Source of the DNA: Hyphomicrobiales bacterium
Lineage (GTDB): Bacteria > Pseudomonadota > Alphaproteobacteria > Rhizobiales > Beijerinckiaceae
Length of the DNA stretch: 64,000 nt
Assembly: GCA_930633495.1 (NCBI GenBank)
Contig: CAKNFJ010000002.1
Coordinates: 620,001 to 684,000 of the forward strand
Direction: 5' to 3'
Under the pieces are notes generated by a model that saw only the letters and a program-made list of their open reading frames with translations, made no database searches and was not told where the DNA came from. Of this stretch, positions 1-64,000 are shown piece after piece; position 1 is the first letter of the stretch; the number at the start of each line of letters is the position of its first letter. Made by a program: the position numbers and the translations under genes.

Positions 1-132
1 GACCATCGTGAGCGATGCGACGAAGATGCCTGCATAGCGCATGCGATCGGCATTCGATGCATGCAGCACCTCGGCCGGATCATGAACAGCGCCGTTCCCA
101 CCTTGTCTTGCGATGAGGTCCTTCAATCCCAT
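1..132 (-). CDS. partial unknown protein, N-terminal 44 residues
   Basis: An open frame runs from an ATG at 132 off the left edge of the window. A Shine-Dalgarno-like GAAGGA sits about 8 bases upstream of the ATG, which supports this start. The visible 44 residues begin MGLKDLIARQGG and end in a hydrophobic stretch (YAGIFVASLTMV) that could be the start of a membrane segment. The product is not recognised because most of it lies outside the window. It is divergent from the lytic transglycosylase at 343, and the 210-base space between them carries three AAGGAT motifs. Confidence 0.55.
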   Translation of the reverse strand, partial: MGLKDLIARQGGNGAVHDPAEVLHASNADRMRYAGIFVASLTMV

Positions 133-342
133 GGGCCGTTTCCTTCTCGTCGGAAACCCGGACCCTACTGGCGGACCTTGAATAGGACCATGGCGCAAGG
201 ATCCGTCATCCACCGGGTACCTCTCCAAGGATTTGTCTCTGATTCGTGTCACCCGGTGGACAGCGTCAAGGATTCTTGTTGATCCCGCCATGGATTCGAT
301 TTGCAATGTTGCATCGAGGTAACGTGGAGTCGTTCGAGCGTG
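133..342. promoter_or_regulatory. divergent intergenic region with three AAGGAT motifs
   Basis: This space separates the left-edge gene from the transglycosylase gene. AAGGAT occurs at 197-202, 227-232 and 268-273, all in the same orientation and about 77-147 bases upstream of the start at 343. The same hexamer recurs in other intergenic regions of the window. I see no clear -35/-10 pair. A promoter or operator role is inference. Confidence 0.35.
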
Positions 343-942
343 ATGCCGTCCCTGTCCGGAGCAGGCCGAGTGGCCCTAGCCGCCATCATCTCTTCTGCCC
401 TCGGCGGATGTGCACTTTTCCCGACCACCCCTCCGACAGCATCCGCTGAGATAAAGCCTGGGGCGCCGGCCCAGCTGCGACCATCCGGAAAGCAGCGACG
501 CTTGATCGCGGAGGCGGTTGCGCGCGAGGCGCGAAAGCAAGGCTTGCCCGAGGACCTAGCTCTCGCCGTCGCCAAGGTCGAAAGCTCATTCAATCCGATG
601 GCTCGCTCGTCTGCCGGCGCCGTGGGTGTCATGCAGATCCTGCCACGGACGGCGAGAAGCCTCGGGCATCGAGGATCGATCCGCGACCTGTTCAGGCCTG
701 AGGTGAACATTCGCTACGGCGTCGCGTACCTCAAGCAAGGCTTCCTCGAAGCTGGACCACGCTGGGCCGTCCTTCGCTATCATGGCGGCCCGAACACGCG
801 CATCCATGGGCCGCGCACTCAGGGCTACGCGACAAAGGTTCTGGCTTTCGCCAATCTGCCGGCCGATGGATGGATCGAGCGCGGCACCGTGCAGCTCGCC
901 ATGGCTGATGTTGCCACGGCAGCGCGCTTCGTTCAGCAGTAG
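343..942 (+). CDS. lytic transglycosylase lipoprotein (SLT domain)
   Basis: Predicted peptidoglycan-cleaving transglycosylase of 199 residues. The N-terminus has a lipoprotein signal peptide with lipobox LGGC, so the protein is probably anchored in the outer membrane facing the periplasm. The soluble part carries the Slt/MltC-type signature: KVESSFNP with the catalytic glutamate, AVGVMQILP, and ALRYHGGPN near the C-terminus. A TTG start at 301 would add 14 residues; the ATG at 343 gives a canonical lipoprotein signal and is preferred. Such enzymes accompany conjugation and type IV secretion systems, in keeping with the DotI/IcmC-like genes near 48-50 kb, but a general wall-remodelling role is equally possible. 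The gene converges on the gene ending at 945. Confidence 0.88.
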   Translation: MPSLSGAGRVALAAIISSALGGCALFPTTPPTASAEIKPGAPAQLRPSGKQRRLIAEAVAREARKQGLPEDLALAVAKVESSFNPMARSSAGAVGVMQILPRTARSLGHRGSIRDLFRPEVNIRYGVAYLKQGFLEAGPRWAVLRYHGGPNTRIHGPRTQGYATKVLAFANLPADGWIERGTVQLAMADVATAARFVQQ

Positions 943-944
943 CG

Positions 945-2429
945 CTAGAGCCCGAAATCGGCGAGTTCGTCGGCGGCCTGGTTTGTCAGCGATCGAGCGA
1001 TCTTCGCCTCGAAATGCTTCTGCGCCGTGGCGCGCATTTCGTCCTCGATGCCGATGGTGTCACCCCACTTTGTTTCACCGAGCACGGCGCCGGCGCCATC
1101 GAATACGATGGCCATCCAGCCTCGACGGCTTCTCTCCGACATATCCGACGTCCGCATGTTCCGACGAACGAGGATCAAGGCGTGCTCGCCGGGGCTGAAC
1201 AGCTCCTTCAATTCGTCACCTGTGCCATGAGGCAGGTCACGGAAACTCCCTACCTCCCAGGCGACCGTCCGATCCGACGGCGTGTCGGGTGCAGCGCCCG
1301 CCGTCGACCATGCGCGCCCAACAGCGACGGCGTGGTCTGCCTCCCGCCCGGCCTCTCCCGCGATCCAGAGCGGCATCTTCTGAACATCGACCCCCTTCAC
1401 CGCAGCCTCGAATGCCCACAAGGCATCAACGGTCGCCGTCGGACCAGATCGGAACTCGCGCACGGTGTCGCGGACTTTGACCCACGCAGCGATCGCGTCC
1501 TCAGGCATATCCAGGACCGCGGGAATCTCCGAGATCTGCTTGCCGGCAACGACGGTGAGGGAGGAACCGTCCTCGCGGAGGAAATCAGCGCTCAAGTGGT
1601 CAACGAAGGGCAGTGGCGCCCGCTCGGCCAAACCATCAGCCCGGGCAAATTCCTCAAGTCGCTCGGCGGCATCGAGGGCTTGCGGGATACGGTCGAGCGC
1701 ATAATGGAGTCGATCGGTGAAGTCCGTGTGACCGCGAGCACCGATAGTGGCCCAGCGGAAGGCGCTGGCGCGCGCTGGTGCTTCCTCGATGCGAACATGC
1801 ACCGATCGGACGACCTGCTCAGCTGATGGCCAGGAAGTAGGGACCGTCACCACAACAGCAAGGCGGGGCTCACCCACGGGGGCGAGGACCATGCCATCGA
1901 GCACCTTGAGCTCACTCGCCCGGCGCTGCAGGAGGCTGAGCCGGGCGGCGCCGCGATCGTCCTCAACGGCCGCGACTTCGCCCCGCGTAAACGCCGGCAG
2001 CTCAGCCGTCGTCAGTGGATGATCTGGAACGTCCTTACCCATGCCGACGCGGTCGAGCTCGTCAGACCTCAGCAGGGAGTAGTGAAGCCCTTCGCCATAC
2101 AGCGAGACGTCGAAGGGATTGCCAATCGAGACAGCATCATTCGTGAGGTCCTCGATCGAACAGGTCTCTGCGAACAGACGTCCGTCGACAAGGTATACCC
2201 GACACGGCCGAGTTTCCCCCTCTGGTGTTTTGACCTGCCGAAACACCGGCGACACATGCCCGACCGTTGGATCGTCTGTGTTCGCCACCTGGCACATGAG
2301 CTCGACCGACGAGCTTTCGATCTCAGCAATCTGGAGCTGAGCGAAGGCGAGATTCCAGAAGGGCGAGAAGTTGCGCGCCCGCGGCCGGCGAACACCGATG
2401 CGATAAGCGAAAGGGATCTGGATGATCAC
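945..2429 (-). CDS. family A protein 1 (unknown function)
   Basis: A 494-residue protein starting with GTG at 2429, which overlaps the stop of the upstream gene (GTGA), so the two are translationally coupled; GGAG lies about 9 bases before the start. I do not recognise a named domain. It belongs to a set of four proteins in this window (also 2426-3874, 16833-17807, 62776-63849). All begin with a short IPF/VPF/VPY-containing strand and a basic stretch, have a hydrophobic turn near DGRLF/DGKLW, and later a hallmark like ASELKVLDGMVLAPVGEP. This member has an extra C-terminal region of about 130 residues including the segment RRGWMAIVFDGAG. No signal peptide or membrane segment is visible. Probably cytoplasmic. 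Confidence 0.8.
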   Translation of the reverse strand: MIIQIPFAYRIGVRRPRARNFSPFWNLAFAQLQIAEIESSSVELMCQVANTDDPTVGHVSPVFRQVKTPEGETRPCRVYLVDGRLFAETCSIEDLTNDAVSIGNPFDVSLYGEGLHYSLLRSDELDRVGMGKDVPDHPLTTAELPAFTRGEVAAVEDDRGAARLSLLQRRASELKVLDGMVLAPVGEPRLAVVVTVPTSWPSAEQVVRSVHVRIEEAPARASAFRWATIGARGHTDFTDRLHYALDRIPQALDAAERLEEFARADGLAERAPLPFVDHLSADFLREDGSSLTVVAGKQISEIPAVLDMPEDAIAAWVKVRDTVREFRSGPTATVDALWAFEAAVKGVDVQKMPLWIAGEAGREADHAVAVGRAWSTAGAAPDTPSDRTVAWEVGSFRDLPHGTGDELKELFSPGEHALILVRRNMRTSDMSERSRRGWMAIVFDGAGAVLGETKWGDTIGIEDEMRATAQKHFEAKIARSLTNQAADELADFGL

Positions 2430-3874
2430 GACCGGATCTCCATAGCCGGCGTGAGCGGCTCAACGAGAGAAGGGTAGGGAAGATTGAGCGCACGCTGCTT
2501 GATCTCCGGGTCACAAGCCTTGGAAAACGCGTGAACCGGCTCTTCCTGCGCGTCTGCATACACGAGCCGCACTCCAACGAGCTCGGGGATCGAGCCTGAG
2601 TTGATCCAGGCCGATCCATTTTCTCGCTTGTCGAGCTTCCTCACGTAGGGCAGCCCGCTCTCGACGAGAATGACGTCGACGTCCCCAGCCCGAGCTTGCT
2701 CAAGGAGGGTCACCGGGTTGACCTCCAGGAGCCTGGCAGCTCGGAAGATCTCCGAGGGCGTTGATGCTCTCGCTAGCCCCGATCGACGATCCTCGTCGAG
2801 ATGGCGGGGCCTATGCTCCTGATCCGGGTAGAGCAGAGCGGCCAAGTCGCCCTTAAGCCGAGGAATGATGTCAGCGAGCGATTGTGCCGCCTGTCGATAA
2901 CCAGCAATCGCCTCTTGAGCGGGCGTCGCCGGCCTCTGCGTGAAGTGCTCGACCGCAAGCGCCGTGTAGGCCTCGATTGCCAACAAGCGAGCAGCCTCCT
3001 GAGGATCGATCGTCATCTCGACGAAATTCTCGACCGCAGCGAGCAGAGATGGCACGGCATGGTTGCCGACGCCGGCGAGCGTGTCGTTCAGGCGTTTGAT
3101 TGCGAGGATCTGATCGAGAGGGAGGTGCCGCGCGTGACGCGTAACCTCCTGCGCATGGTGTCGCACCGAAGCGACTGTCGCTCCGAATTCTGGGTCAGCT
3201 TGAAGGAGCTCCGGCATCAGGATCTCGACACCGTCAATCCCTTGAGCCTCGCTTAGAGCGACTGCCTCGCTGCGGTAGAGGAAGTTCTTGCCGAACCGGG
3301 ACGATACAGCCTCTTCCGGAGCCGCGTCCGCGAAGCTGAAGCCGACGTGCGCTCCAGCCTGAAAGATGGCAACGGGCTCGGTGCAGCGCTCGAAAACACG
3401 ACCTTCGACGATCATGAGACGGCTGGCGGCCTCAGCAATCTTGTCGCGCTCCGCCTGCACCTTGTCCTTGATCTTGGCTGCATCGAAGTAACGCAGCGGC
3501 GCCTCTATGACCTCCCCTTTGCGGGGGACGCGGGTCAAGCGGCGAAAGGGCGAGTCCTGATGCGATTCACCCCACGCTTCGAAGGGCGCATCGAGCCTTT
3601 CAGCGGGTCCCTGGTCGACCCAGAAAGATCCAGCATGCCAGCGGATATCGACAGCGTCTTCCCGCGCCCGGCGCTTGAGCAAGCTATCGACGCTATAGTC
3701 TTTGGCGCTGACGTCTGCGGCGATCCGCAACGCGACAGGCGCCGCGTCGGCGGCGACCTCCATGACCTCGATCTCCATCGAGCTGGTCACTGCATAGTTC
3801 GTGTAGCGGCCGCGATAGCCCCGGGAGAGCTGCTTCTGCGGGAATTCGAAGGGGATTTGATGCTTCACAAACAT
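2426..3874 (-). CDS. family A protein 2 (unknown function)
   Basis: A 482-residue protein from the ATG at 3874, where GCGGAGC provides a ribosome-binding site; an upstream start would add 16 unsupported residues. It shares the family A layout: N-terminal HQIPFEFP, a basic patch, DAAPVALRIAAD at about residue 50, GSFWVDQ, then a SRLMIVEGRVFERCTEP hallmark near residue 175 and VEILMPELLQADPEF. The last 200 residues look helical. The closest relative in the window appears to be the protein at 16833 (IEILIPEAVRRRFEP). First gene of a two-gene unit with the coupled paralogue at 945. The role is unknown; two adjacent diverged copies suggest the products act together or on related targets. Confidence 0.8.
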   Translation of the reverse strand: MFVKHQIPFEFPQKQLSRGYRGRYTNYAVTSSMEIEVMEVAADAAPVALRIAADVSAKDYSVDSLLKRRAREDAVDIRWHAGSFWVDQGPAERLDAPFEAWGESHQDSPFRRLTRVPRKGEVIEAPLRYFDAAKIKDKVQAERDKIAEAASRLMIVEGRVFERCTEPVAIFQAGAHVGFSFADAAPEEAVSSRFGKNFLYRSEAVALSEAQGIDGVEILMPELLQADPEFGATVASVRHHAQEVTRHARHLPLDQILAIKRLNDTLAGVGNHAVPSLLAAVENFVEMTIDPQEAARLLAIEAYTALAVEHFTQRPATPAQEAIAGYRQAAQSLADIIPRLKGDLAALLYPDQEHRPRHLDEDRRSGLARASTPSEIFRAARLLEVNPVTLLEQARAGDVDVILVESGLPYVRKLDKRENGSAWINSGSIPELVGVRLVYADAQEEPVHAFSKACDPEIKQRALNLPYPSLVEPLTPAMEIRS

Positions 3875-3981
3875 GCGCTCCGCGAGACCTCTACCTTCCC
3901 GCGCAACGACGCAAGGCACCATACCCGATGGAACTGGCCCTCAACGAACCTGGTTGTCATTCCGGATTGGAGGACAAGCCA

Positions 3982-4227
3982 ATGTCATTGTTGCAAAGGC
4001 AGGACGGCACGTTTCGATCTGGCAGTGCGCTCGTCGCGTGCATCGCTGGCCTCTTCCTGGCCATCACCCCCCTCGTTGGAAGCATAGCGCTACTCACTGA
4101 GGGCCTGCCAGGTCCCGCCTTGAGGACATTTATGTCCGGCGTTCTTTATTTCTGCATAGGGTTCATTGCGATCTTTTCGATGCTCAAACTTCTGTCGTGG
4201 GTAAACTCGCCGCGCAGATTGAGCTGA
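3982..4227 (+). CDS. small membrane protein (two TM segments)
   Basis: An 81-residue protein. The ATG at 3982 has a strong GGAGG ribosome-binding site about 8 bases upstream; upstream in-frame starts lack one. Two hydrophobic segments are visible, about residues 15-37 (starting ALVACIAGLFLAI) and 50-72 (GVLYFCIGFIAIFSML), so it is likely an inner-membrane hairpin protein. No family is recognised. It stands alone between the divergent family A pair and the histidine kinase. Confidence 0.7.
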   Translation: MSLLQRQDGTFRSGSALVACIAGLFLAITPLVGSIALLTEGLPGPALRTFMSGVLYFCIGFIAIFSMLKLLSWVNSPRRLS

Positions 4228-4423
4228 ACCTAGCTACCCCGCGACACAAAGCGATATTCCCATAGGTCACGCACGACATATTATTTGCCGCAGCAGAATG
4301 CAGTCACACAATCATGGACGAAGGGTTAATGAGCATTTGGTCCATTGTATTGTGTTGTCAGAGCTAGATTGATGTTGTCGGGTGATCCTGATTGAATAGC
4401 CTCGACCCAGAAGGGGTTTACAG

Positions 4424-6505
4424 GTGAGGGGAATGGCCGGCAGCGCGTCGGTTCGATTCAGCCCGTTCCGACCGAGGACGATGGCCCTCCTGGCACTCGC
4501 TGCGAGCGTGCCGTTGGTTCTGCTTGCCTCGTTCGCGGGCGTCCTGATCCTTCGGCAACAGCAGGAAGAGATGCAGGAGACCGCGCGCGAAGCGACGTTC
4601 AATCTTGCCGACACGCTTCAGCGCGAGTTCGACGCGCAGGTCAACGTGCTTAAGGTGATGGCGGCCTCAAGGGCCTTCGACAACGGGCTCGACCTCTATG
4701 AGTTTCGCGACCTCGCGGAGCGCGCTCTCACCACCCAGCCCAATTTCACAGCCATAACCCTGAATGACCTGACAGGTGTCAGGATCGCTCGCGTTCCCGA
4801 CGACAGCCACATCGGCGAGCAGGCCAAGGACATCCTCAGTCACGAGTTGGTGGTGGCGACCCATCAGCCGTCGGTCGGCAACGTGACACAGTTCCCGGAT
4901 GAAGGCCCTGTCTTTGCTGTGCGCGTCCCGATCGTGCGGGATTCGAAGATCAAGGGTGTGATTTCGACCACTCTAAAGCCGTCCGTCCTGGTCACGCTCC
5001 TGCAAGCGAGCAGGCTGTCGCCGGAATGGATTTCGCTCGTCATCGACGGGAATGACCGTATCGTTGCTCGCGCTGGCGATCAGGGCGATTTCGCGAGTCA
5101 GCCCGGCTCGATTGCCTCGGATCCTGCTCGCAAGGCTCGCCAGACTGCCGACGCGGGCGTGTACGCGGGAAGGACCTTGGACGGGCGCTCCACGAACGCC
5201 CACTACCGGATGCTTCCAGGGCTCAGGTGGTCTGTCCACGTCGCGATCCCCGACAAGATCTACCAGGAGCCTGTCAGGCGGTCGATCTTCCTCGCGGTCA
5301 CGGCCGGAATCGTTGCCCTGGCGATCTCCGGGGTCTTTGTCATGTTGCTCCTGCGCGAGTTGCGCCGTGGACAGGAGGTCGGACGCAAGGTCGAGGACGG
5401 CCTCCGCCTCGAGGCGCTTGGCCGCGTCACCGGCGGAGTGGCCCACGACTTCAACAACCTCCTGATGATCATGATGGGCGGCGCCGATATCCTGAAATCG
5501 CGTAGCGGCGATTCCACGCGGGTGCAGATGATCGCGGATACCATCGCGTCCGCGGCGCAGCGCGGCCGACAGCTCACCACGCATTTGCTCGCTTTTGCCC
5601 GGCGAAGCTCCCACGACCCGATCAGCTTCCGGATTCAGGATCGCATCGCGCATCTTGCCGTGATGATCGAGCGAGCGATCAACCCGGATATCTGCCTCCA
5701 GATCAGCATTGATCCGCACACGCCGGCCATCCTTGCAGATCCGAATGCGTTCGAGGTCGCTCTCATCAACCTCGCAGTGAACGCCAGCGATGCGATGCCC
5801 GATGGGGGGATACTGACGATCCGGGCTCACGCCTGGAACACGTTCCGAAGCCCCAACTCCGTTTCGATATCGGTCACCGACACCGGCGCCGGCATTCCCC
5901 AGGATTTCCAGGAGAAGATCTTCGAACCGTTCTTCAGCACGAAGCCCACAGGCAAGGGGACGGGTTTGGGCCTCAGCCAGGTGCATGGCTTCGCCTACCA
6001 GTCCGGCGGCGACATTCATGTTCGCAGCGAGATGGGGCAGGGCAGCACGTTCACGCTTGTTATGCCACGTTCCAATGCACCGCCGGTGCCGTCGCCTCTT
6101 CCGATCGTCTCGAACGAGGAGGTCGAAGGCGGCCGCCTCCTCATCATCGAGGACCACGTTGAGGTTGGGTCGATAACAGGCGAGGTCCTGCGCGCATCGG
6201 GGTTCAAGGTGAAGCTCGTGGAAAGCGCGGAAGAGGCCCTCGACGTCATCGAAACAGACAAGGCGTTCGATGCTGTGCTCAGCGATATCGTCCTCGGCGA
6301 TGGCATGTCCGGGCTCGACGCTGCGCCGCGGATCCAGTCCGCCTTGCCGAATGCCGCGGTCGTCATGATGACAGGTTACAGCGAAGCTCTGGCCCGCGGC
6401 GCGACCTGCGGATTCCCGCTCGTGCGCAAGCCATTCGACCAGGCGGAGGTCGTCAGGGTGATCCAGTCAGCCATCGCCCAGGGCCCCAACAAAGAAGCCG
6501 CATGA
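4424..6505 (+). CDS. hybrid sensor histidine kinase with C-terminal receiver
   Basis: A 693-residue membrane signal transducer. Order: TM1 about 19-43; a periplasmic Cache-like sensing region about 45-285; TM2 about 288-310; a HisKA phosphoacceptor segment with [11 protein letters not shown] (His341); a HATPase_c ATP-binding domain with [16 protein letters not shown] and [10 protein letters not shown]; and a receiver domain from about 570 with LLIIEDH, the phosphoacceptor region [12 protein letters not shown] and KPFDQ. All key catalytic residues appear intact. The HDFNNLL box is of the NtrB-like/HWE-neighbouring type common in Hyphomicrobiales. The chosen GTG at 4424 follows AAGGGG by 8 bases; ATG 4433 is the alternative. 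No partner regulator is adjacent, so the phosphate relay target is unknown. Confidence 0.92.
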
Positions 6506-6632
6506 CGTTCCGTCATGCAATCCTTTGCCGTTCTGCGCTCGCTGAACCAAGGACCAAGTATCGATTGCGCTTCAACCACTGTCCGTTCTACGAATCGAAT
6601 CACGGTTCCTTCCGCCTGATCCGGAGCCCTCG

Positions 6633-7091
6633 ATGCGCAGATCTCCGACCTTCGTGGTCGAACGCAAACGTTCCTTCGCCAAAGTCCTTCCGCCTGCGCC
6701 GCGAACGCATCTGCGCCGACAATCGCTCTCGATCGCAGACACCGCGCCGGGCGACCGTGAAACGCCGCTCCCGATCACCGAAGCAGAACCACAGATCACG
6801 CAACCGCCCAGGATTCTGCCAAACCTGCTTGCTATCGATCCGCTTGAAGAGAAGCTAAGGGCCGCGAAGACCAGAGGCCGAAAGCCTAAGCTGGCGGCTG
6901 GGGGCAATCAGGATAAGGCCGAGCCCGCGGCGGCCCGGCACTCAGGACCGCCGCCCGCCGAACTCTCAGTGATCCCTTGGAGCACTGAAGCCTTTCGGCC
7001 TCTGGAGAAGCGCGTCCCCCGGGACAAGGACGACCTGCCCGCCGGGCAGCGCTGGAAGCGTCGTCTGCGCCATCTGAGGCGCCTGCACTAG
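6633..7091 (+). CDS. basic low-complexity unknown protein
   Basis: A 152-residue protein with a GGAG ribosome-binding site 8 bases before the ATG. It is rich in Arg, Lys and Pro (RKRSFAKVLPPAPR; TRGRKPKLAAG) and ends with a dense basic tail, GQRWKRRLRHLRRLH. No enzyme motif is visible. The composition suggests a nucleic-acid-associated or disordered protein. Similar starts (MRRSPTFVVERKRS) are, as far as I recall, seen in hypothetical proteins of methylobacterial plasmids, which I cannot verify here. Confidence 0.6.
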   Translation: MRRSPTFVVERKRSFAKVLPPAPRTHLRRQSLSIADTAPGDRETPLPITEAEPQITQPPRILPNLLAIDPLEEKLRAAKTRGRKPKLAAGGNQDKAEPAAARHSGPPPAELSVIPWSTEAFRPLEKRVPRDKDDLPAGQRWKRRLRHLRRLH

Positions 7092-7199
7092 AAGATGTCA
7101 CCATTGAGCGGTGCATGGCCCTGGCGCTGGACTTCCTTGGGCCCCAACGCCGTGTAGGCTGACCTGATCGCGGGACCACCCGCCAAGGAAGCCTTTGCC

Positions 7200-8444
7200 T
7201 TGACTCGCCAACACAGCGCCCCGGTCCTTCTTCGCCCGACCGGAGAGCATACCGCCCTGCGACAAATCGCCTTCAGCACCGCCCCCGACGGCGTCAGCGA
7301 AGCCGACATTCAGGCCCTCGTCCATCAGTTCCCCGGATCACTCCCGATCAACGAGATCGACCCGATGTTTGCGGGGGCCGTGTCCGTGTGCACGGAGCTC
7401 AACACGCCTGCTGGTCCGATCGACAATTTCCTCGTGACAGCATCAGGTTTACCGGTGCTCGTGGAGTGCAAGCTCTGGCGAAACCCGGAGGCGCGACGCG
7501 AGATCACCGGTCAGATTTTGGACTATGCGAAGGAACTGGCCAAATGGAGCTCGGCGGATCTCCATCGTGAGGTAAATCGACGCCTCAAGCGCCACGACAA
7601 CGCCCTCCTTGAGATCGTTCGGCGGGTCAATCCAGCGGTTGACGAGATCGAATTCAACGACGCGCTAACTGCCAACCTGCGGCGCGGCCGGTTCCTCTTG
7701 CTGATCGTTGGTGACGGCATCAGGGAGGGGGTGGAGACGATCGCTGAGTACCTCAGCGGACATGCCGGCCTTCATTTCTCTCTCGGATTGGTGGAGATGC
7801 CGATCTTCGCGCTTCCTGACGGCTCAAAGCTCGCGGCTCCGCGTGTTCTCGCCCGCACATCGGTTATCACCCGCCACGTCATTGCGGCACCAGCCGATCA
7901 CATCGTCGTCGAACCTGGTGAGCTGACCGAGCGGCGAGCGCCGGCGACCAGCGCCGAGAACATCGCCGCGGGTGAGGCCTATGTTCGCTTCTGGTCTGAG
8001 TTTCTGGACGGCCTGACGCTCGATGACCCGGAGCAGCAGAAACCGAAGCCGTTCAAGCTGGGATATCTGTCCTTCTCGATGCCGGCGCCGGCCGGGAGCT
8101 CCTGGCTCAACGTCTATCGCGATATGCGCCGCGGTGTGATGGGAGTTTTCTTGGCCTCGACCCGCAACACGGCCGGCGAATACGCCTCCAACCTCATTGC
8201 TGAGGACTGGGATACCGTGAGCAAGGAACTTGGTGGATCGGCTATCGTCGAAACCGATGATCATGGCCGGCCCCGGATCATTGACTACAAGGTCTTCGGC
8301 TCCTTGGACGACCCGGCGACCCGGGCGAAAGCCTTCGAGTGGCTGCGGGAGCGAACGAACACGTTCGTCAACGTCTTACGCCCCCGGGTACGATCCGCTG
8401 TCGCGGATTACAGCGCATCGGGAGCAGCGAACGTCGCGGGCTGA
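7200..8444 (+). CDS. PD-(D/E)XK nuclease-like protein
   Basis: A 414-residue protein with a TTG start at 7200, preceded by AAGGA at about 10 bases. Residues about 45-105 carry a restriction-endonuclease-like core: INEIDPMF, then GPIDNFLVTASGLPVLVECKLWRNPEARREITGQ, which fits the D...ExK pattern (Asp in GPIDNF, VECK). The C-terminal half is an unrecognised domain with YLSFSMPAPAGSSWLNVY. Proteins of this layout are usually annotated as hypothetical, and some restriction and defence proteins share the core. There is no adjacent methyltransferase or helicase. Nuclease activity is inferred from the motif only. Confidence 0.7.
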   Translation: MTRQHSAPVLLRPTGEHTALRQIAFSTAPDGVSEADIQALVHQFPGSLPINEIDPMFAGAVSVCTELNTPAGPIDNFLVTASGLPVLVECKLWRNPEARREITGQILDYAKELAKWSSADLHREVNRRLKRHDNALLEIVRRVNPAVDEIEFNDALTANLRRGRFLLLIVGDGIREGVETIAEYLSGHAGLHFSLGLVEMPIFALPDGSKLAAPRVLARTSVITRHVIAAPADHIVVEPGELTERRAPATSAENIAAGEAYVRFWSEFLDGLTLDDPEQQKPKPFKLGYLSFSMPAPAGSSWLNVYRDMRRGVMGVFLASTRNTAGEYASNLIAEDWDTVSKELGGSAIVETDDHGRPRIIDYKVFGSLDDPATRAKAFEWLRERTNTFVNVLRPRVRSAVADYSASGAANVAG

Positions 8445-8527
8445 TCCTGGGGAAAACCTTGACGTCGGCCACGACGTCACCATAAAGCGCGCGCTCCAAT
8501 CGCGTTTTCTTTTGAGGAGGCGAAGCC

Positions 8528-8878
8528 TTGAAAGAGTCTACCGACGCGTCTGAACCACCCTCATTGCCCGATCGCCAGCTGTTCTGGGCCGAGGAGAAGT
8601 GCATGACCTCTCAATCGCCCGAATTACCTCCCGATCGCCGAGCTCCGCCCTATGAGCGGCTTAGGCAAGCGCCCTGGAGCGCCGAACTCACAACCGAATT
8701 CGGTGTCAACAGCACTCGCGCGTTCGTCGAGCTGATGAACGAGATGCGCCGCGAGGAGGGGCGCTTTCCCGTGCCGCAGGGCTCGTACCCGACCAATGCA
8801 CGCTCACTCGAAAAGCTCGTTCGGGAGATGCGCGAAATTCATGCGAGAAAAGCTGGCGGCCTCAAGGCAGCCGAATAG
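8528..8878 (+). CDS. unknown small protein
   Basis: A 116-residue protein. The TTG start at 8528 is supported by a strong GAGGAG eight bases upstream; an internal ATG at 8603 is possible. The second half is helical and charged (LVREMREIHARKAGG). No recognised domain. It lies 83 bases after the PD-(D/E)XK-like gene on the same strand and could be co-transcribed with it; the product converges on the minus-strand gene ending at 8888. Confidence 0.6.
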   Translation: MKESTDASEPPSLPDRQLFWAEEKCMTSQSPELPPDRRAPPYERLRQAPWSAELTTEFGVNSTRAFVELMNEMRREEGRFPVPQGSYPTNARSLEKLVREMREIHARKAGGLKAAE

Positions 8879-8887
8879 CCGAACGTT

Positions 8888-9139
8888 TTAGCCGAATGGA
8901 TTCTTCACCGTCGAAACGGCGGAAGCGTCGACGGTCTCCACCGCTTCCGGAAGGTTGGGCTGCGACGCGAGCTTGTCTCGCGCCTCGGCGAAGAAGCGCG
9001 CGAGCTCGGTCGCGGCCTCAAGCCCCTTGCGATCCGCTGTGAGCCGCAGATCGCCATAGATGGCGATCTCGGTCGCGCCGTTCTCGATCGTTAGGCCGGC
9101 GAGCGTGACGCTCGAAACTTCATCGGAAAATGGCTTCAC
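8888..9139 (-). CDS. unknown 83-residue protein coupled to endonuclease gene
   Basis: Starts with GTG at 9139 overlapping the stop of the endonuclease gene (GTGA); GAGGAG lies a few bases upstream, inside the endonuclease 3' end. The 83 residues start MKPFSDEVSSVTLAG and contain alternating strand-like segments (ATEIAIYGDLRLTAD) and a helix (ARFFAEARDKLASQ). No family is recognised. Tight coupling to a secreted nuclease would fit an accessory or immunity protein, but nothing in the sequence proves this. Confidence 0.65.
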   Translation of the reverse strand: MKPFSDEVSSVTLAGLTIENGATEIAIYGDLRLTADRKGLEAATELARFFAEARDKLASQPNLPEAVETVDASAVSTVKNPFG

Positions 9140-9954
9140 CACAGTCTCCTCAAGGTCCGTGCGACCCAGCCTTCCTGCTGAGCCGTCCGCGAGGCTCGCG
9201 GCGCCGGCGATGGCAGACTCGCGAGCTTCGTCTTCGCTGCGGATGATAGCGCCGGAAAGACGTCGATCCCAGCGAGCCCTTCGAGCTCCTTGATCGAGAC
9301 CGTTTTCCACTCGGCGCCCGGGCCGTTGGCAGTGATGTAGGCCGCCGCGGCCTGCCGGCGGGGATCGTAGACCGCCTTGAAGACATGTGTCGGCACCAGG
9401 ACACGGTTGCGCAGGACCTGGAGATCCTTGCCGATATAGAGTGGGCCGGTGACGACATAGAGCTCGCCGCTTCGGAGGGCATACTCGCGTACTGTGGACT
9501 CGATCGACGCCCACAGATTTCGATTGTTGTCAGGGTTTTGCGGAATCATGTTCGCGAGCGAAAAGCTCTCCGCTTGGGCCATTTCGTCCGGCATGTTGCC
9601 CGACGGGGCCAAGTGGCCGCGGTCGAAGCCGGAGCGGACGTAATCCGAAAGCTCGGCGCGCTCGCCCACTGGCAAAGCCGCTTCGGCATGGAACAGGTTT
9701 TGCCGGTCGAGGCTGCGGGCGCTGCGCACACTTTCGCGGGTGAGGTGCTCAGCTGACCACAGCGCCGATCGTGTCACGCCGGAATGTAGCAGCGCGAAGG
9801 CTGAGAAGCAGAGAGGCCTGACCTTCTGCGACATCACCTGCCCGACGTCGGGGGCGACGCCGCCAGCGAAGAAAACGGGACATTGGGTTGGCGCCGCGAC
9901 CGCTGTCAGCGTCGACGCGATAAGGAGGGCGGAAGCGAGGAGGGCTTTACGCAT
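9136..9954 (-). CDS. secreted DNA/RNA non-specific endonuclease
   Basis: A 272-residue protein beginning at ATG 9954 with a Sec signal peptide (MRKALLASALLIAS...AVAA). The beta-beta-alpha-metal nuclease core is present: FDRGHLAPSGNM with the catalytic histidine (DRGH), followed by MIPQNPDNNRNLW containing the Mg-binding asparagines. This is the NUC1/Serratia nuclease (endonuclease G) family, expected to act in the periplasm or outside the cell. It is about the usual size for that family. An upstream start would add 27 residues without a signal-like N-terminus. Periplasmic nucleases occur on conjugative plasmids. The downstream gene at 9139 overlaps it. Confidence 0.88.
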   Translation of the reverse strand: MRKALLASALLIASTLTAVAAPTQCPVFFAGGVAPDVGQVMSQKVRPLCFSAFALLHSGVTRSALWSAEHLTRESVRSARSLDRQNLFHAEAALPVGERAELSDYVRSGFDRGHLAPSGNMPDEMAQAESFSLANMIPQNPDNNRNLWASIESTVREYALRSGELYVVTGPLYIGKDLQVLRNRVLVPTHVFKAVYDPRRQAAAAYITANGPGAEWKTVSIKELEGLAGIDVFPALSSAAKTKLASLPSPAPRASRTAQQEGWVARTLRRLW

Positions 9955-10091
9955 CCCCGAAGCGTGAGCGTGTTCCTTGAAACCCACAACGCGCTGACGC
10001 CCCGATCCTGGGGACGAGCGACCGGCTCCCGCCACGCGTTAACGCAATCCCCAGCGAGAAGGTTACTAAATCTTTAACGATCCGCCCGCGC

Positions 10092-11906
10092 ATGCGATCC
10101 TTGGTGCATTCAACAATTGAATCGCCGGTCCATCGCATGATCCTTCGTTTCCTCAAAATTGCCGCGCTCCTGATGGCTCTGATGCCTTCGCCGATCGCCT
10201 TCGCCGGTAGCTCGAATAATGGCCAGATGACTTTCGGCGATGTGATGCGCCTTGGCCAGGACGGGAGCCTGAAGAAGATCATCGTGCTCGGTGAACGGGA
10301 AGCCCTCGTCGAGACGAAAGAGGGAGCTCGGGCTGCGGCCACCATGCCTCTCAATCAGACCTGGGCGACGGAACTCGCGAAGGCGGGCGTTAACGTGGAG
10401 TTCCAGGCAGCGGACCAGTCCACGCTCGGGCTTTCGCTCTCGATCTTCAGCGTCGTCGTCCAGGGTCTCGGGCTGTTCCTCATGGTCGGCCTGGTGGTCT
10501 GGCTGCTGCGCACCGCGCGAAGCAAGATGGCTGTAGCCGATTTCGTGAAGCCGCACGAGCTCAAGGATCGTGTGCTGTTCGAGCACGTCGCCGGTGCCGC
10601 GGAAGGCAAGGAAGCGCTCAAGGACATCGTCGACTATCTGCGCGACCCGTCCCGCTTCGACGCGGTCGGCGCCAAGCCTCGTAACGGCGTCCTTCTCGTC
10701 GGCGATCCAGGCAATGGAAAGACGCTGCTCGCCAAAGCCGTCGCCGGCGAAGCGGGCGTCGCGTTCATGGCTTGCTCGGGCTCTCAGTTCCAGGAGATGT
10801 TCGCTGGCGTGGGCGCCGCCCGGGTGCGAGCGATGTTCAAGAAGCTGCGAAAAGCGGCACCCGCCATCCTGTTCATCGACGAGATCGACAGCCTCGGGAA
10901 GAAGCGCTCGGCCGGCTCGTCTTCGGTCGAGAACGACTCCGCGAACACCCTCAACGAACTCCTGACGCAGCTCGACGGCCTGGCCTCCGGCAGCGGCATC
11001 GTCGTCATCGGTGCGACAAACCGCGTGGAGGTGTTGGATCCGGCGCTCATCCGCGCCGGCCGCTTCGACATGCACGTCGTCGTGCCAGCACCGGATCAGA
11101 AGGCGCGCACCGAGATCCTGAAGGTCGCCAGCCGCGACGTCGAACTCGCCGACGACATCGACTTCGTCAAGATCGCACGCGGCACCCCCGGGTTCTCTGG
11201 CGCGGATCTCGCCATCCTGGTCAATGAGGCGGCGATCCTCGCTGGGAAGCGCTCTGCGCACCAGGTCACCATGGCCGACTTCGATCAGGCCCGCGATAAC
11301 AAGATCCTCGGCGGGGCGCGCGGCACGCTGATGATCGACCCTGCCGAGCTGGAGACCATCATTGCGCACGAGAGCGGGCATGCCCTGGCCAACGTGCTTC
11401 TCCCGGCTTGTGACCCCATTCACAAGGGCACCGTGACGCCGCGCGGCCGATCCCTTGGCCACATCGCCACGATGCCTCTCAAGGACCGCGTTCTGGTTAC
11501 GCGAACCAAGTTCCAGTCAGAGCTTGTCGTCCTGCTCGCTGGTCGCGCGGCGGAGGAGATCTTCTTCGGCGCGGACATGGTCACCAGCGGAGCAACCTCC
11601 GATAGCGATCTCGCGACAACGATCGCATGGGACATGGTTGCCAGGTACGGCATGGGCACGAGCATGGCGAGCCGGGTCGGCTCCTCTCGCCCGCTTTCGG
11701 AGGAGAGCAAGCGGCGCGTCGACGAAGAGGTCGAAGAGCTCATCCGGGTCAGCTATGAGCGCGCGAAGGAGCTCCTTCTGGCGAACAGGCCCGCCCTGGA
11801 CGAGCTCTGCGCGCGGTTCCGCGAGGAGGACACGCTTGATGGGGACGAGATCCGCCGGATCGTCGCCGAGGCCTCCACCCTTAGCGCGGCTAGCTCGGTC
11901 GATTAA
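10092..11906 (+). CDS. FtsH-like membrane AAA+ zinc metalloprotease
   Basis: A 604-residue membrane-anchored ATP-dependent protease. N-terminal signal/TM segment about 16-38, short periplasmic region, TM2 about 115-140. AAA+ module: Walker A GDPGNGKT (204-211, Asn where most FtsH have Thr), pore loop FMACSGSQFQEMF, Walker B ILFIDEID, arginine finger region RAGRFD. Protease: zinc site HESGH (426-430) and the third-ligand region TSGATSDSDLATT. Catalytic residues are intact. Start is ATG 10092 or ATG 10137 (MILRFLKIA), neither with a clear ribosome-binding site. The chromosome normally has its own ftsH, so this is probably an accessory copy; substrates are unknown. Confidence 0.92.
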   Translation: MRSLVHSTIESPVHRMILRFLKIAALLMALMPSPIAFAGSSNNGQMTFGDVMRLGQDGSLKKIIVLGEREALVETKEGARAAATMPLNQTWATELAKAGVNVEFQAADQSTLGLSLSIFSVVVQGLGLFLMVGLVVWLLRTARSKMAVADFVKPHELKDRVLFEHVAGAAEGKEALKDIVDYLRDPSRFDAVGAKPRNGVLLVGDPGNGKTLLAKAVAGEAGVAFMACSGSQFQEMFAGVGAARVRAMFKKLRKAAPAILFIDEIDSLGKKRSAGSSSVENDSANTLNELLTQLDGLASGSGIVVIGATNRVEVLDPALIRAGRFDMHVVVPAPDQKARTEILKVASRDVELADDIDFVKIARGTPGFSGADLAILVNEAAILAGKRSAHQVTMADFDQARDNKILGGARGTLMIDPAELETIIAHESGHALANVLLPACDPIHKGTVTPRGRSLGHIATMPLKDRVLVTRTKFQSELVVLLAGRAAEEIFFGADMVTSGATSDSDLATTIAWDMVARYGMGTSMASRVGSSRPLSEESKRRVDEEVEELIRVSYERAKELLLANRPALDELCARFREEDTLDGDEIRRIVAEASTLSAASSVD

Positions 11907-11957
11907 CCGGGAAGGCGTGCTGTACGACCTGCTCGACCAAGGCGCTGCTGCCCGCCA

Positions 11958-12467
11958 TCATTTCCGATATCCGTGAAGCGCGTATTCTCCCCAGGCTCTG
12001 GAAACCGATTCACCAACGTCAAGCTCGCAATATCGGATTACGTCTTCGCGCCCAGCGATGCTGCGCCCGATTAGCGCAACGGCCCTGCGCTGAGCCGGAT
12101 CGAGCCATGTTACCCGGTCTCTCAATCGGTCGAGCTTGCCCGTCTCCGCGGAAACCTCTGGAGAAAATGAGCCCGCGAAGCTGATAAGTGCGCGAGGAAC
12201 CTCCAGCCCGTACGCTCCGACGTGAACCAGCCATGCGGGGAGCCATGCAACGAAGGTCGGGCCACTCATTAGACCGAGGAGCGCACCAAAATGGCCTTCC
12301 TGCATGTCCTCCAGCGTGATGTCTTCCCACGAATTGATCGGATGCAACAGTTCGCTAGCGAAAAATACGCCATAGAGATCCCCGATTGGAGTTGGGTCCT
12401 CTCCTCCAGACCCCGAATTCGGAAACGCCTCCCGGACCACACGCAGAATATCCTGATGATCCATCAT
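11958..12467 (-). CDS. unknown protein coupled to secreted protein gene
   Basis: A 169-residue protein whose ATG (12467) overlaps the stop of the upstream gene (ATGA). It begins MMDHQDILRVVREAFPNS and has a central hydrophobic region FVAWLPAWLVHVGAYGLEVP, followed by a helical C-terminus. It looks cytoplasmic, with no signal peptide. Not recognised with certainty. Coupling to a small secreted, cysteine-containing protein leaves open an effector/immunity arrangement, which is only inference. Confidence 0.7.
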   Translation of the reverse strand: MMDHQDILRVVREAFPNSGSGGEDPTPIGDLYGVFFASELLHPINSWEDITLEDMQEGHFGALLGLMSGPTFVAWLPAWLVHVGAYGLEVPRALISFAGSFSPEVSAETGKLDRLRDRVTWLDPAQRRAVALIGRSIAGREDVIRYCELDVGESVSRAWGEYALHGYRK

Positions 12468-12958
12468 TGACCGGCCATCTCGATGCAGTTCCGATAAGCG
12501 TTGTTGTTCTGCTCGATCTGCTTTTTGTGGTTCGCGTCACCACCCCTAAAGCACGTCGTTTCCCGCCTCGATCTCGCGATTGCGCAGGCAATGAAACTGT
12601 CGGCCTTATCCAACAAAGCTGCCCGCGTATTGGTACGAATGCAACGCGTGGTCGGTGGACTTTTACAGGCCTGGTTCACCTCCGCGTTTAACCGACGATA
12701 CTGCTCCGGCCCGCAATCACCCGGTGGCGGCAGCCCTGCATCTTTGTTGAATTTGTGGACCAGCGCGGCGCCACCGCCGATCGCAACCGCGCAGCTGATC
12801 TTGTGATCGAGGCACGCCTTGGCGGCCTTGTACGCGAGAACGCCGCCTCCGACACCCACGCCCAGCTTGAGGGCGCCCGGGCTCGGCATGACAGCGGTCT
12901 GCGCCTGAGCGACGATCGGAGTGAGAAGGAGCGCGGCGGACAGCATGAGGATCTTCAT
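12464..12958 (-). CDS. secreted cysteine-containing unknown protein
   Basis: A 164-residue protein with a clear signal peptide (MKILMLSAALLLTPIVAQAQ). The mature part has a glycine-rich hydrophobic stretch (KLGVGVGGGVLAYKA), paired cysteines, and a C-terminal NNNAYRNCIEMAGQ that resembles ends seen in some secreted polymorphic-toxin-type proteins (recollection, not verified). The 100 bases upstream contain an AAGGAT motif (13001-13006, complement). The next gene, 11958-12467, is translationally coupled. Confidence 0.72.
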   Translation of the reverse strand: MKILMLSAALLLTPIVAQAQTAVMPSPGALKLGVGVGGGVLAYKAAKACLDHKISCAVAIGGGAALVHKFNKDAGLPPPGDCGPEQYRRLNAEVNQACKSPPTTRCIRTNTRAALLDKADSFIACAIARSRRETTCFRGGDANHKKQIEQNNNAYRNCIEMAGQ

Positions 12959-13025
12959 CCATCCGTCATAGCAGGCATGGCTTCAAGGACCGGAAACCCA
13001 ATCCTTAAAATCGACAGCACCCGCA

Positions 13026-13979
13026 TCAACGGGCTGGCCGCATTCCCGGCGCTGGCTTCCCTGCCCAGACCAGGTGATTCGGATCGAGCTCGGTCTCGCC
13101 CTCATGGCGGTAAGCGGCCAGATGCCCGGCCTTTGCCACGGAGAAGTCGAGGCAGGTCCGCCGCGGATGCAAAATGCGCGGCTCGCCGGCCATCCAGTAG
13201 TGCCCGAAGAACACGAGCCGCTCCTCGCCGAGATCCGCGAGCCAGTCCGATCCGATTGCCTCTTCCGGCAGGAAGGACGCCGTCTCTTCGTCGACGAGCG
13301 CGGCCAAGCGGAAGGTGGTGGCTTCTTCATCCCACCACCGGACACGGGTGTTCTTCCGCTCGTGCCCATCCTTGTCGAAGAAGGTCACACCGTGCGGCAG
13401 CGCGACCTCCGGGCCCTTCAGCAGCGTCTCGGTGATCTCGTAGGCCCTGGTGCCCTTCGTGAGCGCCTGGAGCCATCCTTCCTCGGTCAGCACATGGTTC
13501 GCGTCGATCAGCCCCGCCAGCTCGGCCTGCAGATCACGGTGCCAGCAGGCGTGGATCGCCACAGCGCCGTCGAATTCGACCCAGAGCGGCAGCGAACGAA
13601 ACCATGAGACGATCTCCTTGTGCAGATCGCTGTCGTTGCCAACCGCGTCGAGGAAAGCGGCATGCTGCGCGCGGTTCTTCGTTCCGCGCGTTCTGAAATG
13701 CCGGCCAGGCGCGTCCGGCACCTCGGTTGCCCATGCCACCGCGTTGAATTCGTGATTGCCCTGGATCGCCTCGGCGCTTCCGGCATCCACCATCCTGCGA
13801 ACGATGCCGACGACGTCGAGCTGACGCGGTCCGCGGTCGATATAATCGCCGCAGAACACCGCCGTCATCGACGGATGGCGCCACGCGCCGCCGGTGAGCT
13901 GAAAGCCGCTCTCTGCCAGCAACGCTTCGAGCTCATCCGCGTGCCCGTGCACGTCGCCTATGAAAAGCCTGTCAGCCAT
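13026..13979 (-). CDS. PP2A-like metallophosphatase 1
   Basis: A 317-residue calcineurin-like phosphoesterase, probable protein phosphatase or nucleotide hydrolase. The N-terminal metal-binding signatures are complete: GDVHGH, then FCGDYIDRGP, then IQGNHEFN, with later histidines in VAIHACWH and VFFGHYWMAGEP. The spacing matches the serine/threonine phosphatase subgroup (PrpA/PrpB-like and diadenosine polyphosphatase-like). The last gene of a pair: its start overlaps the end of the second metallophosphatase gene by 8 bases. No TM segment or signal peptide, so probably cytosolic. Confidence 0.88.
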   Translation of the reverse strand: MADRLFIGDVHGHADELEALLAESGFQLTGGAWRHPSMTAVFCGDYIDRGPRQLDVVGIVRRMVDAGSAEAIQGNHEFNAVAWATEVPDAPGRHFRTRGTKNRAQHAAFLDAVGNDSDLHKEIVSWFRSLPLWVEFDGAVAIHACWHRDLQAELAGLIDANHVLTEEGWLQALTKGTRAYEITETLLKGPEVALPHGVTFFDKDGHERKNTRVRWWDEEATTFRLAALVDEETASFLPEEAIGSDWLADLGEERLVFFGHYWMAGEPRILHPRRTCLDFSVAKAGHLAAYRHEGETELDPNHLVWAGKPAPGMRPAR

Positions 13980-14805
13980 GTCGCATGCCTACCGATTCAA
14001 ACGAGAAGGCCGCGTCAGGCGTATCGCCGACCGGTCCTGCAAAAACGAAGTCGTCGGGACGCATCATGGTCGAGACGGTTTTGATTTCCATTGTCCCGGT
14101 CGCGATGGCCAGCGCTGTCAGCGCGCCTTCTTCCCGGCCCAGGCCGAAGACGGCGCCGGAATCGAGCGCGACGACGTTTCCAAGCTTGGCGACGCGCCGC
14201 AGAGGTGTGTGTCCCACATAAACGCGGCCGATGCCCTGGACACCGGTCTCATCGAGCCTGTGAATGCGGTCGCGGCCCCAAAGCGCGACCTCCGCAACGC
14301 CTGCGTCTCCGGCTTCGAGCGCAGCGGTGAAGGCCTGCCATCTCATGCCACGCGGAACGTCAGCGTGCACCACGCCAACCATGCCGCGGTCGGTCTCGAT
14401 CTCCAGTGCCAGAGGCAGCTTCCAGAGTGCATCGAGAATGTCCGAGCGAAGTTCGTCGGGAGTATCCCGCCACCACGAGAAGCCGTTCCGGCTATGGAGA
14501 AACTCCAACACGCCGGGGTGGGCATCGCCGTTTTGATAGGCCTCCAGGAGCATGCCTTCATGGTTGCCGAGGACTGCCTCGACGAAAGAGCAAGACAGGA
14601 ATTTCGCCGTCCGATGCGAACCCGGGCCGCGGTCGATCATGTCGCCGACTGAGATCAATCGGTCGCAGGATTGATCGAAGTTCATCTTCTCCATGGCGCG
14701 CAGGACGAGATCGAACATGCCGTGGATATCGCCGACAATCACGTCCTTCCCCTTGGTGTTCAGGGGCAGCCGCTTCACAGCAGGCTTCGGCAGTCGCTTC
14801 AGCAT
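13972..14805 (-). CDS. PP2A-like metallophosphatase 2
   Basis: A 277-residue calcineurin-like phosphoesterase related to phage lambda phosphatase and bacterial PrpA. Motifs: GDIHGM, VGDMIDRGPGS, LGNHEGM, VVHADVP and YVGHTPL. All expected metal ligands appear present. It is the first gene of the pair with 13026-13979, overlapping by 8 bases. The two paralogues are clearly diverged, so this is not a recent duplication. Substrate unknown. Confidence 0.88.
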   Translation of the reverse strand: MLKRLPKPAVKRLPLNTKGKDVIVGDIHGMFDLVLRAMEKMNFDQSCDRLISVGDMIDRGPGSHRTAKFLSCSFVEAVLGNHEGMLLEAYQNGDAHPGVLEFLHSRNGFSWWRDTPDELRSDILDALWKLPLALEIETDRGMVGVVHADVPRGMRWQAFTAALEAGDAGVAEVALWGRDRIHRLDETGVQGIGRVYVGHTPLRRVAKLGNVVALDSGAVFGLGREEGALTALAIATGTMEIKTVSTMMRPDDFVFAGPVGDTPDAAFSFESVGMRHG

Positions 14806-14935
14806 TTTCCCGTCACCGCTTGATGGAATCGGACGAGCCGCGCAAGGAAATCGGCTTCAATCCACGGTGGCGCGGTATCCTGAAAGCTGCAATCATCGCC
14901 CACTGACGATCCCCCGATAGATTCTTGAAAGCCCG

Positions 14936-15532
14936 ATGCCCCGCGGTCGTATTCCTGTGATCACAAACCTGGCCGGCCATCTGCTGGTGTCACCTCCGGG
15001 CGGCGCCTCCCGGCACATCGTCTACGTTTGCGAGCATGCCGATGCCGATCACACGGCGTTCGGCCTTCGGCTGGACAATCCCGTCCCCGAGCTCGACTTC
15101 AGCCAGGTTCTCGTGCAGCAGGAGGTCATCACCCCTGAAGAGAGCCTCATCCTCCCCGATGAGACCAAGCGCATTCCGGTCCTCCATGGCGGTGACAATG
15201 ACGGCCGCCGCGGTTTCATCCTGCATTCGAGCGACGTCTTCCTCCCTGATCAGACCCAGAAGATCAGCGAGATGATCTCGCTGACGCGCACCCCTGATCT
15301 CTTGCGCGCGATCGGCCGCCGCAGCGGGCCGCGACGCGTCCTCTTCGCGATCGGTAGCCGTGCCTGGTCGCCTGGCGCGGTGACGAAGGAGATCTTCGAG
15401 GGCGACTGGCTCGTCTGCCCCGGGGAGCCCGAGATCGTCTTCGGTGCCAACCCGGAGGAGCAATATGCGATGGCGCTCGCACATCTCGGCTTGAACGCCG
15501 CGACCAGAATTTCTGCACCCGGCTTCGCCTGA
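14936..15532 (+). CDS. YqgE/AlgH family protein
   Basis: A 198-residue protein of the YqgE/AlgH (UPF0301) family: GHLLVSPP near the N-terminus, HIVYVCEHADADHTAFGLRLDNP, VLHGGDNDGRRGFILHS, and the C-terminal RVLFAIGSRAWSPGAVTKEIFEGDW. Length is typical for the family, though the usual GGP triplet is changed to GGD. The biochemical role of the family is unclear (AlgH was linked to alginate regulation in Pseudomonas). Its stop directly abuts the start of the next gene (TGAATG), so the two form an operon. Confidence 0.82.
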   Translation: MPRGRIPVITNLAGHLLVSPPGGASRHIVYVCEHADADHTAFGLRLDNPVPELDFSQVLVQQEVITPEESLILPDETKRIPVLHGGDNDGRRGFILHSSDVFLPDQTQKISEMISLTRTPDLLRAIGRRSGPRRVLFAIGSRAWSPGAVTKEIFEGDWLVCPGEPEIVFGANPEEQYAMALAHLGLNAATRISAPGFA

Positions 15533-16240
15533 ATGCCGATCATCGCACGCAACCACAGGCAGGATGCCTGGCAGCCGCTGAAGGACTGGCCGTCGGACAC
15601 CTATGTCCAGTGGGGCGGGCGAGGCGTGGTTCTGCGAGCGGACGATGAGGGCGGCTCCTACTCGACAGCGTTCTTCGAGGCCATGCCCGCCGGCGGCGGC
15701 TTCATCCGCGGCGAAGGCAAGTCGATCGAAGAGGCAGAGGCTGATGCGTTCGCTCGCTTCGCGAAGGAGGACGCTTGCCGGCCTCATCGCTGGGGGCGCC
15801 GCGGCTACACCAATGGCGGTGCAAAATGCCTGCGTTGCGGGTCCTTCAGGACGGCCTTCAAGCCGATCTACGAGATCGGAGCGTGGCGCGCTCCGCTCAG
15901 CGCGACGGAGCTATCCCTGCTGCAAATGGGTGGAACGCGTCAACGCGCAGATGACGCGCCCGATGTGAACCGGCGCCGGAGGCACCTCTACCTGCGGGCG
16001 CGCCTTGCTGGTCTGACGATCCCCGACGCCGGCGATGAGACTGACGAGGACGAATTCGAGCAGATCTGCCGCGTGTTGGTCGCTCGCTGGTTTGCCTCGC
16101 GTCTGCCGGAAATGACCTCGACCGAGGAGCGTCCGAAGTCATCGCTGATGGGAGAGGTGTTCGACCGCATGCACCTGCGATCGCTTATGCGCGACGCGAT
16201 CGAGCTCGGGTTCCTGCCGCCGGAGATGGCTCCGGCCTAG
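15533..16240 (+). CDS. unknown protein with possible zinc knuckle
   Basis: A 235-residue protein immediately following the AlgH-like gene. The first half has YSTAFFEAMPAGGGFIRGEGKSIEEAEADA, then a possible metal site: C.PHRWGRRGYTNGGAKCLRCG, with Cys, His and a CxxC. The C-terminal half is helical and acidic to mixed. I do not recognise a named family. It converges on the Panacea-domain gene, overlapping its stop by 4 bases. Confidence 0.72.
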   Translation: MPIIARNHRQDAWQPLKDWPSDTYVQWGGRGVVLRADDEGGSYSTAFFEAMPAGGGFIRGEGKSIEEAEADAFARFAKEDACRPHRWGRRGYTNGGAKCLRCGSFRTAFKPIYEIGAWRAPLSATELSLLQMGGTRQRADDAPDVNRRRRHLYLRARLAGLTIPDAGDETDEDEFEQICRVLVARWFASRLPEMTSTEERPKSSLMGEVFDRMHLRSLMRDAIELGFLPPEMAPA

Positions 16241-16683
16241 GCGTCGTGCAGCCAGAGGAATTCCTCGAAGATCGCTCGATCAGAGATCGCGACGACGCGA
16301 TTGCGATCATAGGTCCTCGCCCAGGCTGTCTTCTCGCCGCGAACTGAGTTGGCGATATGGGCTTCCGACAGGGACCCGAGCTTGGCCCAAGCATCCTCGA
16401 TGGCGCTGAGCTCGGATCGCAGCTTGAACTGCGGATAGGCCTGCGCCGGCAGCGGCTGGCGCAGCGGAAGGGCGCCACGCTTGTTCAGTTCCGCCTGCAG
16501 CGCCTGCGAACCCGGGCCGCCGGCCATGGCGAAAAAGCGATCGTCGACGAGAAGACCGCCTTCGGTCTGACCCATGAACTGCATGTGGGCAAAATAGACG
16601 ATGCGCGGCGCGCTCACGGGGGCGACGGTGCCGCGCGACACCTGGATCAGGTGATTGATGGCCTGGAACAGAGAAATGCTCAC
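16237..16683 (-). CDS. Panacea-domain (SocA/DUF4065-like) protein
   Basis: A 148-residue protein. The GTG at 16683 has AGGAA 8 bases upstream; an in-frame start 20 codons further upstream lacks support. The sequence AINHLIQVSRG, then APRIVYFAHMQFMGQTEGGLLVDDRFFAMAGGPGSQALQAEL fits the Panacea (SocA-like antitoxin, DUF4065) fold, in which a helical N-terminus is followed by KLLYFAdm-type and GPv-type motifs. Such proteins usually neutralise an adjacent toxin; here no obvious toxin is adjacent. The divergent neighbour is family A protein 3. Confidence 0.6.
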   Translation of the reverse strand: MSISLFQAINHLIQVSRGTVAPVSAPRIVYFAHMQFMGQTEGGLLVDDRFFAMAGGPGSQALQAELNKRGALPLRQPLPAQAYPQFKLRSELSAIEDAWAKLGSLSEAHIANSVRGEKTAWARTYDRNRVVAISDRAIFEEFLWLHDA

Positions 16684-16832
16684 AACGATATTCCTGAAAT
16701 CGAGATTGGTTCGCAGTGTCCCGGCGGGTGCCGGACGGGTCAATCCGCGGGACCGACTTGCCCGTGGACGGGCGCTCCTGCCTTGCGTCGGCTCGACCTA
16801 TCTTCGAGGACAACCAACGCCGCGGATGTCAC

Positions 16833-17807
16833 ATGCCGATCCTTTCAGTTCCCTTCACCTATGAGGCGACCGTTCGCTACAAGCGGAAGCGATCGACTTC
16901 GAAAGAGTGCTTTCGAGCTGAAATCCCGGTCTCGATCGCAGAGGTGGCCGATCATGACGCTCCCGTCGCGATCCGGACCAAGGACAAGTGGGCGCGTCCG
17001 GTCGAGCAGACCTACCGCTGGCGCGACGGCAAGCTTTGGACGAAGGAGCTGGTCCGGGAAAAACCCGTTTCCCTGAAGACGTTCATCGACTCACTCGGCG
17101 GGACGGGTCACGATCTCAACCCCACTTCAAGGCACTCCGACCGCCAGATCGAACGCGAACTTGATATCCAGGAGATCCACGAAACCGACCGGGAAGAGAT
17201 CGAGCGGAAGGTCCGCCTCGCAGCCTCCGAGATGATGTTCATCGACGGCCTGCAGTGGAGCGTCGTCGACGAGCCGTTCCTCGCGGCCGACATCGAGAGG
17301 GACTATCCGAGCATCCGACTGATCGAAGGCTCCGAGCGTCGGCCTCCGCACCAATCGTTCCGCCTGGACGAGCTCGGGTTCATCAAGGAGATCTATGGCG
17401 ATCGGATCGGGCGCGCGAAGCACCTCCAGGAACCCGAGCAGATCGAGATCCTGATCCCGGAGGCGGTCCGGCGCCGTTTCGAACCAGATCTCCTCCTCGC
17501 GGCAGCCCGTGAAACCGTGCGCACCATGGCCGATCGAATTCCGCTGCTCGACGTCCCCTACTTCTCCGCCTTCGCGGACCTGCGAGACAGCACGCACGCG
17601 CTTGAGCACAAGCTGCGCACCGATCAATCGGCCGATCTGAGCGAGCTGTCCGAGAAGCTGCGCGACGCGCTGCTGCAGATCACCGCCGACCAGCAAAGGC
17701 ATGATCTCGGCGGGGCCTGGTTCCAGGACGACAAGCTTCGGGCTCTGTCCCGCGTGGAGCGGTATCTCGGGGAAATCGAGCTCGGTGCGCTCGAAATGAA
17801 ACTCTGA
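16833..17807 (+). CDS. family A protein 3 (unknown function)
   Basis: A 324-residue protein from the ATG at 16833 (MPILSVPFTYEATV), the start that aligns with the other family members. Family A features: SVPFTYEATVRYKRKRS, IAEVADHDAPVAIRTKD, WRDGKLWTKEL, ASEMMFIDGLQWSVVDEP near residue 140, SFRLDELGFIKEIYGDRIGRA, and IEILIPEAVRRRFEPD. The C-terminal third is helical. It is followed within 40 bases by a GIY-YIG gene on the same strand. Function unknown; no catalytic motif is apparent. Confidence 0.8.
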   Translation: MPILSVPFTYEATVRYKRKRSTSKECFRAEIPVSIAEVADHDAPVAIRTKDKWARPVEQTYRWRDGKLWTKELVREKPVSLKTFIDSLGGTGHDLNPTSRHSDRQIERELDIQEIHETDREEIERKVRLAASEMMFIDGLQWSVVDEPFLAADIERDYPSIRLIEGSERRPPHQSFRLDELGFIKEIYGDRIGRAKHLQEPEQIEILIPEAVRRRFEPDLLLAAARETVRTMADRIPLLDVPYFSAFADLRDSTHALEHKLRTDQSADLSELSEKLRDALLQITADQQRHDLGGAWFQDDKLRALSRVERYLGEIELGALEMKL

Positions 17808-17843
17808 CGCGCGTACGATCGCATCCTCCGCCCGGGGGACGCG

Positions 17844-18674
17844 ATGCCTTTCCGATTCAACATGCTTCTGCAGGACGCTGGCATAGAGCCTTCGTCAGTC
17901 CGACTCCTTCGCCACCAGGACAACCGCTCAGCCAAGGGACGAAGCCCCTATGAGCTTTGGCGGGACAACCGGCCGGCGTTCGAAGAATACCAGCGCGTCC
18001 AGACCTTCTCGAACCGCGCCAAGCTGCAGGCTTCGTTCTGGGCCTCTTTCGTCGTGACCTCCACCGGCGAGACGTTGTTCGCCGGGCTCTACAGCTGCCA
18101 GTACAGCGGGATCAACGAGGTCGACATTCCCTGGCCCCACGCCCCTGGCACTGATGCCGCCGGGACGCGAGACATCTATGCGCTCGAACTGGATCTGCGC
18201 TTCGAAGACCTGCAAGGCCGGCTGGTGATCGAGTGGGGCCTTGGTGGGCGAGCTTGGATCCAGCGCGCCGATTTTCAGGAAAAGGCCGTAACCGAGATCT
18301 GGCGATCATTCAGGGAGCCCGAATTCCCAGGCTTCACGGAGTTCATAGCCGACCTGTCATCGATCGAGCGATTGCCGGCGACCTGGTCGACTGCGCTCGC
18401 GGCTGTGAAAGGCGTCTACCTGCTCACATGTCCGCGCACCAAGGAGCAATATGTGGGCTCGGCCACCGGCGCTGATGGCTTCTATGGCCGTTGGCTTACC
18501 TACCGCGACGGGCATGGCGGCAATGTCGGGCTCAAGAGCCGCGATCCGAGCGACTATCGCGTTTCCATCCTGGAAGTCGCCGGCGACAATTCGCTTCCAG
18601 AGGACATTCTGACCAAGGAATCCCTCTGGAAGCGCAAGCTGCAGAGCGGGGCGATGGGCTTGAACCGAAATTGA
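17844..18674 (+). CDS. GIY-YIG nuclease family protein
   Basis: A 276-residue protein. The C-terminal region carries a GIY-YIG core: KGVYLLTCPRTKEQYVGSATGADGFYGRW (GVY...YVG, with the arginine in GRW), and a later LTKESLWKRKLQSGAMGLNRN containing the family's Glu/Asn. The N-terminal 180 residues form an unrecognised domain with LLRHQDNRSAKGRSPYELWRDNRPAFEEYQ, which I recall from similar hypothetical GIY-YIG proteins. Probably cytosolic. It follows family A protein 3 by 36 bases, so co-transcription is likely. Confidence 0.8.
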   Translation: MPFRFNMLLQDAGIEPSSVRLLRHQDNRSAKGRSPYELWRDNRPAFEEYQRVQTFSNRAKLQASFWASFVVTSTGETLFAGLYSCQYSGINEVDIPWPHAPGTDAAGTRDIYALELDLRFEDLQGRLVIEWGLGGRAWIQRADFQEKAVTEIWRSFREPEFPGFTEFIADLSSIERLPATWSTALAAVKGVYLLTCPRTKEQYVGSATGADGFYGRWLTYRDGHGGNVGLKSRDPSDYRVSILEVAGDNSLPEDILTKESLWKRKLQSGAMGLNRN

Positions 18675-20216
18675 TCAGGCCGCCGGCGCCAGTCGGGTGC
18701 GCTCCTCGAGGAGAGTGGCCGCGCTCGCGATCAACACATCGATGTTGTTGAGGTCCGTGACGGCGCGCGCGTCGTTCAGAAACGGTTCTGAGAGCTTGAG
18801 CTCGCCGCCCTCGATGGTCCATGTGCCCAGAAAATGCGGGAAGCCCGTCAGGCCGACCAGAAGCTTCCCGGCTACCTCGCGTTCGCTGCGCGGCGCGCAC
18901 ACATCCAGGTTGTTGGCGTAGTCGCGATGGAACTCGCTCGCACGGAGACGCGAGGGCGCACCCGGATCGCCGTAGCTCACGAGGTGACCATTGGGATCGC
19001 GTCCAAAACGCGCGATCGAGATCGAAGTGATCGTTCCCTCGCGTGTTGAGGCCATGACCTGGTACTGACCGTTCTGACAGTGCAGCGTCACCAGGGCCCA
19101 TTCGCGACGGATCGAGACGCTGACAGTTTTGTCCAGCTCTTCAATCTCGAAGGGATCCCGGCCCGAGGCGTTGTCCCGGGCGAAGTCGATGATCGACGTC
19201 AGTGCGCCGAGGCGCTCTGTGAGCCCCGACGCGTGTGCGGTGAACTCCAGCTGGTCCAAGAATGCGCGAGCGGCCGTACCCGGCATTCCACCCTCGCTCG
19301 CCGCCGTCACCATCGCGACCTGGCAGATGAGAGACTGGGTCGGGTCAGCACAGTAGTTGATGTAGGTGCGCCTGCCGATTTCCAGCGAGCGCTCGACGAT
19401 CTTCGTATCTTCCGTGGTTGCAGCCATGATGGGGCGCAGCAGTGAGACGATGTCCGCGAATTCCTTCGGGCTCCCGACTGTGGCGTCTGTATAGGACCAG
19501 GCGCCGTTGCTCTCGTAGGAAGGGCGGGCGGATGTGATCGCCGAGGCGACGTGAGCGCCGTGGACGTGCGCCTTGACGATGTCAGCCAGGCTCGGATCGA
19601 GGCGGCCACGCAATGCCGCAGCGTGGCGCAGGAAGCGGTCCATCTCCCAACCTTCCGCAGGCGCTTCATAGGCCGGACGCCGGCCGTAGGAATAGAAGAA
19701 GACCTCTTCGACCTCGGCAGCCTCTTCGGCGCCGGTCATGTCGGACGGGAAGCCCGATCGCTTGTATTCCTCGATCAGCCCCTCTTCGATGTTCATCTCT
19801 GCGATCAGGCGGCGCGCGCGGCGCTCTCGTTCGCCCTCGGGTAGCGTGACGAAGTTGGCGCGACGATCGAGCTCGGCCAGATGCGATGCGGAGGTGTCGA
19901 GGGGCGGACGCACGTCCACGACAGCCAGATAGCCGTTCGGCGAGCCGTCATGCTCAATGGCGAGCGCGATGCTGAAGGGATGCCCCATATCGACGCGACG
20001 AACGCTCGTGCCGCCGACCCGCATGCGATCGGAAGCCGCTCCGCGAGCGATATTGACGATGCTCGGCCCCATCGCCTCGGCGACCAAAGAGTTGAGGACC
20101 CTTTCGAACTTCGAGAGGTCGAAATCGCTGCTCACGCCGGCAGCGAGCAGCTGCTCGCGCAGGGACTGCAGGTCGAGCTGAGTGGCGGGCTTATGCGCGG
20201 GACGGGACAGGGGCAT
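18675..20216 (-). CDS. large unknown protein
   Basis: A 513-residue protein. ATG 20216 is preferred because GGAGAAG lies 6 bases upstream; ATG 20231 would add five residues. It has no signal peptide or TM segment. Notable stretches: VVDVRPPLDT near residue 110, EEVFFYSYGRRPAYEAP near 190, and SLICQVAMVTAASEGGMPG near 310. Mixed alpha/beta composition; no catalytic signature recognised. It is monocistronic, convergent with the GIY-YIG gene, with a 611-base upstream spacer. Confidence 0.75.
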   Translation of the reverse strand: MPLSRPAHKPATQLDLQSLREQLLAAGVSSDFDLSKFERVLNSLVAEAMGPSIVNIARGAASDRMRVGGTSVRRVDMGHPFSIALAIEHDGSPNGYLAVVDVRPPLDTSASHLAELDRRANFVTLPEGERERRARRLIAEMNIEEGLIEEYKRSGFPSDMTGAEEAAEVEEVFFYSYGRRPAYEAPAEGWEMDRFLRHAAALRGRLDPSLADIVKAHVHGAHVASAITSARPSYESNGAWSYTDATVGSPKEFADIVSLLRPIMAATTEDTKIVERSLEIGRRTYINYCADPTQSLICQVAMVTAASEGGMPGTAARAFLDQLEFTAHASGLTERLGALTSIIDFARDNASGRDPFEIEELDKTVSVSIRREWALVTLHCQNGQYQVMASTREGTITSISIARFGRDPNGHLVSYGDPGAPSRLRASEFHRDYANNLDVCAPRSEREVAGKLLVGLTGFPHFLGTWTIEGGELKLSEPFLNDARAVTDLNNIDVLIASAATLLEERTRLAPAA

Positions 20217-20827
20217 GTCGATCTTCTCCATCCCCAGACCGTCGTGGCAGGATATGAAAGGCACAACATGCGAAACGAAAGTGGGGTGCTTCTGTTGCCA
20301 GGCGCAGTCCCGAAGCCCCGCCCGACGGTGCTACCCGTCAGGACTTAATGCCGGACCGGCACCGCTCACGCGGCGACGGCGTACCCAGCAGCATGGTTGT
20401 CGTTGGCAACTATGCGTAAGGCCCGATAACGGTGGAACCATGCCGAACAGCAAGAAGAACTCGTCAGCGCCCGTCGAACCTATTTCGCCCCCATCATCAA
20501 TGCACCGTGTGATGCACTCATGGTGGAGGCGATGGGTATCGCACCCATGTCCGAGCACCTATCATGTCCGACCGTCTACTGTCGTAGCCGTTGAAGCGGC
20601 ATCTCCAACATAAGGAAATTTGAGACCGTCATCAAGATCCTCTCTTATCCATCATGAGCCGGTCCACGGATTAGGACTGCGTTCCATTAGCCAGAACAAG
20701 GATTCGCCACTTTCTAGGCTATGTATCCTCGCCAATCCCCGCATTCCCCAACGTTTGCAATCCTTTGGGAACCCTTGGCTTGGAACTTCTGTTGCTCCCC
20801 GCGCTTTAAGGTCCGGAGGATTGTTTG
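20217..20827. other. gene-poor spacer of 611 bases
   Basis: No credible protein gene is seen; the open frames are short and have poor composition and no ribosome-binding sites. The region holds a degenerate tRNA-like sequence (20521-20606, minus) and two AAGGAT-type motifs at 20698-20703 (direct) and 20760-20765 (complement) upstream of the gene at 20828. A 9-base direct repeat (CATGTCCGA) lies within the tRNA-like part. Promoters for the divergent genes at 20216 and 20828 must lie here but I cannot place them. Confidence 0.5.
20521..20606 (-). other. degenerate tRNA-like element
   Basis: On the minus strand this 86-base stretch starts GGAGATG and ends CGCCTCCACCA, so the ends pair as an acceptor-like stem (five Watson-Crick pairs, one G-U, one A-C mismatch), followed by an A discriminator and CCA. 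Directly before it is a perfect 5-bp stem with a 7-base loop (ATGGG, TGCGATA, CCCAT) in T-arm position, and near the 5' end the loop-like AACGGCTA has the GG of a D-loop. I cannot fold a proper anticodon arm or assign an anticodon. It may be a tRNA relic or chance. Confidence 0.25.
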
Positions 20828-21685
20828 ATGAAGCGTTTTTCGCCCGCGGATCTGATCCGCACCGGCTGCGATGAATTTGACCTTCAGTGCTTGAATGTCG
20901 TCGTCGGAACGCGTGTCTCTGCCACCCAATCCAGCACCTATATCGCCTCCGCGCGGGAGACCCAGCGGGGAGGGCGCTCCCACGCGCGGGGGGAAGTCCG
21001 CGACGCCGACATCCTCTCGGTCATTCCAGCAAAGACACTCGACGAAGCGCCCCACATGCGTCGGCGCATCATCACGGAGACCCAAGCGATGCCGGCCTAC
21101 CTCTACGCGTTCCATCATTGGAGCGGCGGGAAGCGGATCACCCATGGCCATGTGCTGACACGCACGGCGGAGAACCTTCATCAGTTCCTCGGAGCCTGGC
21201 CTGCTGCGAACGATCACAGCCGCGCTGTGGTCGAGACGATGGCCACCTACGTCTCCAACCCGGCCGACGCCGTGGCTGGGGTTCTGGAACGGGCTCGCGA
21301 AGCTGGCCGAACCACGCTTCCGGCCCAGTTCGAGGAGATGTCGATCGAGCTGCGCAACGCGGCGGAGATGCTCATACTCGGCAGCTGCGACCCATCCGGT
21401 GACTACAGCGATAGCTACCACGCCCTGAAGTTCATCCTCGGCAACGACGATATCGTTCCGTCAGCCTCGCTCGAACCGCATGCGGGCGAGATGCGCTACA
21501 TCCTTGCGGATCTGTCTCCCGAGAACCGGCTGCGCATTCGTGACGCTATCACCGATACGATCGACACGGTGATCGCGCAGTCCGAGCCCCTAGCGCCAGG
21601 AGCTTCCGCAGAGGCGGTTATCACCCGTGAGGTGTTCCTCGCCTACGCCAAGCGGGCCGCCGGCGAGGAACCAAAGTCTGCCTAG
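20828..21685 (+). CDS. unknown protein
   Basis: A 285-residue protein. ATG 20828 has a good ribosome-binding site, GGAGGA, about 6 bases upstream. It begins MKRFSPADLIRTGCDEFDLQC and contains HHWSGGKRITHGHVLTRTAENLHQFLGAW, followed by a helical segment with ISEQ-poor, Glu/Arg-rich composition. No domain is recognised and there is no signal peptide. Its stop overlaps by 4 bases the stop of the Nudix gene on the other strand, so the two transcripts converge. Confidence 0.72.
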   Translation: MKRFSPADLIRTGCDEFDLQCLNVVVGTRVSATQSSTYIASARETQRGGRSHARGEVRDADILSVIPAKTLDEAPHMRRRIITETQAMPAYLYAFHHWSGGKRITHGHVLTRTAENLHQFLGAWPAANDHSRAVVETMATYVSNPADAVAGVLERAREAGRTTLPAQFEEMSIELRNAAEMLILGSCDPSGDYSDSYHALKFILGNDDIVPSASLEPHAGEMRYILADLSPENRLRIRDAITDTIDTVIAQSEPLAPGASAEAVITREVFLAYAKRAAGEEPKSA

Positions 21686-22647
21686 AGCCGGAGCATCTCG
21701 CGAACGGCGAAGCCGTGGTCGAAAGCCATGTTCGACGGCACAATCTCGCGCTTCGGCAGCCAAAGAACGGACCGGGCATCGGATCCCGCTTTCGCCGGCG
21801 GTCGCGGCCCCTTTAGCCGGTAGTGGTAGACCTGCGAGACAAAGCGGCCGCGAGGATCACGATCTGGCTCGTCGAAGACCGCGTTGCCGACGAGAAACTC
21901 GACCATCATCTCCGGGGTCATGGACGCCTCCTCGCCGGCCTCCCGGAGCGATGTCCGCCTGAGGCGCTCGCGGGGATCCTGGAACCCCCCAGGCAAGGCG
22001 GGATAGCCCTCGAACGGAAAGCGATCTCGGATGATGCAGAGCACGTCGTCTTCGTGCTCGATGAGTGCATCGGCGGTGGTGAAGCTCGGCTCGTAGGGCG
22101 CATTCGCCCACTCAGCACGATAGCGCGCCGCGGCCTGGTGCTCACCTAGCAGGTACCTATAGGGATCTGACCTACGCCAATCATCCAGGAAGGGAACGAG
22201 GAGCGGAGCTGGGGAGAGGTCGCCGAAGAGGTCGGCGGTCGACCCGATGCTCTCCACGCGGCGCACCTCATCGAAGACGAAGGCCGGCAAACCCCTCGCC
22301 TCGTTCATCGCAGCCTCGCTCGACCAAACGGCACGCGCCTCGCCCGCTTTGACAGCGGCAGCTTCAAGCGCCTCTTCCACAGTCCGGAGCCGGGCTTCAT
22401 CAAGGTACGGCTCGTCGTCGATTGCGTGGATCGCAACGATCCCGGCTGCGACCTCCTGGGGGAAGAGAAGCGTGAGCATCTCCTTCTGAACGTCGACAGT
22501 GAAAGGCTGCAGGTGAGCGGAGATCGGCCGGTCCGCTCCATTCAACAGGATGACTGTTCGATCGCTGCCGGCGATCACATCCGCAAGATGCGCGGCAGCA
22601 ATCGGGTTCCAGAAAGGAACGCGCTCCGCGATGACCGATACGACCAT
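21682..22647 (-). CDS. Nudix hydrolase with degenerate nucleotidyltransferase-like N-terminus
   Basis: A 321-residue protein, last gene of the NAD+ operon. The C-terminal half is a Nudix domain with an intact box, GGFQDPRERLRRTSLREAGEEA (the Gx5Ex7REUxEE pattern), in the layout of NadM-Nudix ADP-ribose pyrophosphatases. The N-terminal half resembles the NadM adenylyltransferase fold (VSVIAERVPFWNPIAAAHLADVI...TVILLNGADRPISAHLQPF), but the HxGH catalytic motif is missing. It probably hydrolyses a nucleoside diphosphate derivative such as ADP-ribose or NADH, and no longer adenylates. The stop of pncA lies at its start: the two coding regions share one base (22647). Confidence 0.8.
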   Translation of the reverse strand: MVVSVIAERVPFWNPIAAAHLADVIAGSDRTVILLNGADRPISAHLQPFTVDVQKEMLTLLFPQEVAAGIVAIHAIDDEPYLDEARLRTVEEALEAAAVKAGEARAVWSSEAAMNEARGLPAFVFDEVRRVESIGSTADLFGDLSPAPLLVPFLDDWRRSDPYRYLLGEHQAAARYRAEWANAPYEPSFTTADALIEHEDDVLCIIRDRFPFEGYPALPGGFQDPRERLRRTSLREAGEEASMTPEMMVEFLVGNAVFDEPDRDPRGRFVSQVYHYRLKGPRPPAKAGSDARSVLWLPKREIVPSNMAFDHGFAVREMLRL

Positions 22648-23363
22648 CAGAGCACCCGATCGGTGATGATGGCGCCCTGGTTCTGCATGATCAGGAGCCC
22701 AATCTGGTGGAAGAGATCTTGCGGGTGCGCCGCACTGGCGGGCAGGCCGAGCTCCGTCGCCGTCGACAGCGGCAGGTCGTAGGTCGCGCAGGCCGGCTCG
22801 TGCACGATGATCTGGTCGACCTTCCCGATGAAGCCGCGGGTACGCGCCGACAGGAGGCTCACGGTGGCGGTCAGAACGCAGATGTCGGTGCAGATCCCGA
22901 CCAGCACCAGCGTATCAACGCCAGAACTCTTCGCCCAGTCGAACACGATGTTGCTGCCGTCGGGCCTGATGCCGCCGATGACCCCATTGATGCACTCCTT
23001 GGGCATAACCAGCGTTTCTGGGTCGTTTTCGAGCCATTCGAGACGGCTGACGAGCATGTCGTCGCCCGTACCGACCAGGCAGTGAGGCGGGTACGGTTTC
23101 TCGTCCTGCTCAGCCGTGTGGCTGTCCCGAAAGACCAGCTTGGGACCGATCCTGCGGGCGAGGAGGTCGGTCTCCTCGATCATCCGCTCGATCTGCGGGT
23201 TCGGAACCGCCGGCGCCAGCGGACCTCGACCGGGCGTGCAGAAACCATGCACCTCGTCGACGACGATGAGACCGATCTTGCCGCGGCTCAGATCCAGAGC
23301 CGACATGACCAGAGGCGCGGTGCCCTCGATCGCGGTCATCATCGGGTTCGCAATCGCGTTCAT
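22647..23363 (-). CDS. pncA: nicotinamidase (isochorismatase fold)
   Basis: A 238-residue enzyme converting nicotinamide to nicotinate and ammonia. Catalytic Asp in VVDEVHGFCTPGRG, metal-binding site FRDSH...YPPHCLVGT, the Lys in LVMPKECINGV, and the nucleophile in GICTDICVLTATV. The start ATG 23363 has GAGGAG about 7 bases upstream; starts 6 bases and more upstream are too close to or before that site. Fourth gene of the NAD+ operon, supplying nicotinate to PncB. Confidence 0.9.
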   Translation of the reverse strand: MNAIANPMMTAIEGTAPLVMSALDLSRGKIGLIVVDEVHGFCTPGRGPLAPAVPNPQIERMIEETDLLARRIGPKLVFRDSHTAEQDEKPYPPHCLVGTGDDMLVSRLEWLENDPETLVMPKECINGVIGGIRPDGSNIVFDWAKSSGVDTLVLVGICTDICVLTATVSLLSARTRGFIGKVDQIIVHEPACATYDLPLSTATELGLPASAAHPQDLFHQIGLLIMQNQGAIITDRVL

Positions 23364-23376
23364 AGCCATCTCCTCA

Positions 23377-24174
23377 TCAACGATCGCCGCGGCGCGAGCG
23401 CGCGTAGTCGCGCTTCTCATCGCGGCTCGAAAGCGGACGCCACTTGCCGTCGTCCTTCAGTTCCAACACCTCGCCGTCGCGGCCCAGGCCATCGGCCTTG
23501 AAGCGCGTCCCCACCGGCAGCTTGGTGTCGGGAGGCGTTGCGCCGCGCAAAGCCTGCCGGAGGTGCGGTGGATAGTTCCAGTCTATGAAGCTGTGCAGCC
23601 TCTCGGGAACATAGCGCCGCCACTCGTCATCGCGCCGCTCGATGAGCGCTCTGATTTCCCGCCCGAGAGGCAGGCCGGATTTATCGCGGTCGACAATGTG
23701 GATGCGCTTCCCGCTGTCGACGTCCTCGTAGATCGTCGCCAGCGCCGAGTCGAACATCCTGCTGCTGTTGCCGTCAGAGAGACGCGCGAAAGCGGGCTCG
23801 TACCATTTGGCGTCGATCCGGCTGCCGGAGAAATAGTCCGTTGGAGCAGGCAGGCCGAGGCCGCGAATCTTCCCGAGGACATAGGCGCACCAGTCGTCGT
23901 TATCGACAGAGGCATCGATGTCATCCAGCGGGATGAAGCGGAATCCAGCGGTGTTCTCCGGCGGCCCTCCGAAGATGGCCTCGATCATCGACATCCGCTC
24001 TTCGAAGCTGAAGGGATGGCCTTCCTGACCCGCCTTCTTGACGCTACCGATGCCGACCAGGCACCGCTTCGCCGTTGCACGCATCTGCAGAAGCAGCCGC
24101 AGATGCCCATAATGGAGGACCTGGCTGTCCACGACTGCCAGGCAGACCCGATCATCGTTGCTGATCTGTGCCAT
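23377..24174 (-). CDS. nadM: nicotinamide/nicotinate-mononucleotide adenylyltransferase-like
   Basis: A 265-residue protein of the HxGH nucleotidyltransferase superfamily: VVDSQVLHYGHLRLL (HYGH), VGIGSVKK, GHPFSFEERMSMIEAIFG, a phosphate-binding YFSGSRI. This matches bacterial NadM-type NMN adenylyltransferase, which makes (nicotinate) adenine dinucleotide from the mononucleotide and ATP. The C-terminal 90 residues are an extra basic tail (WRPLSSRDEKRDYARSRRGDR). ATG 24174 has AGGG 8 bases upstream; a GTG at 24180 would overlap the pncB stop. Gene symbol is by family, not proven. Confidence 0.82.
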   Translation of the reverse strand: MAQISNDDRVCLAVVDSQVLHYGHLRLLLQMRATAKRCLVGIGSVKKAGQEGHPFSFEERMSMIEAIFGGPPENTAGFRFIPLDDIDASVDNDDWCAYVLGKIRGLGLPAPTDYFSGSRIDAKWYEPAFARLSDGNSSRMFDSALATIYEDVDSGKRIHIVDRDKSGLPLGREIRALIERRDDEWRRYVPERLHSFIDWNYPPHLRQALRGATPPDTKLPVGTRFKADGLGRDGEVLELKDDGKWRPLSSRDEKRDYARSRRGDR

Positions 24175-24176
24175 CG

Positions 24177-25493
24177 TCACACCCTGACGGCGGATTCCGC
24201 CATCCCCTTCGTCCCGAAGATCACCTTGTAACGCTCGACCTCACCGGCTGGCCCCGTCGCCTTCGCGAGGTTGTCGGAGAGCTTCACCGCCGGCCGCCCG
24301 GCCGCCTCTACGACTTTGCAGACCAGGGAGATCGGGTTCAGGCCGTCACCTCCCGCCGGCGCGCAGCCGCGGAAGTCGTTGGTCAGGTTGGTGCCCCAGC
24401 CGTAACTGACGCGCACGCGCCCCGAGAAGTGGCGGAAGCTTTCCTCGATCGAGTCGATATCCATGCCGTCAGACAGGATGAGCAGCTTTTCACGAGGATC
24501 TTCCCCACGCTCTCTCCACCAACGGATGAACTCGTCGCCGCCCTCGATCGGCGGCTTGGAGTCCGGCCTGGCACCCGTCCACTTCGCCACCCAGTCCGGC
24601 GCGTCCCGGAGGAAGGCTGTCGTGCCGTAGGCATCGGGCAGCAGCACTAGAAGATTGCCGGAATAGATCTTCGCCCAGTCGGCGAGGACTTGGTAGCGCG
24701 ACTGGCGCACCCCTTCGTCGTCCTCGCCAGCCATGGCCGCGTAGACCATCGCCAGCTCGTGGGCATTGGTGCCGATCGCCTCGGTCCCGGCCTGCATCGC
24801 GATATGGACATTGCTGGTGCCGACGAATGAAGATCCGAGACCTTCGGCCAGCGCCTCGCAGCACCAGCGCTGCCAGAGATACCCGTGACGGCGCCGGGTT
24901 CCGAAATCACCGACCTTCAGCAAGCCCTCGTTCTTGAGAGCCTTCAGGCGCTCTACCTTGTCCCAGAGGCGGGACTTCGCGCGGGCATAGAGAACATCGA
25001 GCTCGAAGCGTCCCATCCCCTTCATCGCGTGACGGGCGCGCAGCTCGTTGATGATGGAGAGCGCGGGGATCTCCCACATCGTCGTGTGTACCCAGCGGCC
25101 GGCGAAACGCAACTCGAACTGCCCGTCGCGGTGCTCCAGCTGGTACTCCGGAAGCTGGAAGTCGGTCAGCCACTCCAGGAAGTCTGGAGCGAAGATCTGC
25201 TTCACACCGTAGAAGGTGTTGCCGGCGAGATAGATCAGCTCGCCCTTCGTGAAGCGCAGCGTGCGCGCATGATCGAGCTGCGCGCGCAGCTCCGCCTCGT
25301 CGATGTCGTCGGCCAGACGCACGCTCTTCGAGCGGTTGATCAGCCCGAAGGTGACAGGCACGTCGCGATGCTGTCGCCAGATCATCTGAAGCATGAGCAG
25401 CTTGTAGAAGTCGGTGTCGAGCAGCGAGCGAACCACTGGGTCGAGCTTAAAGCTGTGGTTGTAGACCCGGGTCGCGAGATCGGTGAAAGCCAT
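24177..25493 (-). CDS. pncB: nicotinate phosphoribosyltransferase
   Basis: A 438-residue enzyme joining nicotinate and PRPP to give nicotinate mononucleotide. Signatures: [13 protein letters not shown] at the N-terminus, [14 protein letters not shown], the catalytic [19 protein letters not shown] region with its histidine, [13 protein letters not shown], and [10 protein letters not shown]. Length fits the PncB family. ATG 25493 has AGGA 5 bases upstream. Separated by 7 bases from nadE and overlapping or abutting the NMN adenylyltransferase start, so clearly one operon. Confidence 0.93.
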
Positions 25494-25500
25494 TTCGTCC

Positions 25501-27168
25501 TCACATCTCGAACGCGTTGACGATCGGAAGCCGGCGGTCGCGTCCGAACGCTCTTGGCCCGACTTTCGGACCTGGCGCCGACTGGCGACGTTTGTGCTCG
25601 CTCTGTCGGAGCAGCGCACCGACGAACCGAGTGTGATCGTTTGTTAGGAACCGCGGATCGCCGTCCGCCCCTATTGCGGTCCTCGCCCGCGCAAGCGCCG
25701 AGACCGAATCCATGTCTTCGTCGACAAAGCCTCGAAGCAGCTCGTCCAGGATCGCATAGGGACCGAGCTTCGCCTCGTCCGTCTGACCAAGTGCCAAATT
25801 CGCACTCGGCGCCTTCGCGATGATTGCCGGGGGGATTGGCGCATCGGGTCCGAGCACGCCTTCCGGACGAAACTCATTTCGCATGCGCGACAGGCTCCAC
25901 ACGTCCGTTTTGTAGATATCCTTGATAGGGTTGAAGCCGCCTGCCATGTCGCCGTACAGCGTCGCGTAGCCGACTGATCCCTCCGATTTGTTCCCTGTGG
26001 AGAGGAGCATGTGGCCATGCTCATTCGAATGAGCCATGAGTGCGATCATCCGCACCCGGGCTTGAATGTTCTCCTCGGTGACGTTCGGCACGCGCCCGGC
26101 AATCCCGAGCATCCTGCAGATTGCCTCCACCGGCTCGCCGATCGGGACCGTGGCAAGTTCGATCCCGAGCCGTGCGCAGACCTCGACCGCGTCGGCGATG
26201 TCGCCCTTCTCGGTGATCGTTGATGGCAGCGTGACAGCCTTCACCCGATCGGCGCCGAGCGCATCCACCGCCATGGTTCCAACCAACGCGGAGTCGATCC
26301 CACCTGACATCCCGAGAACGACGGTCATGAAGCGGCTTTTGTTGACATAGTCGCGCAGCCCCAAAACGCAGGCGAGGTAATCGGCGACCTCGTCCTCGGG
26401 GTAGGGTTCCTGGTGAGGGAATTCGTCGCCGAACGGCACCGAGATCGTCTGGATGGATTCCTTGAAGGCAGGCAGCTGCGCGCGAACCAGCCCCTTCTCG
26501 TCGAGCACGAAGCTCGCGCCGTCGAAGACGAGCTCGTCCTGGCCGCCGACCGTGTTCAGGTAGACGAGCGGCAGGCCTGTTTCGCGAACCCTGGCCTTGG
26601 CATGGGCCATCCGCTGATCGCGGTGCTTGCCGCGGGTGTAAGGACTGCCGTTGATGAAGATCAGGACGTCGGCCAGTTCGCCAGCGAGATCCTGGGCCAC
26701 CGACGGGTGCCACATTTCTTCGCAGATCCCGATTCCAATGCGGACGCCGCGGAATTTGATCGGAGGGCGGAAATCGCCGCAGGCGAAGTTCCTGACTTCG
26801 TCGAAGACCCCGTCGTTGGGACGGTCACGCTTGCGAGCGACCTTCTTGGAACCGTCGGGGCTGATGAAATAGGCGGCGTTATAGGGGAGTGCCGGGCCTT
26901 CTTCAGGCGCTCCCATCACCACGGCCGGCCCGCCGACGGCAACGACGGCCTCGGTCACCCGGGCGAGCTCGCGTTCGGTCGCGGCGAGGAAGGCCGGCCG
27001 AAGAACGAGGTCCTCGATCGGGTAGCCGGTCAGGAAGCACTCGGGGAAGACGATCACGTCGGCGTCCGGGTGCTGCCTCAGCACCTCGATTGCGCGGTCC
27101 GCATTGTTGCGAAGATCACCGACGCGCGGGTTTAGCTGCGCCAGCACAAGATTCAACTTGCGTGTCAT
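25501..27168 (-). CDS. nadE: glutamine-dependent NAD+ synthase
   Basis: A 555-residue two-domain enzyme. N-terminal nitrilase-type glutaminase with the Glu in [11 protein letters not shown], the Lys in [13 protein letters not shown] and the Cys in GICEEMW. C-terminal synthetase with the PP-loop [13 protein letters not shown] and [18 protein letters not shown]. It amidates nicotinate adenine dinucleotide to NAD+. Start ATG 27168 has AGGA 7 bases upstream. First gene of the operon, behind the promoter at 27254-27282. Confidence 0.94.
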
Positions 27169-27253
27169 TCTCGATCCTCGTCTCACCCGCAACGCGGATG
27201 GATTGGAGCGGCGTCGGTGTGACCCTCATGGATCCACCTCAGCGGCTTGAGTT

Positions 27254-27282
27254 ATTGAACGCCTAGCGCTCGACACTGTCAA
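27254..27282 (-). promoter_or_regulatory. sigma70-like promoter of the NAD+ operon
   Basis: On the minus strand TTGACA (27282-27277) is followed after exactly 17 bases by TTCAAT (27259-27254). A transcript would start near 27246 and leave a leader of about 78 bases before nadE. This is the cleanest -35/-10 pair I see in the window. Confidence 0.55.
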
Positions 27283-27304
27283 CAGGGCCGGCGATCTGGC
27301 CCCT

Positions 27305-27340
27305 AAAACGAAAGAGCCGGCCATCGGATGATGGCCGGCT
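27305..27340 (-). terminator. hairpin with T-rich tail upstream of the NAD+ operon
   Basis: A perfect 10-bp stem (27315-27324 with 27331-27340; arms AGCCGGCCAT/ATGGCCGGCT) with a 6-base loop. Read on the minus strand it is followed by CTTTCGTTTT, so it would stop transcripts running leftward towards nadE. No gene ends just upstream of it, so it may insulate the operon or end a small RNA. The same core (CCGGCCATCGG...ATGGCCGG) recurs at 29726. Confidence 0.5.
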
Positions 27341-27703
27341 AAGTCGAGGGGAACGAAACGGGCAAGGGGAGGAACGCCCGCCTCAAGGAATACAATTGCG
27401 ATTCCTTTGGAGCCCCACAATCCTTGCCCCTGCAGATTCGGTGGATAGCGCAGTTGGCCGTGCCGGCTCGTCTGGGAGCGCTCCGACCTCGCGGCCTCCG
27501 ACCAGCCTTTCCTCGGTTCATGGCTTGAGGTCGCTTGACCGGAGTTTCATCTAATCCCTCAGACTCCGTTAATCATCTGCCGTCGAAAGCCATCCTCATC
27601 CACGGGCACGCTCAGGGAAAGCCCGAAGCCGCGATTGCCAGAGAGCGTGCGATTCTCGAATAGCCGATTGAAGAACTGTTTTTGCGTTCCTTGGAGTTAT
27701 GTC
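27341..27703. other. divergent spacer between NAD+ operon and MHYT gene
   Basis: No gene is supported here. It holds one AAGGAT motif (27420-27425, complement), AAGGAA-like variants around 27395 and 27403, and, near 27690, the GGAG ribosome-binding site of the MHYT-GGDEF-EAL gene. A 60-codon minus-strand frame (27339-27521) has no ribosome-binding site. A small RNA ending at the hairpin 27305-27340 is possible. Confidence 0.4.
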
Positions 27704-29719
27704 GTGAGCGTGATCCTGTGCATCGTCGGCGAACACAATCCATGGCTGGTCGTGCTGGCAGCACTGGTCTGCGTCTCTGGCGCGACTGTGACGTTCAGGC
27801 TCTTCGCCCAGGCCCTGGAGCGGCAAGGTCTTCAGCGCGCCGGGTGGACTTTCCTGGCCGCGATGGCGGGTGGGTCATCGGTATGGTGCACGCATTTCGT
27901 CGCGATGCTGGCCTATGACGTCGGCGCACCGGTCACGTTCGACCCCATCCTCACCATGGTCTCCCTGCTCGTGGTGATCGCCGGCATGGCCTATGGAATC
28001 TGGGTTTCGCTATTCCGCCGCATGCCGTTCGCCGCGGAGCTCGGTGGCTGCGCCGCTGGCTTCTCGATCGCTGCGATGCACTACACAGGGATGGCGGCCT
28101 ACCACGTCGATGGCATCGTAACCTGGAACCACAACTACGTTTTCGGCTCGATCACTCTGGCTGTGGTCATCTCCGCAGCGGCTTTCAACCAGGCGGTACG
28201 GCGCCGGTCGAAGTCCTCCCCGTATCTCGCCTGCGGCCTCTTTGTTCTCGCCGTCGTCTCGCTGCACTTCACCGGCATGACCGCTGTTTCGGTGACGCCG
28301 CTAGGGCTCAGCGCAGAGTCTTCACAAGAAGTCCTTGAGGCCATGGCGATTGCGGTTGCAGGCGTCGGTATGCTGATCGTCGCCGCCGGTGTCGTCAGCT
28401 ATCTCATCGATACGCAGACGACGCGCGAGGCGTTCACCAAACTTCGGCATCTCGCCCTCAACGATCCGCTCACCGGGCTGCCGAACCGTGTCGCGGGCCG
28501 CGAGCATCTGGACGCGGAACTCAAGCGCGCGAAGATCTCCGGCACTCGCGTGGCGGTGATCGGGATCGATCTGAACCGCTTCAAGGAGATCAATGATCTT
28601 CGCGGCCACAAAGCAGGCGACGAAGCCCTTCGCATCATCGGCGCGCGCCTGAGTGCCTGCACCTCGGACAACGAGTTTGTCGCCCGGCTCGGCGGGGACG
28701 AGTTTCTGGCAATCAAGGGCTATGCCGAACAGGTGCAGCTTCTCGATTTCGTCGACCGCCTGGAGAAGTCGCTGTTTGAGCCGCTACGGATCGACGACTT
28801 CGAGTCCATCGCCGGAGCGAGCTTGGGTATCGCGACCTATCCTTCGGACGGCACCAGCCAGGACGAACTGATCGTCAATGCAGATCTTGCCATGTATCGC
28901 GCGAAGGCGGACCTGACGCGCGCCGCCTGCTTCTATGAACCGCGCATGGATCAGGCGGCCCGCGAACGCCAGGCGATCTCCCAGGATCTCTCGCGAGCCA
29001 TCCAGCTCGACCAGCTCGAACTGCACTATCAGGTCCAGAAGTCGGTCGCGACCGGCGAAACCGGCGGGTATGAGGCGCTATTGCGCTGGCGTCATCCCGA
29101 AAAGGGCTTGATTTCTCCTGCTACATTCATACCGATCGCGGAGGAAACCGGTCTCATTCTCTCGATCGGTGAATGGGTGCTCCGCACCGCTTGCCGCGAC
29201 GCTGTTTCATGGGACCACCCTTACAGGGTGGCGGTCAATCTCAGCCCGGTCCAGTTCGCGCACTGCGACCTCTCTAAGCTCGTGTCCAAGGTACTGGAAG
29301 AAAGCGGTCTGGACCCGCGACGGCTGGAGCTGGAAATCACGGAATCGACGATCATCGCCGACAAGGAGCGAGCCCTCCATCTGCTACGCCAGATCAGGAA
29401 ACTCGGTGTCACGGTCGCGATCGACGACTTTGGTACGGGATATTCGTCGCTCGACACTCTGCGCACCTTCCCTTTCGACAAGATCAAGCTCGACCGATCC
29501 TTCATGAGCGAGGTCGAGGGAAGCGCACAGGCGAAGGCAATCGTCAGAGCTGTGCTCGCACTCGGGAAGAGCCTCGATATCCCGGTCCTGGCCGAAGGTG
29601 TCGAGACCCATCGTCAGCTACAGCTTTTGGAGGCCGAGGGCTGCGACGAAGCGCAAGGGTACTATCTCGGCCGGCCGGCCGCCCTCGACGCTGGCTTCCA
29701 GCCGGCTGCGGCCGCCTGA
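27704..29719 (+). CDS. MHYT-GGDEF-EAL cyclic-di-GMP protein
   Basis: A 671-residue membrane protein. GTG 27704 has GGAG 8 bases upstream and gives the typical MHYT start (SVILCIVGEHNPWLVVLAAL); an upstream TTG would add 23 residues. The first 240 residues form a seven-helix MHYT sensor with repeated motifs (CTHFVAMLAYD, AAMHYTGMAAYHVD, LHFTGMTAV), proposed in the family to bind metal or gas. Then GGDEF (DPLTGLPNR, RLGGDEFLAI) and EAL (GYEALLRW, LEITESTII, IDDFGTGYSS, KLDRSF). Both catalytic motifs look intact, so it may make, break or sense c-di-GMP. Followed by a hairpin terminator. Confidence 0.92.
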   Translation: MSVILCIVGEHNPWLVVLAALVCVSGATVTFRLFAQALERQGLQRAGWTFLAAMAGGSSVWCTHFVAMLAYDVGAPVTFDPILTMVSLLVVIAGMAYGIWVSLFRRMPFAAELGGCAAGFSIAAMHYTGMAAYHVDGIVTWNHNYVFGSITLAVVISAAAFNQAVRRRSKSSPYLACGLFVLAVVSLHFTGMTAVSVTPLGLSAESSQEVLEAMAIAVAGVGMLIVAAGVVSYLIDTQTTREAFTKLRHLALNDPLTGLPNRVAGREHLDAELKRAKISGTRVAVIGIDLNRFKEINDLRGHKAGDEALRIIGARLSACTSDNEFVARLGGDEFLAIKGYAEQVQLLDFVDRLEKSLFEPLRIDDFESIAGASLGIATYPSDGTSQDELIVNADLAMYRAKADLTRAACFYEPRMDQAARERQAISQDLSRAIQLDQLELHYQVQKSVATGETGGYEALLRWRHPEKGLISPATFIPIAEETGLILSIGEWVLRTACRDAVSWDHPYRVAVNLSPVQFAHCDLSKLVSKVLEESGLDPRRLELEITESTIIADKERALHLLRQIRKLGVTVAIDDFGTGYSSLDTLRTFPFDKIKLDRSFMSEVEGSAQAKAIVRAVLALGKSLDIPVLAEGVETHRQLQLLEAEGCDEAQGYYLGRPAALDAGFQPAAAA

Positions 29720-29725
29720 GTTGAA

Positions 29726-29753
29726 GGCCCGGCCATCGGCCAATGGCCGGGCC
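29726..29753. terminator. hairpin between convergent genes
   Basis: An 11-bp perfect stem (29726-29736 with 29743-29753, GGCCCGGCCAT/ATGGCCGGGCC) with a 6-base loop lies 7 bases after the MHYT gene stop. There is no T-run on either side, so termination strength is uncertain. It sits between convergent transcripts and could serve both. Its core is shared with the hairpin at 27305-27340 on the other side of the gene. Confidence 0.55.
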
Positions 29754-29788
29754 TGCCTGCGGAGCAGACGAAGGCGACCGCCGTCGCA

Positions 29789-30193
29789 TCAAGGACCTCC
29801 AGGCCGGCGAGCGAGCGCTTCACCCAACCTCTCCTCCCGCCCGGCCTTGTAAGCCTTCTCGATGCGGCCGCAGATTTCCTCCAGCACGAACAGGCGTGTG
29901 TCGGATCGCAGCCTGAAGGCCTCCCGATAGACCTCGAGGCTCTGCGAGACCCGCTCCAGATAAGCGGAGGGGCCGGGCGCAGCCTCCATCTCCTGCGCTA
30001 CGTCGACGCCTTCGTCGGCGATCAGACCGTCCATCTCAGCCCATCCAGATGCCTGCGCCAGCGTGACCAGCCTTGTTCCCTCGGCGCGGCTGATGGGCTC
30101 CGAGAGCTCCACCATGACGTGCAGCCGCTCGAAATCGAGCATTTCGAGCCGTTCATCGGCGACGGCCCAGTGCGTATGATGACGTGACAGCAT
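29789..30193 (-). CDS. unknown small protein
   Basis: A 134-residue protein. ATG 30193 has AAGGAG 7 bases upstream and starts MLSRHHTHWAVADERLEM; the next upstream start is unsupported. The product is helical and charged, ending in EKAYKAGREERLGEALARRPGGP. No domain recognised. It is divergent from the gene at 30306 and convergent with the MHYT gene. Confidence 0.65.
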   Translation of the reverse strand: MLSRHHTHWAVADERLEMLDFERLHVMVELSEPISRAEGTRLVTLAQASGWAEMDGLIADEGVDVAQEMEAAPGPSAYLERVSQSLEVYREAFRLRSDTRLFVLEEICGRIEKAYKAGREERLGEALARRPGGP

Positions 30194-30305
30194 CCCGATC
30201 TCCTTCCCGCACAGGCTATCCACGCTCGACGCAACCCAGAACTGGCTACCGGTTTACTGACCTGGTCGGCCTGCGCTAAAACCCCGGCGGTTAGTGAGGT
30301 GGTCA

Positions 30306-31340
30306 ATGCTCGTCGACATGCTGCGTGAGCAGCAGCTGGATTTCACCTATGAGGATGGCTACCGGGCCCAGGAGGCTTTCGAACCGGTCAAGGCCCGCCT
30401 GGAAAAGGCCTTCGTCTACGTTCTCGACAGCAATGCAATGGCGCTCGCCGCGAATGTCGCGCTCAGCAAGCCTTCGTCGCTCCTGTCTGCGCTCCCCTTC
30501 GCCAAACTCCCGTTTCCGCGGGTCTTCATCGAATTCTCGAACGAGGATCTGAAGCGCTCGATGGCGGGCCTAGGCTCGACCAACATCCGTCCGCCTCACA
30601 CCGCTACGAGGCTCATTCGAAGCGGCTTCCTGATTGAGGACCTCGGCGACCACCTGCTCGTCGACTACATCATGGCGCAGCAATACGAGGAGAAGACGGT
30701 GGTCGAGCTCTCGCCGGCGCAAGGCGTCTTCGACCTTGCCGACGTCGAGCTCCCGGACGGCAGCGCGCCCAATCCCTTTTCGTCCGAGCGCCCCGAGGCG
30801 ATCAGCGGCAAAATGCAGGAACACCTGTCATTGATCGCAAAGAGCCCGCTGGAAGGGCGGTGCTACCATAATCTGCAGGTGCGCTTCCGATGGCGGCCTC
30901 ACCCCGATCTCGCGCGGATGAGCTTGAGCCAGAAGAGGATGATGGGCTCCGATCAGGTCGAGGCGATCCGGGAACGCCAGGCTGCGGAGGCTCGACGGCT
31001 CTTCAACCTCGCCATTCTGCCCACGCTCATCCTCCTGAACTGCCGCAACGCCGTCGAAGTGAATCGTGTCGACGCACCCGAGAAGCTGAACAAGCAGCGC
31101 GCCAAGAAGAACAAACCGCCGCTCTCCGGCTACAACGAAATCCGGATCAAACTGAATGCTGCGCGACAGCGGATGGCCTCTAGGCCAGGCGGATCTGTTC
31201 GGGAAATGACCGCCGCGTACGTTACGGGCCATTTCAAGGTCCGCCGTAGCGGCATTTTCTGGTGGTCTCCGCATGTAAGAATGGGTTCGCTGCCGGCCGA
31301 CATGAGCTTGCCTCCGAAGATTCGGAAAGTGACTGCCTAG
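30306..31340 (+). CDS. phage-associated-type unknown protein
   Basis: A 344-residue protein. ATG 30306 follows GAGG at about 7 bases. The C-terminus, GHFKVRRSGIFWWSPHVRMG, together with KLNKQRAKKNKPPLSGYNEIRIKL, is a pattern I associate with uncharacterised proteins of tailed phages and prophages (GHFKVRKTGIFWWSPH). The N-terminal 200 residues are unrecognised. It may be a phage-derived gene fixed on this replicon. Not linked to other phage structural genes here. Confidence 0.72.
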   Translation: MLVDMLREQQLDFTYEDGYRAQEAFEPVKARLEKAFVYVLDSNAMALAANVALSKPSSLLSALPFAKLPFPRVFIEFSNEDLKRSMAGLGSTNIRPPHTATRLIRSGFLIEDLGDHLLVDYIMAQQYEEKTVVELSPAQGVFDLADVELPDGSAPNPFSSERPEAISGKMQEHLSLIAKSPLEGRCYHNLQVRFRWRPHPDLARMSLSQKRMMGSDQVEAIRERQAAEARRLFNLAILPTLILLNCRNAVEVNRVDAPEKLNKQRAKKNKPPLSGYNEIRIKLNAARQRMASRPGGSVREMTAAYVTGHFKVRRSGIFWWSPHVRMGSLPADMSLPPKIRKVTA

Positions 31341-31396
31341 GCCGGTCCACGAAAGGACTTGGCTGTCAATTCTTGATGGTTTGCGCCCGCGTGTTA

Positions 31397-31421
31397 CTCC
31401 TCGAAGGCCTTCTTCGAGGAG
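31397..31421 (+). promoter_or_regulatory. hairpin covering the ribosome-binding site of the rpfF-like gene
   Basis: A perfect 9-bp stem (31397-31405, CTCCTCGAA, with 31413-31421, TTCGAGGAG) and a 7-base loop (GGCCTTC). The 3' arm contains the GAGGAG Shine-Dalgarno, 6 bases before the GTG start at 31428. In the mRNA the site would be hidden in the stem unless opened. No T-run follows, so it is not a typical terminator. A translational switch (thermosensor-like or factor-controlled) is inferred. Confidence 0.5.
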
Positions 31422-31427
31422 AGATTC

Positions 31428-32315
31428 GTGGAATTCCGCGTCGACTATGAGACCAACCGGGCGGAAGACTTTCCGAACTGGTCCTTCAAGCTCATGACCT
31501 CCGAGTTTATCCCGGAGTCCAAGGCGCTGATCGTCCGCTGGCGGGCGGACAGCGTCCCGAGCTTCACGCCCGGGATCATGAACGACCTCCTCTGCCTGGG
31601 GGATTCCGTGCGCGCGCTCTATGCAGCCGGCCTCGGCGACCAACTCCGATACGTCGCAATTGGCTCGTCCATCCCCGGCATGTTCAACATGGGCGGGGAT
31701 CTCGGCTATTTCTCCGACGCCATCGCCAGCCAGGACCGCAAGGTCCTGTTCGATTATGCCCGATGGGCGATCAAGATCATCCACGATGTCTGGGCCGGAT
31801 TCGGTCATCCGGTCATTACCTTCGCTCTGGTGGAGGGCGACGCGCTCGGCGGTGGCTTCGAAGCAGCGCTCGCCCACAACTTTCTTCTGGCCGAGAAAGG
31901 GGTGCGTCTCGGTCTGCCGGAGATCACCTTCAACCTGTTCCCGGGCATGGGAGGCACGACATTTTTGAGCCGTCGATTGGGCTCCTCAGAGGCCGAAGAA
32001 ATCCTCTTCCACGGCCGCCCGTACACGGCCGAGGAGATGTTCGAACGCGGTGTCGTCGACTACCTCGCCGAGAGGGGTGCGGGCACCGCTAAGCTTCTCG
32101 AAATTCTCGGTAATTCTGAGACATCAACCGCGATCTATCGGACGCTTTTGAAAGACCGCGACGATCGTCAGGAGCGGTGGCAGATCACCTATGACGAGCT
32201 GCGCCGCGTCGTCGATATCTGGGCTGAAGGATGCTTCGGCGCGAGGGATGTCGATGTGCGCCACATGCGAAGGATTGTTTCCACGCAGGTCAGGAAACTC
32301 GCCGTCGATCCTTAG
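31428..32315 (+). CDS. RpfF-like crotonase, probable diffusible-signal-factor synthase
   Basis: A 295-residue crotonase-fold enzyme of the RpfF (DSF synthase) group, which makes cis-2-unsaturated fatty-acid signals from acyl-ACP. Visible: IPGMFNMGGDLGYF, YARWAIKIIHD, ALVEGDALGGGFEAALA with Glu145, and GLPEITFNLFPGMG with Glu165, exactly 20 residues apart as Glu141 and Glu161 of Xanthomonas RpfF. The length matches the family. Start GTG 31428, whose ribosome-binding site is in a hairpin. The following gene is a PAS-GGDEF-EAL protein, the domain set of the DSF receptor RpfR. Confidence 0.85.
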   Translation: MEFRVDYETNRAEDFPNWSFKLMTSEFIPESKALIVRWRADSVPSFTPGIMNDLLCLGDSVRALYAAGLGDQLRYVAIGSSIPGMFNMGGDLGYFSDAIASQDRKVLFDYARWAIKIIHDVWAGFGHPVITFALVEGDALGGGFEAALAHNFLLAEKGVRLGLPEITFNLFPGMGGTTFLSRRLGSSEAEEILFHGRPYTAEEMFERGVVDYLAERGAGTAKLLEILGNSETSTAIYRTLLKDRDDRQERWQITYDELRRVVDIWAEGCFGARDVDVRHMRRIVSTQVRKLAVDP

Positions 32316-32385
32316 AATTTGAAACTCGATCCTTTACCCTTTTGAAGGAATTTGTGCGACGAAGGACTTCTACATGTGAGGTCCT

Positions 32386-34719
32386 ATGTCGGCTTTCAGT
32401 TTGAACCTGTTTGTCCGGGCCGCCCGTCGAGAGAAGCTCCCGCAGGCGGTCTATGCCCAGCTCATCGATGCGCTGTACGGCACCTATGCGAGCTTCGTCG
32501 CCGGGATGGTCTGCGGCAGCGCCGTCGGCCTGGTGTCCTGGCTCCGCTCCGGCGACCCGATCTTTCTTTGGGCAACCGCCGCGATCTTCGGGACCTGCGC
32601 GTTCCGGACGGTCATCCTGTTCTGGTACCGGTCGCAACCGCGTGGCGATGATATGCGCCTCCGCGAGATCGCGGCCTGGGAACTGCGCTACGCGGCCGGC
32701 GCGTGGACGTTCATGCTTGCGCTCGGTGTCACGAGCGCCCTCGGCGTCTACGAAGGGAACGACCTGATCACGCTCCTCTACGGCAGTGTGGTGGCCGTCG
32801 GCTGCGCCGGCGCCATCGCCGGCCGCAACAGCGCGCGTCCCTTGATCGTGAGCGGACAGGTGCTGCTCTGCTGCGGCCCGCTGGCAATTTCATTGCTGAG
32901 CAGCGGCGAGCCCTATTTGCTCGGCGTGTCCGGCATGATCCTCCTCTTCTTCGCTGCAGTCTCGTCGACCACGAAGACCCTCTATGCAGGCCTCCGCAGG
33001 GCCCTCGTTCAGACGCAGGCTGTTCAGAAGCTCGCAGCGCTCCACAAGCGCGAGAAGACGCGCTTCGACGATGCATTGAACACCATGAAGGGCGGCCTGT
33101 GCATGTTCGACGTCTCGGGCCGCGTCGTCGTCATCAATGCCGGCCTGCGCTGCTATTTCCCAACGATGAACCTTGCCAGCGGAGCGACCATCGGCGGCTT
33201 TGTGGAGGCCATCGGCGGGGCGACGCAGGCAAGCACCGAAGATCTCCGTCGCTTCGGCCTGGAGCTACGCGATCGCCTCGAAGGCGGCCGCCAGACGCCG
33301 GTCGAGCTTCTGACTGCAGATGGCAGCATCTTCGAGTTCCGCGTCTCTCTGCGCGCCGAAGGCGGTGCTGTGGTCGTGGTGGACGACATTTCCGAGCGGC
33401 GCGCGGCCGAGCGGGAGATCAAGCACCTCGCCCACTACTGCTCGCTGACAGGCCTTCCCAACCGCTTCCGCTTCCGCGACGAGATCCAGCGGGTTCTCTC
33501 GAACGCGAGCAAGGGTCTCGGCGGGGACGTGGCCGTGCTCTATGTCGACCTGGACGGCTTCAAGGAGATCAACGACAGCCTCGGTCATCCGATGGGCGAC
33601 AAGCTGCTGATCGAGGTAGCGAAGCGCCTGCACGAAGCTGCACATGGCGACATGGTGGCGCGCTTCGGCGGTGACGAGTTCGTCGTGCTGAAGACCAAGA
33701 GCGGAAGCTCGCCGGAGCAGCTGGCGAAGCGCCTGATCGACGCCATCAGCGAGTCCTATGCGATCGACGGTCATCACCTTGTCGTCGGCGCCAGCATCGG
33801 CATCGCGTCCTGGCCTGGAGACGGCGAAACGGCTGACGATCTGATCCGCAGCTCGGACATGGCGCTGTACCATGCCAAGAACGCCGGACGCGGCCAGTAT
33901 GCTCGTTTCGAGCCGCAAATGGATGCCGATGCCCAGCGCCGCCGAGAGATCGAGATGGACCTGCGGGTCGCCGTCGCGTCTGGAGCCTTCGAGCTGCACT
34001 ACCAACCCCTCGTGGATGCCTCCAGCGGGCGTATCCTCGCCTGCGAGGCGCTTCTGCGCTGGCGGCATCCGGACAAGGGCCTGATATCTCCGGCTCAGTT
34101 CATCCCGATCGCCGAGGATACCGGCCTGATCGTCGCTATCGGCGAATGGGTGCTGGCCAAAGCCTGCAAGGATGCGATGAGCTGGCCTCAGGGCACACGA
34201 GTGGCCGTCAACCTCTCACCAATCCAGTTCAAGCGCGGCGATGTGGTCGGCGCTGTCCTCAGCGCGCTGCGGACTTCTGGCCTACCGCCCGAGCGTCTTG
34301 AGTGCGAGATCACCGAGTCTCTGATGATGAGCGATACGCCGGCGACCCGCGAAGCTATTTCCAGCCTATGCGCGATGGGCGTGCGCCTGGCTCTCGACGA
34401 TTTCGGGACCGGCCACAGCTCGCTCTCGCGGCTCCACGGCATCCCTTTCCACAAGCTCAAGATCGACAAGTCCTTCGTCGACAAGCTTGGCCAGACTCCG
34501 GAGTCGATGGCGATCGTGAAGGCGATCGTTTCGCTAGCCAGGGAGCTCGGAAAGACCGTCGTGGCCGAGGGTGTCGAGACCCGGGTTCAGATGGATATCC
34601 TGCAGAAGCTCCATGTCACCGAGCTGCAGGGCTACTTCTTCTCGAAGCCCGTCCCAATCGCCGACCTCCATGAGAAGTTGGCCGAGCCTCGGGTGATCAA
34701 GCTCGGCCAAGCTGCCTGA
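32386..34719 (+). CDS. membrane PAS-GGDEF-EAL cyclic-di-GMP protein
   Basis: A 777-residue protein. Residues about 30-220 form a multi-helix membrane domain (MASE-like). A PAS-like segment follows around 230-340 (FDDALNTMKGGLCMFDVSGRVVVINAGL). Then GGDEF (SLTGLPNRFRF, VARFGGDEFVVL) and EAL (CEALLRWRHPDKG, CEITESLMM, LALDDFGTGHSS, KLKIDKSF). Signature residues intact. It lies 70 bases downstream of the rpfF-like gene on the same strand, the gene order known for rpfF-rpfR in Burkholderia and enterobacteria, but the N-terminal membrane domain replaces the RpfF-interacting region. It may be the receptor that turns the fatty-acid signal into a c-di-GMP change; inference. Confidence 0.9.
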   Translation: MSAFSLNLFVRAARREKLPQAVYAQLIDALYGTYASFVAGMVCGSAVGLVSWLRSGDPIFLWATAAIFGTCAFRTVILFWYRSQPRGDDMRLREIAAWELRYAAGAWTFMLALGVTSALGVYEGNDLITLLYGSVVAVGCAGAIAGRNSARPLIVSGQVLLCCGPLAISLLSSGEPYLLGVSGMILLFFAAVSSTTKTLYAGLRRALVQTQAVQKLAALHKREKTRFDDALNTMKGGLCMFDVSGRVVVINAGLRCYFPTMNLASGATIGGFVEAIGGATQASTEDLRRFGLELRDRLEGGRQTPVELLTADGSIFEFRVSLRAEGGAVVVVDDISERRAAEREIKHLAHYCSLTGLPNRFRFRDEIQRVLSNASKGLGGDVAVLYVDLDGFKEINDSLGHPMGDKLLIEVAKRLHEAAHGDMVARFGGDEFVVLKTKSGSSPEQLAKRLIDAISESYAIDGHHLVVGASIGIASWPGDGETADDLIRSSDMALYHAKNAGRGQYARFEPQMDADAQRRREIEMDLRVAVASGAFELHYQPLVDASSGRILACEALLRWRHPDKGLISPAQFIPIAEDTGLIVAIGEWVLAKACKDAMSWPQGTRVAVNLSPIQFKRGDVVGAVLSALRTSGLPPERLECEITESLMMSDTPATREAISSLCAMGVRLALDDFGTGHSSLSRLHGIPFHKLKIDKSFVDKLGQTPESMAIVKAIVSLARELGKTVVAEGVETRVQMDILQKLHVTELQGYFFSKPVPIADLHEKLAEPRVIKLGQAA

Positions 34720-34722
34720 CGT

Positions 34723-35430
34723 TCACTGCGTCAGCGCACTCCAGCGCACCGGGTTCACCACCCGCTGCGCCCGATAGATCAGATAGGCCGCGTTATGCTT
34801 GCGGCCTGTCATGTGCATCCAGTGCCGCGCCTTGGCCAGCGTATCTCCCGGCGCGTGAACCTCCGCTACGAGGCGCTCGGAAACTAGATCAGACGCAGCG
34901 TACGAAGGGCCGCGCTCTATGAGCGCCAAGGCCCGATCCTCACGCATCTTCCCCGCCAGGAGCCGGCCAGCGACGCCATCGAGGCTCCGCGGCAGGGTGA
35001 AGCGAGCCGTGGCCGAGGCGATGATCGCGTTGCTCGCCAGCGCGATTTCCAGATCCGACCCGGACAAATCTCCTCGCGCGACAGCAAGCGAGATTACCGG
35101 CGCGCGCAGGATCAGGTTCGCGTAGGCGTAGAGCAGCTGGTCGAAATGGCTCGGCCGCGCCGGTTCCTTGGCTCGCTCATGTGCCAGGTCGAAAACGATG
35201 TAGCGCAGCCGACCGTCCCACACCCAGCCTTCAGCCTGCTCCATCGCGTCGAGCGCGGCGAGGCAGTCATCGTCGTCGAAACCGGCGAAGCCCTTGGCGA
35301 TGATGAGCGCGCCAGCCTCTTCGTCGAAAAGAACGGTGGCTTTGCGGCCGGAAGCCACAGAAACGAGAGACGGCTTCCGCGTCCCGATGAAAGGACCGCG
35401 ATCGTTCATTCCTTCAAAGGCGTGGCTCAT
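34723..35430 (-). CDS. degenerate crotonase-like protein
   Basis: A 235-residue protein with AGGAGAG 8 bases before its ATG at 35430. The middle has crotonase hallmarks, ISLAVARGDLSGSDLEIALASNAIIASATARFTLP. The first acidic residue aligned to the RpfF Glu is retained (Glu128), but the second position (20 residues on) is Arg148 instead of Glu. It is therefore likely inactive as a hydratase, or has a different activity. Convergent with the GGDEF-EAL gene, next to the rpfF-like gene, so a regulatory role in the same system is conceivable. Confidence 0.65.
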   Translation of the reverse strand: MSHAFEGMNDRGPFIGTRKPSLVSVASGRKATVLFDEEAGALIIAKGFAGFDDDDCLAALDAMEQAEGWVWDGRLRYIVFDLAHERAKEPARPSHFDQLLYAYANLILRAPVISLAVARGDLSGSDLEIALASNAIIASATARFTLPRSLDGVAGRLLAGKMREDRALALIERGPSYAASDLVSERLVAEVHAPGDTLAKARHWMHMTGRKHNAAYLIYRAQRVVNPVRWSALTQ

Positions 35431-35593
35431 AACCGGTCTCTCCTGATCGTTAAGGAAAGGTTAACCGGACTATCCAGAACCTGACAATGGCCAATCCTGC
35501 GAGTCCTTCATCCACCGCGCGCGCGTCCGCCCATCTTGAACGGCAAGAGCGACCTCGTAGAGTAGGCGCCCTTCGGTTCTGTGGTGGTGCTAG

Positions 35594-36082
35594 ATGGACG
35601 AAAACAGGCGGGGCCATGCCCGCGGTCGCATATCCCGGATCCGCCGGGCCGATTCTGACCATCAGGTCGTTACCGTCGTCACTCCCACATCGGATCGGCT
35701 TCGCCATCGCCGGCGTCCCTGCGAGGAATGCCCGTGGCGAAAGGACGCTCCTCGGGGCGCGTTCCCGGCCGAGGCATATCGCCATTCCGCCGACACCGCT
35801 CATGACATGTCCCAATCGCAATTCAGCTGCCATATGTCCGGGGCGGAAAAGGTCAGCACCTGCGCCGGTTTCCTGCTGCGTGGAGCGGACCACAACCTGG
35901 CGATCCGGATGGCCATGCGCGAAGGGCGCTTTGATCCCGCCGATGTGACGGACGACGGGATCGAGCTCTATGCTGGCTATCGCTCCATGGCGATCGCCAA
36001 TGGCGTCGATCCTGCAGACGCGACCATTGCCGGTTGCCGCGGTGCCGATGAGATTCCGCACAGGAGAGAGCGCGAGCGCTAG
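35594..36082 (+). CDS. DUF6283-like cysteine protein
   Basis: A 162-residue protein. Core: PCEECPWRKDAPRGAFPAEAYR, then SQFSCHMSGAEKVSTCAGFLLRGADHNLAIR, which matches the DUF6283 pattern of CxxCPWR, CH and CAGFLL cysteines and histidine; these are likely metal ligands. The start ATG 35594 has no visible ribosome-binding site, and about 40 basic N-terminal residues precede the domain, so a later start cannot be excluded. Function of the family is unknown. Confidence 0.65.
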   Translation: MDENRRGHARGRISRIRRADSDHQVVTVVTPTSDRLRHRRRPCEECPWRKDAPRGAFPAEAYRHSADTAHDMSQSQFSCHMSGAEKVSTCAGFLLRGADHNLAIRMAMREGRFDPADVTDDGIELYAGYRSMAIANGVDPADATIAGCRGADEIPHRRERER

Positions 36083-36142
36083 ACCCCTGGGGGTCTCGTG
36101 GGTTTCACCGCCGCATGCCATCGTCCAGGCAGGAGACCGCAC

Positions 36143-36700
36143 ATGCAGCGCTTTGCCACCATCATCGAGAATGCCCCCGAGGGCCATACTGTGCTCGTCT
36201 GGGAGGAGACGGAGGGCGGAGCCTGCAAAGTCGTCGGGCGGGGCGACGAGGCTCCTGATGGCCTGGACGTCTATGCATTCGATGTCCAGACGACCTTCTC
36301 GCCCCGCGTCTCCGCAAACGCTGGCAAATATCCCGTCGCTGATGCCAAGGGCGCTCCGCTCTGGCCGGGCGCGAGGATCCGCTTTCGCATCCCGACCCAC
36401 TACATCAACACCGCCGGCGGCGAGGGCACCTTCAAATCGGTCGACGCGTTCGGCGGCGCCTATTTCGATTCCGACGAGCCTTTGAATGTCTACTCGCGCA
36501 CCGGGTTCATCGAGACAGTTCGGCGCGAGCAGACCGCCGCCGTCTCGGATTACCAGTACCAGGGGCCCCAGCGCGGCTTCCTGATGCTCGCGCGGAAGCT
36601 GGGCGACCGCCACGAGCACGGCCAAACAGATGTCGGCATCGAGCTGACCAGCGACCCTCGCTCGGTCTGCACTCTCGTGCCTTCCGCGCCGCGTCCCTGA
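36143..36700 (+). CDS. unknown protein
   Basis: A 185-residue protein from ATG 36143, which has AGGAG 7 bases upstream. It begins MQRFATIIENAPEGHTVLVWEETEGG and has strand-rich character (ARIRFRIPTHYINTAGGEGTFKSVDAFGGAYFDSDEPLNVYSRTGF). No signal peptide and no named domain recognised. Probably in one transcript with the DUF6283-like gene 60 bases upstream. Converges on the gene ending at 36703. Confidence 0.68.
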   Translation: MQRFATIIENAPEGHTVLVWEETEGGACKVVGRGDEAPDGLDVYAFDVQTTFSPRVSANAGKYPVADAKGAPLWPGARIRFRIPTHYINTAGGEGTFKSVDAFGGAYFDSDEPLNVYSRTGFIETVRREQTAAVSDYQYQGPQRGFLMLARKLGDRHEHGQTDVGIELTSDPRSVCTLVPSAPRP

Positions 36701-36702
36701 AG

Positions 36703-37437
36703 TCAGGCGGTGGACGCCCCTCGGAAGGCCTCTGCCGGCACCTTGCCATCCGGAAAAGCGACCGCGAAGGCGCTCGGCACTTCGATCGACAGAACCTGAA
36801 ACCGGGAGTTGCTCTGGCTCGGGTCCGCGGTGAAGTGAACGAAGTCGCGCACAATGCCCTTGCTCGCTTCGACCAAGCGTATCTCTTCCGGACTGGGATC
36901 GCGCGAGAGCAGCAGATGCGTCGCGATTGTCTCGGCTCCGGCGCGCCAGTCGATCGCCTTTCCGCTTTTGGTCGTTGAAATGGCGGGGATCAGGATCTCC
37001 CCGAGCTGAATGGGCGATTTCACGACCGGTGCGCGGGCGATGACCCGGCTTGTGGCTGCTCCCGCCGTGTTCCTCTCGATCACCTTTGCCTTCGCGGCGG
37101 ACTCGAAGGCGTCGATGACCTGGCCGACAGGCTTTCCGCTGGAGGGGCCCTCACAGCGAATGACGAACTCTCCCAGGTCCGTCGACGAAACTGTCCGAAA
37201 CGAACTCCAGTCGCCGGGGACGAAGGCGACGGACGGGGCGTCTCCGTTCAACGTCTGCATAGCAATCTGCCGCGCCGTAAAACGGGGGTTCCCACTGCGC
37301 ACGGAGGGTCCGAAGGCGGTGAGGCTGACCACGAGATATCCGGTCTCGCGCTCGATGATGCCGACCGCGCCGACCGGCTCGCGCGACAGATGATCGAGCA
37401 GCGCCTCCGCCGAACGATAGACCTCGATCTGTCGCAT
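36703..37437 (-). CDS. unknown protein
   Basis: A 244-residue protein starting with ATG 37437. GGAG lies about 10 bases upstream, at the end of the preceding gene. It begins MRQIEVYRSAEALLDHLSREPVGAVGIIERETGYLVV and contains several alternating strand/helix segments (VIARAPVVKSPIQLGEILIPAI). Nothing matches a known catalytic motif. Second gene of a two-gene unit with 37443-37886 (5-base spacing). Confidence 0.7.
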   Translation of the reverse strand: MRQIEVYRSAEALLDHLSREPVGAVGIIERETGYLVVSLTAFGPSVRSGNPRFTARQIAMQTLNGDAPSVAFVPGDWSSFRTVSSTDLGEFVIRCEGPSSGKPVGQVIDAFESAAKAKVIERNTAGAATSRVIARAPVVKSPIQLGEILIPAISTTKSGKAIDWRAGAETIATHLLLSRDPSPEEIRLVEASKGIVRDFVHFTADPSQSNSRFQVLSIEVPSAFAVAFPDGKVPAEAFRGASTA

Positions 37438-37442
37438 CGATA

Positions 37443-37886
37443 TCAGCTCCGGCGTTCCGCGGCCGCGGCGAGAGCCTCGAAGTACGTGTAGACGTCAGTC
37501 CGGCTGAGATCGCTGAGCTCGTGCGGTTTCACCTGGCCCATCAAATGCTCGGTGTCTTCGATCGCGGCGCAGCTGGCAACGACCTCTGAAATCGTCTGTG
37601 TTCCACCATCGCGCGAAGACTTGTGGAGCGCCTTCAGCAGGAGCAGCACACCTCGGGGAGCCTTTGCGTCCCGGTCGCGCAGGGCCTCTTCGTGGCCTTT
37701 GATAAGAGCCTCGAGGCCTTTGTGCCACTGCATGCCCACAAGCCGCATCGCGCCGAGCGCTCGATAGACCGTCGCCCGCTCGTTATCCTTGACGAAGATG
37801 GTCGGCGGCGAAACGACCGCAACGACGGAGGCGGGCGCCTCCACCACACCGTCGAGATCTTCTCCGCTCATTCCTGCTTCGACCAT
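37443..37886 (-). CDS. unknown protein, first of a two-gene unit
   Basis: A 147-residue protein with GAGGA 6 bases before its ATG at 37886. Mostly helical (ALEALIKGHEEALRDRDAKAPRGVLLLLKALHKSSRDGG). No domain recognised; no signal peptide. Divergent from the secreted protein at 37999. Spacing to the downstream gene is 5 bases, so the two are co-expressed. Confidence 0.68.
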   Translation of the reverse strand: MVEAGMSGEDLDGVVEAPASVVAVVSPPTIFVKDNERATVYRALGAMRLVGMQWHKGLEALIKGHEEALRDRDAKAPRGVLLLLKALHKSSRDGGTQTISEVVASCAAIEDTEHLMGQVKPHELSDLSRTDVYTYFEALAAAAERRS

Positions 37887-37998
37887 GGATTGTCCTCGAT
37901 TTCCCGTGGATGATCACCAGCTTGAAGGTGTCGGTCAACGGTTCTTGATTTACCAGTAAGGAACAACGGTGGATCGCCAACAACAAGGTCTTCAATCG

Positions 37999-38649
37999 AT
38001 GCGATTCGTGATCCTTGCATTCGGAGCAGCAGTCCTCGGTGCCGCACCTGCGCAGGCCAATGGCGACCAGGAGGCCATCGCAACCGTTCGCTCGGCACTC
38101 GAACGAGGGCACGGGCAGTCGTGCTCCCTCTCCGCTGAGCCCGTCTCCCGCGGAGGCTACTACCCTTGCCTTGATATCGGTCCGTATCGCTTCGTCGCCG
38201 AATATGGCCGGATGCGCGCCTTCGTCCTGATCGAAGGGCAACCCCCATTCCCCATCCTCCACTCCGAGGCTGGGCAGGTCGAATTCCTCGTCGGCGGGCC
38301 CTGGCAAAACGATCTCGCTGAACGGGTCTCAACCTGGTGGGATGACGAGGTTTCGGGCGGCCGTGCTCGTCGAGAGGCCCAGGAACAAGGCACCAAACGT
38401 CAGAGCGATGCCGAAAAGGCTGTTCGGCGCTTCACCAGCCCGTCGCGCGCGCCGAACCAGGAACCTGCGGCTCAGCAGCAGTTAGTGCCGCCGCCGGCCG
38501 GAGGCGTCGGCTCGCCTGCTCGGAGGCCATCCATGACACCGTCAGCGCCCCTTCCGGGCGGGCCTATGGCACTGCGTGACCTGCCAGGCGGCCCAGCTCA
38601 GTCACCATCAAGGCAGGATCTCGGTGGCGTGAGCGACCCCGGGTTTTAG
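37999..38649 (+). CDS. secreted proline-rich unknown protein
   Basis: A 216-residue protein from ATG 37999, whose first 20 residues are a canonical signal peptide (MRFVILAFGAAVLGAAPAQA). A GTG at 37969, with AAGGA 6 bases upstream, is a serious alternative and would add ten residues. The mature part holds a small domain with two cysteines (QSCSLSAEPVSRGGYYPC) and then a Pro/Gly/Arg-rich tail. Probably a periplasmic or envelope-associated protein. No family recognised. Confidence 0.68.
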   Translation: MRFVILAFGAAVLGAAPAQANGDQEAIATVRSALERGHGQSCSLSAEPVSRGGYYPCLDIGPYRFVAEYGRMRAFVLIEGQPPFPILHSEAGQVEFLVGGPWQNDLAERVSTWWDDEVSGGRARREAQEQGTKRQSDAEKAVRRFTSPSRAPNQEPAAQQQLVPPPAGGVGSPARRPSMTPSAPLPGGPMALRDLPGGPAQSPSRQDLGGVSDPGF

Positions 38650-40061
38650 GGAGTCATCCCCGGCGACGGGGAGATGATGGCCTTGATCTCTTCGAAGTCC
38701 GACGCGTCGCTTGCGAGGACGGTACGCGTCCCTTCGTCGTCGAGCTCAACACGGAACGTCGACGAGGTCGCGAGCGACTTTCCAGCTTCCCCGAAGACAT
38801 AGGCATACTGGCCGGCGCCGACCTGCTTGCGAAGGCACGGACCGCTCGAAGATCCGAACTGCTTGAAGCCGTCAACCTTCAGCAGGTCGACCACGGGGCT
38901 CTTCACGACCGTCGACGACCCCACCGGCAATGCCTTGAGGATCTCGGAGCGTTCCTGGCTGGTTCTCTGTTGGACCAGCGTATAGGTCGCGGGCCTGGCC
39001 CGAGCGACAGCCGGGACGTTGGCGGCGTTCCGAGGCCGGGCAAGTCGCGGCGGGACCACTGCAGGCCCGGCATCATGTTCGAGCTGCGGGCGGGCGGCCG
39101 CGATCTGTCGACGCTGCATCCCAGCCAACTCCTGAGGATGGTCTCGGTAATACCGCAGCCCGCCGTGCCAGCGATAAATGTAAGTCGAGTCGGCCGGCGC
39201 GCCCATCTCCACCAGTTCCTGCACGAGAAGGAAGGATTCCGTTTCCGTGCAGGCAACGATCACGCGGGGGGTATAGTCCGGCATCACGGTGGCGAAGGTC
39301 AGCTCGCGAGCGTCCACGACGCGGCCGCCGCCGGCACCGAGCACCCACTCGGCGATCGCATTGAGCTCCCAGGCCTCGGACGGGTAGCCCTGACCGTTCA
39401 GGTTCGCCATCACCTGGATCGAGCCGAGGGGATCGTGCCCCATCTGTGTCATGACGGCCTCATGCTCGGCAAAGCATGGGAACCGCCGAAAGACGCCGCG
39501 GCCGAGGCCTCGGATCTGGTTTTGGTAGTAGCGCGGGAGGTCGTACACCCGATGCCATCGCGGCTGGGCAGGCGGCGCCTGCCAATTCGGGTCGCGTGCG
39601 AACACGTTCTGCTGCTGAACTGCCGGCAGGTTCTCCGGCGGTCGCGGGCGTGGCGGAGGCGGCTCTTCGACACCGGGCCCACCTCGCCGGAACTCAACCT
39701 GGCGAGCGTTTCCGGCTGGGGCGCGGCCGAGGTTGCCGCGCGGCATTGCAGCCATCCGAGCTGCATCGGCGTCGGAAATCTCGTCTTGAATTGGGGGAAG
39801 CTGATTGAGAAGCGCGGCCGCCCTCACGATAGCCTCCGGATCGAAATCGACCTGCCCCAGCGCCCGGGCGGTTTCTTCCGCCGTCGCGTCTTCGCCAGGC
39901 GCCTGCGCGCCTTGTGGCGCCGGCGGATCAATCTGAACGTCCCTCTCAGGCTGCTGCGTAGCCGCAACTTCCCCCTTCGAGACGGCGATCTCGATGTCGA
40001 GCTCGACCTTGTCGGCAACAAGGTCCTCGGTCGGGAGCGGCTTCTTGTCGTTCTCGGGCAT
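38646..40061 (-). CDS. large proline-rich unknown protein
   Basis: A 471-residue protein with a disordered N-terminal third (PPAPQGAQAPGEDAT; PPPPRPRPPENLP) and a folded middle, from YDLPRYYQNQIRGLGRGVFRRFPCF through LTFATVMPDYTPRVIVACTETES to STYIYRWHGGLRYYR. No signal peptide and no TM segment. I do not recognise the family. Domain layout (long acidic/proline-rich tail plus globular centre) is reminiscent of secretion substrates or structural factors but this is inference only. Its stop overlaps the stop of the neighbour at 38649. Confidence 0.68.
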   Translation of the reverse strand: MPENDKKPLPTEDLVADKVELDIEIAVSKGEVAATQQPERDVQIDPPAPQGAQAPGEDATAEETARALGQVDFDPEAIVRAAALLNQLPPIQDEISDADAARMAAMPRGNLGRAPAGNARQVEFRRGGPGVEEPPPPRPRPPENLPAVQQQNVFARDPNWQAPPAQPRWHRVYDLPRYYQNQIRGLGRGVFRRFPCFAEHEAVMTQMGHDPLGSIQVMANLNGQGYPSEAWELNAIAEWVLGAGGGRVVDARELTFATVMPDYTPRVIVACTETESFLLVQELVEMGAPADSTYIYRWHGGLRYYRDHPQELAGMQRRQIAAARPQLEHDAGPAVVPPRLARPRNAANVPAVARARPATYTLVQQRTSQERSEILKALPVGSSTVVKSPVVDLLKVDGFKQFGSSSGPCLRKQVGAGQYAYVFGEAGKSLATSSTFRVELDDEGTRTVLASDASDFEEIKAIISPSPGMTP

Positions 40062-40198
40062 GTCTACCGTTCACATTCTCAGGCCTTGGGCGTGACGCCA
40101 TGTTCTGCTCCGAACGCGAAAGCCGCAAGCGTCAGTCAGCGCTGGCGCCGCGGTAGGCGCCATGTGAGAATCGGGCGAACTATCCTTGAGGTTACATC

Positions 40199-40549
40199 AT
40201 GCTTCGATTCGCAATCTTCACCATCGCCGCTCTCGCCTTGGGCGGCTGCGCCAACGATCGCGTCGTGGGCGGCGCCCTGATCGGCGGCGGCGCCGGTGCC
40301 GTCGTCGGGGGCGTAGCCACGGGCAATGTCGGCGGCGCAGCAGCAGGTGCCGCGATCGGTGCTGTGGGCGGCGCCATCGTTGCAGACGCGACCGACCCTC
40401 GACCCGGCGTGAAATGCGTCCGCCGGGGGTATGACTGGTACGGAAATCCCGTCTGCTTTGCCGTCGCCGTGCCGGCGGATTACCACCGCGGCGATTATGT
40501 CGTCTACTACCAGGACGGCGGCGTCGGGCGGCGCTTCTTCGGCTATTGA
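40199..40549 (+). CDS. glycine-zipper lipoprotein
   Basis: A 116-residue predicted outer-membrane lipoprotein with lipobox LGGC directly after a short hydrophobic signal. The mature N-terminus is a glycine zipper, GGALIGGGAGAVVGG followed by GGAAAGAAIGAVGGAI, a pattern found in OmpA-like envelope and secretion proteins. The C-terminus has CVRRGYDWYGNPVC, two cysteines that could pair. GAGG lies 7 bases before the ATG, and an AAGGAT motif (complement, 40182-40187) overlaps that region. Confidence 0.75.
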   Translation: MLRFAIFTIAALALGGCANDRVVGGALIGGGAGAVVGGVATGNVGGAAAGAAIGAVGGAIVADATDPRPGVKCVRRGYDWYGNPVCFAVAVPADYHRGDYVVYYQDGGVGRRFFGY

Positions 40550-40998
40550 GCGGCCTTCAGGCGGGCAGACATCTCGTCGACCCGCCGCCGAGCGCGGCGG
40601 GCATAGATCGCGGCAGACAGGCACGACAGCGCGGCGATGAATGCGCCGATCGAGCCCGCAATCATGTGGTCCTGGGGCAGGGCGGTCGGAACGCTAAGCG
40701 TTGCCCCGGTTCCCGCAGCCGCACCTATAAACATCGCGGCGAGGACCACAGACAGCAGCTGGTTCCGTAGAAAAATTGCTGCGAGGGCCGGCAGGGTCAT
40801 GCAGATTGGCACGAGCGCTGGCGCACGCCGCGCGACATCCATCAGCAGAGACACGGCTTCTCCGTTGTCCACGCCCGCCGCGTGGAGTAGCGCGAATCCC
40901 ATAAGGCCACCGACGAGCGGTGGCACGACCATGACGGCGACGGCGATCTCCAGGAAGCGCTCTCCCCAGACCGCAAACCCGAGCAGCCGCGCTCTCAC
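40543..40998 (-). CDS. membrane protein, coupled to upstream gene
   Basis: A 151-residue protein with GTG 40998 overlapping the stop of the upstream gene (GTGA). About four hydrophobic segments: EIAVAVMVVPPLVGGLMGF, ALVPICMTLPALAAIF, SVVLAAMFIGAAAG and SIGAFIAALSCLSAAIYA, then a basic tail (ARRARRRVDEM). An integral inner-membrane protein. Two-gene unit with 40995-41348. A part in the type IVB secretion machinery is possible from context but nothing in the sequence proves it. Confidence 0.7.
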   Translation of the reverse strand: MRARLLGFAVWGERFLEIAVAVMVVPPLVGGLMGFALLHAAGVDNGEAVSLLMDVARRAPALVPICMTLPALAAIFLRNQLLSVVLAAMFIGAAAGTGATLSVPTALPQDHMIAGSIGAFIAALSCLSAAIYARRARRRVDEMSARLKAAQ

Positions 40999-41348
40999 GG
41001 CAAACCGCCGGCCTGCTGCACCATCGCAAGGATTCGCTGCCCGACAGGGCGCAGATGCTGGATGACGTCCTGATCAGTGATCATCCCCATGTACCAGCCG
41101 GCCCCGACGCCGATCACGGCAAGCACCGCCAGCGACACGGCGGCCTCAGCAGCGCGTATCGCAAGCCCCAAGGGAGCTAGCGTCACCTGGAAACAGGTCA
41201 AAAGCACGCGCGGCGCGTCGAAATACCAGGGCTTCGCCCAAGAGCCGAGATCGCCGATCGCGGATGCCTCGCGCACTCGATCGACTGTCTTCGTGGCCGC
41301 GACACGCGGAGCGCGCGGTGCAGGGGCCTCTTTGCCAACGTCGCTCAT
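40995..41348 (-). CDS. small membrane protein
   Basis: A 117-residue protein from ATG 41348 (MSDVGKEAPAPRAPR), preferred over an upstream start that would add an atypical 36-residue tail. A hydrophobic region at about residues 55-90 (LTCFQVTLAPLGLAI, AVSLAVLAVIGVGAGW) suggests one or two TM segments. Translation is coupled to 40543-40998. No family is recognised. Divergent from the periplasmic protein at 41435. Confidence 0.65.
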   Translation of the reverse strand: MSDVGKEAPAPRAPRVAATKTVDRVREASAIGDLGSWAKPWYFDAPRVLLTCFQVTLAPLGLAIRAAEAAVSLAVLAVIGVGAGWYMGMITDQDVIQHLRPVGQRILAMVQQAGGLP

Positions 41349-41434
41349 CAACCACTCAATCAACAAGGAATCATTCGAAGCTTGAAGGTTTGAAGAACAT
41401 GGATGAAGAATCAAGGCACCCCATGGAGTGAATC

Positions 41435-42478
41435 GTGCATAAGGTCCTTTCTGCATTCCTCATCGCCAGCGGCATGACACTCGGATCCGCCGGTGCGATG
41501 GCTGCAAACTGCACGCCGCCGGCCGAGCCGGATGGGCAGGGCATCCGCTTCCTGCTCGGCATCCAGCCTTCAGATGGCATTCTCGACGTCTGGTGCCGCA
41601 TTCAGGCGGTGCCCGGAAATTATCGCGTCAACGTCCTCTTCCCTGCTCACAAGGCGCATCGCTCGTTCGAGGCTTCCTTCGACGGATCTCGCTCTCGTCC
41701 GAAAGACGAGCTCGCCAACTTCATCCGGAGTCTCCTCCCGACGAAGGACGGCAAGATGACCGATGAGCAGGGAATGGCCTTCCCCGCGGTTCTCGGCACC
41801 AGTGTGCAGGCGCAAGCGCCAGAAGCTCCTGATGGCCAGGGCATCGGTGTACCCAAGGCTCTCCCGGGCTCTGACGTCATTGCACTCTGGGAGCCTGTCG
41901 TGCTTCGGGTGCGACCTCTCAAGATCGCGGACGCCGAGTTCACGCTCCTCATCACCTTCCGTCCGAGCGCAGCGCGCTTCCTGATGGGCCTGACCGGCTC
42001 GGCAGAGCGCTTCCAGGTGCAGGGCTACAAGTCGCGCGTTCTTGGCCCCGATGGCGTGTCGGGATGCCCGAAGCGCATCCCGAGCTGCGACAAGCTCCCG
42101 GACGTTGTCTCGCTGGACACGGCATGGATCGTGGACTCGGTGAAGCTCGAAGCCTCTGGAGGTGGCCTCTCCAGGGCGGCTGCGACCGTTCTCGGGCAAC
42201 TCGTCGAAGATAACCGCTCCTATGTCGGCTCCAACACGATGCAGCGTTTCTCTGCGCCCTACGGCGAAGGAGAGGTGAATGCTGATGATGGGGTCCGCGA
42301 GGTATTGGCTCTAGCCACCGGAGATCTGCAACGGGCGGCCGGCACGCAGACCATCGAGGTTCTCTGGCGTGAGCGGCGTAACAGCAAGGGCACCTACGCG
42401 ACCAACCTGGCTGACTGGCTGAAGCAGGTTCGAGAGCAGCTGGTCTACCAGTACGGCGCAAAGCAGGCTACGCCGTAG
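41435..42478 (+). CDS. periplasmic unknown protein
   Basis: A 347-residue protein with a signal peptide (MHKVLSAFLIASGMTLGSAGAMA). GTG 41435 has GGAG 7 bases upstream. The mature protein has Cys near its N-terminus and again in SGCPKRIPSCD, and a repeated DGQGI motif (residues ~32 and ~130). No enzyme motif. Its size and secretion signal fit a component of a secretion or envelope complex (for example a DotH/IcmK-position protein), but sequence similarity to those is not visible, so I leave it unnamed. Confidence 0.7.
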   Translation: MHKVLSAFLIASGMTLGSAGAMAANCTPPAEPDGQGIRFLLGIQPSDGILDVWCRIQAVPGNYRVNVLFPAHKAHRSFEASFDGSRSRPKDELANFIRSLLPTKDGKMTDEQGMAFPAVLGTSVQAQAPEAPDGQGIGVPKALPGSDVIALWEPVVLRVRPLKIADAEFTLLITFRPSAARFLMGLTGSAERFQVQGYKSRVLGPDGVSGCPKRIPSCDKLPDVVSLDTAWIVDSVKLEASGGGLSRAAATVLGQLVEDNRSYVGSNTMQRFSAPYGEGEVNADDGVREVLALATGDLQRAAGTQTIEVLWRERRNSKGTYATNLADWLKQVREQLVYQYGAKQATP

Positions 42479-42589
42479 GGGCCGTCCCTCAGAAACGGGA
42501 TGGCACGGGCGCCGAACATCTCGACGGCGCTCACGCTTGCGCGCCAACTTCAGGCCAACCGCGGTTCCCGGATAGCCAGATCCCTTTAC

Positions 42590-43291
42590 TTATCGTCTTT
42601 CCGCGGCAGAAGCATATCCCACTTCCTTCGCGGCGGCCCCGATCAGATCAGCCGCCTCTTCAAGATGGGCACAAGATCCATCCAGCTGTCTCTTGTGCGA
42701 GATCCATGCCTCGTAATTCAATTTGGCTACGAGTGCAGTCAGAAATTCTTTCAATGACACGCGCGTGAGATCCCCAATGGCCTCCGCGGCATCCTGTGTG
42801 GTTTCAAAGCCTGAAATTGATGTCGCTCGAACCGCAGGCAGACGAGATCGCGTCCACTCCGGCAGCCTCTCCGCGAAGATCGTGCAGGCCACGACCTCGT
42901 CCTCATCATCCACCTTGCTGACATACCCGTCGTATCCGGATGCTCGCGCCCATGCCTTCACCATGTCGTCTGTGAGATTGGCCTCCCATGCAGCAACTTG
43001 GCTCGTTGGTCGCTTCGGTGAGACGCCTGGCGCGAGCCCAACCTCCGCTGCCCAGCTGAGGATGATCCGCCGAACTTTGGGGTCATTATCCTGGAGTGGC
43101 CAGAAATTGCTGCCCACTTTGGTCAGCCGCCACTCCGATATCGAGGTAGGGAAAGTCGTTGCCTCAATATCCTCCCCGGGGCGGGCGACAAGATCCACCG
43201 ATGCGTTCAACCAGGCAAACCGATAGGAACGCTGGGGTGTATCAAACCGCAGTGCGCGAGGGACCTTCGTAACGGGGTTTTGATGCCACAT
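42590..43291 (-). CDS. unknown protein with less GC-biased codons
   Basis: A 233-residue protein, ATG 43291 preceded by GAGGTG at 6 bases. Mixed alpha/beta; notable stretches WRLTKVGSNFWPLQDNDPKVRRIILSWAAEVG and LKEFLTALVAKLNYEAWISHKRQ. The third positions look less GC-rich than in neighbours, hinting at recent transfer (impression, not measured). No domain recognised. Monocistronic, upstream of scpB. Confidence 0.6.
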   Translation of the reverse strand: MWHQNPVTKVPRALRFDTPQRSYRFAWLNASVDLVARPGEDIEATTFPTSISEWRLTKVGSNFWPLQDNDPKVRRIILSWAAEVGLAPGVSPKRPTSQVAAWEANLTDDMVKAWARASGYDGYVSKVDDEDEVVACTIFAERLPEWTRSRLPAVRATSISGFETTQDAAEAIGDLTRVSLKEFLTALVAKLNYEAWISHKRQLDGSCAHLEEAADLIGAAAKEVGYASAAERR

Positions 43292-43369
43292 GGGTTCACC
43301 TCGATTCGACCAAGCTGATCATAAAAGGTGATGGCGGGCAGATCTACGCGGGCGCGCCCGGAGGGACCG

Positions 43370-43903
43370 CTACCGGTCCGAGAGATCGAGCGAGAAGGCT
43401 TCCTCGGGGGTCGGAAGATCCGACAGCGAGGAAAGGCCGGTGCGATCCAGGAACTTCGCCGTTGTGGCATAGGCAGCGGCCGTACCTGTGCCGCGGCGCC
43501 GGCCAACGACTTCGATGAGGCCGGCGTCGACAAGTGCATCGAGCACAACGCGGCCCAGCTTCACACCGCGAACGGTCTCGATCTGCTTCAGTGTCACAGG
43601 CTGGTGCATGGCGATCACCGCCAAGGTAGCCACCGCTTGCTCGGAGAGCTTGCGGCCCGAGCCCAGTCGCGCCTCAGCAGGTAGCAGCTCGGCGCGCGCG
43701 CGCATCAGATAGCCGCCGCCCTCCTGGACAACTTCGATACCACGCCCCTTCCAGAAGGCGCAGATACGTTGGATCGCGCCTGCGACATCAGCGCCGGCCG
43801 GCAGCATCTCTGAGAGACGTTCTGGCTTCAGGGGTCGCGAGGCGGCGAAGAGCGCGGCCTCGATCCGCTGATCGAGCGTTGCGAAGAGCGGCTCGATGGT
43901 CAT
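43370..43903 (-). CDS. scpB: ScpB-like chromosome-segregation protein
   Basis: A 177-residue protein with the paired winged-helix architecture of ScpB: LDQRIEAALFAASRPLKPERLSEMLP, YLMRARAEL, then KLSEQAVATLAVIAMHQPVTLKQIETVRGVK and LVDAGLIEVVGRRRGTGTAAAYATT. ScpB binds the kleisin ScpA and, with SMC, forms a condensin ring for DNA compaction and segregation. ATG 43903 overlaps the stop of the upstream gene (ATGA). An smc gene lies 9 kb away at 52522. Confidence 0.82.
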   Translation of the reverse strand: MTIEPLFATLDQRIEAALFAASRPLKPERLSEMLPAGADVAGAIQRICAFWKGRGIEVVQEGGGYLMRARAELLPAEARLGSGRKLSEQAVATLAVIAMHQPVTLKQIETVRGVKLGRVVLDALVDAGLIEVVGRRRGTGTAAAYATTAKFLDRTGLSSLSDLPTPEEAFSLDLSDR

Positions 43904-44823
43904 GCGGCGTGTTCGGAGCCCCACTCGGCGCGGAGCGCTTCGGCGGCTTTCAGCGCACGAGGGACGGAGATATTGGCGGCCTTGTTGGCCTGGACCAGCT
44001 CGACGACCACCTTCTCGTCGAGGTCGAGGCGCCCGCGGCTCAGCTGCCGAAGCGCGATGATGACGATGTCCTTGCTCTGCGCTGCGACCGCGCGCTCGAT
44101 CACCTGCTGGGCCTGATCGAGGACGGACATCAGACCGGTGATCAAATCGATGCTTCGGCTGATCTGGGCGTTCATCGCGAAATTGTAGGCGTTGGCGAGC
44201 GCCTTGGCCGCGGCCGACAGCGCCGAGGCCGTGGCCTTGGGATCGATGCCGGCCGCATCCGACAGATGGGTGATCGTCACATTGCTCATCACCAAGACCG
44301 ACCAGATCTCACGGAGGTAGAGCTCCGGAGTGTCCTCCGAGGTTATCGCGCCTTCGATCACGCCGAGCAGCGGCACGAACCCCTTGAGCACCGCCTGATA
44401 ATCGGCGCGGGAGACCCGCACCAGGCGGTGACGCCAATTCTCGTCCGCCTCCGGCACAGCGTCGACGTCGCGCTCGATGCCGCTGGCATGCTCGATCAAG
44501 GTCGCGATCCCGAACAATGCGGCCGACATCGAGCCGTGCTCCTCTTCGAGGGCACTCAGGAAGTCGTCCTCGGCCAGAAGCGAGAGGTTGCCGTTCTTGT
44601 CGCTGAGGTCGGTTGCGAGCCTTCGCGCGGCGGCCGTCAAGCCCTCAACAGCCTCAAGGGAAATCTTGAACTTGGCCGCCAGCGCATCGGCGAAGATCCG
44701 TGCCGCCTCTACCACAGCTTGGATTCGGTCGAGGTGAGAGGCCTCGAAATGGCGGAGCGTCGGAATGCTAGCTGCCAGCTCGACATACTCGCTAACCGCT
44801 CCAGCCTGGGCCATCACGTTCAT
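43900..44823 (-). CDS. helical unknown protein upstream of scpB (in the scpA position)
   Basis: A 307-residue, almost wholly helical protein. ATG 44823 is chosen because GGAGAG precedes it by 8 bases. It is directly coupled to scpB (ATGA), which is where scpA is usually found, but I cannot see ScpA hallmarks (no fxgpLdlLL start, no C-terminal winged-helix head-binding motif). Central region SEDTPELYLREIWSVLVMSNVTITHLSDAAGIDPKAT. It might be a divergent kleisin or a different partner; no evidence decides. Confidence 0.68.
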   Translation of the reverse strand: MNVMAQAGAVSEYVELAASIPTLRHFEASHLDRIQAVVEAARIFADALAAKFKISLEAVEGLTAAARRLATDLSDKNGNLSLLAEDDFLSALEEEHGSMSAALFGIATLIEHASGIERDVDAVPEADENWRHRLVRVSRADYQAVLKGFVPLLGVIEGAITSEDTPELYLREIWSVLVMSNVTITHLSDAAGIDPKATASALSAAAKALANAYNFAMNAQISRSIDLITGLMSVLDQAQQVIERAVAAQSKDIVIIALRQLSRGRLDLDEKVVVELVQANKAANISVPRALKAAEALRAEWGSEHAA

Positions 44824-44936
44824 TGACACGCTCTCCAATCCATTTGCCGTCAGTGCAGCAGTCCGATCTTCATGGAATGAAGGCGCGGTCCTTGTCCACG
44901 CTCAAGGACCCGCCATCCACCGACCTGTTGCGCCGC

Positions 44937-45551
44937 TCAGGCGATGAGGGCGAAGACCTTGTTTGGGCGCGAGCCGGCGTGCCAGCGCCAGATTCCAGTG
45001 TCATGCTCCGACCGAGAAACGCCCGGATCGAAGGAGGCCGCGATGTTGAGGCGCACCGATTTTTGCTCGATAGCGCTGCCGCTGAAGCCTCGCAGATATT
45101 CGATCAGACGAGAGAAAACTTCCTCTGGGAGGTATATCGCGGCGCGGCCGGCCAGGTCCCAACCCGCGGCAATCTCTGAAAGCACTGCAACCGGCTTGCA
45201 CGCCCCATAGGCGCGGAACAGAGCATAGCGCCCGCGAAGTTCGTCCTCCACGATGGAGAACCCCATCCAGCTGCCGATCTCCCAACCGCCATTGATGACA
45301 GCGAGGCGAACAACTGAATGTGAGATCGGCCGGAGCGATCCCGCCTCAAGCACCAGGCGCGCTCCTCCTTCTTCGACCGCGACGAGGTCAATCCGTGGCG
45401 GCAGCGGGCTCGAATGGGCGACGCCAATCGCCTCGCCTCGGAGCCGCGGGCGGCCATTCAATGCCGTCGGCATGGCCGTCGCTGCAGGCGCAACGACAGG
45501 CGAGCTACGACGAAACGCACGGGGCAGAAAGCGATCGATTCGGTTCAACAT
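44937..45551 (-). CDS. unknown protein divergent from hipBA operator array
   Basis: A 204-residue protein starting ATG 45551, no clear ribosome-binding site. Strand-rich: RLVLEAGSLRPISHSVVRLAVINGGWEIGSWMGFSI, and WDLAGRAAIYLPEEVFSRLIEYLRGF. No domain recognised. The two left-most palindromes of the operator array lie about 117 and 167 bases upstream, so its promoter may answer to the same repressor as hipBA. Confidence 0.65.
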   Translation of the reverse strand: MLNRIDRFLPRAFRRSSPVVAPAATAMPTALNGRPRLRGEAIGVAHSSPLPPRIDLVAVEEGGARLVLEAGSLRPISHSVVRLAVINGGWEIGSWMGFSIVEDELRGRYALFRAYGACKPVAVLSEIAAGWDLAGRAAIYLPEEVFSRLIEYLRGFSGSAIEQKSVRLNIAASFDPGVSRSEHDTGIWRWHAGSRPNKVFALIA

Positions 45552-46094
45552 GGTCGCGCTCGTTAAGGAATTCGATCATGATCCTTTCAGAGCACGAATT
45601 CCTCAATCCGCGGCTTTCCCCGATCCACCGTTTCAATCGACCAAACCCCTCAGGTATCGCGATCGACATGCTCCCGGTCGGGAGCATTTGAGCCCCAACG
45701 CCTCGGAATCCGCCTTCTTGCTCCCGAGCGGGAGCATGGAAGTGCGGCCGAAGCATCACTCGATCGCGTACATGGCCCTCTGCCAGGCGAAGAGGGCACA
45801 CACTCATCGCCCACACCGCTCGGCCCGACGTAGTCGCCGCAACGAACTCGCTGTGACTATTCCGAGCGATGATGCTGCCCACTGCACGCGTCGGCGAAGG
45901 ACAGTCGTTACGTCGCCTTCATGTTCCCGATCGGTAACATGAGGACGAACCTTTGCCCTTAGGCGGCTCCATGTTACCGATCGGGAACACAGTTTAGGAC
46001 GCCCGCTGCTTTCGCCATGCTCCCGATCGGTAACATATGGACTTGAAACACGCCGAAACCTAGCCTATGTTACCGATCGGGAACATGGAACTCT
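45552..46094. other. regulatory spacer before hipBA
   Basis: 543 bases with no credible gene. It contains six copies of a 20-bp palindromic element (listed separately), and an AAGGAT motif (complement, 45581-45586). A 200-base gap, 45738-45920, between the second and third copies is free of clear copies. Nothing else is recognised. Confidence 0.6.
45668..46086. repeat. array of six 20-bp palindromic operators
   Basis: Six copies at 45668-45687, 45718-45737, 45921-45940, 45971-45990, 46017-46036 and 46067-46086. Consensus ATGTTACCGATCGGGAACAT. The third and fifth copies are the reverse complement in form of the fourth and sixth (TTCCCGATCGGTAAC against TTACCGATCGGGAAC); the first two are GC-rich variants (GCTCCCG..CGGGAGC). 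Start-to-start distances are 50, 203, 50, 46 and 50 bases, so they are nearly phased. The last copy ends 8 bases before the HipB start, and two lie towards the divergent gene. The nearest DNA-binding protein is the HTH HipB-like product, the probable ligand (inferred). Confidence 0.8.
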
Positions 46095-46430
46095 ATGATG
46101 GACGATAACAGCGTCGAGCGGCGCGCAGCCGAATGGTCAAAGACGTTCGGAGCGATGATCAAGGCCCGGCGACGAGCTCAAGGGCTCCATCAGGAGCAAC
46201 TTGCTCTTGCCACCGGCGTAGGCCGGCGCTTTCTGAGCGAACTGGAGAGCGGCAAGAGCACGACGCAGCTCGGCAAGGCACTGCTTGTCGCGGAGACGCT
46301 CGGCATGAGGCTTGATGCCCTGCTTGAGGGCCCCTCGCAGGCAGCCGCCACTGGCCCCGATCTTCCCGCACCGGACGACGAACTCCCACTCGAAGAGGAC
46401 GAAGATGGACCGACTCCCCGTCCACTTTGA
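46095..46430 (+). CDS. HipB-like HTH antitoxin/repressor
   Basis: A 111-residue protein with an N-terminal Cro/C1-type helix-turn-helix: GAMIKARRRAQGLHQEQLALATGVGRRFLSELESGKSTTQLGKALLVAETLG (about residues 16-70). The C-terminal 40 residues are acidic and low-complexity (PAPDDELPLEEDEDGP), different from E. coli HipB. It overlaps hipA by 26 bases. Starts at ATG 46095 or 46098, 8-11 bases after the last palindromic operator. Probably represses its own operon and neutralises HipA. Confidence 0.85.
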   Translation: MMDDNSVERRAAEWSKTFGAMIKARRRAQGLHQEQLALATGVGRRFLSELESGKSTTQLGKALLVAETLGMRLDALLEGPSQAAATGPDLPAPDDELPLEEDEDGPTPRPL

Positions 46431-47715
46431 GCGACGCCTCGTAGGCACGATCGAGATATCCGCTGAAGGACCGGGTTTTTCGTACGACCCAAGCTGGCTC
46501 AGCCTGCAGGGCGCCTTTCCGATCTCGGTGCTGATGCCACTTTCGGAAGCGAGGGTCGCGCCGCGCATCTTCCTGCCCTGGGCTGCCAACCTGCTTCCTG
46601 AAAGCGAGCAGCTGCTGTCCGTCGGTCACTTCCTCGGTATGGCTCCCACCGACGTCATGGGGATTCTCTCCCGCATCGGCCGCGATACCGCAGGCGCACT
46701 GTCCTTCGGCACGCCTGGCAACACCAGCACGGCCGGCTGGCGCCCGGTCGAGAGCGCCGAAGCTCTCGAACGCATCATCAACGAGCTGCCGAACAAGCCC
46801 TTCCTGCTCAGCGAGGACGGCGTGTCGATGTCGCTCGCCGGCGCCCAGACCAAGCTTGGCGTCTCGATCGACGCCGCCGGGCGCATCTGCATCCCTGCCG
46901 ATGGCTCTCCGTCCACGCACATCCTGAAGCCCGACGCCCTGAAGCATATGTGGGGCAGTGTGCAGAACGAGGCGTACTGCCTGACACTGGCGAGGCTCGT
47001 TGGTCTGCCGACGGCGAAGGTGACCACCGGGCGCGCCGGCAGCCGTAGTTACCTGCTCGTCGAGCGCTACGACCGGATGAAGGGCGGCGAGGGGCGCTGG
47101 CGTCGGCGTCACCAGGAGGACTACTGCCAGGCCCTCGGCCGGCTTCCAGGCGCGAAATACGAGAGCAATGAGACCGGCGTGAAAGGTCCGAGTGCCACCG
47201 AAATGTTCGCGCTCACCCGGGAACACATGCCGATCGCCGACGTGCTCCAGCTTCTCGATGCCGTCGTCTTCAACGTGATCGCCGGCAACACGGATGCGCA
47301 CGCCAAGAATTTCTCACTGACTCTCTCGGCAAGCGGCGCGCGCCTCGCCCCCGCCTACGACCTGATGAATGCGGACGTATGGGAAAATGTCAGCAAGAAC
47401 CTCTCGCAGAAGATCGCGGGAAAGAACCGTGGCGAACATCTGCGCGGCCGGCACTGGCAGCGATTTGCGAAGGAATGCGGCCTGAACCCTGCTCAGGTGG
47501 TGAAGCGCGTCGAGTCGCTCTGCGAGGCCGTCCTGGCAAAGGCGTCCGAGGCCGAAAGCATCGTGGAGGCGATGCCCGCCGGCGGCCACCCCTTGCTGCC
47601 TGCCGTTCGTTCGGCGATCGAAGGCCACGCGCGCGCGCTCTCACGCCAGCTATCCGAGGTCGAGGATACCGATGACCTCGACGCCGAGGCGACAGCGTCC
47701 GCGCTGACCCGCTGA
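46405..47715 (+). CDS. hipA: HipA-like serine/threonine kinase toxin
   Basis: A 436-residue kinase of the HipA family. ATG 46405, with GAGGA 5-6 bases before it. Hallmarks: the N-terminal subdomain, then MSLAGAQTKLGV (phosphate-binding), THILKP (ATP-site lysine), NEAYCLTLARLVGLPTAKV, LLVERYDR, the catalytic FNVIAGNTDAHAKNFSL and the metal site APAYDLMN. All catalytic residues appear intact. HipA phosphorylates glutamyl-tRNA synthetase in E. coli and induces growth arrest; the target here is unknown. Confidence 0.92.
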   Translation: MDRLPVHFERRLVGTIEISAEGPGFSYDPSWLSLQGAFPISVLMPLSEARVAPRIFLPWAANLLPESEQLLSVGHFLGMAPTDVMGILSRIGRDTAGALSFGTPGNTSTAGWRPVESAEALERIINELPNKPFLLSEDGVSMSLAGAQTKLGVSIDAAGRICIPADGSPSTHILKPDALKHMWGSVQNEAYCLTLARLVGLPTAKVTTGRAGSRSYLLVERYDRMKGGEGRWRRRHQEDYCQALGRLPGAKYESNETGVKGPSATEMFALTREHMPIADVLQLLDAVVFNVIAGNTDAHAKNFSLTLSASGARLAPAYDLMNADVWENVSKNLSQKIAGKNRGEHLRGRHWQRFAKECGLNPAQVVKRVESLCEAVLAKASEAESIVEAMPAGGHPLLPAVRSAIEGHARALSRQLSEVEDTDDLDAEATASALTR

Positions 47716-47793
47716 TCACGTGGGATAGCGATCATCGAGTCAGCGTATTGACGCGAGTAAAACGACGAACTATGGTTGCTTATCGCAAGCAAA

Positions 47794-48429
47794 TCAACGC
47801 GCGATGATCTGTCTAATCTGAGCGCCATAGTAATTAACGTAGGACGGGACGCGAATTAGCGTCACAGTGGCGATCAAATCTTGTGATGTTCTTTGCTTAG
47901 AGCTCTGGTATGTTACGAGAATTGGCACCTCGATGGTCCATGACCACCTGACATTACCAAACGCATCGTTGAGAAGCCCCTGAGACAAAATTCTGGCAGG
48001 ACCACTCGGCGCGGCGGTAGTCACATACTTGTTCTCGACGACAGCGACGAAATTCCCCGATTCCCGGAGTGCTCGCTGATAACCGTCCCAGCCGATCGGG
48101 GTCATGAGCCGCTGGGCAGACTGGAACTGACGCCGATAGTTCGCGAAGTCGAACGTGTAGACGCGCGTCACCGCATCCATCGTCCATTTCAGAACATCCT
48201 CGTCGCTCGCGTGTCGCTGATCGAGTGGGATGACCGGGAGCAGCTTCCCGGACGGCTCCGTCATCAGATAGCGGTACTCGTCCTCGCGCGTGAGAATGGA
48301 CCAGGTCCCGAGCAGCGACAGCCCCGTAAGCGCGACCATGACAACGATCATGCGCAGGAGGTACTGGATTCGCGTGCGGCGGTAGTTGTCGCGCAAAAGG
48401 ATTGTGGCGACGATTTTCTCTGCGTCCAT
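47794..48429 (-). CDS. DotI/IcmL/TraM-like type IVB secretion protein
   Basis: A 211-residue inner-membrane protein. ATG 48429 with CGGAG 6 bases upstream; an upstream start is unsupported. One TM segment at about 30-50 (IVVMVALTGLSLLGTW), then a periplasmic domain with WTMDAVTRVYTFDFANYRRQFQSAQRLMTPIGWDGYQRALRESG, and a C-terminal TIEVPILVTYQSSKQRTSQDLIATVTLIRVP. This matches DotI/IcmL of the Legionella Dot/Icm system and TraM of IncI plasmids, part of the inner-membrane channel complex. Divergent from the IcmC-like genes. Confidence 0.85.
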   Translation of the reverse strand: MDAEKIVATILLRDNYRRTRIQYLLRMIVVMVALTGLSLLGTWSILTREDEYRYLMTEPSGKLLPVIPLDQRHASDEDVLKWTMDAVTRVYTFDFANYRRQFQSAQRLMTPIGWDGYQRALRESGNFVAVVENKYVTTAAPSGPARILSQGLLNDAFGNVRWSWTIEVPILVTYQSSKQRTSQDLIATVTLIRVPSYVNYYGAQIRQIIAR

Positions 48430-48607
48430 GACGACTCCGATCGACGCCGGTAGCTTCCCATTGAAAGTGAAGAAGCGCAATCAATGGAATTTCGAAGGAT
48501 TGATAAACAGCGATCCTTGTGAGTCCCAAGGATCAGCCTTACACTGCTCCCGCCGCAGTGCTATGTGGCGAATCCATCCTGATCCATGAGGATCGAAAGG
48601 GACGCAG

Positions 48608-48991
48608 ATGAAGACCTTCGAGAAGATTCGGGCTTTGCCCTATCTCGCGCTGGCCGTCGTCACGGTTCACATGATGAGCGCGGCTCCGGCCCTCGCTCAG
48701 CAGTCGACCACGATCGGCGATGCGGCGCAGACCTGGACCCGCCAGCTGACCAACGTCGGCAAGTTCCTGGTCGCCGGTTGCTTCCTTGTCGGCATCGGCT
48801 TTGCCGGTGTTGGGCTGATGAAGCTCAAGGAAGCCGCCGCCGAGCAGGGCCGTGGCCAGACCAAATATTCGGACGGCCTGTGGCGCATCGCCGTCGGCGC
48901 CGGCCTCGCCGCGCTGCCCGCGGTCGTCAACATGACCTCGAACTCCACCGGTCTCGGCGGCGTCTCGATCACGAACGCCTCGGGCTTCTGA
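48608..48991 (+). CDS. IcmD/IcmC/TraQ-like membrane protein
   Basis: A 127-residue secreted or membrane protein with a signal peptide (ending PALAQQ). The mature part has a TM helix (KFLVAGCFLVGIGFAGVGLMKLKEA), a charged loop (AEQGRGQTKYSDG) and a second helix (AVGAGLAALPAVVN). This two-helix fold with KLKE between helices is the pattern of DotE/IcmC, IcmD and TraQ. The upstream 180 bases carry three AAGGAT motifs (48495, 48513 and 48528). Probably forms a transmembrane component of the transfer apparatus. Confidence 0.72.
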   Translation: MKTFEKIRALPYLALAVVTVHMMSAAPALAQQSTTIGDAAQTWTRQLTNVGKFLVAGCFLVGIGFAGVGLMKLKEAAAEQGRGQTKYSDGLWRIAVGAGLAALPAVVNMTSNSTGLGGVSITNASGF

Positions 48992-49027
48992 GCCCGAGCT
49001 GTCTCAAGCGTCCCCGGGAGGTCGGCG

Positions 49028-50068
49028 ATGCAGCATCGTCAAGTTCACGAGCCCGCATTCGTCGCCCTCCTGGCGCTTCTGATCTCGTCCCCGGCCTGGG
49101 CACAGGCTGGCGGAACAGCAAATACCCTCGGACAGAGCACTTTCGACGCTCTGCGCGATCTGATCGGCCCGATCATGATCGCGATCTCCTTCACAGCCTT
49201 TCTCGCCGGCCTCTATCTGGTCGGGAAGGGCATTCTGAAGCTGAAGGAAGCCGCCAACTCCCGCGACGGGAGCTACGGCGCAGCGGCAACGAGCCTGATC
49301 GCAGGGACACTGCTGATCGCTCTGCCTGAGGCGGCCGGTATGGGCATGACCTCACTGCTTGGTGCGAACGGGATTTTCGGATCGGGAGATCTCCGCGCGG
49401 CTCGCATCCTCGATGCGACCTCCGATGGTGGCGGCGCTGCGAGCCAGCTGAGCCAACGTATTCTGAGCATGGTCCAGATCAAGGGGGTGGATAACTGCAT
49501 CACCTCCGCTGACCCGGTCCCTTGCCTTGCCAAGAACGTCGCCAACAACGTCGTTCCTGTCGGCGTTCTGGCCGTCTTCGCCTTTGTCTTCCTGGCCGGC
49601 CTGGTCCAGCTCGCCGGCGCGATTGGGGAGCTTGCTCGCCACGAACAGAATCGCGGATCGATTCCCCCAGGCTGGTGGATGAAGGTCTTCACCGCCGTCC
49701 TGATGATGAATGGCCCCTTCCTGCTGCGCGCCGCGACCCAGTCGATCACCGGACAGACCGGGGCAATCGGTGGAAGCGGACTGATGGAAGGATCCTCGAT
49801 CCTGCGCTACTCAAACGTGGGCGGCCTGTTCACGCAATATGAGAGCGTCATAGGCCATATCTTTACGATCCTGACGCTTTTCGGAGCGATCGCCTTCGTG
49901 CGTGGGCTGTTCCTCATGAAGTCTGCCGCCGAAGGACGTTCGAATTCGACTCTCGGCCACGGGATCACGTTCCTCGTCGCGGGCGTGCTTCTGGCCAACA
50001 GCAAAGTCTCGACCTGCATCATCATGAACACGATGATGGGCAGCGGCTTCGGCTTCTGCAGCGCCTGA
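49028..50068 (+). CDS. TraQ/IcmC-like membrane protein with duplicated domain
   Basis: A 346-residue membrane protein with a signal peptide (ends SSPAWAQ). Residues about 45-120 and 265-345 resemble each other and the 127-residue neighbour: a helix, a KLKEAANSRDGSYG or LMKSAAEGRSNSTLG loop, and a second helix (AATSLIAGTLLIALPE, HGITFLVAGVLLAN). Between them lies a third hydrophobic region (VAVFAFVFLAGLVQLAGAIG). A good ribosome-binding site, GGGAGG, precedes ATG 49028. It follows the IcmD-like gene by 36 bases, so one operon. Confidence 0.72.
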   Translation: MQHRQVHEPAFVALLALLISSPAWAQAGGTANTLGQSTFDALRDLIGPIMIAISFTAFLAGLYLVGKGILKLKEAANSRDGSYGAAATSLIAGTLLIALPEAAGMGMTSLLGANGIFGSGDLRAARILDATSDGGGAASQLSQRILSMVQIKGVDNCITSADPVPCLAKNVANNVVPVGVLAVFAFVFLAGLVQLAGAIGELARHEQNRGSIPPGWWMKVFTAVLMMNGPFLLRAATQSITGQTGAIGGSGLMEGSSILRYSNVGGLFTQYESVIGHIFTILTLFGAIAFVRGLFLMKSAAEGRSNSTLGHGITFLVAGVLLANSKVSTCIIMNTMMGSGFGFCSA

Positions 50069-50071
50069 ACG

Positions 50072-50476
50072 CTATCTGTCAGGATCCGCGACGGAGACAA
50101 TCCGTCGCCAAGCGCGTCCGAGCACGCTGATCATCGCGACGGCGTTCGTCAGGTTGTCGACGTCACAGGACACGACGGTTCCCATGGATCGTCCTCTCCA
50201 GGGCGCAACCTTGACCTGGAGACTGTTTCCTTCCCAGGACAGCTGCAAATCCAGGGTCGAACGCGAAGGCACCGAGCAGCGGACCGAGACGCCGTCGACC
50301 ATGACGTAGATTGGGCCTCGATCGCGCACGAGGCCATGCAGCTCCCTGGGGATGTGCTGGACGACGTCCTCCACCGCATCACCAATGGCAGCGCGCTGAC
50401 GAGCAGCATCCACCGAAGTCCCGAAGACGGCCGCAAAGGCGTCGTCGAGCAGAACCTCAGTGGTCAGCCGTGCCAT
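50072..50476 (-). CDS. unknown protein, second gene of a pair
   Basis: A 134-residue protein starting ATG 50476 (MARLTTEVLLDD), 2 bases after the preceding stop. Features: ELHGLVRDRGPIYVMVDGVSVRCSVPSR and a hydrophobic strand LQVKVAPWRGRSMGTVVSC. Small alpha/beta protein without a signal peptide. A start further upstream in frame would run into the neighbouring gene. Function unknown; the same transcript as 50479-51138. Confidence 0.68.
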   Translation of the reverse strand: MARLTTEVLLDDAFAAVFGTSVDAARQRAAIGDAVEDVVQHIPRELHGLVRDRGPIYVMVDGVSVRCSVPSRSTLDLQLSWEGNSLQVKVAPWRGRSMGTVVSCDVDNLTNAVAMISVLGRAWRRIVSVADPDR

Positions 50477-50478
50477 AG

Positions 50479-51138
50479 TCAGGCCGCGTTGGTGAAGCTT
50501 CGTAGATCGACGACCGAAGCGACATTGGCCGGGTGATCCCCAGTCGCCTCGCACTCCATCTCGTCGATCACATCCAGCCCAGCCTCCTCGATCGCCACTG
50601 CAAGCACTGCAGCGGCCGTCGAGCGACGGATCACACCAGTGAAGGGATAGGTCACATCGACGGCCCAGTGGTCGCCGGCAGCATCGCTCTCCACGAGTGA
50701 AGGTGTGCCGGCAGTCATGCCCGAGGCGGCCGCGACCTGGTGGAGGACGCCGGCAACGTCGTCCGCCGGCGTTCCGGTCGTCGCCAAGTAGCCAGCGAAG
50801 CCCGAGAGCCTGGAGATCACCTCGTATCCAAGCGCGGCCAGTATCGATTCGACCGGCACGCGGCCCGGCCTGGAGAACTCGTTGCCGCAAGGCAACTTCA
50901 CGATGAGCCTGACAGGCGCCGGCCCGAAGGCGGCTCGCCCGAGCAGGACGAGAGCATCCTCGAGGCCCGCGGCCATTGCTGCCAGAGGCGCGTCGCCGGC
51001 AGGACCCACCGGGCCTGTCACATGCCACGCCGTCCGCTCACCCGTCACGAGGGCGAGCCTGAACCGCCCGCGCACTCCGCGAGCCGTCAGAAGGCCGTCC
51101 TCATCGAGGACAATGATGGAATCGAAGACGTTGGTCAT
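50479..51138 (-). CDS. unknown protein
   Basis: A 219-residue protein beginning MTNVFDSIIVLDEDGLLTARGVRGRFRLALVTGERTAWHVTG. Strand-rich N-terminus, then ALVLLGRAAFGPAPVRLIVKLPCGNEF and a C-terminal alpha/beta domain. No ribosome-binding site is obvious. No named family recognised. Convergent with the IcmC-like operon and probably co-transcribed with the gene at 50072. Confidence 0.68.
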   Translation of the reverse strand: MTNVFDSIIVLDEDGLLTARGVRGRFRLALVTGERTAWHVTGPVGPAGDAPLAAMAAGLEDALVLLGRAAFGPAPVRLIVKLPCGNEFSRPGRVPVESILAALGYEVISRLSGFAGYLATTGTPADDVAGVLHQVAAASGMTAGTPSLVESDAAGDHWAVDVTYPFTGVIRRSTAAAVLAVAIEEAGLDVIDEMECEATGDHPANVASVVDLRSFTNAA

Positions 51139-51235
51139 GGGGTAGGCCGATCGCTAGTCACCAGCGATAGATCGGGCCATTCGCGCGGAGGGTCAATCAG
51201 CGCGAGGCCAGAACGGTGGATGAGCCGGATCCCAA

Positions 51236-51268
51236 CGAAAAAGAGCGGGAAGCCTGGCTCCCCGCTCT
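51236..51268 (-). terminator. rho-independent terminator of the dnaA-like gene
   Basis: An 8-bp stem (51242-51249, AGAGCGGG, with 51261-51268, CCCGCTCT) and an 11-base loop, with additional internal pairing. Read on the minus strand, T-rich TTTTTCG follows. It lies about 30 bases after the stop of the dnaA-like gene at 51299. Confidence 0.75.
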
Positions 51269-51298
51269 CGGTCTACGTATTTTGGTGGGAAGGACCGG

Positions 51299-52069
51299 TC
51301 AGGCCTGGAGTTCGACGGCGTCGGAAGCGTCCGACTCAACGCCGGCAGCCGTCGGCGTGACAGTCGAGGTGGCGAATTCCTGGGTGATCTTGTCGACCGC
51401 GGCACGCAGGTCGGCATCACCTTCGAGAAGGGTCTTGATCTTGCGGATCGCATGGATGGCGGTGGTGTGATCACGACCTCCGAAGCGACGGCCGATCTCG
51501 CCGGTCGACTTTTCGAGGAGGGAGCGCGAGAGGTACATCGCGACCTGGCGCGGCATGATCAGCTTGAGCGCGCGGCTCTCGGAGATGATCTCGGTTCGCG
51601 AAACGCCGTAGTGACGTCCGACGATCGACTGGAGAACGGCGACGGTCCGGGGCTGCGGGCCTTCCGGGGCCGGCGGGGGAACGTAGTCCGGCTTCTGGAC
51701 CTCGGCAAAGACCGAAATGGGGCGCTTGGCGGTGGCGCTGAGATCGACGATCGGAGCCTTGGGAGGCTGGTTCATCCCGCCGCGAACGACAACGCCGACG
51801 GAGACCACATCTTCACGCTGCTCGCGCAGGCAATCGGTGATGATGCCGATGTAATTCGTCAGGACGTGATGGGCGAGGAACTTGGTCGATGTCGAAAGGG
51901 CGACGATGCCGCCGTTGAACGATTCGAAGGAGAGCTGGCGGAGGAAGTGGGCGTAGATCTGAGCGCCAGCGCGCTGTTCGATCGCCTTCGTGGCCAGGCG
52001 CCACGCAACATCCATGGGGACCTGCGTGGCAGCAGGAGTGGAGCACTGAACCGAAGACTGAACCAACAT
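51299..52069 (-). CDS. DnaA-like protein lacking the AAA+ ATPase domain
   Basis: A 256-residue protein. Residues 19-97 (MDVAWRLATKAIEQRAGAQIYAHFLRQLSFESF...FLAHHVLTNYIGIITDCL) fit DnaA domain I. A 40-residue Pro-rich linker (PDYVPPPAPEGPQP) follows. Residues about 141-230 are DnaA domain IV with RQVAMYLSRSLLEKSTGEIGRRFGGRDHTTAIHAIRKI, the complete DnaA-box-binding signature. There is no Walker A, Walker B or any room for domain III. It should bind DnaA boxes and DnaA partners without ATP switching. Likely a plasmid replication regulator, competitor or transcription factor. A near-match to a DnaA box (TTATCCGCA, 52169-52177 complement) lies upstream. Confidence 0.85.
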   Translation of the reverse strand: MLVQSSVQCSTPAATQVPMDVAWRLATKAIEQRAGAQIYAHFLRQLSFESFNGGIVALSTSTKFLAHHVLTNYIGIITDCLREQREDVVSVGVVVRGGMNQPPKAPIVDLSATAKRPISVFAEVQKPDYVPPPAPEGPQPRTVAVLQSIVGRHYGVSRTEIISESRALKLIMPRQVAMYLSRSLLEKSTGEIGRRFGGRDHTTAIHAIRKIKTLLEGDADLRAAVDKITQEFATSTVTPTAAGVESDASDAVELQA

Positions 52070-52211
52070 GACGAACCACCAAAACGTTGACCGTGAAAGC
52101 ACCAAACCATGCCGGTCCTTTGGCGTCAACAGGATCGCGCATTTAATCCTTAACGCCAGAAGGATCGTTGCGGATAAGTCACATCAGTCCTTGGTAGAAC
52201 GCGATTATTCC

Positions 52212-52517
52212 TTATCGCGCAAGCGGGGCCGAGGACCTCATCAGCGTGTCGAAGGACACCATCGCCGGCGCGAGATAGCAAAAGCCGATCCCGAGGGCGA
52301 AGATTGGCAGTCCAATCAGGAAATAGGCCGCGATCTTGCCCAGAAGCGTCGCATTTTCCAGGCTTGCGGCGGTAGCGCCCGCAATTCCCGATGCGAGCAC
52401 GCCCGTCACAAGTAGCCCGATCGCCGGAACGCCGAGCACAATCTCCGGCACGGATGCGACCAAAAGCAGGGCGCGATCAAGGAATGATTCGAGCACGCCC
52501 ATGGATTGAATGTTCAT
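52212..52517 (-). CDS. small membrane protein downstream of smc
   Basis: A 101-residue protein starting ATG 52517, four bases after the smc stop, with AAGGA about 8 bases upstream. Two hydrophobic segments, about residues 14-45 (ALLLVASVPEIVLGVPAIGLLV) and 60-85 (IAAYFLIGLPIFALGIGFCYL). Part of the dsbA-like/smc operon. Family unknown. Confidence 0.7.
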   Translation of the reverse strand: MNIQSMGVLESFLDRALLLVASVPEIVLGVPAIGLLVTGVLASGIAGATAASLENATLLGKIAAYFLIGLPIFALGIGFCYLAPAMVSFDTLMRSSAPLAR

Positions 52518-52521
52518 TCCT

Positions 52522-55500
52522 TCATTCCTTCGCAAATTCGACTGCGCGATCGAGGTCGACGCGAGTCACGCTCGATACGCCCCGTTCTGCCATCGTCACC
52601 CCGTAGAGGCGGTTCATTCGCGCCATCGTAAGCGGCCGGTGCGTGACAACGAGGAAGCGTGTTGCGTCGTTCTGCGCCATCTGTTCGATGAGGCGGCAGA
52701 GCCGATCCGTGTTAGCGTCATCGAGCGGGGCATCGACCTCATCGAGGACGCAGATTGGTGCCGGGTTCGACAGGAACGCCGCGAAAACCAGCGCCATTGC
52801 CGTCAGAGCTTGTTCGCCACCGGAGAGCAACGATAGGACCTGCAGACGCTTGCCAGGAGGAGAAGCGAGGATCTCAAGGCCAGCCGTGAGGATGTCTTCC
52901 GAACCAACCAGCTTGAGCTGCGCCTCGCCGCCGCCGAACAGGCGAACGAAGAGCTCGCCGAAATGGCGATCGATCAATTGAAATGCCGCCTGAAGCCGAA
53001 TCCGCGCTTCGTTGTCGATCTCGGTGATCTGCTCGCGCAGCTTGACGATCGTATCTCGCAGCTCCGAACGCGCGCGCTCCATGTCGCCTAGGCGCTTCTC
53101 CTGATCCGCCAGCTCTTGTTCGGCAAGGAAATTCACCGCGCCAAGCGAGTCACGCTCGCGTTCGCGCCGTGCGAACGCCTGCTCCGCCGCCGTCTTCGCC
53201 GCCGACATATCCAGCGGCCATTCGGGCCGAGGGGCAATCGTTTCGAGCGCGGCGACCTCGATCTCGAAGCGCTCCTTCACTTGATCAGCGACCACGCGAC
53301 AGGTGGCCAGGGCCTGCTCGATCGCTGCAAGGTCACGAGCGCGCGCCTCGCGCAGCTGGGCGAGCTGGCCCTCGGAGGCCCTGAGCTCGTTGTCCGCCTG
53401 CTCACGAAGCCTCTCTGCCTCGTCCTGTCTGGCAATGGCCTGGTTCAGCTCCTCACGGCGCGCGGCAACATCGGCCCTGGCAGTCTCGACTACCTCGGCG
53501 GGGCTTTCAGGACGCTGCGCCGCATCCTCAAGAATGCGTTCGGCTTCCTCGGCGCGCGCAGTCAACTGGGCACGGTTCTCGGTTGCTTCGCCGAGACGCC
53601 GGCGCCAATCCGCTTCCTGCGAGATAATGGCGCGGAAGCGCTGCTCGCGGAACGCATGCGCCGCGCGGAGCTTTTCAAATTGCGCCCGCGTAGCTTGCTC
53701 CTCGCGCCGGGCGGCATCGAGTTTCCGGCGGGCTTCCTCAAGGCGGCGCGACGCCTCGTCATCAGCGGGGATCTCAGCAACCGCCTGATTGGAGGCGAGG
53801 AGCTGCTCCGAGGCCTCTGCGCGCTCCTGGCGCGCGCGTCCGACCTCGCTTTCGATAATCACGACACGGCTCTTGCGCTGCTCGGCGAGCTTGGCACGCA
53901 CAGCGAGGGTCTCCCGCAAGCGGACCAGCTCGTCGAACAGTTGGCGCGACATTCTCCGCGCCTGATCAGCAAGGGCGCGCGAACGCTCCAGCTGCTCGCT
54001 GGCGGCCTTCTTCTCGGCGCGGGCAGCGTCGAGGTCTGACGCAAGCGCATCAGCCTGCGCGCGCAGCTCGCGCAGCCGGTTCGCGCGCTTGAGGCTTTCC
54101 GACCCAGCACTGGCTCGCCCACGGCCGCGCAGTCCATCCCACCGCGCGAAGGCTCCACTGGGTGAGACCAGGATCTCTCCTGTGGTCAGCATGTGCGCCC
54201 GCGCAAACACGTCGTCGTCGCTCTCGCAAAGCTCGACATGTGCCAGCGCTGTCCGCAGTTCGGCCACACCGCTCGCCCGATCAGCCAGCCCACCTGTGCG
54301 ATCGCCGGCGACATCCTCCCACCAGGTCTGCTCACTGGGGTCTGTTCCTGCATCAAGGCCGTCGCCAAGTGCCGAGGCAATCGCCATTTCCATGCCGGCA
54401 GGAACGGTCAATCGGCCAGACACAGGGTCTTCAGATGGGGAGGTACTGCCTACCGCCTCCAGCCCCTTGATCTCGGCCGCCACCGTCGTCGCCGTGCCGT
54501 TCAGGGCGCGCAGGCGCGCATCCGCTTCGGCCTCATGGTCCTTGGCCTGGGCCAGCGCCGCCTCGCAATCGACGAGCGCCGCCTCGGCCTCCCGGGCTGC
54601 AAGCTCCGCCGACTCAACGGCCGCAGCAATTGCTGCGTCCTCGGCGTCTTCGGACAGGTCTCCACGCGCGGCCTGGAGCTTCAGCTCCGCTTCCGAAAGC
54701 CGACGCTCGACCGCTTCGAGCCGGCGCGCCGCCTCATCACGCTGCCGAATAGCAGCGGCTCGGGTCGCCTGCCGGGTCGCGGCCTCGGCCGCAAGGTCGG
54801 ATACCTCGGTCTCGACCAAGCGGGCAAAGTCCTGCGCGGCCTCCGTCGCGTTCGAGGCTTGCTCGATCGCTTCCGGTGCCTCCGCGGACTCGACAGCCAA
54901 TTCTTCGCGCTCGGAGGACAGGACATCAACGGTCCGCGAAGCTTCCGCCATCTGGTCGTCGACGCGCTTGCGATCGACTGCGATCTCCATCACCCGGCGC
55001 CGAGCGTCCTGCAGCTCCTGAACGAGGCGCGCAGCTTCGTTCTCGATGCCTTCAAGCCGAGCAGCGGAGCGCGCAAAGGCGGTCTCGGCGAGCGCGCGCG
55101 CGTCGCGCGCCGGGCTTACCTTCGACAGAGCATCGTCGCGCCCGCGCTCGCTGGCCCGCACGGCAAGGATAGCCCCCTCGACGCGCTGGTCGGCTTCCGC
55201 GTGGTTTGCCCGGGCCTGGGTCTCGGCCCGCTCAGCGTCCATCACGCGGAGATGCATCAGATGGGCTGCAGCATCGCGAACAAGCCCATCGATCTCCCGT
55301 CGGCGCTGAACCTGGCGCGCCTGGCGACGGAGGGACGCAACGAGCTCGTTTGATTGTACCAGCGCGTCGTCTGCGCGGGCGAGGTTCGCTTCCGTCTGAT
55401 TGAGACGCAGATCCGCCTCATGGCGACGTGACGACAAGCCAGAGACGCCGGCAGCCTCTTCGAGAACGATGCGGCGGTCGGAGGGCTTGTCCTGGATCAG

Positions 55501-56055
55501 CTTGTTGACCCGGCCCTGGCTGACGATCGCCGGCGAAGTCGCGCCGGCGGCGTTGTCCGCGAACAGGATCTGCACGTCCTTCTGGCGCGCTGGCTTTCCA
55601 TTGACGCGATAGCTCGTGCCCTGGCCACGGTCGATACGGCGGGAAACCTCCAGCCTGTCGGTTTCGTTGAACTCAGGTGTTGCCGTGCGGCCGGTATTGT
55701 CGAGGCTCAGCACCACCTCAGCGACGGAACGCGCACTGCGGCGCTCGCTGCCAGCGAAGATGACGTCATCCATGCCATCGCCGCGCATGTTTCGGGCTGA
55801 GCGCTCGCCGAGCGCCCAGCGGAGCGCTTCGAGCAAATTGGACTTTCCGCACCCGTTGGGACCAACGACGCCGGTGATGCCTGTTTCGATCGGCAGATCC
55901 ACGCGGTCGGCGAAGCTTTTGAAGCCGTCGATCCGGAGCCCCTCGAACTTTAGCGGCCGCCGCTGCGTGGGCGACACGCGCGGGGTTTCGGCCGACGGCA
56001 TAGCCGTCGGTTCCCCTTCCGTTGGAGCTCCCTGGACCGCGAGATCGTCGCTCAT
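52522..56055 (-). CDS. smc: SMC-family chromosome segregation ATPase
   Basis: A 1177-residue SMC protein. A 34-residue extension precedes KFEGLRIDGFKSFADRVDLPI. Walker A GVVGPNGCGKSN at 62-73 and a Q-loop region; long coiled coils rich in Glu/Arg/Ala; a hinge in the middle (about 520-600); C-terminal signature VLSLLSGGEQALTAMALVFAAFL and Walker B PICVLDEVDAPLDDANTD. All ATPase elements are intact. Length is normal for bacterial SMC. ATG 56055 overlaps the stop of the dsbA-like gene (ATGA). Works with ScpB and a kleisin to fold and segregate DNA; the chromosome should have its own, so this is a replicon-specific copy. Confidence 0.95.
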   Translation of the reverse strand: MSDDLAVQGAPTEGEPTAMPSAETPRVSPTQRRPLKFEGLRIDGFKSFADRVDLPIETGITGVVGPNGCGKSNLLEALRWALGERSARNMRGDGMDDVIFAGSERRSARSVAEVVLSLDNTGRTATPEFNETDRLEVSRRIDRGQGTSYRVNGKPARQKDVQILFADNAAGATSPAIVSQGRVNKLIQDKPSDRRIVLEEAAGVSGLSSRRHEADLRLNQTEANLARADDALVQSNELVASLRRQARQVQRRREIDGLVRDAAAHLMHLRVMDAERAETQARANHAEADQRVEGAILAVRASERGRDDALSKVSPARDARALAETAFARSAARLEGIENEAARLVQELQDARRRVMEIAVDRKRVDDQMAEASRTVDVLSSEREELAVESAEAPEAIEQASNATEAAQDFARLVETEVSDLAAEAATRQATRAAAIRQRDEAARRLEAVERRLSEAELKLQAARGDLSEDAEDAAIAAAVESAELAAREAEAALVDCEAALAQAKDHEAEADARLRALNGTATTVAAEIKGLEAVGSTSPSEDPVSGRLTVPAGMEMAIASALGDGLDAGTDPSEQTWWEDVAGDRTGGLADRASGVAELRTALAHVELCESDDDVFARAHMLTTGEILVSPSGAFARWDGLRGRGRASAGSESLKRANRLRELRAQADALASDLDAARAEKKAASEQLERSRALADQARRMSRQLFDELVRLRETLAVRAKLAEQRKSRVVIIESEVGRARQERAEASEQLLASNQAVAEIPADDEASRRLEEARRKLDAARREEQATRAQFEKLRAAHAFREQRFRAIISQEADWRRRLGEATENRAQLTARAEEAERILEDAAQRPESPAEVVETARADVAARREELNQAIARQDEAERLREQADNELRASEGQLAQLREARARDLAAIEQALATCRVVADQVKERFEIEVAALETIAPRPEWPLDMSAAKTAAEQAFARRERERDSLGAVNFLAEQELADQEKRLGDMERARSELRDTIVKLREQITEIDNEARIRLQAAFQLIDRHFGELFVRLFGGGEAQLKLVGSEDILTAGLEILASPPGKRLQVLSLLSGGEQALTAMALVFAAFLSNPAPICVLDEVDAPLDDANTDRLCRLIEQMAQNDATRFLVVTHRPLTMARMNRLYGVTMAERGVSSVTRVDLDRAVEFAKE

Positions 56056-56837
56056 TTGCTGGCGCTTGCTGCCCGGGCCTTGTCGATGGCGGCCTGCAGA
56101 CGAGGCGCCGGCACCGCGCCGCGGAAGAGACCATCACGGCCGGCCCCGACGATCATCGTGAACGGGGTGCCGTTGATCTTGGCGCGATGCGTCAGTTCCA
56201 GTGCGGTCGAAATGTGCTCGTCGAGCTCCTGACGCACCATCCCGCTGGCGAGCTCGGACTTCAGAACCATCACCGCCTCCGATCCGAGCACCGTGCCAAC
56301 GATCCGGTCGACGCTGTCGGTGGACAAGTTGGTCTTCTCGGCCATCAGCGCCTTATCGAAGTCGGCGTAGCGCCCTTCATGCCGCCGCCAGACGAGGGAT
56401 GCCATCCGCGCTGCATATTCCGAGCTCGGCGAAAGGAAGGGGACGTAGCGACGGATCACCCTGAGGTCCGGATTGTCCGCGATGACCTTGTGCATGTCGG
56501 GCTCCATGCGGCGACAGAACACGCAGTTCGCGTCGATCACCTCGATCAGCACGATCTTGCCCGACTTCGAACCGAGGACCGGGGTCCATTTGCCGGGATC
56601 CGAAAGCTCGCTCGCCAGCTTGAGCACGACATCGTCGGCCTGCTTGGCCTCCGCATCTTTCTGCCGCTCGACGTAGCTGTTGATCGCCTTGAGCACGATC
56701 TCCGGGTTGTTCTCGATCCAGCGCGTCATCGCCTTGTCGAACTCGGGCCCTTCGAAGGGGCCGGCGTGGGCCGCGGGTGAAAGCGCCAACGTACCCAGAA
56801 CGGTTGCGGCCATCAGACCAAGAAGCGACGCGCGCAT
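56052..56837 (-). CDS. DsbA-family periplasmic thioredoxin-fold protein
   Basis: A 261-residue protein with a signal peptide (MRASLLGLMAATVLGTLAL...AHAG), then a helical part (IENNPEIVLKAINSYVERQK) and the active site CVFC (Cys105, Cys108) in IVLIEVIDANCVFCRRMEPDM. The cis-proline loop is in INGTPFTMIVG. AGGAG lies 5 bases before ATG 56837. It should form or isomerise disulphides in the periplasm, perhaps for secretion-system or envelope proteins of the plasmid with multiple cysteines. First gene of an operon with smc. Confidence 0.88.
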   Translation of the reverse strand: MRASLLGLMAATVLGTLALSPAAHAGPFEGPEFDKAMTRWIENNPEIVLKAINSYVERQKDAEAKQADDVVLKLASELSDPGKWTPVLGSKSGKIVLIEVIDANCVFCRRMEPDMHKVIADNPDLRVIRRYVPFLSPSSEYAARMASLVWRRHEGRYADFDKALMAEKTNLSTDSVDRIVGTVLGSEAVMVLKSELASGMVRQELDEHISTALELTHRAKINGTPFTMIVGAGRDGLFRGAVPAPRLQAAIDKARAASASK

Positions 56838-56936
56838 GTGAACTCCTGAACTTCGCTCCCGTCGAGATGACGGCAGAGCTTTGAATGGGACAATGAGAGG
56901 AGACGCCGGGGCAACGGACCCGGGCGTGCCTGGGCG

Positions 56937-57968
56937 TCAGGCGAAGTGCTTCGAAAGCTTCAGCCCCTGGCCTTGATAGTTGGAGCCGAGATCCTGCCCG
57001 TAAAGCCGATCCGGACGCTGTGCCATGGGCTCATAGACGAGCGTCGCAACGCGTTGTCCATGCTCGACCAAGAAGGGCACATCGTGCGATCGAACTTCGA
57101 GAACCACCCGAGATCCGGCGCCGCCGGCGTCGGCGAGGCCAAATCCGCAGTCGAGATAGCCGGCGTAGTGCGACCTCAGTTCGCCAACGGCTGGATCATA
57201 GGCAACCATCTCAGCTGCCTCATCCGCCCCAACCACAACTGCCTCGGCAGACATGAGGATGTAGAACTCGTCCGGATCGAGAACGAGCTCCCGCCGTCCA
57301 GCGATCGCGGTGATCGGCTCCCAGAATTCGGAGATCGAATGCCCGCCGATTTTCGCGAGATCGACCAGACCCGCATGACGGCGCGCGCGATAGCCGATGA
57401 TGCCACCAGCCTTGTCGGCAGGCTCAAGATCAATCGTCACAGGGACAATCCGGACCGGCGCGAAAGGGGATGCACCGGCCTCCCGGAAGCGAATCTGCGC
57501 AAGGCGAGCACCGGCCTGGGCGAGGACGGCGAAAGACCGAGGTACCACCTCTGCATAGAGTGGGCCGCAGTAGGCCTCAGGCACATCGTCGAAGGTTTCG
57601 CCATTGTCGGTGATGACGCGCACGAAGATATCAAGGCGCCCTGAGGAGCTCTTGGGATTGGCGCGAGCGCTCACACCCTTTGGCAGAGCCAACCGCTCCA
57701 TCAGTGGAATGATGTGAACGCAGTTGCGCTCCAGCACCGTCGGCTTCGTCAGATCGACCTCGTGGGTGGCGAGGCGCGCGACGCGATCCGCAACGGTATT
57801 ACCAGGGCCCGGAAGGAAGCTCGCCGGCAGCCGGTAGGCCCGGGTACCGAGCCTCAAATCAAGGCTTGCGGGCTGGATCTGGTCGTGGTCCAGCGGCAAG
57901 TCCAAGGAGATCACCCCCTCGGCAATCGCTGACGAAATTCTCTGCGAAGCCCAAATCGCGGCCGACAT
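56937..57968 (-). CDS. dcd: dCTP deaminase (alphaproteobacterial tandem form)
   Basis: A 343-residue enzyme with two dCTP-deaminase/dUTPase-like halves: first half IQPASLDLRLGTRAYRL and ARANPKSSSGRLDIFVRV, second half SHYAGYLDCGFGLA and LGSNYQGQGLKLSKHF. Typical of the 340-360-residue 2'-deoxycytidine 5'-triphosphate deaminases of Alphaproteobacteria. It converts dCTP to dUTP, feeding thymidylate synthesis. TAGGAG lies 6-7 bases before ATG 57968. Divergent from the methyltransferase gene. Confidence 0.88.
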   Translation of the reverse strand: MSAAIWASQRISSAIAEGVISLDLPLDHDQIQPASLDLRLGTRAYRLPASFLPGPGNTVADRVARLATHEVDLTKPTVLERNCVHIIPLMERLALPKGVSARANPKSSSGRLDIFVRVITDNGETFDDVPEAYCGPLYAEVVPRSFAVLAQAGARLAQIRFREAGASPFAPVRIVPVTIDLEPADKAGGIIGYRARRHAGLVDLAKIGGHSISEFWEPITAIAGRRELVLDPDEFYILMSAEAVVVGADEAAEMVAYDPAVGELRSHYAGYLDCGFGLADAGGAGSRVVLEVRSHDVPFLVEHGQRVATLVYEPMAQRPDRLYGQDLGSNYQGQGLKLSKHFA

Positions 57969-58047
57969 CTCGTACTCCTAGCGGGCGGGATGCCTGTGCA
58001 AATCTCCGCGCTTGTTGGAACGACGATGGAGGCCATCCACGGGCAAA

Positions 58048-58073
58048 TCAAGGATAGAGAATTCAATCCTTGA
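58048..58073. promoter_or_regulatory. 8-bp inverted repeat TCAAGGAT..ATCCTTGA
   Basis: TCAAGGAT (58048-58055) and ATCCTTGA (58066-58073) flank a 10-base spacer (AGAGAATTCA) in the space between the dCTP deaminase and methyltransferase starts. It is made of two AAGGAT motifs in opposite orientation. Likely a protein-binding site or the control region of the divergent promoters. Confidence 0.45.
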
Positions 58074-58124
58074 TACTATCCACCGAACTGCCACCGATAG
58101 CAGAACCCTCCTGCGGCCCGTCGC

Positions 58125-58967
58125 GTGGATTCAAGAACCGTGGAACACCTCATTCAGCAGCCGGATGTCCGCATCCTTCCCCCACCGACCAACTTCAGGC
58201 CGGTTGCGCCGTCCGATGTCTCGATCATTTATGGCGACTGCCGCACCGCTCTTGCCGGCGTGGAGCCCGGGTCCGTCGATCTGGTCATTGCCGATCCGCC
58301 CTACGGCATCACCAAGCTCGAATGGGACCGCGACGTCAAAGGCTGGATCAAGGCAATCATCCCCCTGATGTCGCCGACGGCGTCGCTCTGGTGTTTCGGC
58401 TCCCTCAAGTTCTTCATGCTGCGCGGCAGCGAATTCAAAGGCCTCACCCTCATGCAGGAGGTCGTTTGGGAGAAGCACAACGGTTCCGGGCCACCTCAGC
58501 CCGGTCGCTTCAATCGCGTCCACGAACTCGTTGTCCAGTTCCGTCTTGACGGCACGCCGGCCGAGAAGGTGACCGCCAACAATCCGCTGACTTTCGATGC
58601 GGTCGCCCGGAAGGTGAAGCGCAAGAAGGGCCCCACCCACATGGGGGAGTTCAAGGAATCGACCTACGAGAGCGTCGATGGAGGTCCGCGGCGCGCCCGC
58701 AGCGTTCTGCAGTTCCGCTCAATGCACAACATGGCCAAGCATCCGACGCAGAAGCCGGACGATCTCGTGCGCATGCTGATCGAGACCTCCTCGAACCCAG
58801 GCGACCTCGTGCTGGACCCGTTCGGCGGTTCGGGCACAACGGCTGTTACCGCCCTGAAGGCGGGGAGGAGGGCCATCACGGCTGAGAAGCTCCCCGAATT
58901 CGTCGAGCTCATCCGTTCGCGCGTCGAACACGAGGCGCTTTCCCAACCGGAGTTCGTCTTCGGTTGA
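58125..58967 (+). CDS. beta-class site-specific DNA methyltransferase
   Basis: A 280-residue N4-cytosine or N6-adenine methyltransferase. The catalytic motif DPPYG (motif IV, in LVIADPPYGITKLEWD) comes first. The SAM-binding motif comes last: KHPTQKPDDLVRMLIETSSNPGDLVLDPFGGSGTTAVTA (FGGSG). This order defines the beta class, and CcrM is another member. GTG start 58125, without a strong ribosome-binding site. No restriction enzyme is adjacent, so it is an orphan that may regulate or protect the replicon. The gene at 58964 overlaps its stop. Confidence 0.9.
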   Translation: MDSRTVEHLIQQPDVRILPPPTNFRPVAPSDVSIIYGDCRTALAGVEPGSVDLVIADPPYGITKLEWDRDVKGWIKAIIPLMSPTASLWCFGSLKFFMLRGSEFKGLTLMQEVVWEKHNGSGPPQPGRFNRVHELVVQFRLDGTPAEKVTANNPLTFDAVARKVKRKKGPTHMGEFKESTYESVDGGPRRARSVLQFRSMHNMAKHPTQKPDDLVRMLIETSSNPGDLVLDPFGGSGTTAVTALKAGRRAITAEKLPEFVELIRSRVEHEALSQPEFVFG

Positions 58968-59203
58968 GCCGGGCTCAGGTCGTATTTCGCGCGCTATTCG
59001 AGGATCTGACCTTTGTTGGGCGCTGCCCTGAAGGAGCGAGCGCCGCTGTTCGCGCGCGGCACGAGGACCTCCTCGCCAGATGGGCAACAGCGCTCGACGT
59101 CCCGGCCTGTGAGCTTCAGACCATCGCAGACCCGGAGGACTGGTGGAAAACGCCGTGGTGCTGCTGGCGGCGCTCGACGCCGGGCTCAGTGTGCACATCC
59201 TGA
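58964..59203 (+). CDS. possible small protein between methyltransferase and ATP-grasp genes
   Basis: A 79-codon frame starting with TTG that overlaps the methyltransferase stop (TTGA) and overlaps the ATP-grasp start by 61 bases in another frame. The first 60 residues (ARHEDLLARWATALDVPACELQTIADPEDWW) look protein-like, but the tail is Cys/Trp-rich and less so. Ribosome-binding site weak. Doubtful, kept because of the position. Confidence 0.35.
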   Translation: MSRAQVVFRALFEDLTFVGRCPEGASAAVRARHEDLLARWATALDVPACELQTIADPEDWWKTPWCCWRRSTPGSVCTS

Positions 59204-60099
59204 CGCCAAACCGTCTCCATGACCCGCTTCAAGTGGTCAGGAGCTTCGGACCTGAAGCCTTCGACCCCGACGCCCCTACCATTTTCCTCGGCGCGCCCCT
59301 GAAGCACGACAGCATCTTTCCGAATCCACTTCTTGAACAAGCGCCGGCGCTGAACATTATCTGGCCACGAAACGGCAAGCTCGGCGGCGGTGAACGATAT
59401 TGGGCAAGCGCCGTACTTCGGTCCGCCTTGAACCGCCAAAATCAGATTTCGACAGGCGATGCTGATGGCCCGGACGGTTATACCGGCGCCACGAGGCGTG
59501 TTCAGGCCGGCACCGAACGCCCGTTGATCGCCAAGATTATCTTCCAGGCGAAGTACATGCCCCCGACCCGTCTTCCGCTCCCTGAAGGCAGGGAGGTGTC
59601 GGATGACGAGATCCGCAGCGCATACATCAGTGCATTCGAATATTGCATGCTCGACTGCGAAGCCCGGCGCGAGGCCTTCCTGATCCAGGAGGAGCTTCCT
59701 CTCATCCACGAGTACCGCGTCATGATCGTCGACGGCGAGCCGGTCGCCGGCGCCGGCACGGTGGAGTGGCTCAGCCCCTGTTGGCATGACCCCGCGGACG
59801 GTCCGTTCGACCCGCAGCTCGAACACCGACGCGGAGATCGGAACCTGGTGCGAGATCTCGATCTCGTTGCCCGGTATGTCGCGACGGCGCAACGGCTCTG
59901 CCGCGAGCTCGGCGCAGAGGAAGGCGGCGAGCGCTTCCGCAACTGCACCATGGATTTTGCGGTGAACGCTGACGACGGCAGTATCTGCCTGATCGAGACC
60001 AACCCGCTGGACCGCGTCGGCCTCTATGCGATGGACTATGCGCCGGTGCTCAAAGCCGTTGTCAGGTCGGTCGGAACGCAGCCGCTTCTGACCACATGA
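59143..60099 (+). CDS. ATP-grasp protein (R2K-like clade)
   Basis: A 318-residue protein. GTG 59143 has GGAGG 4-5 bases upstream. The C-terminal half has the ATP-grasp features: AFLIQEELPLIHEYRVMIVDGEPVAGAG, then MDFAVNADDGSICLIETNPL with the metal-binding Glu/Asn (ETN). The N-terminus is a small alpha/beta domain (SVHILTPNRLHDPLQVV). Similar ATP-grasp R2K proteins occur in phages and plasmids and ligate amino acids or peptides to unknown acceptors. Next to the methyltransferase; the TnpB element begins right after its stop. Confidence 0.78.
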   Translation: MENAVVLLAALDAGLSVHILTPNRLHDPLQVVRSFGPEAFDPDAPTIFLGAPLKHDSIFPNPLLEQAPALNIIWPRNGKLGGGERYWASAVLRSALNRQNQISTGDADGPDGYTGATRRVQAGTERPLIAKIIFQAKYMPPTRLPLPEGREVSDDEIRSAYISAFEYCMLDCEARREAFLIQEELPLIHEYRVMIVDGEPVAGAGTVEWLSPCWHDPADGPFDPQLEHRRGDRNLVRDLDLVARYVATAQRLCRELGAEEGGERFRNCTMDFAVNADDGSICLIETNPLDRVGLYAMDYAPVLKAVVRSVGTQPLLTT

Positions 60100-60136
60100 T
60101 CGCCTTACCCGGTCCTTCAGGGCCGGGTAAGGCGAT
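60099..60136 (+). terminator. 14-bp hairpin after the ATP-grasp gene (left end of IS element)
   Basis: Perfect 14-bp stem, 60099-60112 and 60123-60136, with a 10-base loop (TCCTTCAGGG). It starts at the last base of the ATP-grasp stop codon and precedes tnpB by 45 bases. It can act both as terminator and as a subterminal hairpin for transposase recognition. Confidence 0.6.
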
Positions 60137-60181
60137 CCGCTGAGCTTGCCCAACCAAGGAATCGAACGTAGTTTCTTTCCC

Positions 60182-61417
60182 ATGCTGCGCCAGCAGGCCT
60201 ATCGCTTCCGAATTTATCCAAGCCCGGATCAGGCGGGCCTTTTCCGACGGACGGTCGGATGCTGCCGGCTGGTCTACAACCTGTGCCTGGACCAAAAGAC
60301 CCTGGAGTCTCATCGCAGCGCGCCGCGGCGGTTGAGTTACGCGGATCAGTGCGATGGACTGACCGAGCTGAAGCGAGAGGCAGAGTGGCTGAGGGATGTA
60401 CCTCATCACCCGTTGCAGCAGGCGATCCGGGATCTCCATCGCGCCTTCACGAACTTCTTTGAGGGACGGGCCCGCTACCCAACCTTCAGGCGCAAAGGCG
60501 AAAACGAGTCCTTCCGCTATCCCGATCCGAAACAAATCAAGCTCGAAGAGCGGCGTATCTTCCTGCCAAAGGCCGGCTGGGTGGAACTCGTTCAGCACCG
60601 CCGGGTCGAGGGAGCGATCAAGAACGTCACGGTTTCGATGGTCGCCGGCGACTGGTTCGTCTCGATCCAGGTGGAGCAGGAGATACAAGAGGCCGCCCCA
60701 AACCTTGGCCCGGCCATAGGCATCGATCTGGGGGTGGATCAGCCGATCACGCTCTCGAACGGGACTGTCTTCCAGCTGCCGCGCGTCTCGCCGCACGAGC
60801 GCCGGCGGCTCGCAGCAGCTCAGAAGAGTGTCGCCCGCCGGCGGAAGGGCTCCAGGAACCGCGCCAAGGCGCTGAGGCGCGTCGCGCGCCTGCAGGCGAG
60901 GTTCGCCAGACGAAGGAGGGATGCAGCTCACAAGGCCACGACGATCATCGCCAAGAACCACGGCACGATCGTCATGGAGGACCTGAAGGTTAGGAACATG
61001 ACGGCTTCCGCGCGAGGCACGGCCGATGGTCCTGGATCGAAGGTCCGTCAGAAGGCCGGGCTGAACCGGTCCCTCCTCGATATCGCGCCGGGCATGATCC
61101 GCTCGATGCTCGCCTACAAGGCGCCCTGGTACGGATCGGCGCTGATCGCCGTCGATCCGGCCTACACATCGCAGGAGTGTTCTTCCTGCCGCACGGTCGA
61201 TGCGAAAAGCCGCATCAGCCGCTCGCAGTTCGTCTGCACGAATTGCGGTCTCATCGAGAATGCCGACGTCAACGCAGCCAAGTCCATCCTGGCGCGCGGG
61301 CTCGGCTCAACCGGAGGACATCCGGGGATGGCCTGTGAATCGAGCCGCGCTGGCGGCCGGAAACAGGAAATCATGCCTGCGAAGGCGAGAAGCTCGGTCC
61401 TTCAGGGCCGAGATTAG
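60182..61417 (+). CDS. tnpB: TnpB RNA-guided nuclease of IS200/IS605 family
   Basis: A 411-residue protein from ATG 60182 (MLRQQAYRFRIYPS), the typical TnpB start. It has a split RuvC with all three acidic residues: Asp182 in AIGIDLGVDQP, Glu266 in IVMEDLKVRNM and Asp362 in ENADVNAAKSI. The zinc finger is CSSC (333/336) and CTNC (352/355). Length is typical. Active TnpB uses an omega RNA from its 3' region to cut the donor site and keep the element. Not truncated. Confidence 0.93.
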   Translation: MLRQQAYRFRIYPSPDQAGLFRRTVGCCRLVYNLCLDQKTLESHRSAPRRLSYADQCDGLTELKREAEWLRDVPHHPLQQAIRDLHRAFTNFFEGRARYPTFRRKGENESFRYPDPKQIKLEERRIFLPKAGWVELVQHRRVEGAIKNVTVSMVAGDWFVSIQVEQEIQEAAPNLGPAIGIDLGVDQPITLSNGTVFQLPRVSPHERRRLAAAQKSVARRRKGSRNRAKALRRVARLQARFARRRRDAAHKATTIIAKNHGTIVMEDLKVRNMTASARGTADGPGSKVRQKAGLNRSLLDIAPGMIRSMLAYKAPWYGSALIAVDPAYTSQECSSCRTVDAKSRISRSQFVCTNCGLIENADVNAAKSILARGLGSTGGHPGMACESSRAGGRKQEIMPAKARSSVLQGRD

Positions 61418-61471
61418 TCACTTTCAGACGCTGATGGAATGGTTGGTGAAATCCTTCTGGGGAATTCACCT

Positions 61472-62698
61472 ATGGACCTGAAGACCGACCTCACGGAACG
61501 CAATCGCGAAGCCCGCGGTGAAATCGAAGCGGGGCATCACGATCAGATCTCGCCGGATGGGCTGCTGCGGCGCTCGGTCGCGCGCATCGTTTCAACGATC
61601 TCACCGACCGCCGCGACGCTGGTGAAGTTCCATGGCGGCCCCGGCACCGATGGCGCCCTGCAGCAGCGCGCGGCCCTCATTACCGAGCGCCTGGTGAATT
61701 CGGCCTCCACAGCGATCGCCGACGCCGCGCTGGCGTCGCCTGTCCCCGTTCCGCCGAAGTCCCTGATCGCGGCCCTGGCCAAGGAACCGATCGCCGCGAC
61801 CTCCGACCGCAGCATCGCCGGCCTCGTCCGGCATATCGACAGCCAGGCTTCGCGCGCCGCGCGCGCCGCCGTGGCAGGGATGATTGCCTCGATCCGCGCG
61901 CGCCGGGAAAAGCTCGCGCCGCTGGCCAAGTTCGTCACCAACGGGGCCAAGGTGATCACGTTCGGCGGTCCTCGAGGCTCTGCGCCCGCTCAGATGTCTC
62001 TCGTTCGCGGCCTCGTCGCTTTGGGCGTGATCAGCAGCTTCAGCGTCACGCTCATCCCCAACGAGGTTGTCGCCGGAGAAAGGTCCCGCCGCATGCTGGC
62101 GATCATCGGTGGCATGGCAGCCGGCGCCGCCGCTCCGCAGGTCTACCAGCGGCTTCGGAACAACAATGGCTATGGGATGCAGCCGAACTACCAGAATCAG
62201 GGGTACGGCGGCTTTCAGCCGAACTACCGCAGCCCTGGCTACGGGTATCAGGATTATCGCCCAGCTCCGGTCTATGACCATCCGCGCCGCGACTACCGCG
62301 AGCGTCGCCCGTACTACCAGCCCAACTCCTACGCCGCTCGCCCCATCCCCATGTCGGACGAGATGACGATCGCCGCCAAGGCGGTCATCGCGGCCGAGGT
62401 GAACAGCATCGCTCAAGCCGACGCGATGATCGACCAAGCTATCCGCCAGGGCATGAGCTGCATGAGCCAGCTGGGCTATGGCGGAAACTGCGTCGTGCGC
62501 ACCGGCAGCGTGACCATGGACTTCGCTCGCGGCCGCTTCGTTGCCGCCCCTCTCGGACGCGTCGTCGCGCGCGAGGAGAATGGGATCTACAGCGCCGACG
62601 ACATGGTGATGCGGCAGGTCTGGAACCGCGCCAAGGCGCTCAAGGCCCAGGAAGACAGCTACCGCTATGGCGCCGGCGGGTACGGCCCGCGCTTCTGA
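61472..62698 (+). CDS. envelope-type unknown protein with Tyr/Pro-rich region
   Basis: A 408-residue protein, ATG 61472 preceded by GGGGA at 9 bases (ATG 61439 is an alternative). N-terminal 150 residues helical (basic/Ala-rich). Hydrophobic segments around residues 180 (LVRGLVALGVISSFSVTLIP) and 210 (MLAIIGGMAAGAAAP), then a Tyr/Asn/Gly/Pro-rich repeat-like zone (GYGMQPNYQNQGYGGFQPNYRSPGYGYQDYRP), and a globular C-terminus with CMSQLGYGGNC. No family recognised. Ends at a strong terminator. Confidence 0.68.
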   Translation: MDLKTDLTERNREARGEIEAGHHDQISPDGLLRRSVARIVSTISPTAATLVKFHGGPGTDGALQQRAALITERLVNSASTAIADAALASPVPVPPKSLIAALAKEPIAATSDRSIAGLVRHIDSQASRAARAAVAGMIASIRARREKLAPLAKFVTNGAKVITFGGPRGSAPAQMSLVRGLVALGVISSFSVTLIPNEVVAGERSRRMLAIIGGMAAGAAAPQVYQRLRNNNGYGMQPNYQNQGYGGFQPNYRSPGYGYQDYRPAPVYDHPRRDYRERRPYYQPNSYAARPIPMSDEMTIAAKAVIAAEVNSIAQADAMIDQAIRQGMSCMSQLGYGGNCVVRTGSVTMDFARGRFVAAPLGRVVAREENGIYSADDMVMRQVWNRAKALKAQEDSYRYGAGGYGPRF

Positions 62699-62719
62699 TC
62701 CGCAACCACCTGCGCTCGT

Positions 62720-62772
62720 AAGGGCCGGTACACCCCAATTTGAGATCGGGGCGTACCGGCCCTTCTGTTTTC
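62720..62772 (+). terminator. rho-independent terminator
   Basis: A 12-bp stem (62720-62731, AAGGGCCGGTAC, with 62753-62764, GTACCGGCCCTT) with internal pairing, followed by CTGTTTTCTGG. It is 21 bases after the stop of the gene at 61472. The stop of the minus-strand gene at 62776 lies just beyond it, so it may also serve that transcript. Confidence 0.8.
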
Positions 62773-62775
62773 TGG

Positions 62776-63849
62776 TCAGGCCGAAAGGGTCGCGAGCGGA
62801 TCGCTGGCAAGATCCGGGACCAGGTTCAGATCCAGCGCGCGCGCGATCCGCTCGGCGACGACGATCGCGAATTCCTGTGAGCTGGCGCCGCGCGGCCAAT
62901 CCTGGTCGCCGAATTGAGCGTAGGCGGCTCGATAAGCCTCGAAGCAGGCAGCAGCCCGGACCACGGCTTCGGCCGCCGGCGATAGGCTATCGACCTCCTG
63001 GCACGCTCTTTTCAGCTCGGTATACGCGATCAGGAGCTCGAAGGGGGTTTTGCCCAGCTCGCTCGGGGCGATAGCGTATTCGATATCGACCATCGCCCGA
63101 TGGATACTGGCCGCGACTGGATCGTCAAGGGCACTCTCGTCATGGATGGTGACGCTGCCTTCCCCCAGCCGAACGTCTGTGTTCGGCCAAAATGTGTGAG
63201 CGGGGAACCGATCCTTGCTCTCAAGCAGGCTTTCCGCGAAGGCGACGGCTGTTTCCGGCTGATCCCCGCGGAAATATCCGAAACTGGGGCTGTCGCGATC
63301 CGGCATCGCAAGCTCGACCGAACCGATGGCATTGGACAGGATGTTCGAGCGCGGATTCAAGCACCAGACTGGCGCCGGCGCGCGCATATGCACGACGCCC
63401 CCAATCACGAGGACCGCGTCCATCATCTCGCGAACCGCCCCCGCAATCTCATGCTCGCGGTTCGATTCTAAGACAGTCGCTCCCGGTGGGACTCCCGCGT
63501 CGAGAAAGGTGATCAGGCGCCCGGTTCTCCCCTTCAGCGGGTAGTCGATCCAGGATCCGCGCGCTTGCCGGTTGTCGGCCCTTTCCTTCGCGAGCTGGAA
63601 CTCGCTGGCCCGGATCGGCTGGTCGTCTCCATCGAACATTGGCCGGTAAAGCCGGCCATCGACAACGCGCCAGTCGCAATCATGGGGCGGCAGCGTCCGG
63701 CCCCGCATGCTGATAGCAACGGGCGCATCGTCAATCGTGCGGATCGCGATTGGCACGACTTCGCGGTACTCAACGTCCTGCTGGTCGCGCTTCCGAGGGA
63801 GTTTCACCCGAGCGGAATAGGGTACATCGAAGTTGAGGATTGTGGTCAT
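62776..63849 (-). CDS. family A protein 4 (unknown function)
   Basis: A 357-residue protein, ATG 63849 overlapping the stop of the edge gene (ATGA). Family A landmarks: FDVPYSARVKLPRKR at the N-terminus, TIDDAPVAISMRG (compare DHDAPVAIRTKD in protein 3), WRVVDGRLYRP, AVREMMDAVLVIGGVVHMRAPAPVWC, and a helical C-terminus. It lacks the acidic EP pair (AP instead), so it is more distant. No signal peptide. Function unknown. Confidence 0.78.
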   Translation of the reverse strand: MTTILNFDVPYSARVKLPRKRDQQDVEYREVVPIAIRTIDDAPVAISMRGRTLPPHDCDWRVVDGRLYRPMFDGDDQPIRASEFQLAKERADNRQARGSWIDYPLKGRTGRLITFLDAGVPPGATVLESNREHEIAGAVREMMDAVLVIGGVVHMRAPAPVWCLNPRSNILSNAIGSVELAMPDRDSPSFGYFRGDQPETAVAFAESLLESKDRFPAHTFWPNTDVRLGEGSVTIHDESALDDPVAASIHRAMVDIEYAIAPSELGKTPFELLIAYTELKRACQEVDSLSPAAEAVVRAAACFEAYRAAYAQFGDQDWPRGASSQEFAIVVAERIARALDLNLVPDLASDPLATLSA

Positions 63850-64000
63850 ATCTGCAGCATATCGAGGTCGTTAGGAGGTTCGGGCGCGAGCACCTGAACG
63901 ATTTGGGCGGCCCGGCGCGCGGCAAAGCCAGCATGAGCTGCCATTGTGCGATCCATGCGACGCTGAATGATGGTCGGGTCAGCTGGCGGCATGAAGGCCT
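63846..64000 (-). CDS. small protein running off the right edge
   Basis: The frame ends in TGA (63846-63848) overlapping the start of family A protein 4, and is open to the window edge. The visible residues include MPPADPTIIQRRMDRTMAAH, followed by AGFAARRAAQIVQVL and an acidic end (PNDLDMLQI). An ATG at about 63992 could be the start, giving 48 residues, or the gene may extend beyond the window. Coupling to the downstream family A gene is clear. Not recognised. Confidence 0.55.
   Translation of the reverse strand, partial: AFMPPADPTIIQRRMDRTMAAHAGFAARRAAQIVQVLAPEPPNDLDMLQI

Follow-up and report, generated by a model that had tools for sequence, protein, structure and literature searches.

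A five-gene NAD+ cassette, predicted to encode a complete route from nicotinamide to NAD+, is located on contig C2 of a Bosea bacterium (758,792 bp, ~759 kb), at positions 21682-27168 of the window, i.e. the whole 64,000-nucleotide stretch of DNA that was analyzed (Table 1). We propose, at about even chances, that a very large plasmid keeps it as a module for regenerating NAD+ when NAD+ is consumed. The five open reading frames announced by the original prediction are all present on one strand, with their families matched and the HYGH motif in place, and are separated, from nadE to the Nudix gene, by gaps of 7, 2, and 13 bases followed by a 1-base overlap. C2 is a plasmid-like replicon, the relatives of which are named plasmids, which supports the assignment of the window to an accessory replicon. 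Two Bosea plasmids of ~700 kb possess the five genes in the identical order (35-98% protein identity), and the dN/dS values of the cassette against plasmid pANAM02 (0.03-0.12) indicate that its genes are under purifying selection; this set of open reading frames is thus more than a chance arrangement. NadE of C2 is 84.5% identical to the pANAM02 copy and 66.6% to the pBSY19_1 copy. The gene table of pANAM02, which covers ~688 of 692 kb and consists mostly of hypothetical proteins, lists DotA, DotD, DotG, DotH, DotI, and IcmT together with RepC and pilus genes. It has no entry named as a capsid, terminase, portal, or tail gene, and on the basis of this relative a phage-plasmid was not adopted.

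Table 1. Features of the NAD+ cassette in window coordinates; the starts chosen, from nadE to the Nudix gene, are 27168, 25493, 24174, 23363, and 22647.
Feature	Coordinates	Strand	Basis
nadE, glutamine-dependent NAD+ synthetase, 555 aa	25501..27168	-	NF010588, 591.9 bits (cut-off 479)
pncB, nicotinate phosphoribosyltransferase, 438 aa	24177..25493	-	NF003704, 477.8 bits (cut-off 379)
NadM-like NMN/NaMN adenylyltransferase, HYGH motif, 265 aa	23377..24174	-	predicted fold; sequence match weak
pncA, nicotinamidase-like isochorismatase-family hydrolase, 238 aa	22647..23363	-	Pfam isochorismatase, 48.1 bits (cut-off 27)
Nudix protein with decayed adenylyltransferase N-domain, probable ADP-ribose pyrophosphatase, 321 aa	21682..22647	-	model and residues
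Structured nadE 5' leader, two hairpins	27169..27247	-	covariation in 3 plasmids; hairpin 1 shared with phage leaders
Promoter-like TTGACA-17-TTCAAT	27254..27282	-	read in the sequence; not passed by the consensus scan

The deamidating Preiss-Handler set proposed earlier, comprising a nicotinamidase, a nicotinate phosphoribosyltransferase, an adenylyltransferase, and an NAD synthetase, is recovered in full by family, fold, and residues, the activities themselves being predicted from sequences and structural models. Pfam analysis of the NadM-like protein reports a CTP_transf_like hit (29.1 bits, cut-off 21). The HxGH motif (HYGH) and the NMNAT fold expected of an archaeal-type NMNAT (NadM) are both found, whereas the protein stays under the curated NCBIfam NMNAT cut-offs (32.0 bits vs 127 and 30.8 vs 181.2). 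The top 12 PDB fold matches of its model (pLDDT 84.5) are a single archaeal NMNAT and its mutants, and its predicted identity as an adenylyltransferase rests on HxGH and fold. The gene occurs in 3 out of 67 Bosea genomes, always on C2 or its related plasmids, and is confined to them within the sampled genus. PncA retains an Asp/Lys/Cys and an Asp/His/His set, which we take to be the catalytic and metal-binding residues, respectively, in all 12 aligned plasmid and phage proteins. It matches no NCBIfam model, the nicotinamidase model NF008623 has no match on C2, and its best PDB sequence match is named isochorismatase, with nicotinamidases ranking lower. Family and residues nevertheless make it probably nicotinamidase-like. 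The Nudix protein returns a NUDIX hit (39.4 bits, cut-off 21.1), and in its model (pLDDT 72) both domains match bifunctional NMNAT/ADP-ribose pyrophosphatases (2r5w, 2qjt, and 2qjo; TM 0.75-0.77). It does not reach the cut-off of the curated bifunctional NMNAT/Nudix model (121.4 bits, cut-off 397); the HxGH motif is missing from the N-domain in all three plasmid proteins and the Nudix core is kept, the Nudix pattern check failing in 2 of 11 proteins. The protein is thus predicted to be a relative of these bifunctional enzymes with a decayed adenylyltransferase N-domain, and its substrate is probably ADP-ribose.

Regarding the control of the cassette, the good promoter of the original prediction consists of a perfect -35 box and, after a 17-base spacer, a weak -10 box, and a consensus scan returned 0 sites vs 1.1 expected. 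The nadE leader of C2 folds into two hairpins, the first exhibiting a bulged purine and the second partly overlapping the ribosome-binding site. Over three plasmids, all 75 cells of the 25 pairs are paired, with 4 pairs changed on both sides, and the plasmid leader is specific to the cassette. Taken by themselves, the three plasmid leaders have folding energies within the usual range (z -0.9 to -1.6). A small upstream reading frame was rejected as the cause of this conservation: a 14-codon frame is present in C2 and pANAM02, and its ATG is missing by eye in pBSY19_1. The leader of one viral locus (L067) matches the plasmid leader at an E-value of 0.91, but the match is placed at the nadE start, and the phage leaders were therefore tested for the hairpin. 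Hairpins resembling the first one lie ahead of several phage nadE and pncA genes; in six leaders selected for their fit, all 40 cells are paired and 5 of the 8 pairs carry changes on both sides. The MAFFT alignment of seven phage leaders was too gapped and was kept out of the pair counts, and two misplaced pncA rows were left out of the leader alignment. Rfam analysis of the window leader region reports two sRNA matches only, both below the gathering score (22.5 vs 41 and 14 vs 45 bits), while the L067 nadE leader has no match up to an E-value of 1 and seven phage loci have none at gathering. A hairpin leader hence seems to be common to the plasmid and phage cassettes, and this predicted structure probably controls nadE translation.

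Separate pncB, nadE, and nadD genes are present on the host chromosome, the PncB of which is 65% identical to that of the cassette. The expectation that the chromosome already encodes the route holds for these three genes but seemingly not for a nicotinamidase: by eye, the metal motif occurs in none of its five isochorismatase-family proteins, and a cassette-nicotinamidase profile returns one weak chromosomal match only. The NAPRTase/NAMPT family PF04095, which presumably also covers Nampt, is found at two places in the whole genome, both PncB, with no other Nampt-family protein. Since the chromosomal proteins lack this motif, it is probably the plasmid that brings in the step by which nicotinamide enters the route. 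The original prediction regarded a chromosomal location combined with the role of sole NAD+ salvage locus as adverse; the replicon is plasmid-like, and a chromosome without evident nicotinamidase comes close to this circumstance.

This gap would also suit an ordinary nutritional salvage, in which the host uses environmental or recycled nicotinamide through a metabolic operon devoid of any conflict role. Plasmid pAB510d of Azospirillum sp. B510 encodes a bifunctional NMNAT/Nudix protein, nadE, pncB, and pncA in a row, i.e. the same four activities and a Nudix domain (PncA and NadE 47%, PncB 56% identical), and has no known conflict role, which makes this rival a serious one. The nadE, pncB, and pncA matches of A. 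oryzae also lie side by side, and in the tree the plasmid NadE is closer to the Azospirillum and Salipiger proteins than to those of phages. However, if the nicotinamidase were the sole gap, three more genes with chromosomal counterparts would be needless; giant lytic phages carry equal functions; and the ANAM02 genome has a strong chromosomal nicotinamidase match besides its plasmid cassette, a match that weighs against the regeneration module too. On balance, we consider nutritional salvage rather unlikely. Still more improbable, in our view, is that the cassette feeds NAD-consuming enzymes of the replicon itself. A NAD-dependent DNA ligase, an RNA 2'-phosphotransferase, and a RES-family NAD+ phosphorylase toxin are annotated on pANAM02, RES is also present on C2, and the phage G cassette encloses an RNA 2'-phosphotransferase gene, but hosts already make NAD+ and RES has no match on the RAC05 plasmid. 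This missing match also led us to reject the RES toxin as a constant cassette partner.

NAD+ depletion is a general bacterial immune strategy. In the regeneration module that we favor, PncA would deamidate nicotinamide, PncB would yield nicotinate mononucleotide, the NadM-like enzyme would convert it to nicotinate adenine dinucleotide, and NadE would amidate the latter to NAD+. The Nudix protein would probably split ADP-ribose into AMP and ribose 5-phosphate, the latter being reused via the host PRPP synthase, so that both halves of cleaved NAD+ would become reusable. The benefit would be an NAD+ level kept up under host NADase defences, under the element's own NAD+ users, or both; against this, no cassette protein matches the PADLOC models. 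Together with the leader hairpin that they seem to share, the plasmid and phage cassettes suggest that giant mobile elements may carry such a kit to survive the loss of NAD+. More tentatively, and with the odds somewhat against it, they may form a distinct NAD+ reconstitution system on conjugation-capable plasmids and giant phages, deamidating, reusing both NADase products via Nudix, and governed by cis-acting hairpin RNAs of a new class (a riboswitch or protein-bound operator with tandem hairpins, a bulged purine, and the second hairpin over the ribosome-binding site) common to plasmid and phage nadE and pncA although the enzymes are partly non-orthologous. Should plasmids and phages both carry complete kits that obey a single type of RNA control, giant mobile elements would have counter-depletion as a common trait. 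The leader may represent a new type of RNA that senses NAD+ metabolism. The present strain offers a clean test system, because the plasmid seems to be its only means of recycling nicotinamide.

As the original prediction anticipated, phages carry equal functions, the five being together in Sinorhizobium phage Phosso and Bacillus phage G; Agrobacterium phage Atu_ph07 has four within the stretch read. The NadM-like family is common to the plasmids and the Rhizobiales phages Phosso and Atu_ph07. A single-sequence NadM scan of viral contigs (43 stretches) returned no relative, and an alignment-based scan returned 8 IMG/VR loci, 5 of which gather the five functions with partly non-orthologous enzymes. 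Phosso and phage G have a short NadE of the ammonia type, in contrast to the glutamine-dependent cassette enzyme; phage G has NadD and an NrtR-type Nudix; and the phage Nudix proteins are devoid of the adenylyltransferase-like N-domain of the plasmid one. In pAB510d, adenylyltransferase and Nudix form one protein, whereas the cassette retains the adenylyltransferase part in decayed form only and encodes a NadM-like enzyme besides it. In the PncB and NadE trees the plasmid proteins stand apart from the phage copies, so that an origin of the plasmid cassette in a phage one finds no support in these trees, in which several supports are weak, NadE is represented by 7 proteins, and one of nine loci (L108) was dropped from the PncB tree for want of a usable frame. 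NARP1 and NARP2 were reportedly described by Osterman et al. in 2024, and NARP2 is said to consist of Nampt and NMNAT. Two papers (PMC12774641, PMC11984713) present both as phage NAD+ reconstitution pathways, name Adps and Namat as the NARP1 enzymes, and establish phage NAD+ rebuilding against NADases for enzymes other than those of the cassette. Like them, the cassette consists of mobile-element genes that would restore NAD+ from NADase products; unlike them, it would deamidate nicotinamide first and re-amidate through NadE, and it shows neither the Namat nor the Nampt that would place it among them. Plasmid lp25 of Borrelia burgdorferi carries pncA (PMC3303823) and pAMI5 of Paracoccus aminophilus carries nadABC (PMC3925955). 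Both are, like the cassette, extrachromosomal NAD metabolism genes on which hosts come to depend, but lp25 provides a single step and pAMI5 a de novo pathway, whereas the cassette comprises a complete predicted salvage set.

By sequence and predicted structure, the cassette very likely encodes a route from nicotinamide to NAD+. The five-gene operon of the original prediction is real and conserved, its gene order being identical on the window replicon and the related plasmids pANAM02 and pBSY19_1. The window PncA matched no NCBIfam model, and its top match among PDB sequences is named an isochorismatase, nicotinamidases ranking lower. All 12 aligned plasmid and phage PncA proteins possess the residues that we take to form the nicotinamidase triad and metal site. 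The 12 best PDB fold matches of the NadM-like model (pLDDT 84.5) are all Methanobacterium NMNAT entries. In the Nudix model (pLDDT 72), both domains align with bifunctional NMNAT/ADP-ribose pyrophosphatases (TM 0.75-0.77); HxGH is lost and the Nudix core is kept.

Features of the window (window coordinates)
Feature	Position	Strand	Basis
nadE	25501-27168	minus	curated cut-off passed
pncB	24177-25493	minus	curated cut-off passed
nadM-like	23377-24174	minus	weak by sequence (29.1 bits); predicted fold
pncA	22647-23363	minus	Pfam isochorismatase cut-off passed
Nudix	21682-22647	minus	predicted two-domain fold, Nudix core residues
tmRNA	20280-20639	minus	209.6 bits vs gathering 50
mmgR/suhB-like small RNA	27300-27379	minus	weak family match, 22.5 bits vs gathering 41
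TnpB/OrfB-type protein	60146-61417

Protein identities to pANAM02 are 84.5% (NadE), 95.7% (PncB), 95.1% (NadM), 97.8% (PncA) and 92.2% (Nudix), and those to pBSY19_1 are 66.6, 57.6, 49.2, 69.0 and 35.1%, respectively. NadE thus resembles its pANAM02 copy far less closely than the other four proteins do theirs (92-98%), possibly as a result of recombination. Measured against pANAM02, the dN/dS ratios of the cassette are 0.032-0.116; for pBSY19_1, whose synonymous sites are almost saturated, they are 0.22-0.38.

The genome comprises three contigs (5,944,473 bases), among them C2 (758,792 bases), which holds the window at positions 620001-684000, and C3 (43,141 bases). The predicted location on an accessory replicon is supported, the closest named records to C2 being the circular Bosea plasmids pANAM02 (692,187 bp) and pBSY19_1 (708,738 bp; Bosea sp. 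RAC05). Elsewhere, the window encodes a DotI/IcmL protein, SMC, ScpB, HipA, a DnaA-like protein, dCTP deaminase and TnpB. Its plasmid-borne alphaproteobacterial tmRNA gene is the third of the genome, the other two lying close together on the chromosome. The pANAM02 gene table, taken from the incomplete PLSDB tables and covering all but positions 550001-552000 and 690001-692187, names no virion gene; it lists Dot/Icm-type transfer genes, RepC, gyrase, ribonucleotide reductase, thymidylate synthase, LigA, RNA 2'-phosphotransferase, RES, macro domain, RtcB, Cas9, SerS and TrpS. Since PLSDB types pANAM02 as non-mobilizable, its putative conjugation capability can only be inferred from gene names. 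This ~700-kb plasmid (loci L014-L019 and L082-L088) carries a jumbo-phage-like self-sufficiency kit made up of gyrase, ribonucleotide reductase, thymidylate synthase, DHFR and nucleotide kinases, together with two ScpB genes, Cas9, two tRNA ligases and RNA repair. The window's replicon also encodes a RES-family NAD+ phosphorylase toxin (G000:C2:469374-469811), which recurs on pANAM02 but has no match on the RAC05 plasmid.

The expectation that the chromosome already encodes the route holds for pncB, an NAD synthetase and nadD, but none of the five chromosomal isochorismatase-family proteins (six places in the whole genome) displays the Asp-x-His...His motif by eye. The cassette nicotinamidase profile finds some match in 63 of the 67 Bosea genomes, and a strong one outside the cassettes in 43 (E <= 8.1e-35), G004 adding one in two pieces. 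Of the three cassette hosts, G028, which its coordinates suggest to be strain ANAM02, has such a strong match. Because the window's genome (G000) and G015, by its coordinates probably strain RAC05, show none, the plasmid seems to supply the sole nicotinamidase in two of the three.

Beyond the Bosea plasmids, all five functions are present together in some phages and four in others. In tblastn, the NadM-like protein hits three of 50,697 phage records, namely the Sinorhizobium phage Phosso (469 kb), with five functions inside ~5.7 kb, and two records of the Agrobacterium phage Atu_ph07 (490 kb), with four within the 24.6 kb read. IMG/VR contributes eight NadM-like loci. The five functions are complete in L063, L064, L065, L066 and L067 (contigs of 25, 296, 28, 417 and 465 kb), while L068 (359 kb) has four, lacking PncB. 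L069 (490,380 bp) shows the same matches as Atu_ph07, and L062 (9.8 kb) carries NadE, NadM and a doubtful PncA. In a 735-kb uncultured phage, PncB and NadE are separated by <0.8 kb, with a PncA-like frame 4.9 kb further and no NadM or Nudix match; NadE alone was detected in a 485-kb uncultured phage.

Among bacteria, nadE-pncB-nadM-pncA occurs on a 316-kb Salipiger plasmid, and the NadM-like protein in three of the 67 Bosea genomes. Across 397 genomes of the order (scoring limited to six candidates per genome), the window's own protein is the only strong match; ten others score 34-46 bits, and for nine of these the frame is 338-372 residues long. A genome-contig scan with a single NadM-like peptide pattern returned one Micavibrio contig, on which the gene adjoins genes that look housekeeping-like by eye.

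The ~80 bases 5' of nadE form two hairpins in the three plasmids, with 25 pairs, 75 of 75 cells paired and four pairs changed on both sides; 2/500 shuffles were equally good, and slid alignments reached at most 52% pairing. Two base pairs cover the GG of the GAGGA ahead of the nadE start codon. The covariance model of this leader finds the three cassettes and nothing else in 67 Bosea genomes. The mmgR/suhB-like stretch at 27300-27379 ends in a strong terminator-like hairpin. Rfam offered no fitting family for the leader in the window, L067 or the phage loci.

Run over 31 sources (1,059,384 bases), the model picked out the three cassettes; its one further match, a weak one in L067 (14.7 bits, E 0.91), stops exactly at the nadE start. 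With filters off, the eight phage and Salipiger loci gave 24 matches up to E 10, eight of which (L062, L063 twice, L064 twice, L065, L012 twice), including the best four of one search, stop no more than 15 bases from the start of nadE or pncA. The model's 3' end, ribosome-binding site plus ATG, biases it toward gene starts. At this setting Phosso, L066 and L068 gave no match at nadE or pncA starts. Free folds of 11 leaders mostly show a hairpin with a one-base 3'-side bulge, then one at the ribosome-binding site. The pncA leaders of L067 (12190-12268) and L066 (11774-11853) fold into tandem hairpins of very high stability (z -4.6 and -4.4 vs shuffles); one nadE leader has z -2.6, the remaining eight -0.4 to -1.6. 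A descriptor devised after viewing the folds (NNUC, loop 3-12, GGNN, bulged purine, outer stem >=4) fits 8 of 20 nadE/pncA leaders, all three plasmids among them, vs 0/25 other cassette gene starts and 45/3152 start-like sites; with an outer stem of 3, the counts are 11/20, 0/25 and 89/3152. In six nadE leaders (five distinct), picked for fit, which inflates pairing figures, 40/40 cells pair, 5/8 pairs are changed on both sides and 0/500 shuffles match; the three phage leaders alone, likewise chosen, give 24/24, 4/8 and 8/500. Even so, such changes at the same pairs are difficult to account for unless the hairpin is conserved.

In the PncB tree (24 proteins), the phage, Salipiger and Azospirillum copies split from the three Bosea plasmid and the chromosomal copies (support 0.984), and in the NadE tree (seven proteins) two phage copies group together (0.999), apart from the plasmid clade. 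Plausibly, a bacterial operon's bifunctional protein would have lost its adenylyltransferase part once the NadM-like enzyme arrived. The leading, if unproven, reading is that the cassette serves against NAD+ depletion. That plasmids and giant phages share a new hairpin-RNA-controlled, deamidating NAD+ reconstitution system is a tentative proposal, somewhat more doubtful than probable, made likelier by the leader hairpin common to both.

In our literature search, in which subscription journals are thinly covered, no earlier description of a plasmid-borne cassette, of a phage cassette with five functions or of a comparable leader came to notice. According to the respective papers, the largest jumbo-phage NAD+ system has three genes (Iyer et al. 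2021, PMC7824862) and NadV occurs in every NadM phage (Iyer et al. 2022, PMC9503650); the Atu_ph07 paper names its NAPRTase (PMC6102473). For Xanthomonas phage X1, a study published in 2026 lists pncB, nadM, nadD, nadE and NAMPT and proposes an anti-NAD+-depletion role (PMC13384950). Bacillus phage G (497 kb; L117 3564-10813) holds a complete nicotinamide-to-NAD+ gene set in ~7.3 kb, comprising an NrtR-type winged-helix Nudix, an isochorismatase, a NAPRTase, an adenylyltransferase (annotated as the nicotinate nucleotide type) and NAD synthetase, with an RNA 2'-phosphotransferase gene inside the set; its PncB shares about 22% identity with the window protein. The Azospirillum plasmid pAB510d encodes consecutively a bifunctional NMNAT/Nudix protein, nadE, pncB and PncA.
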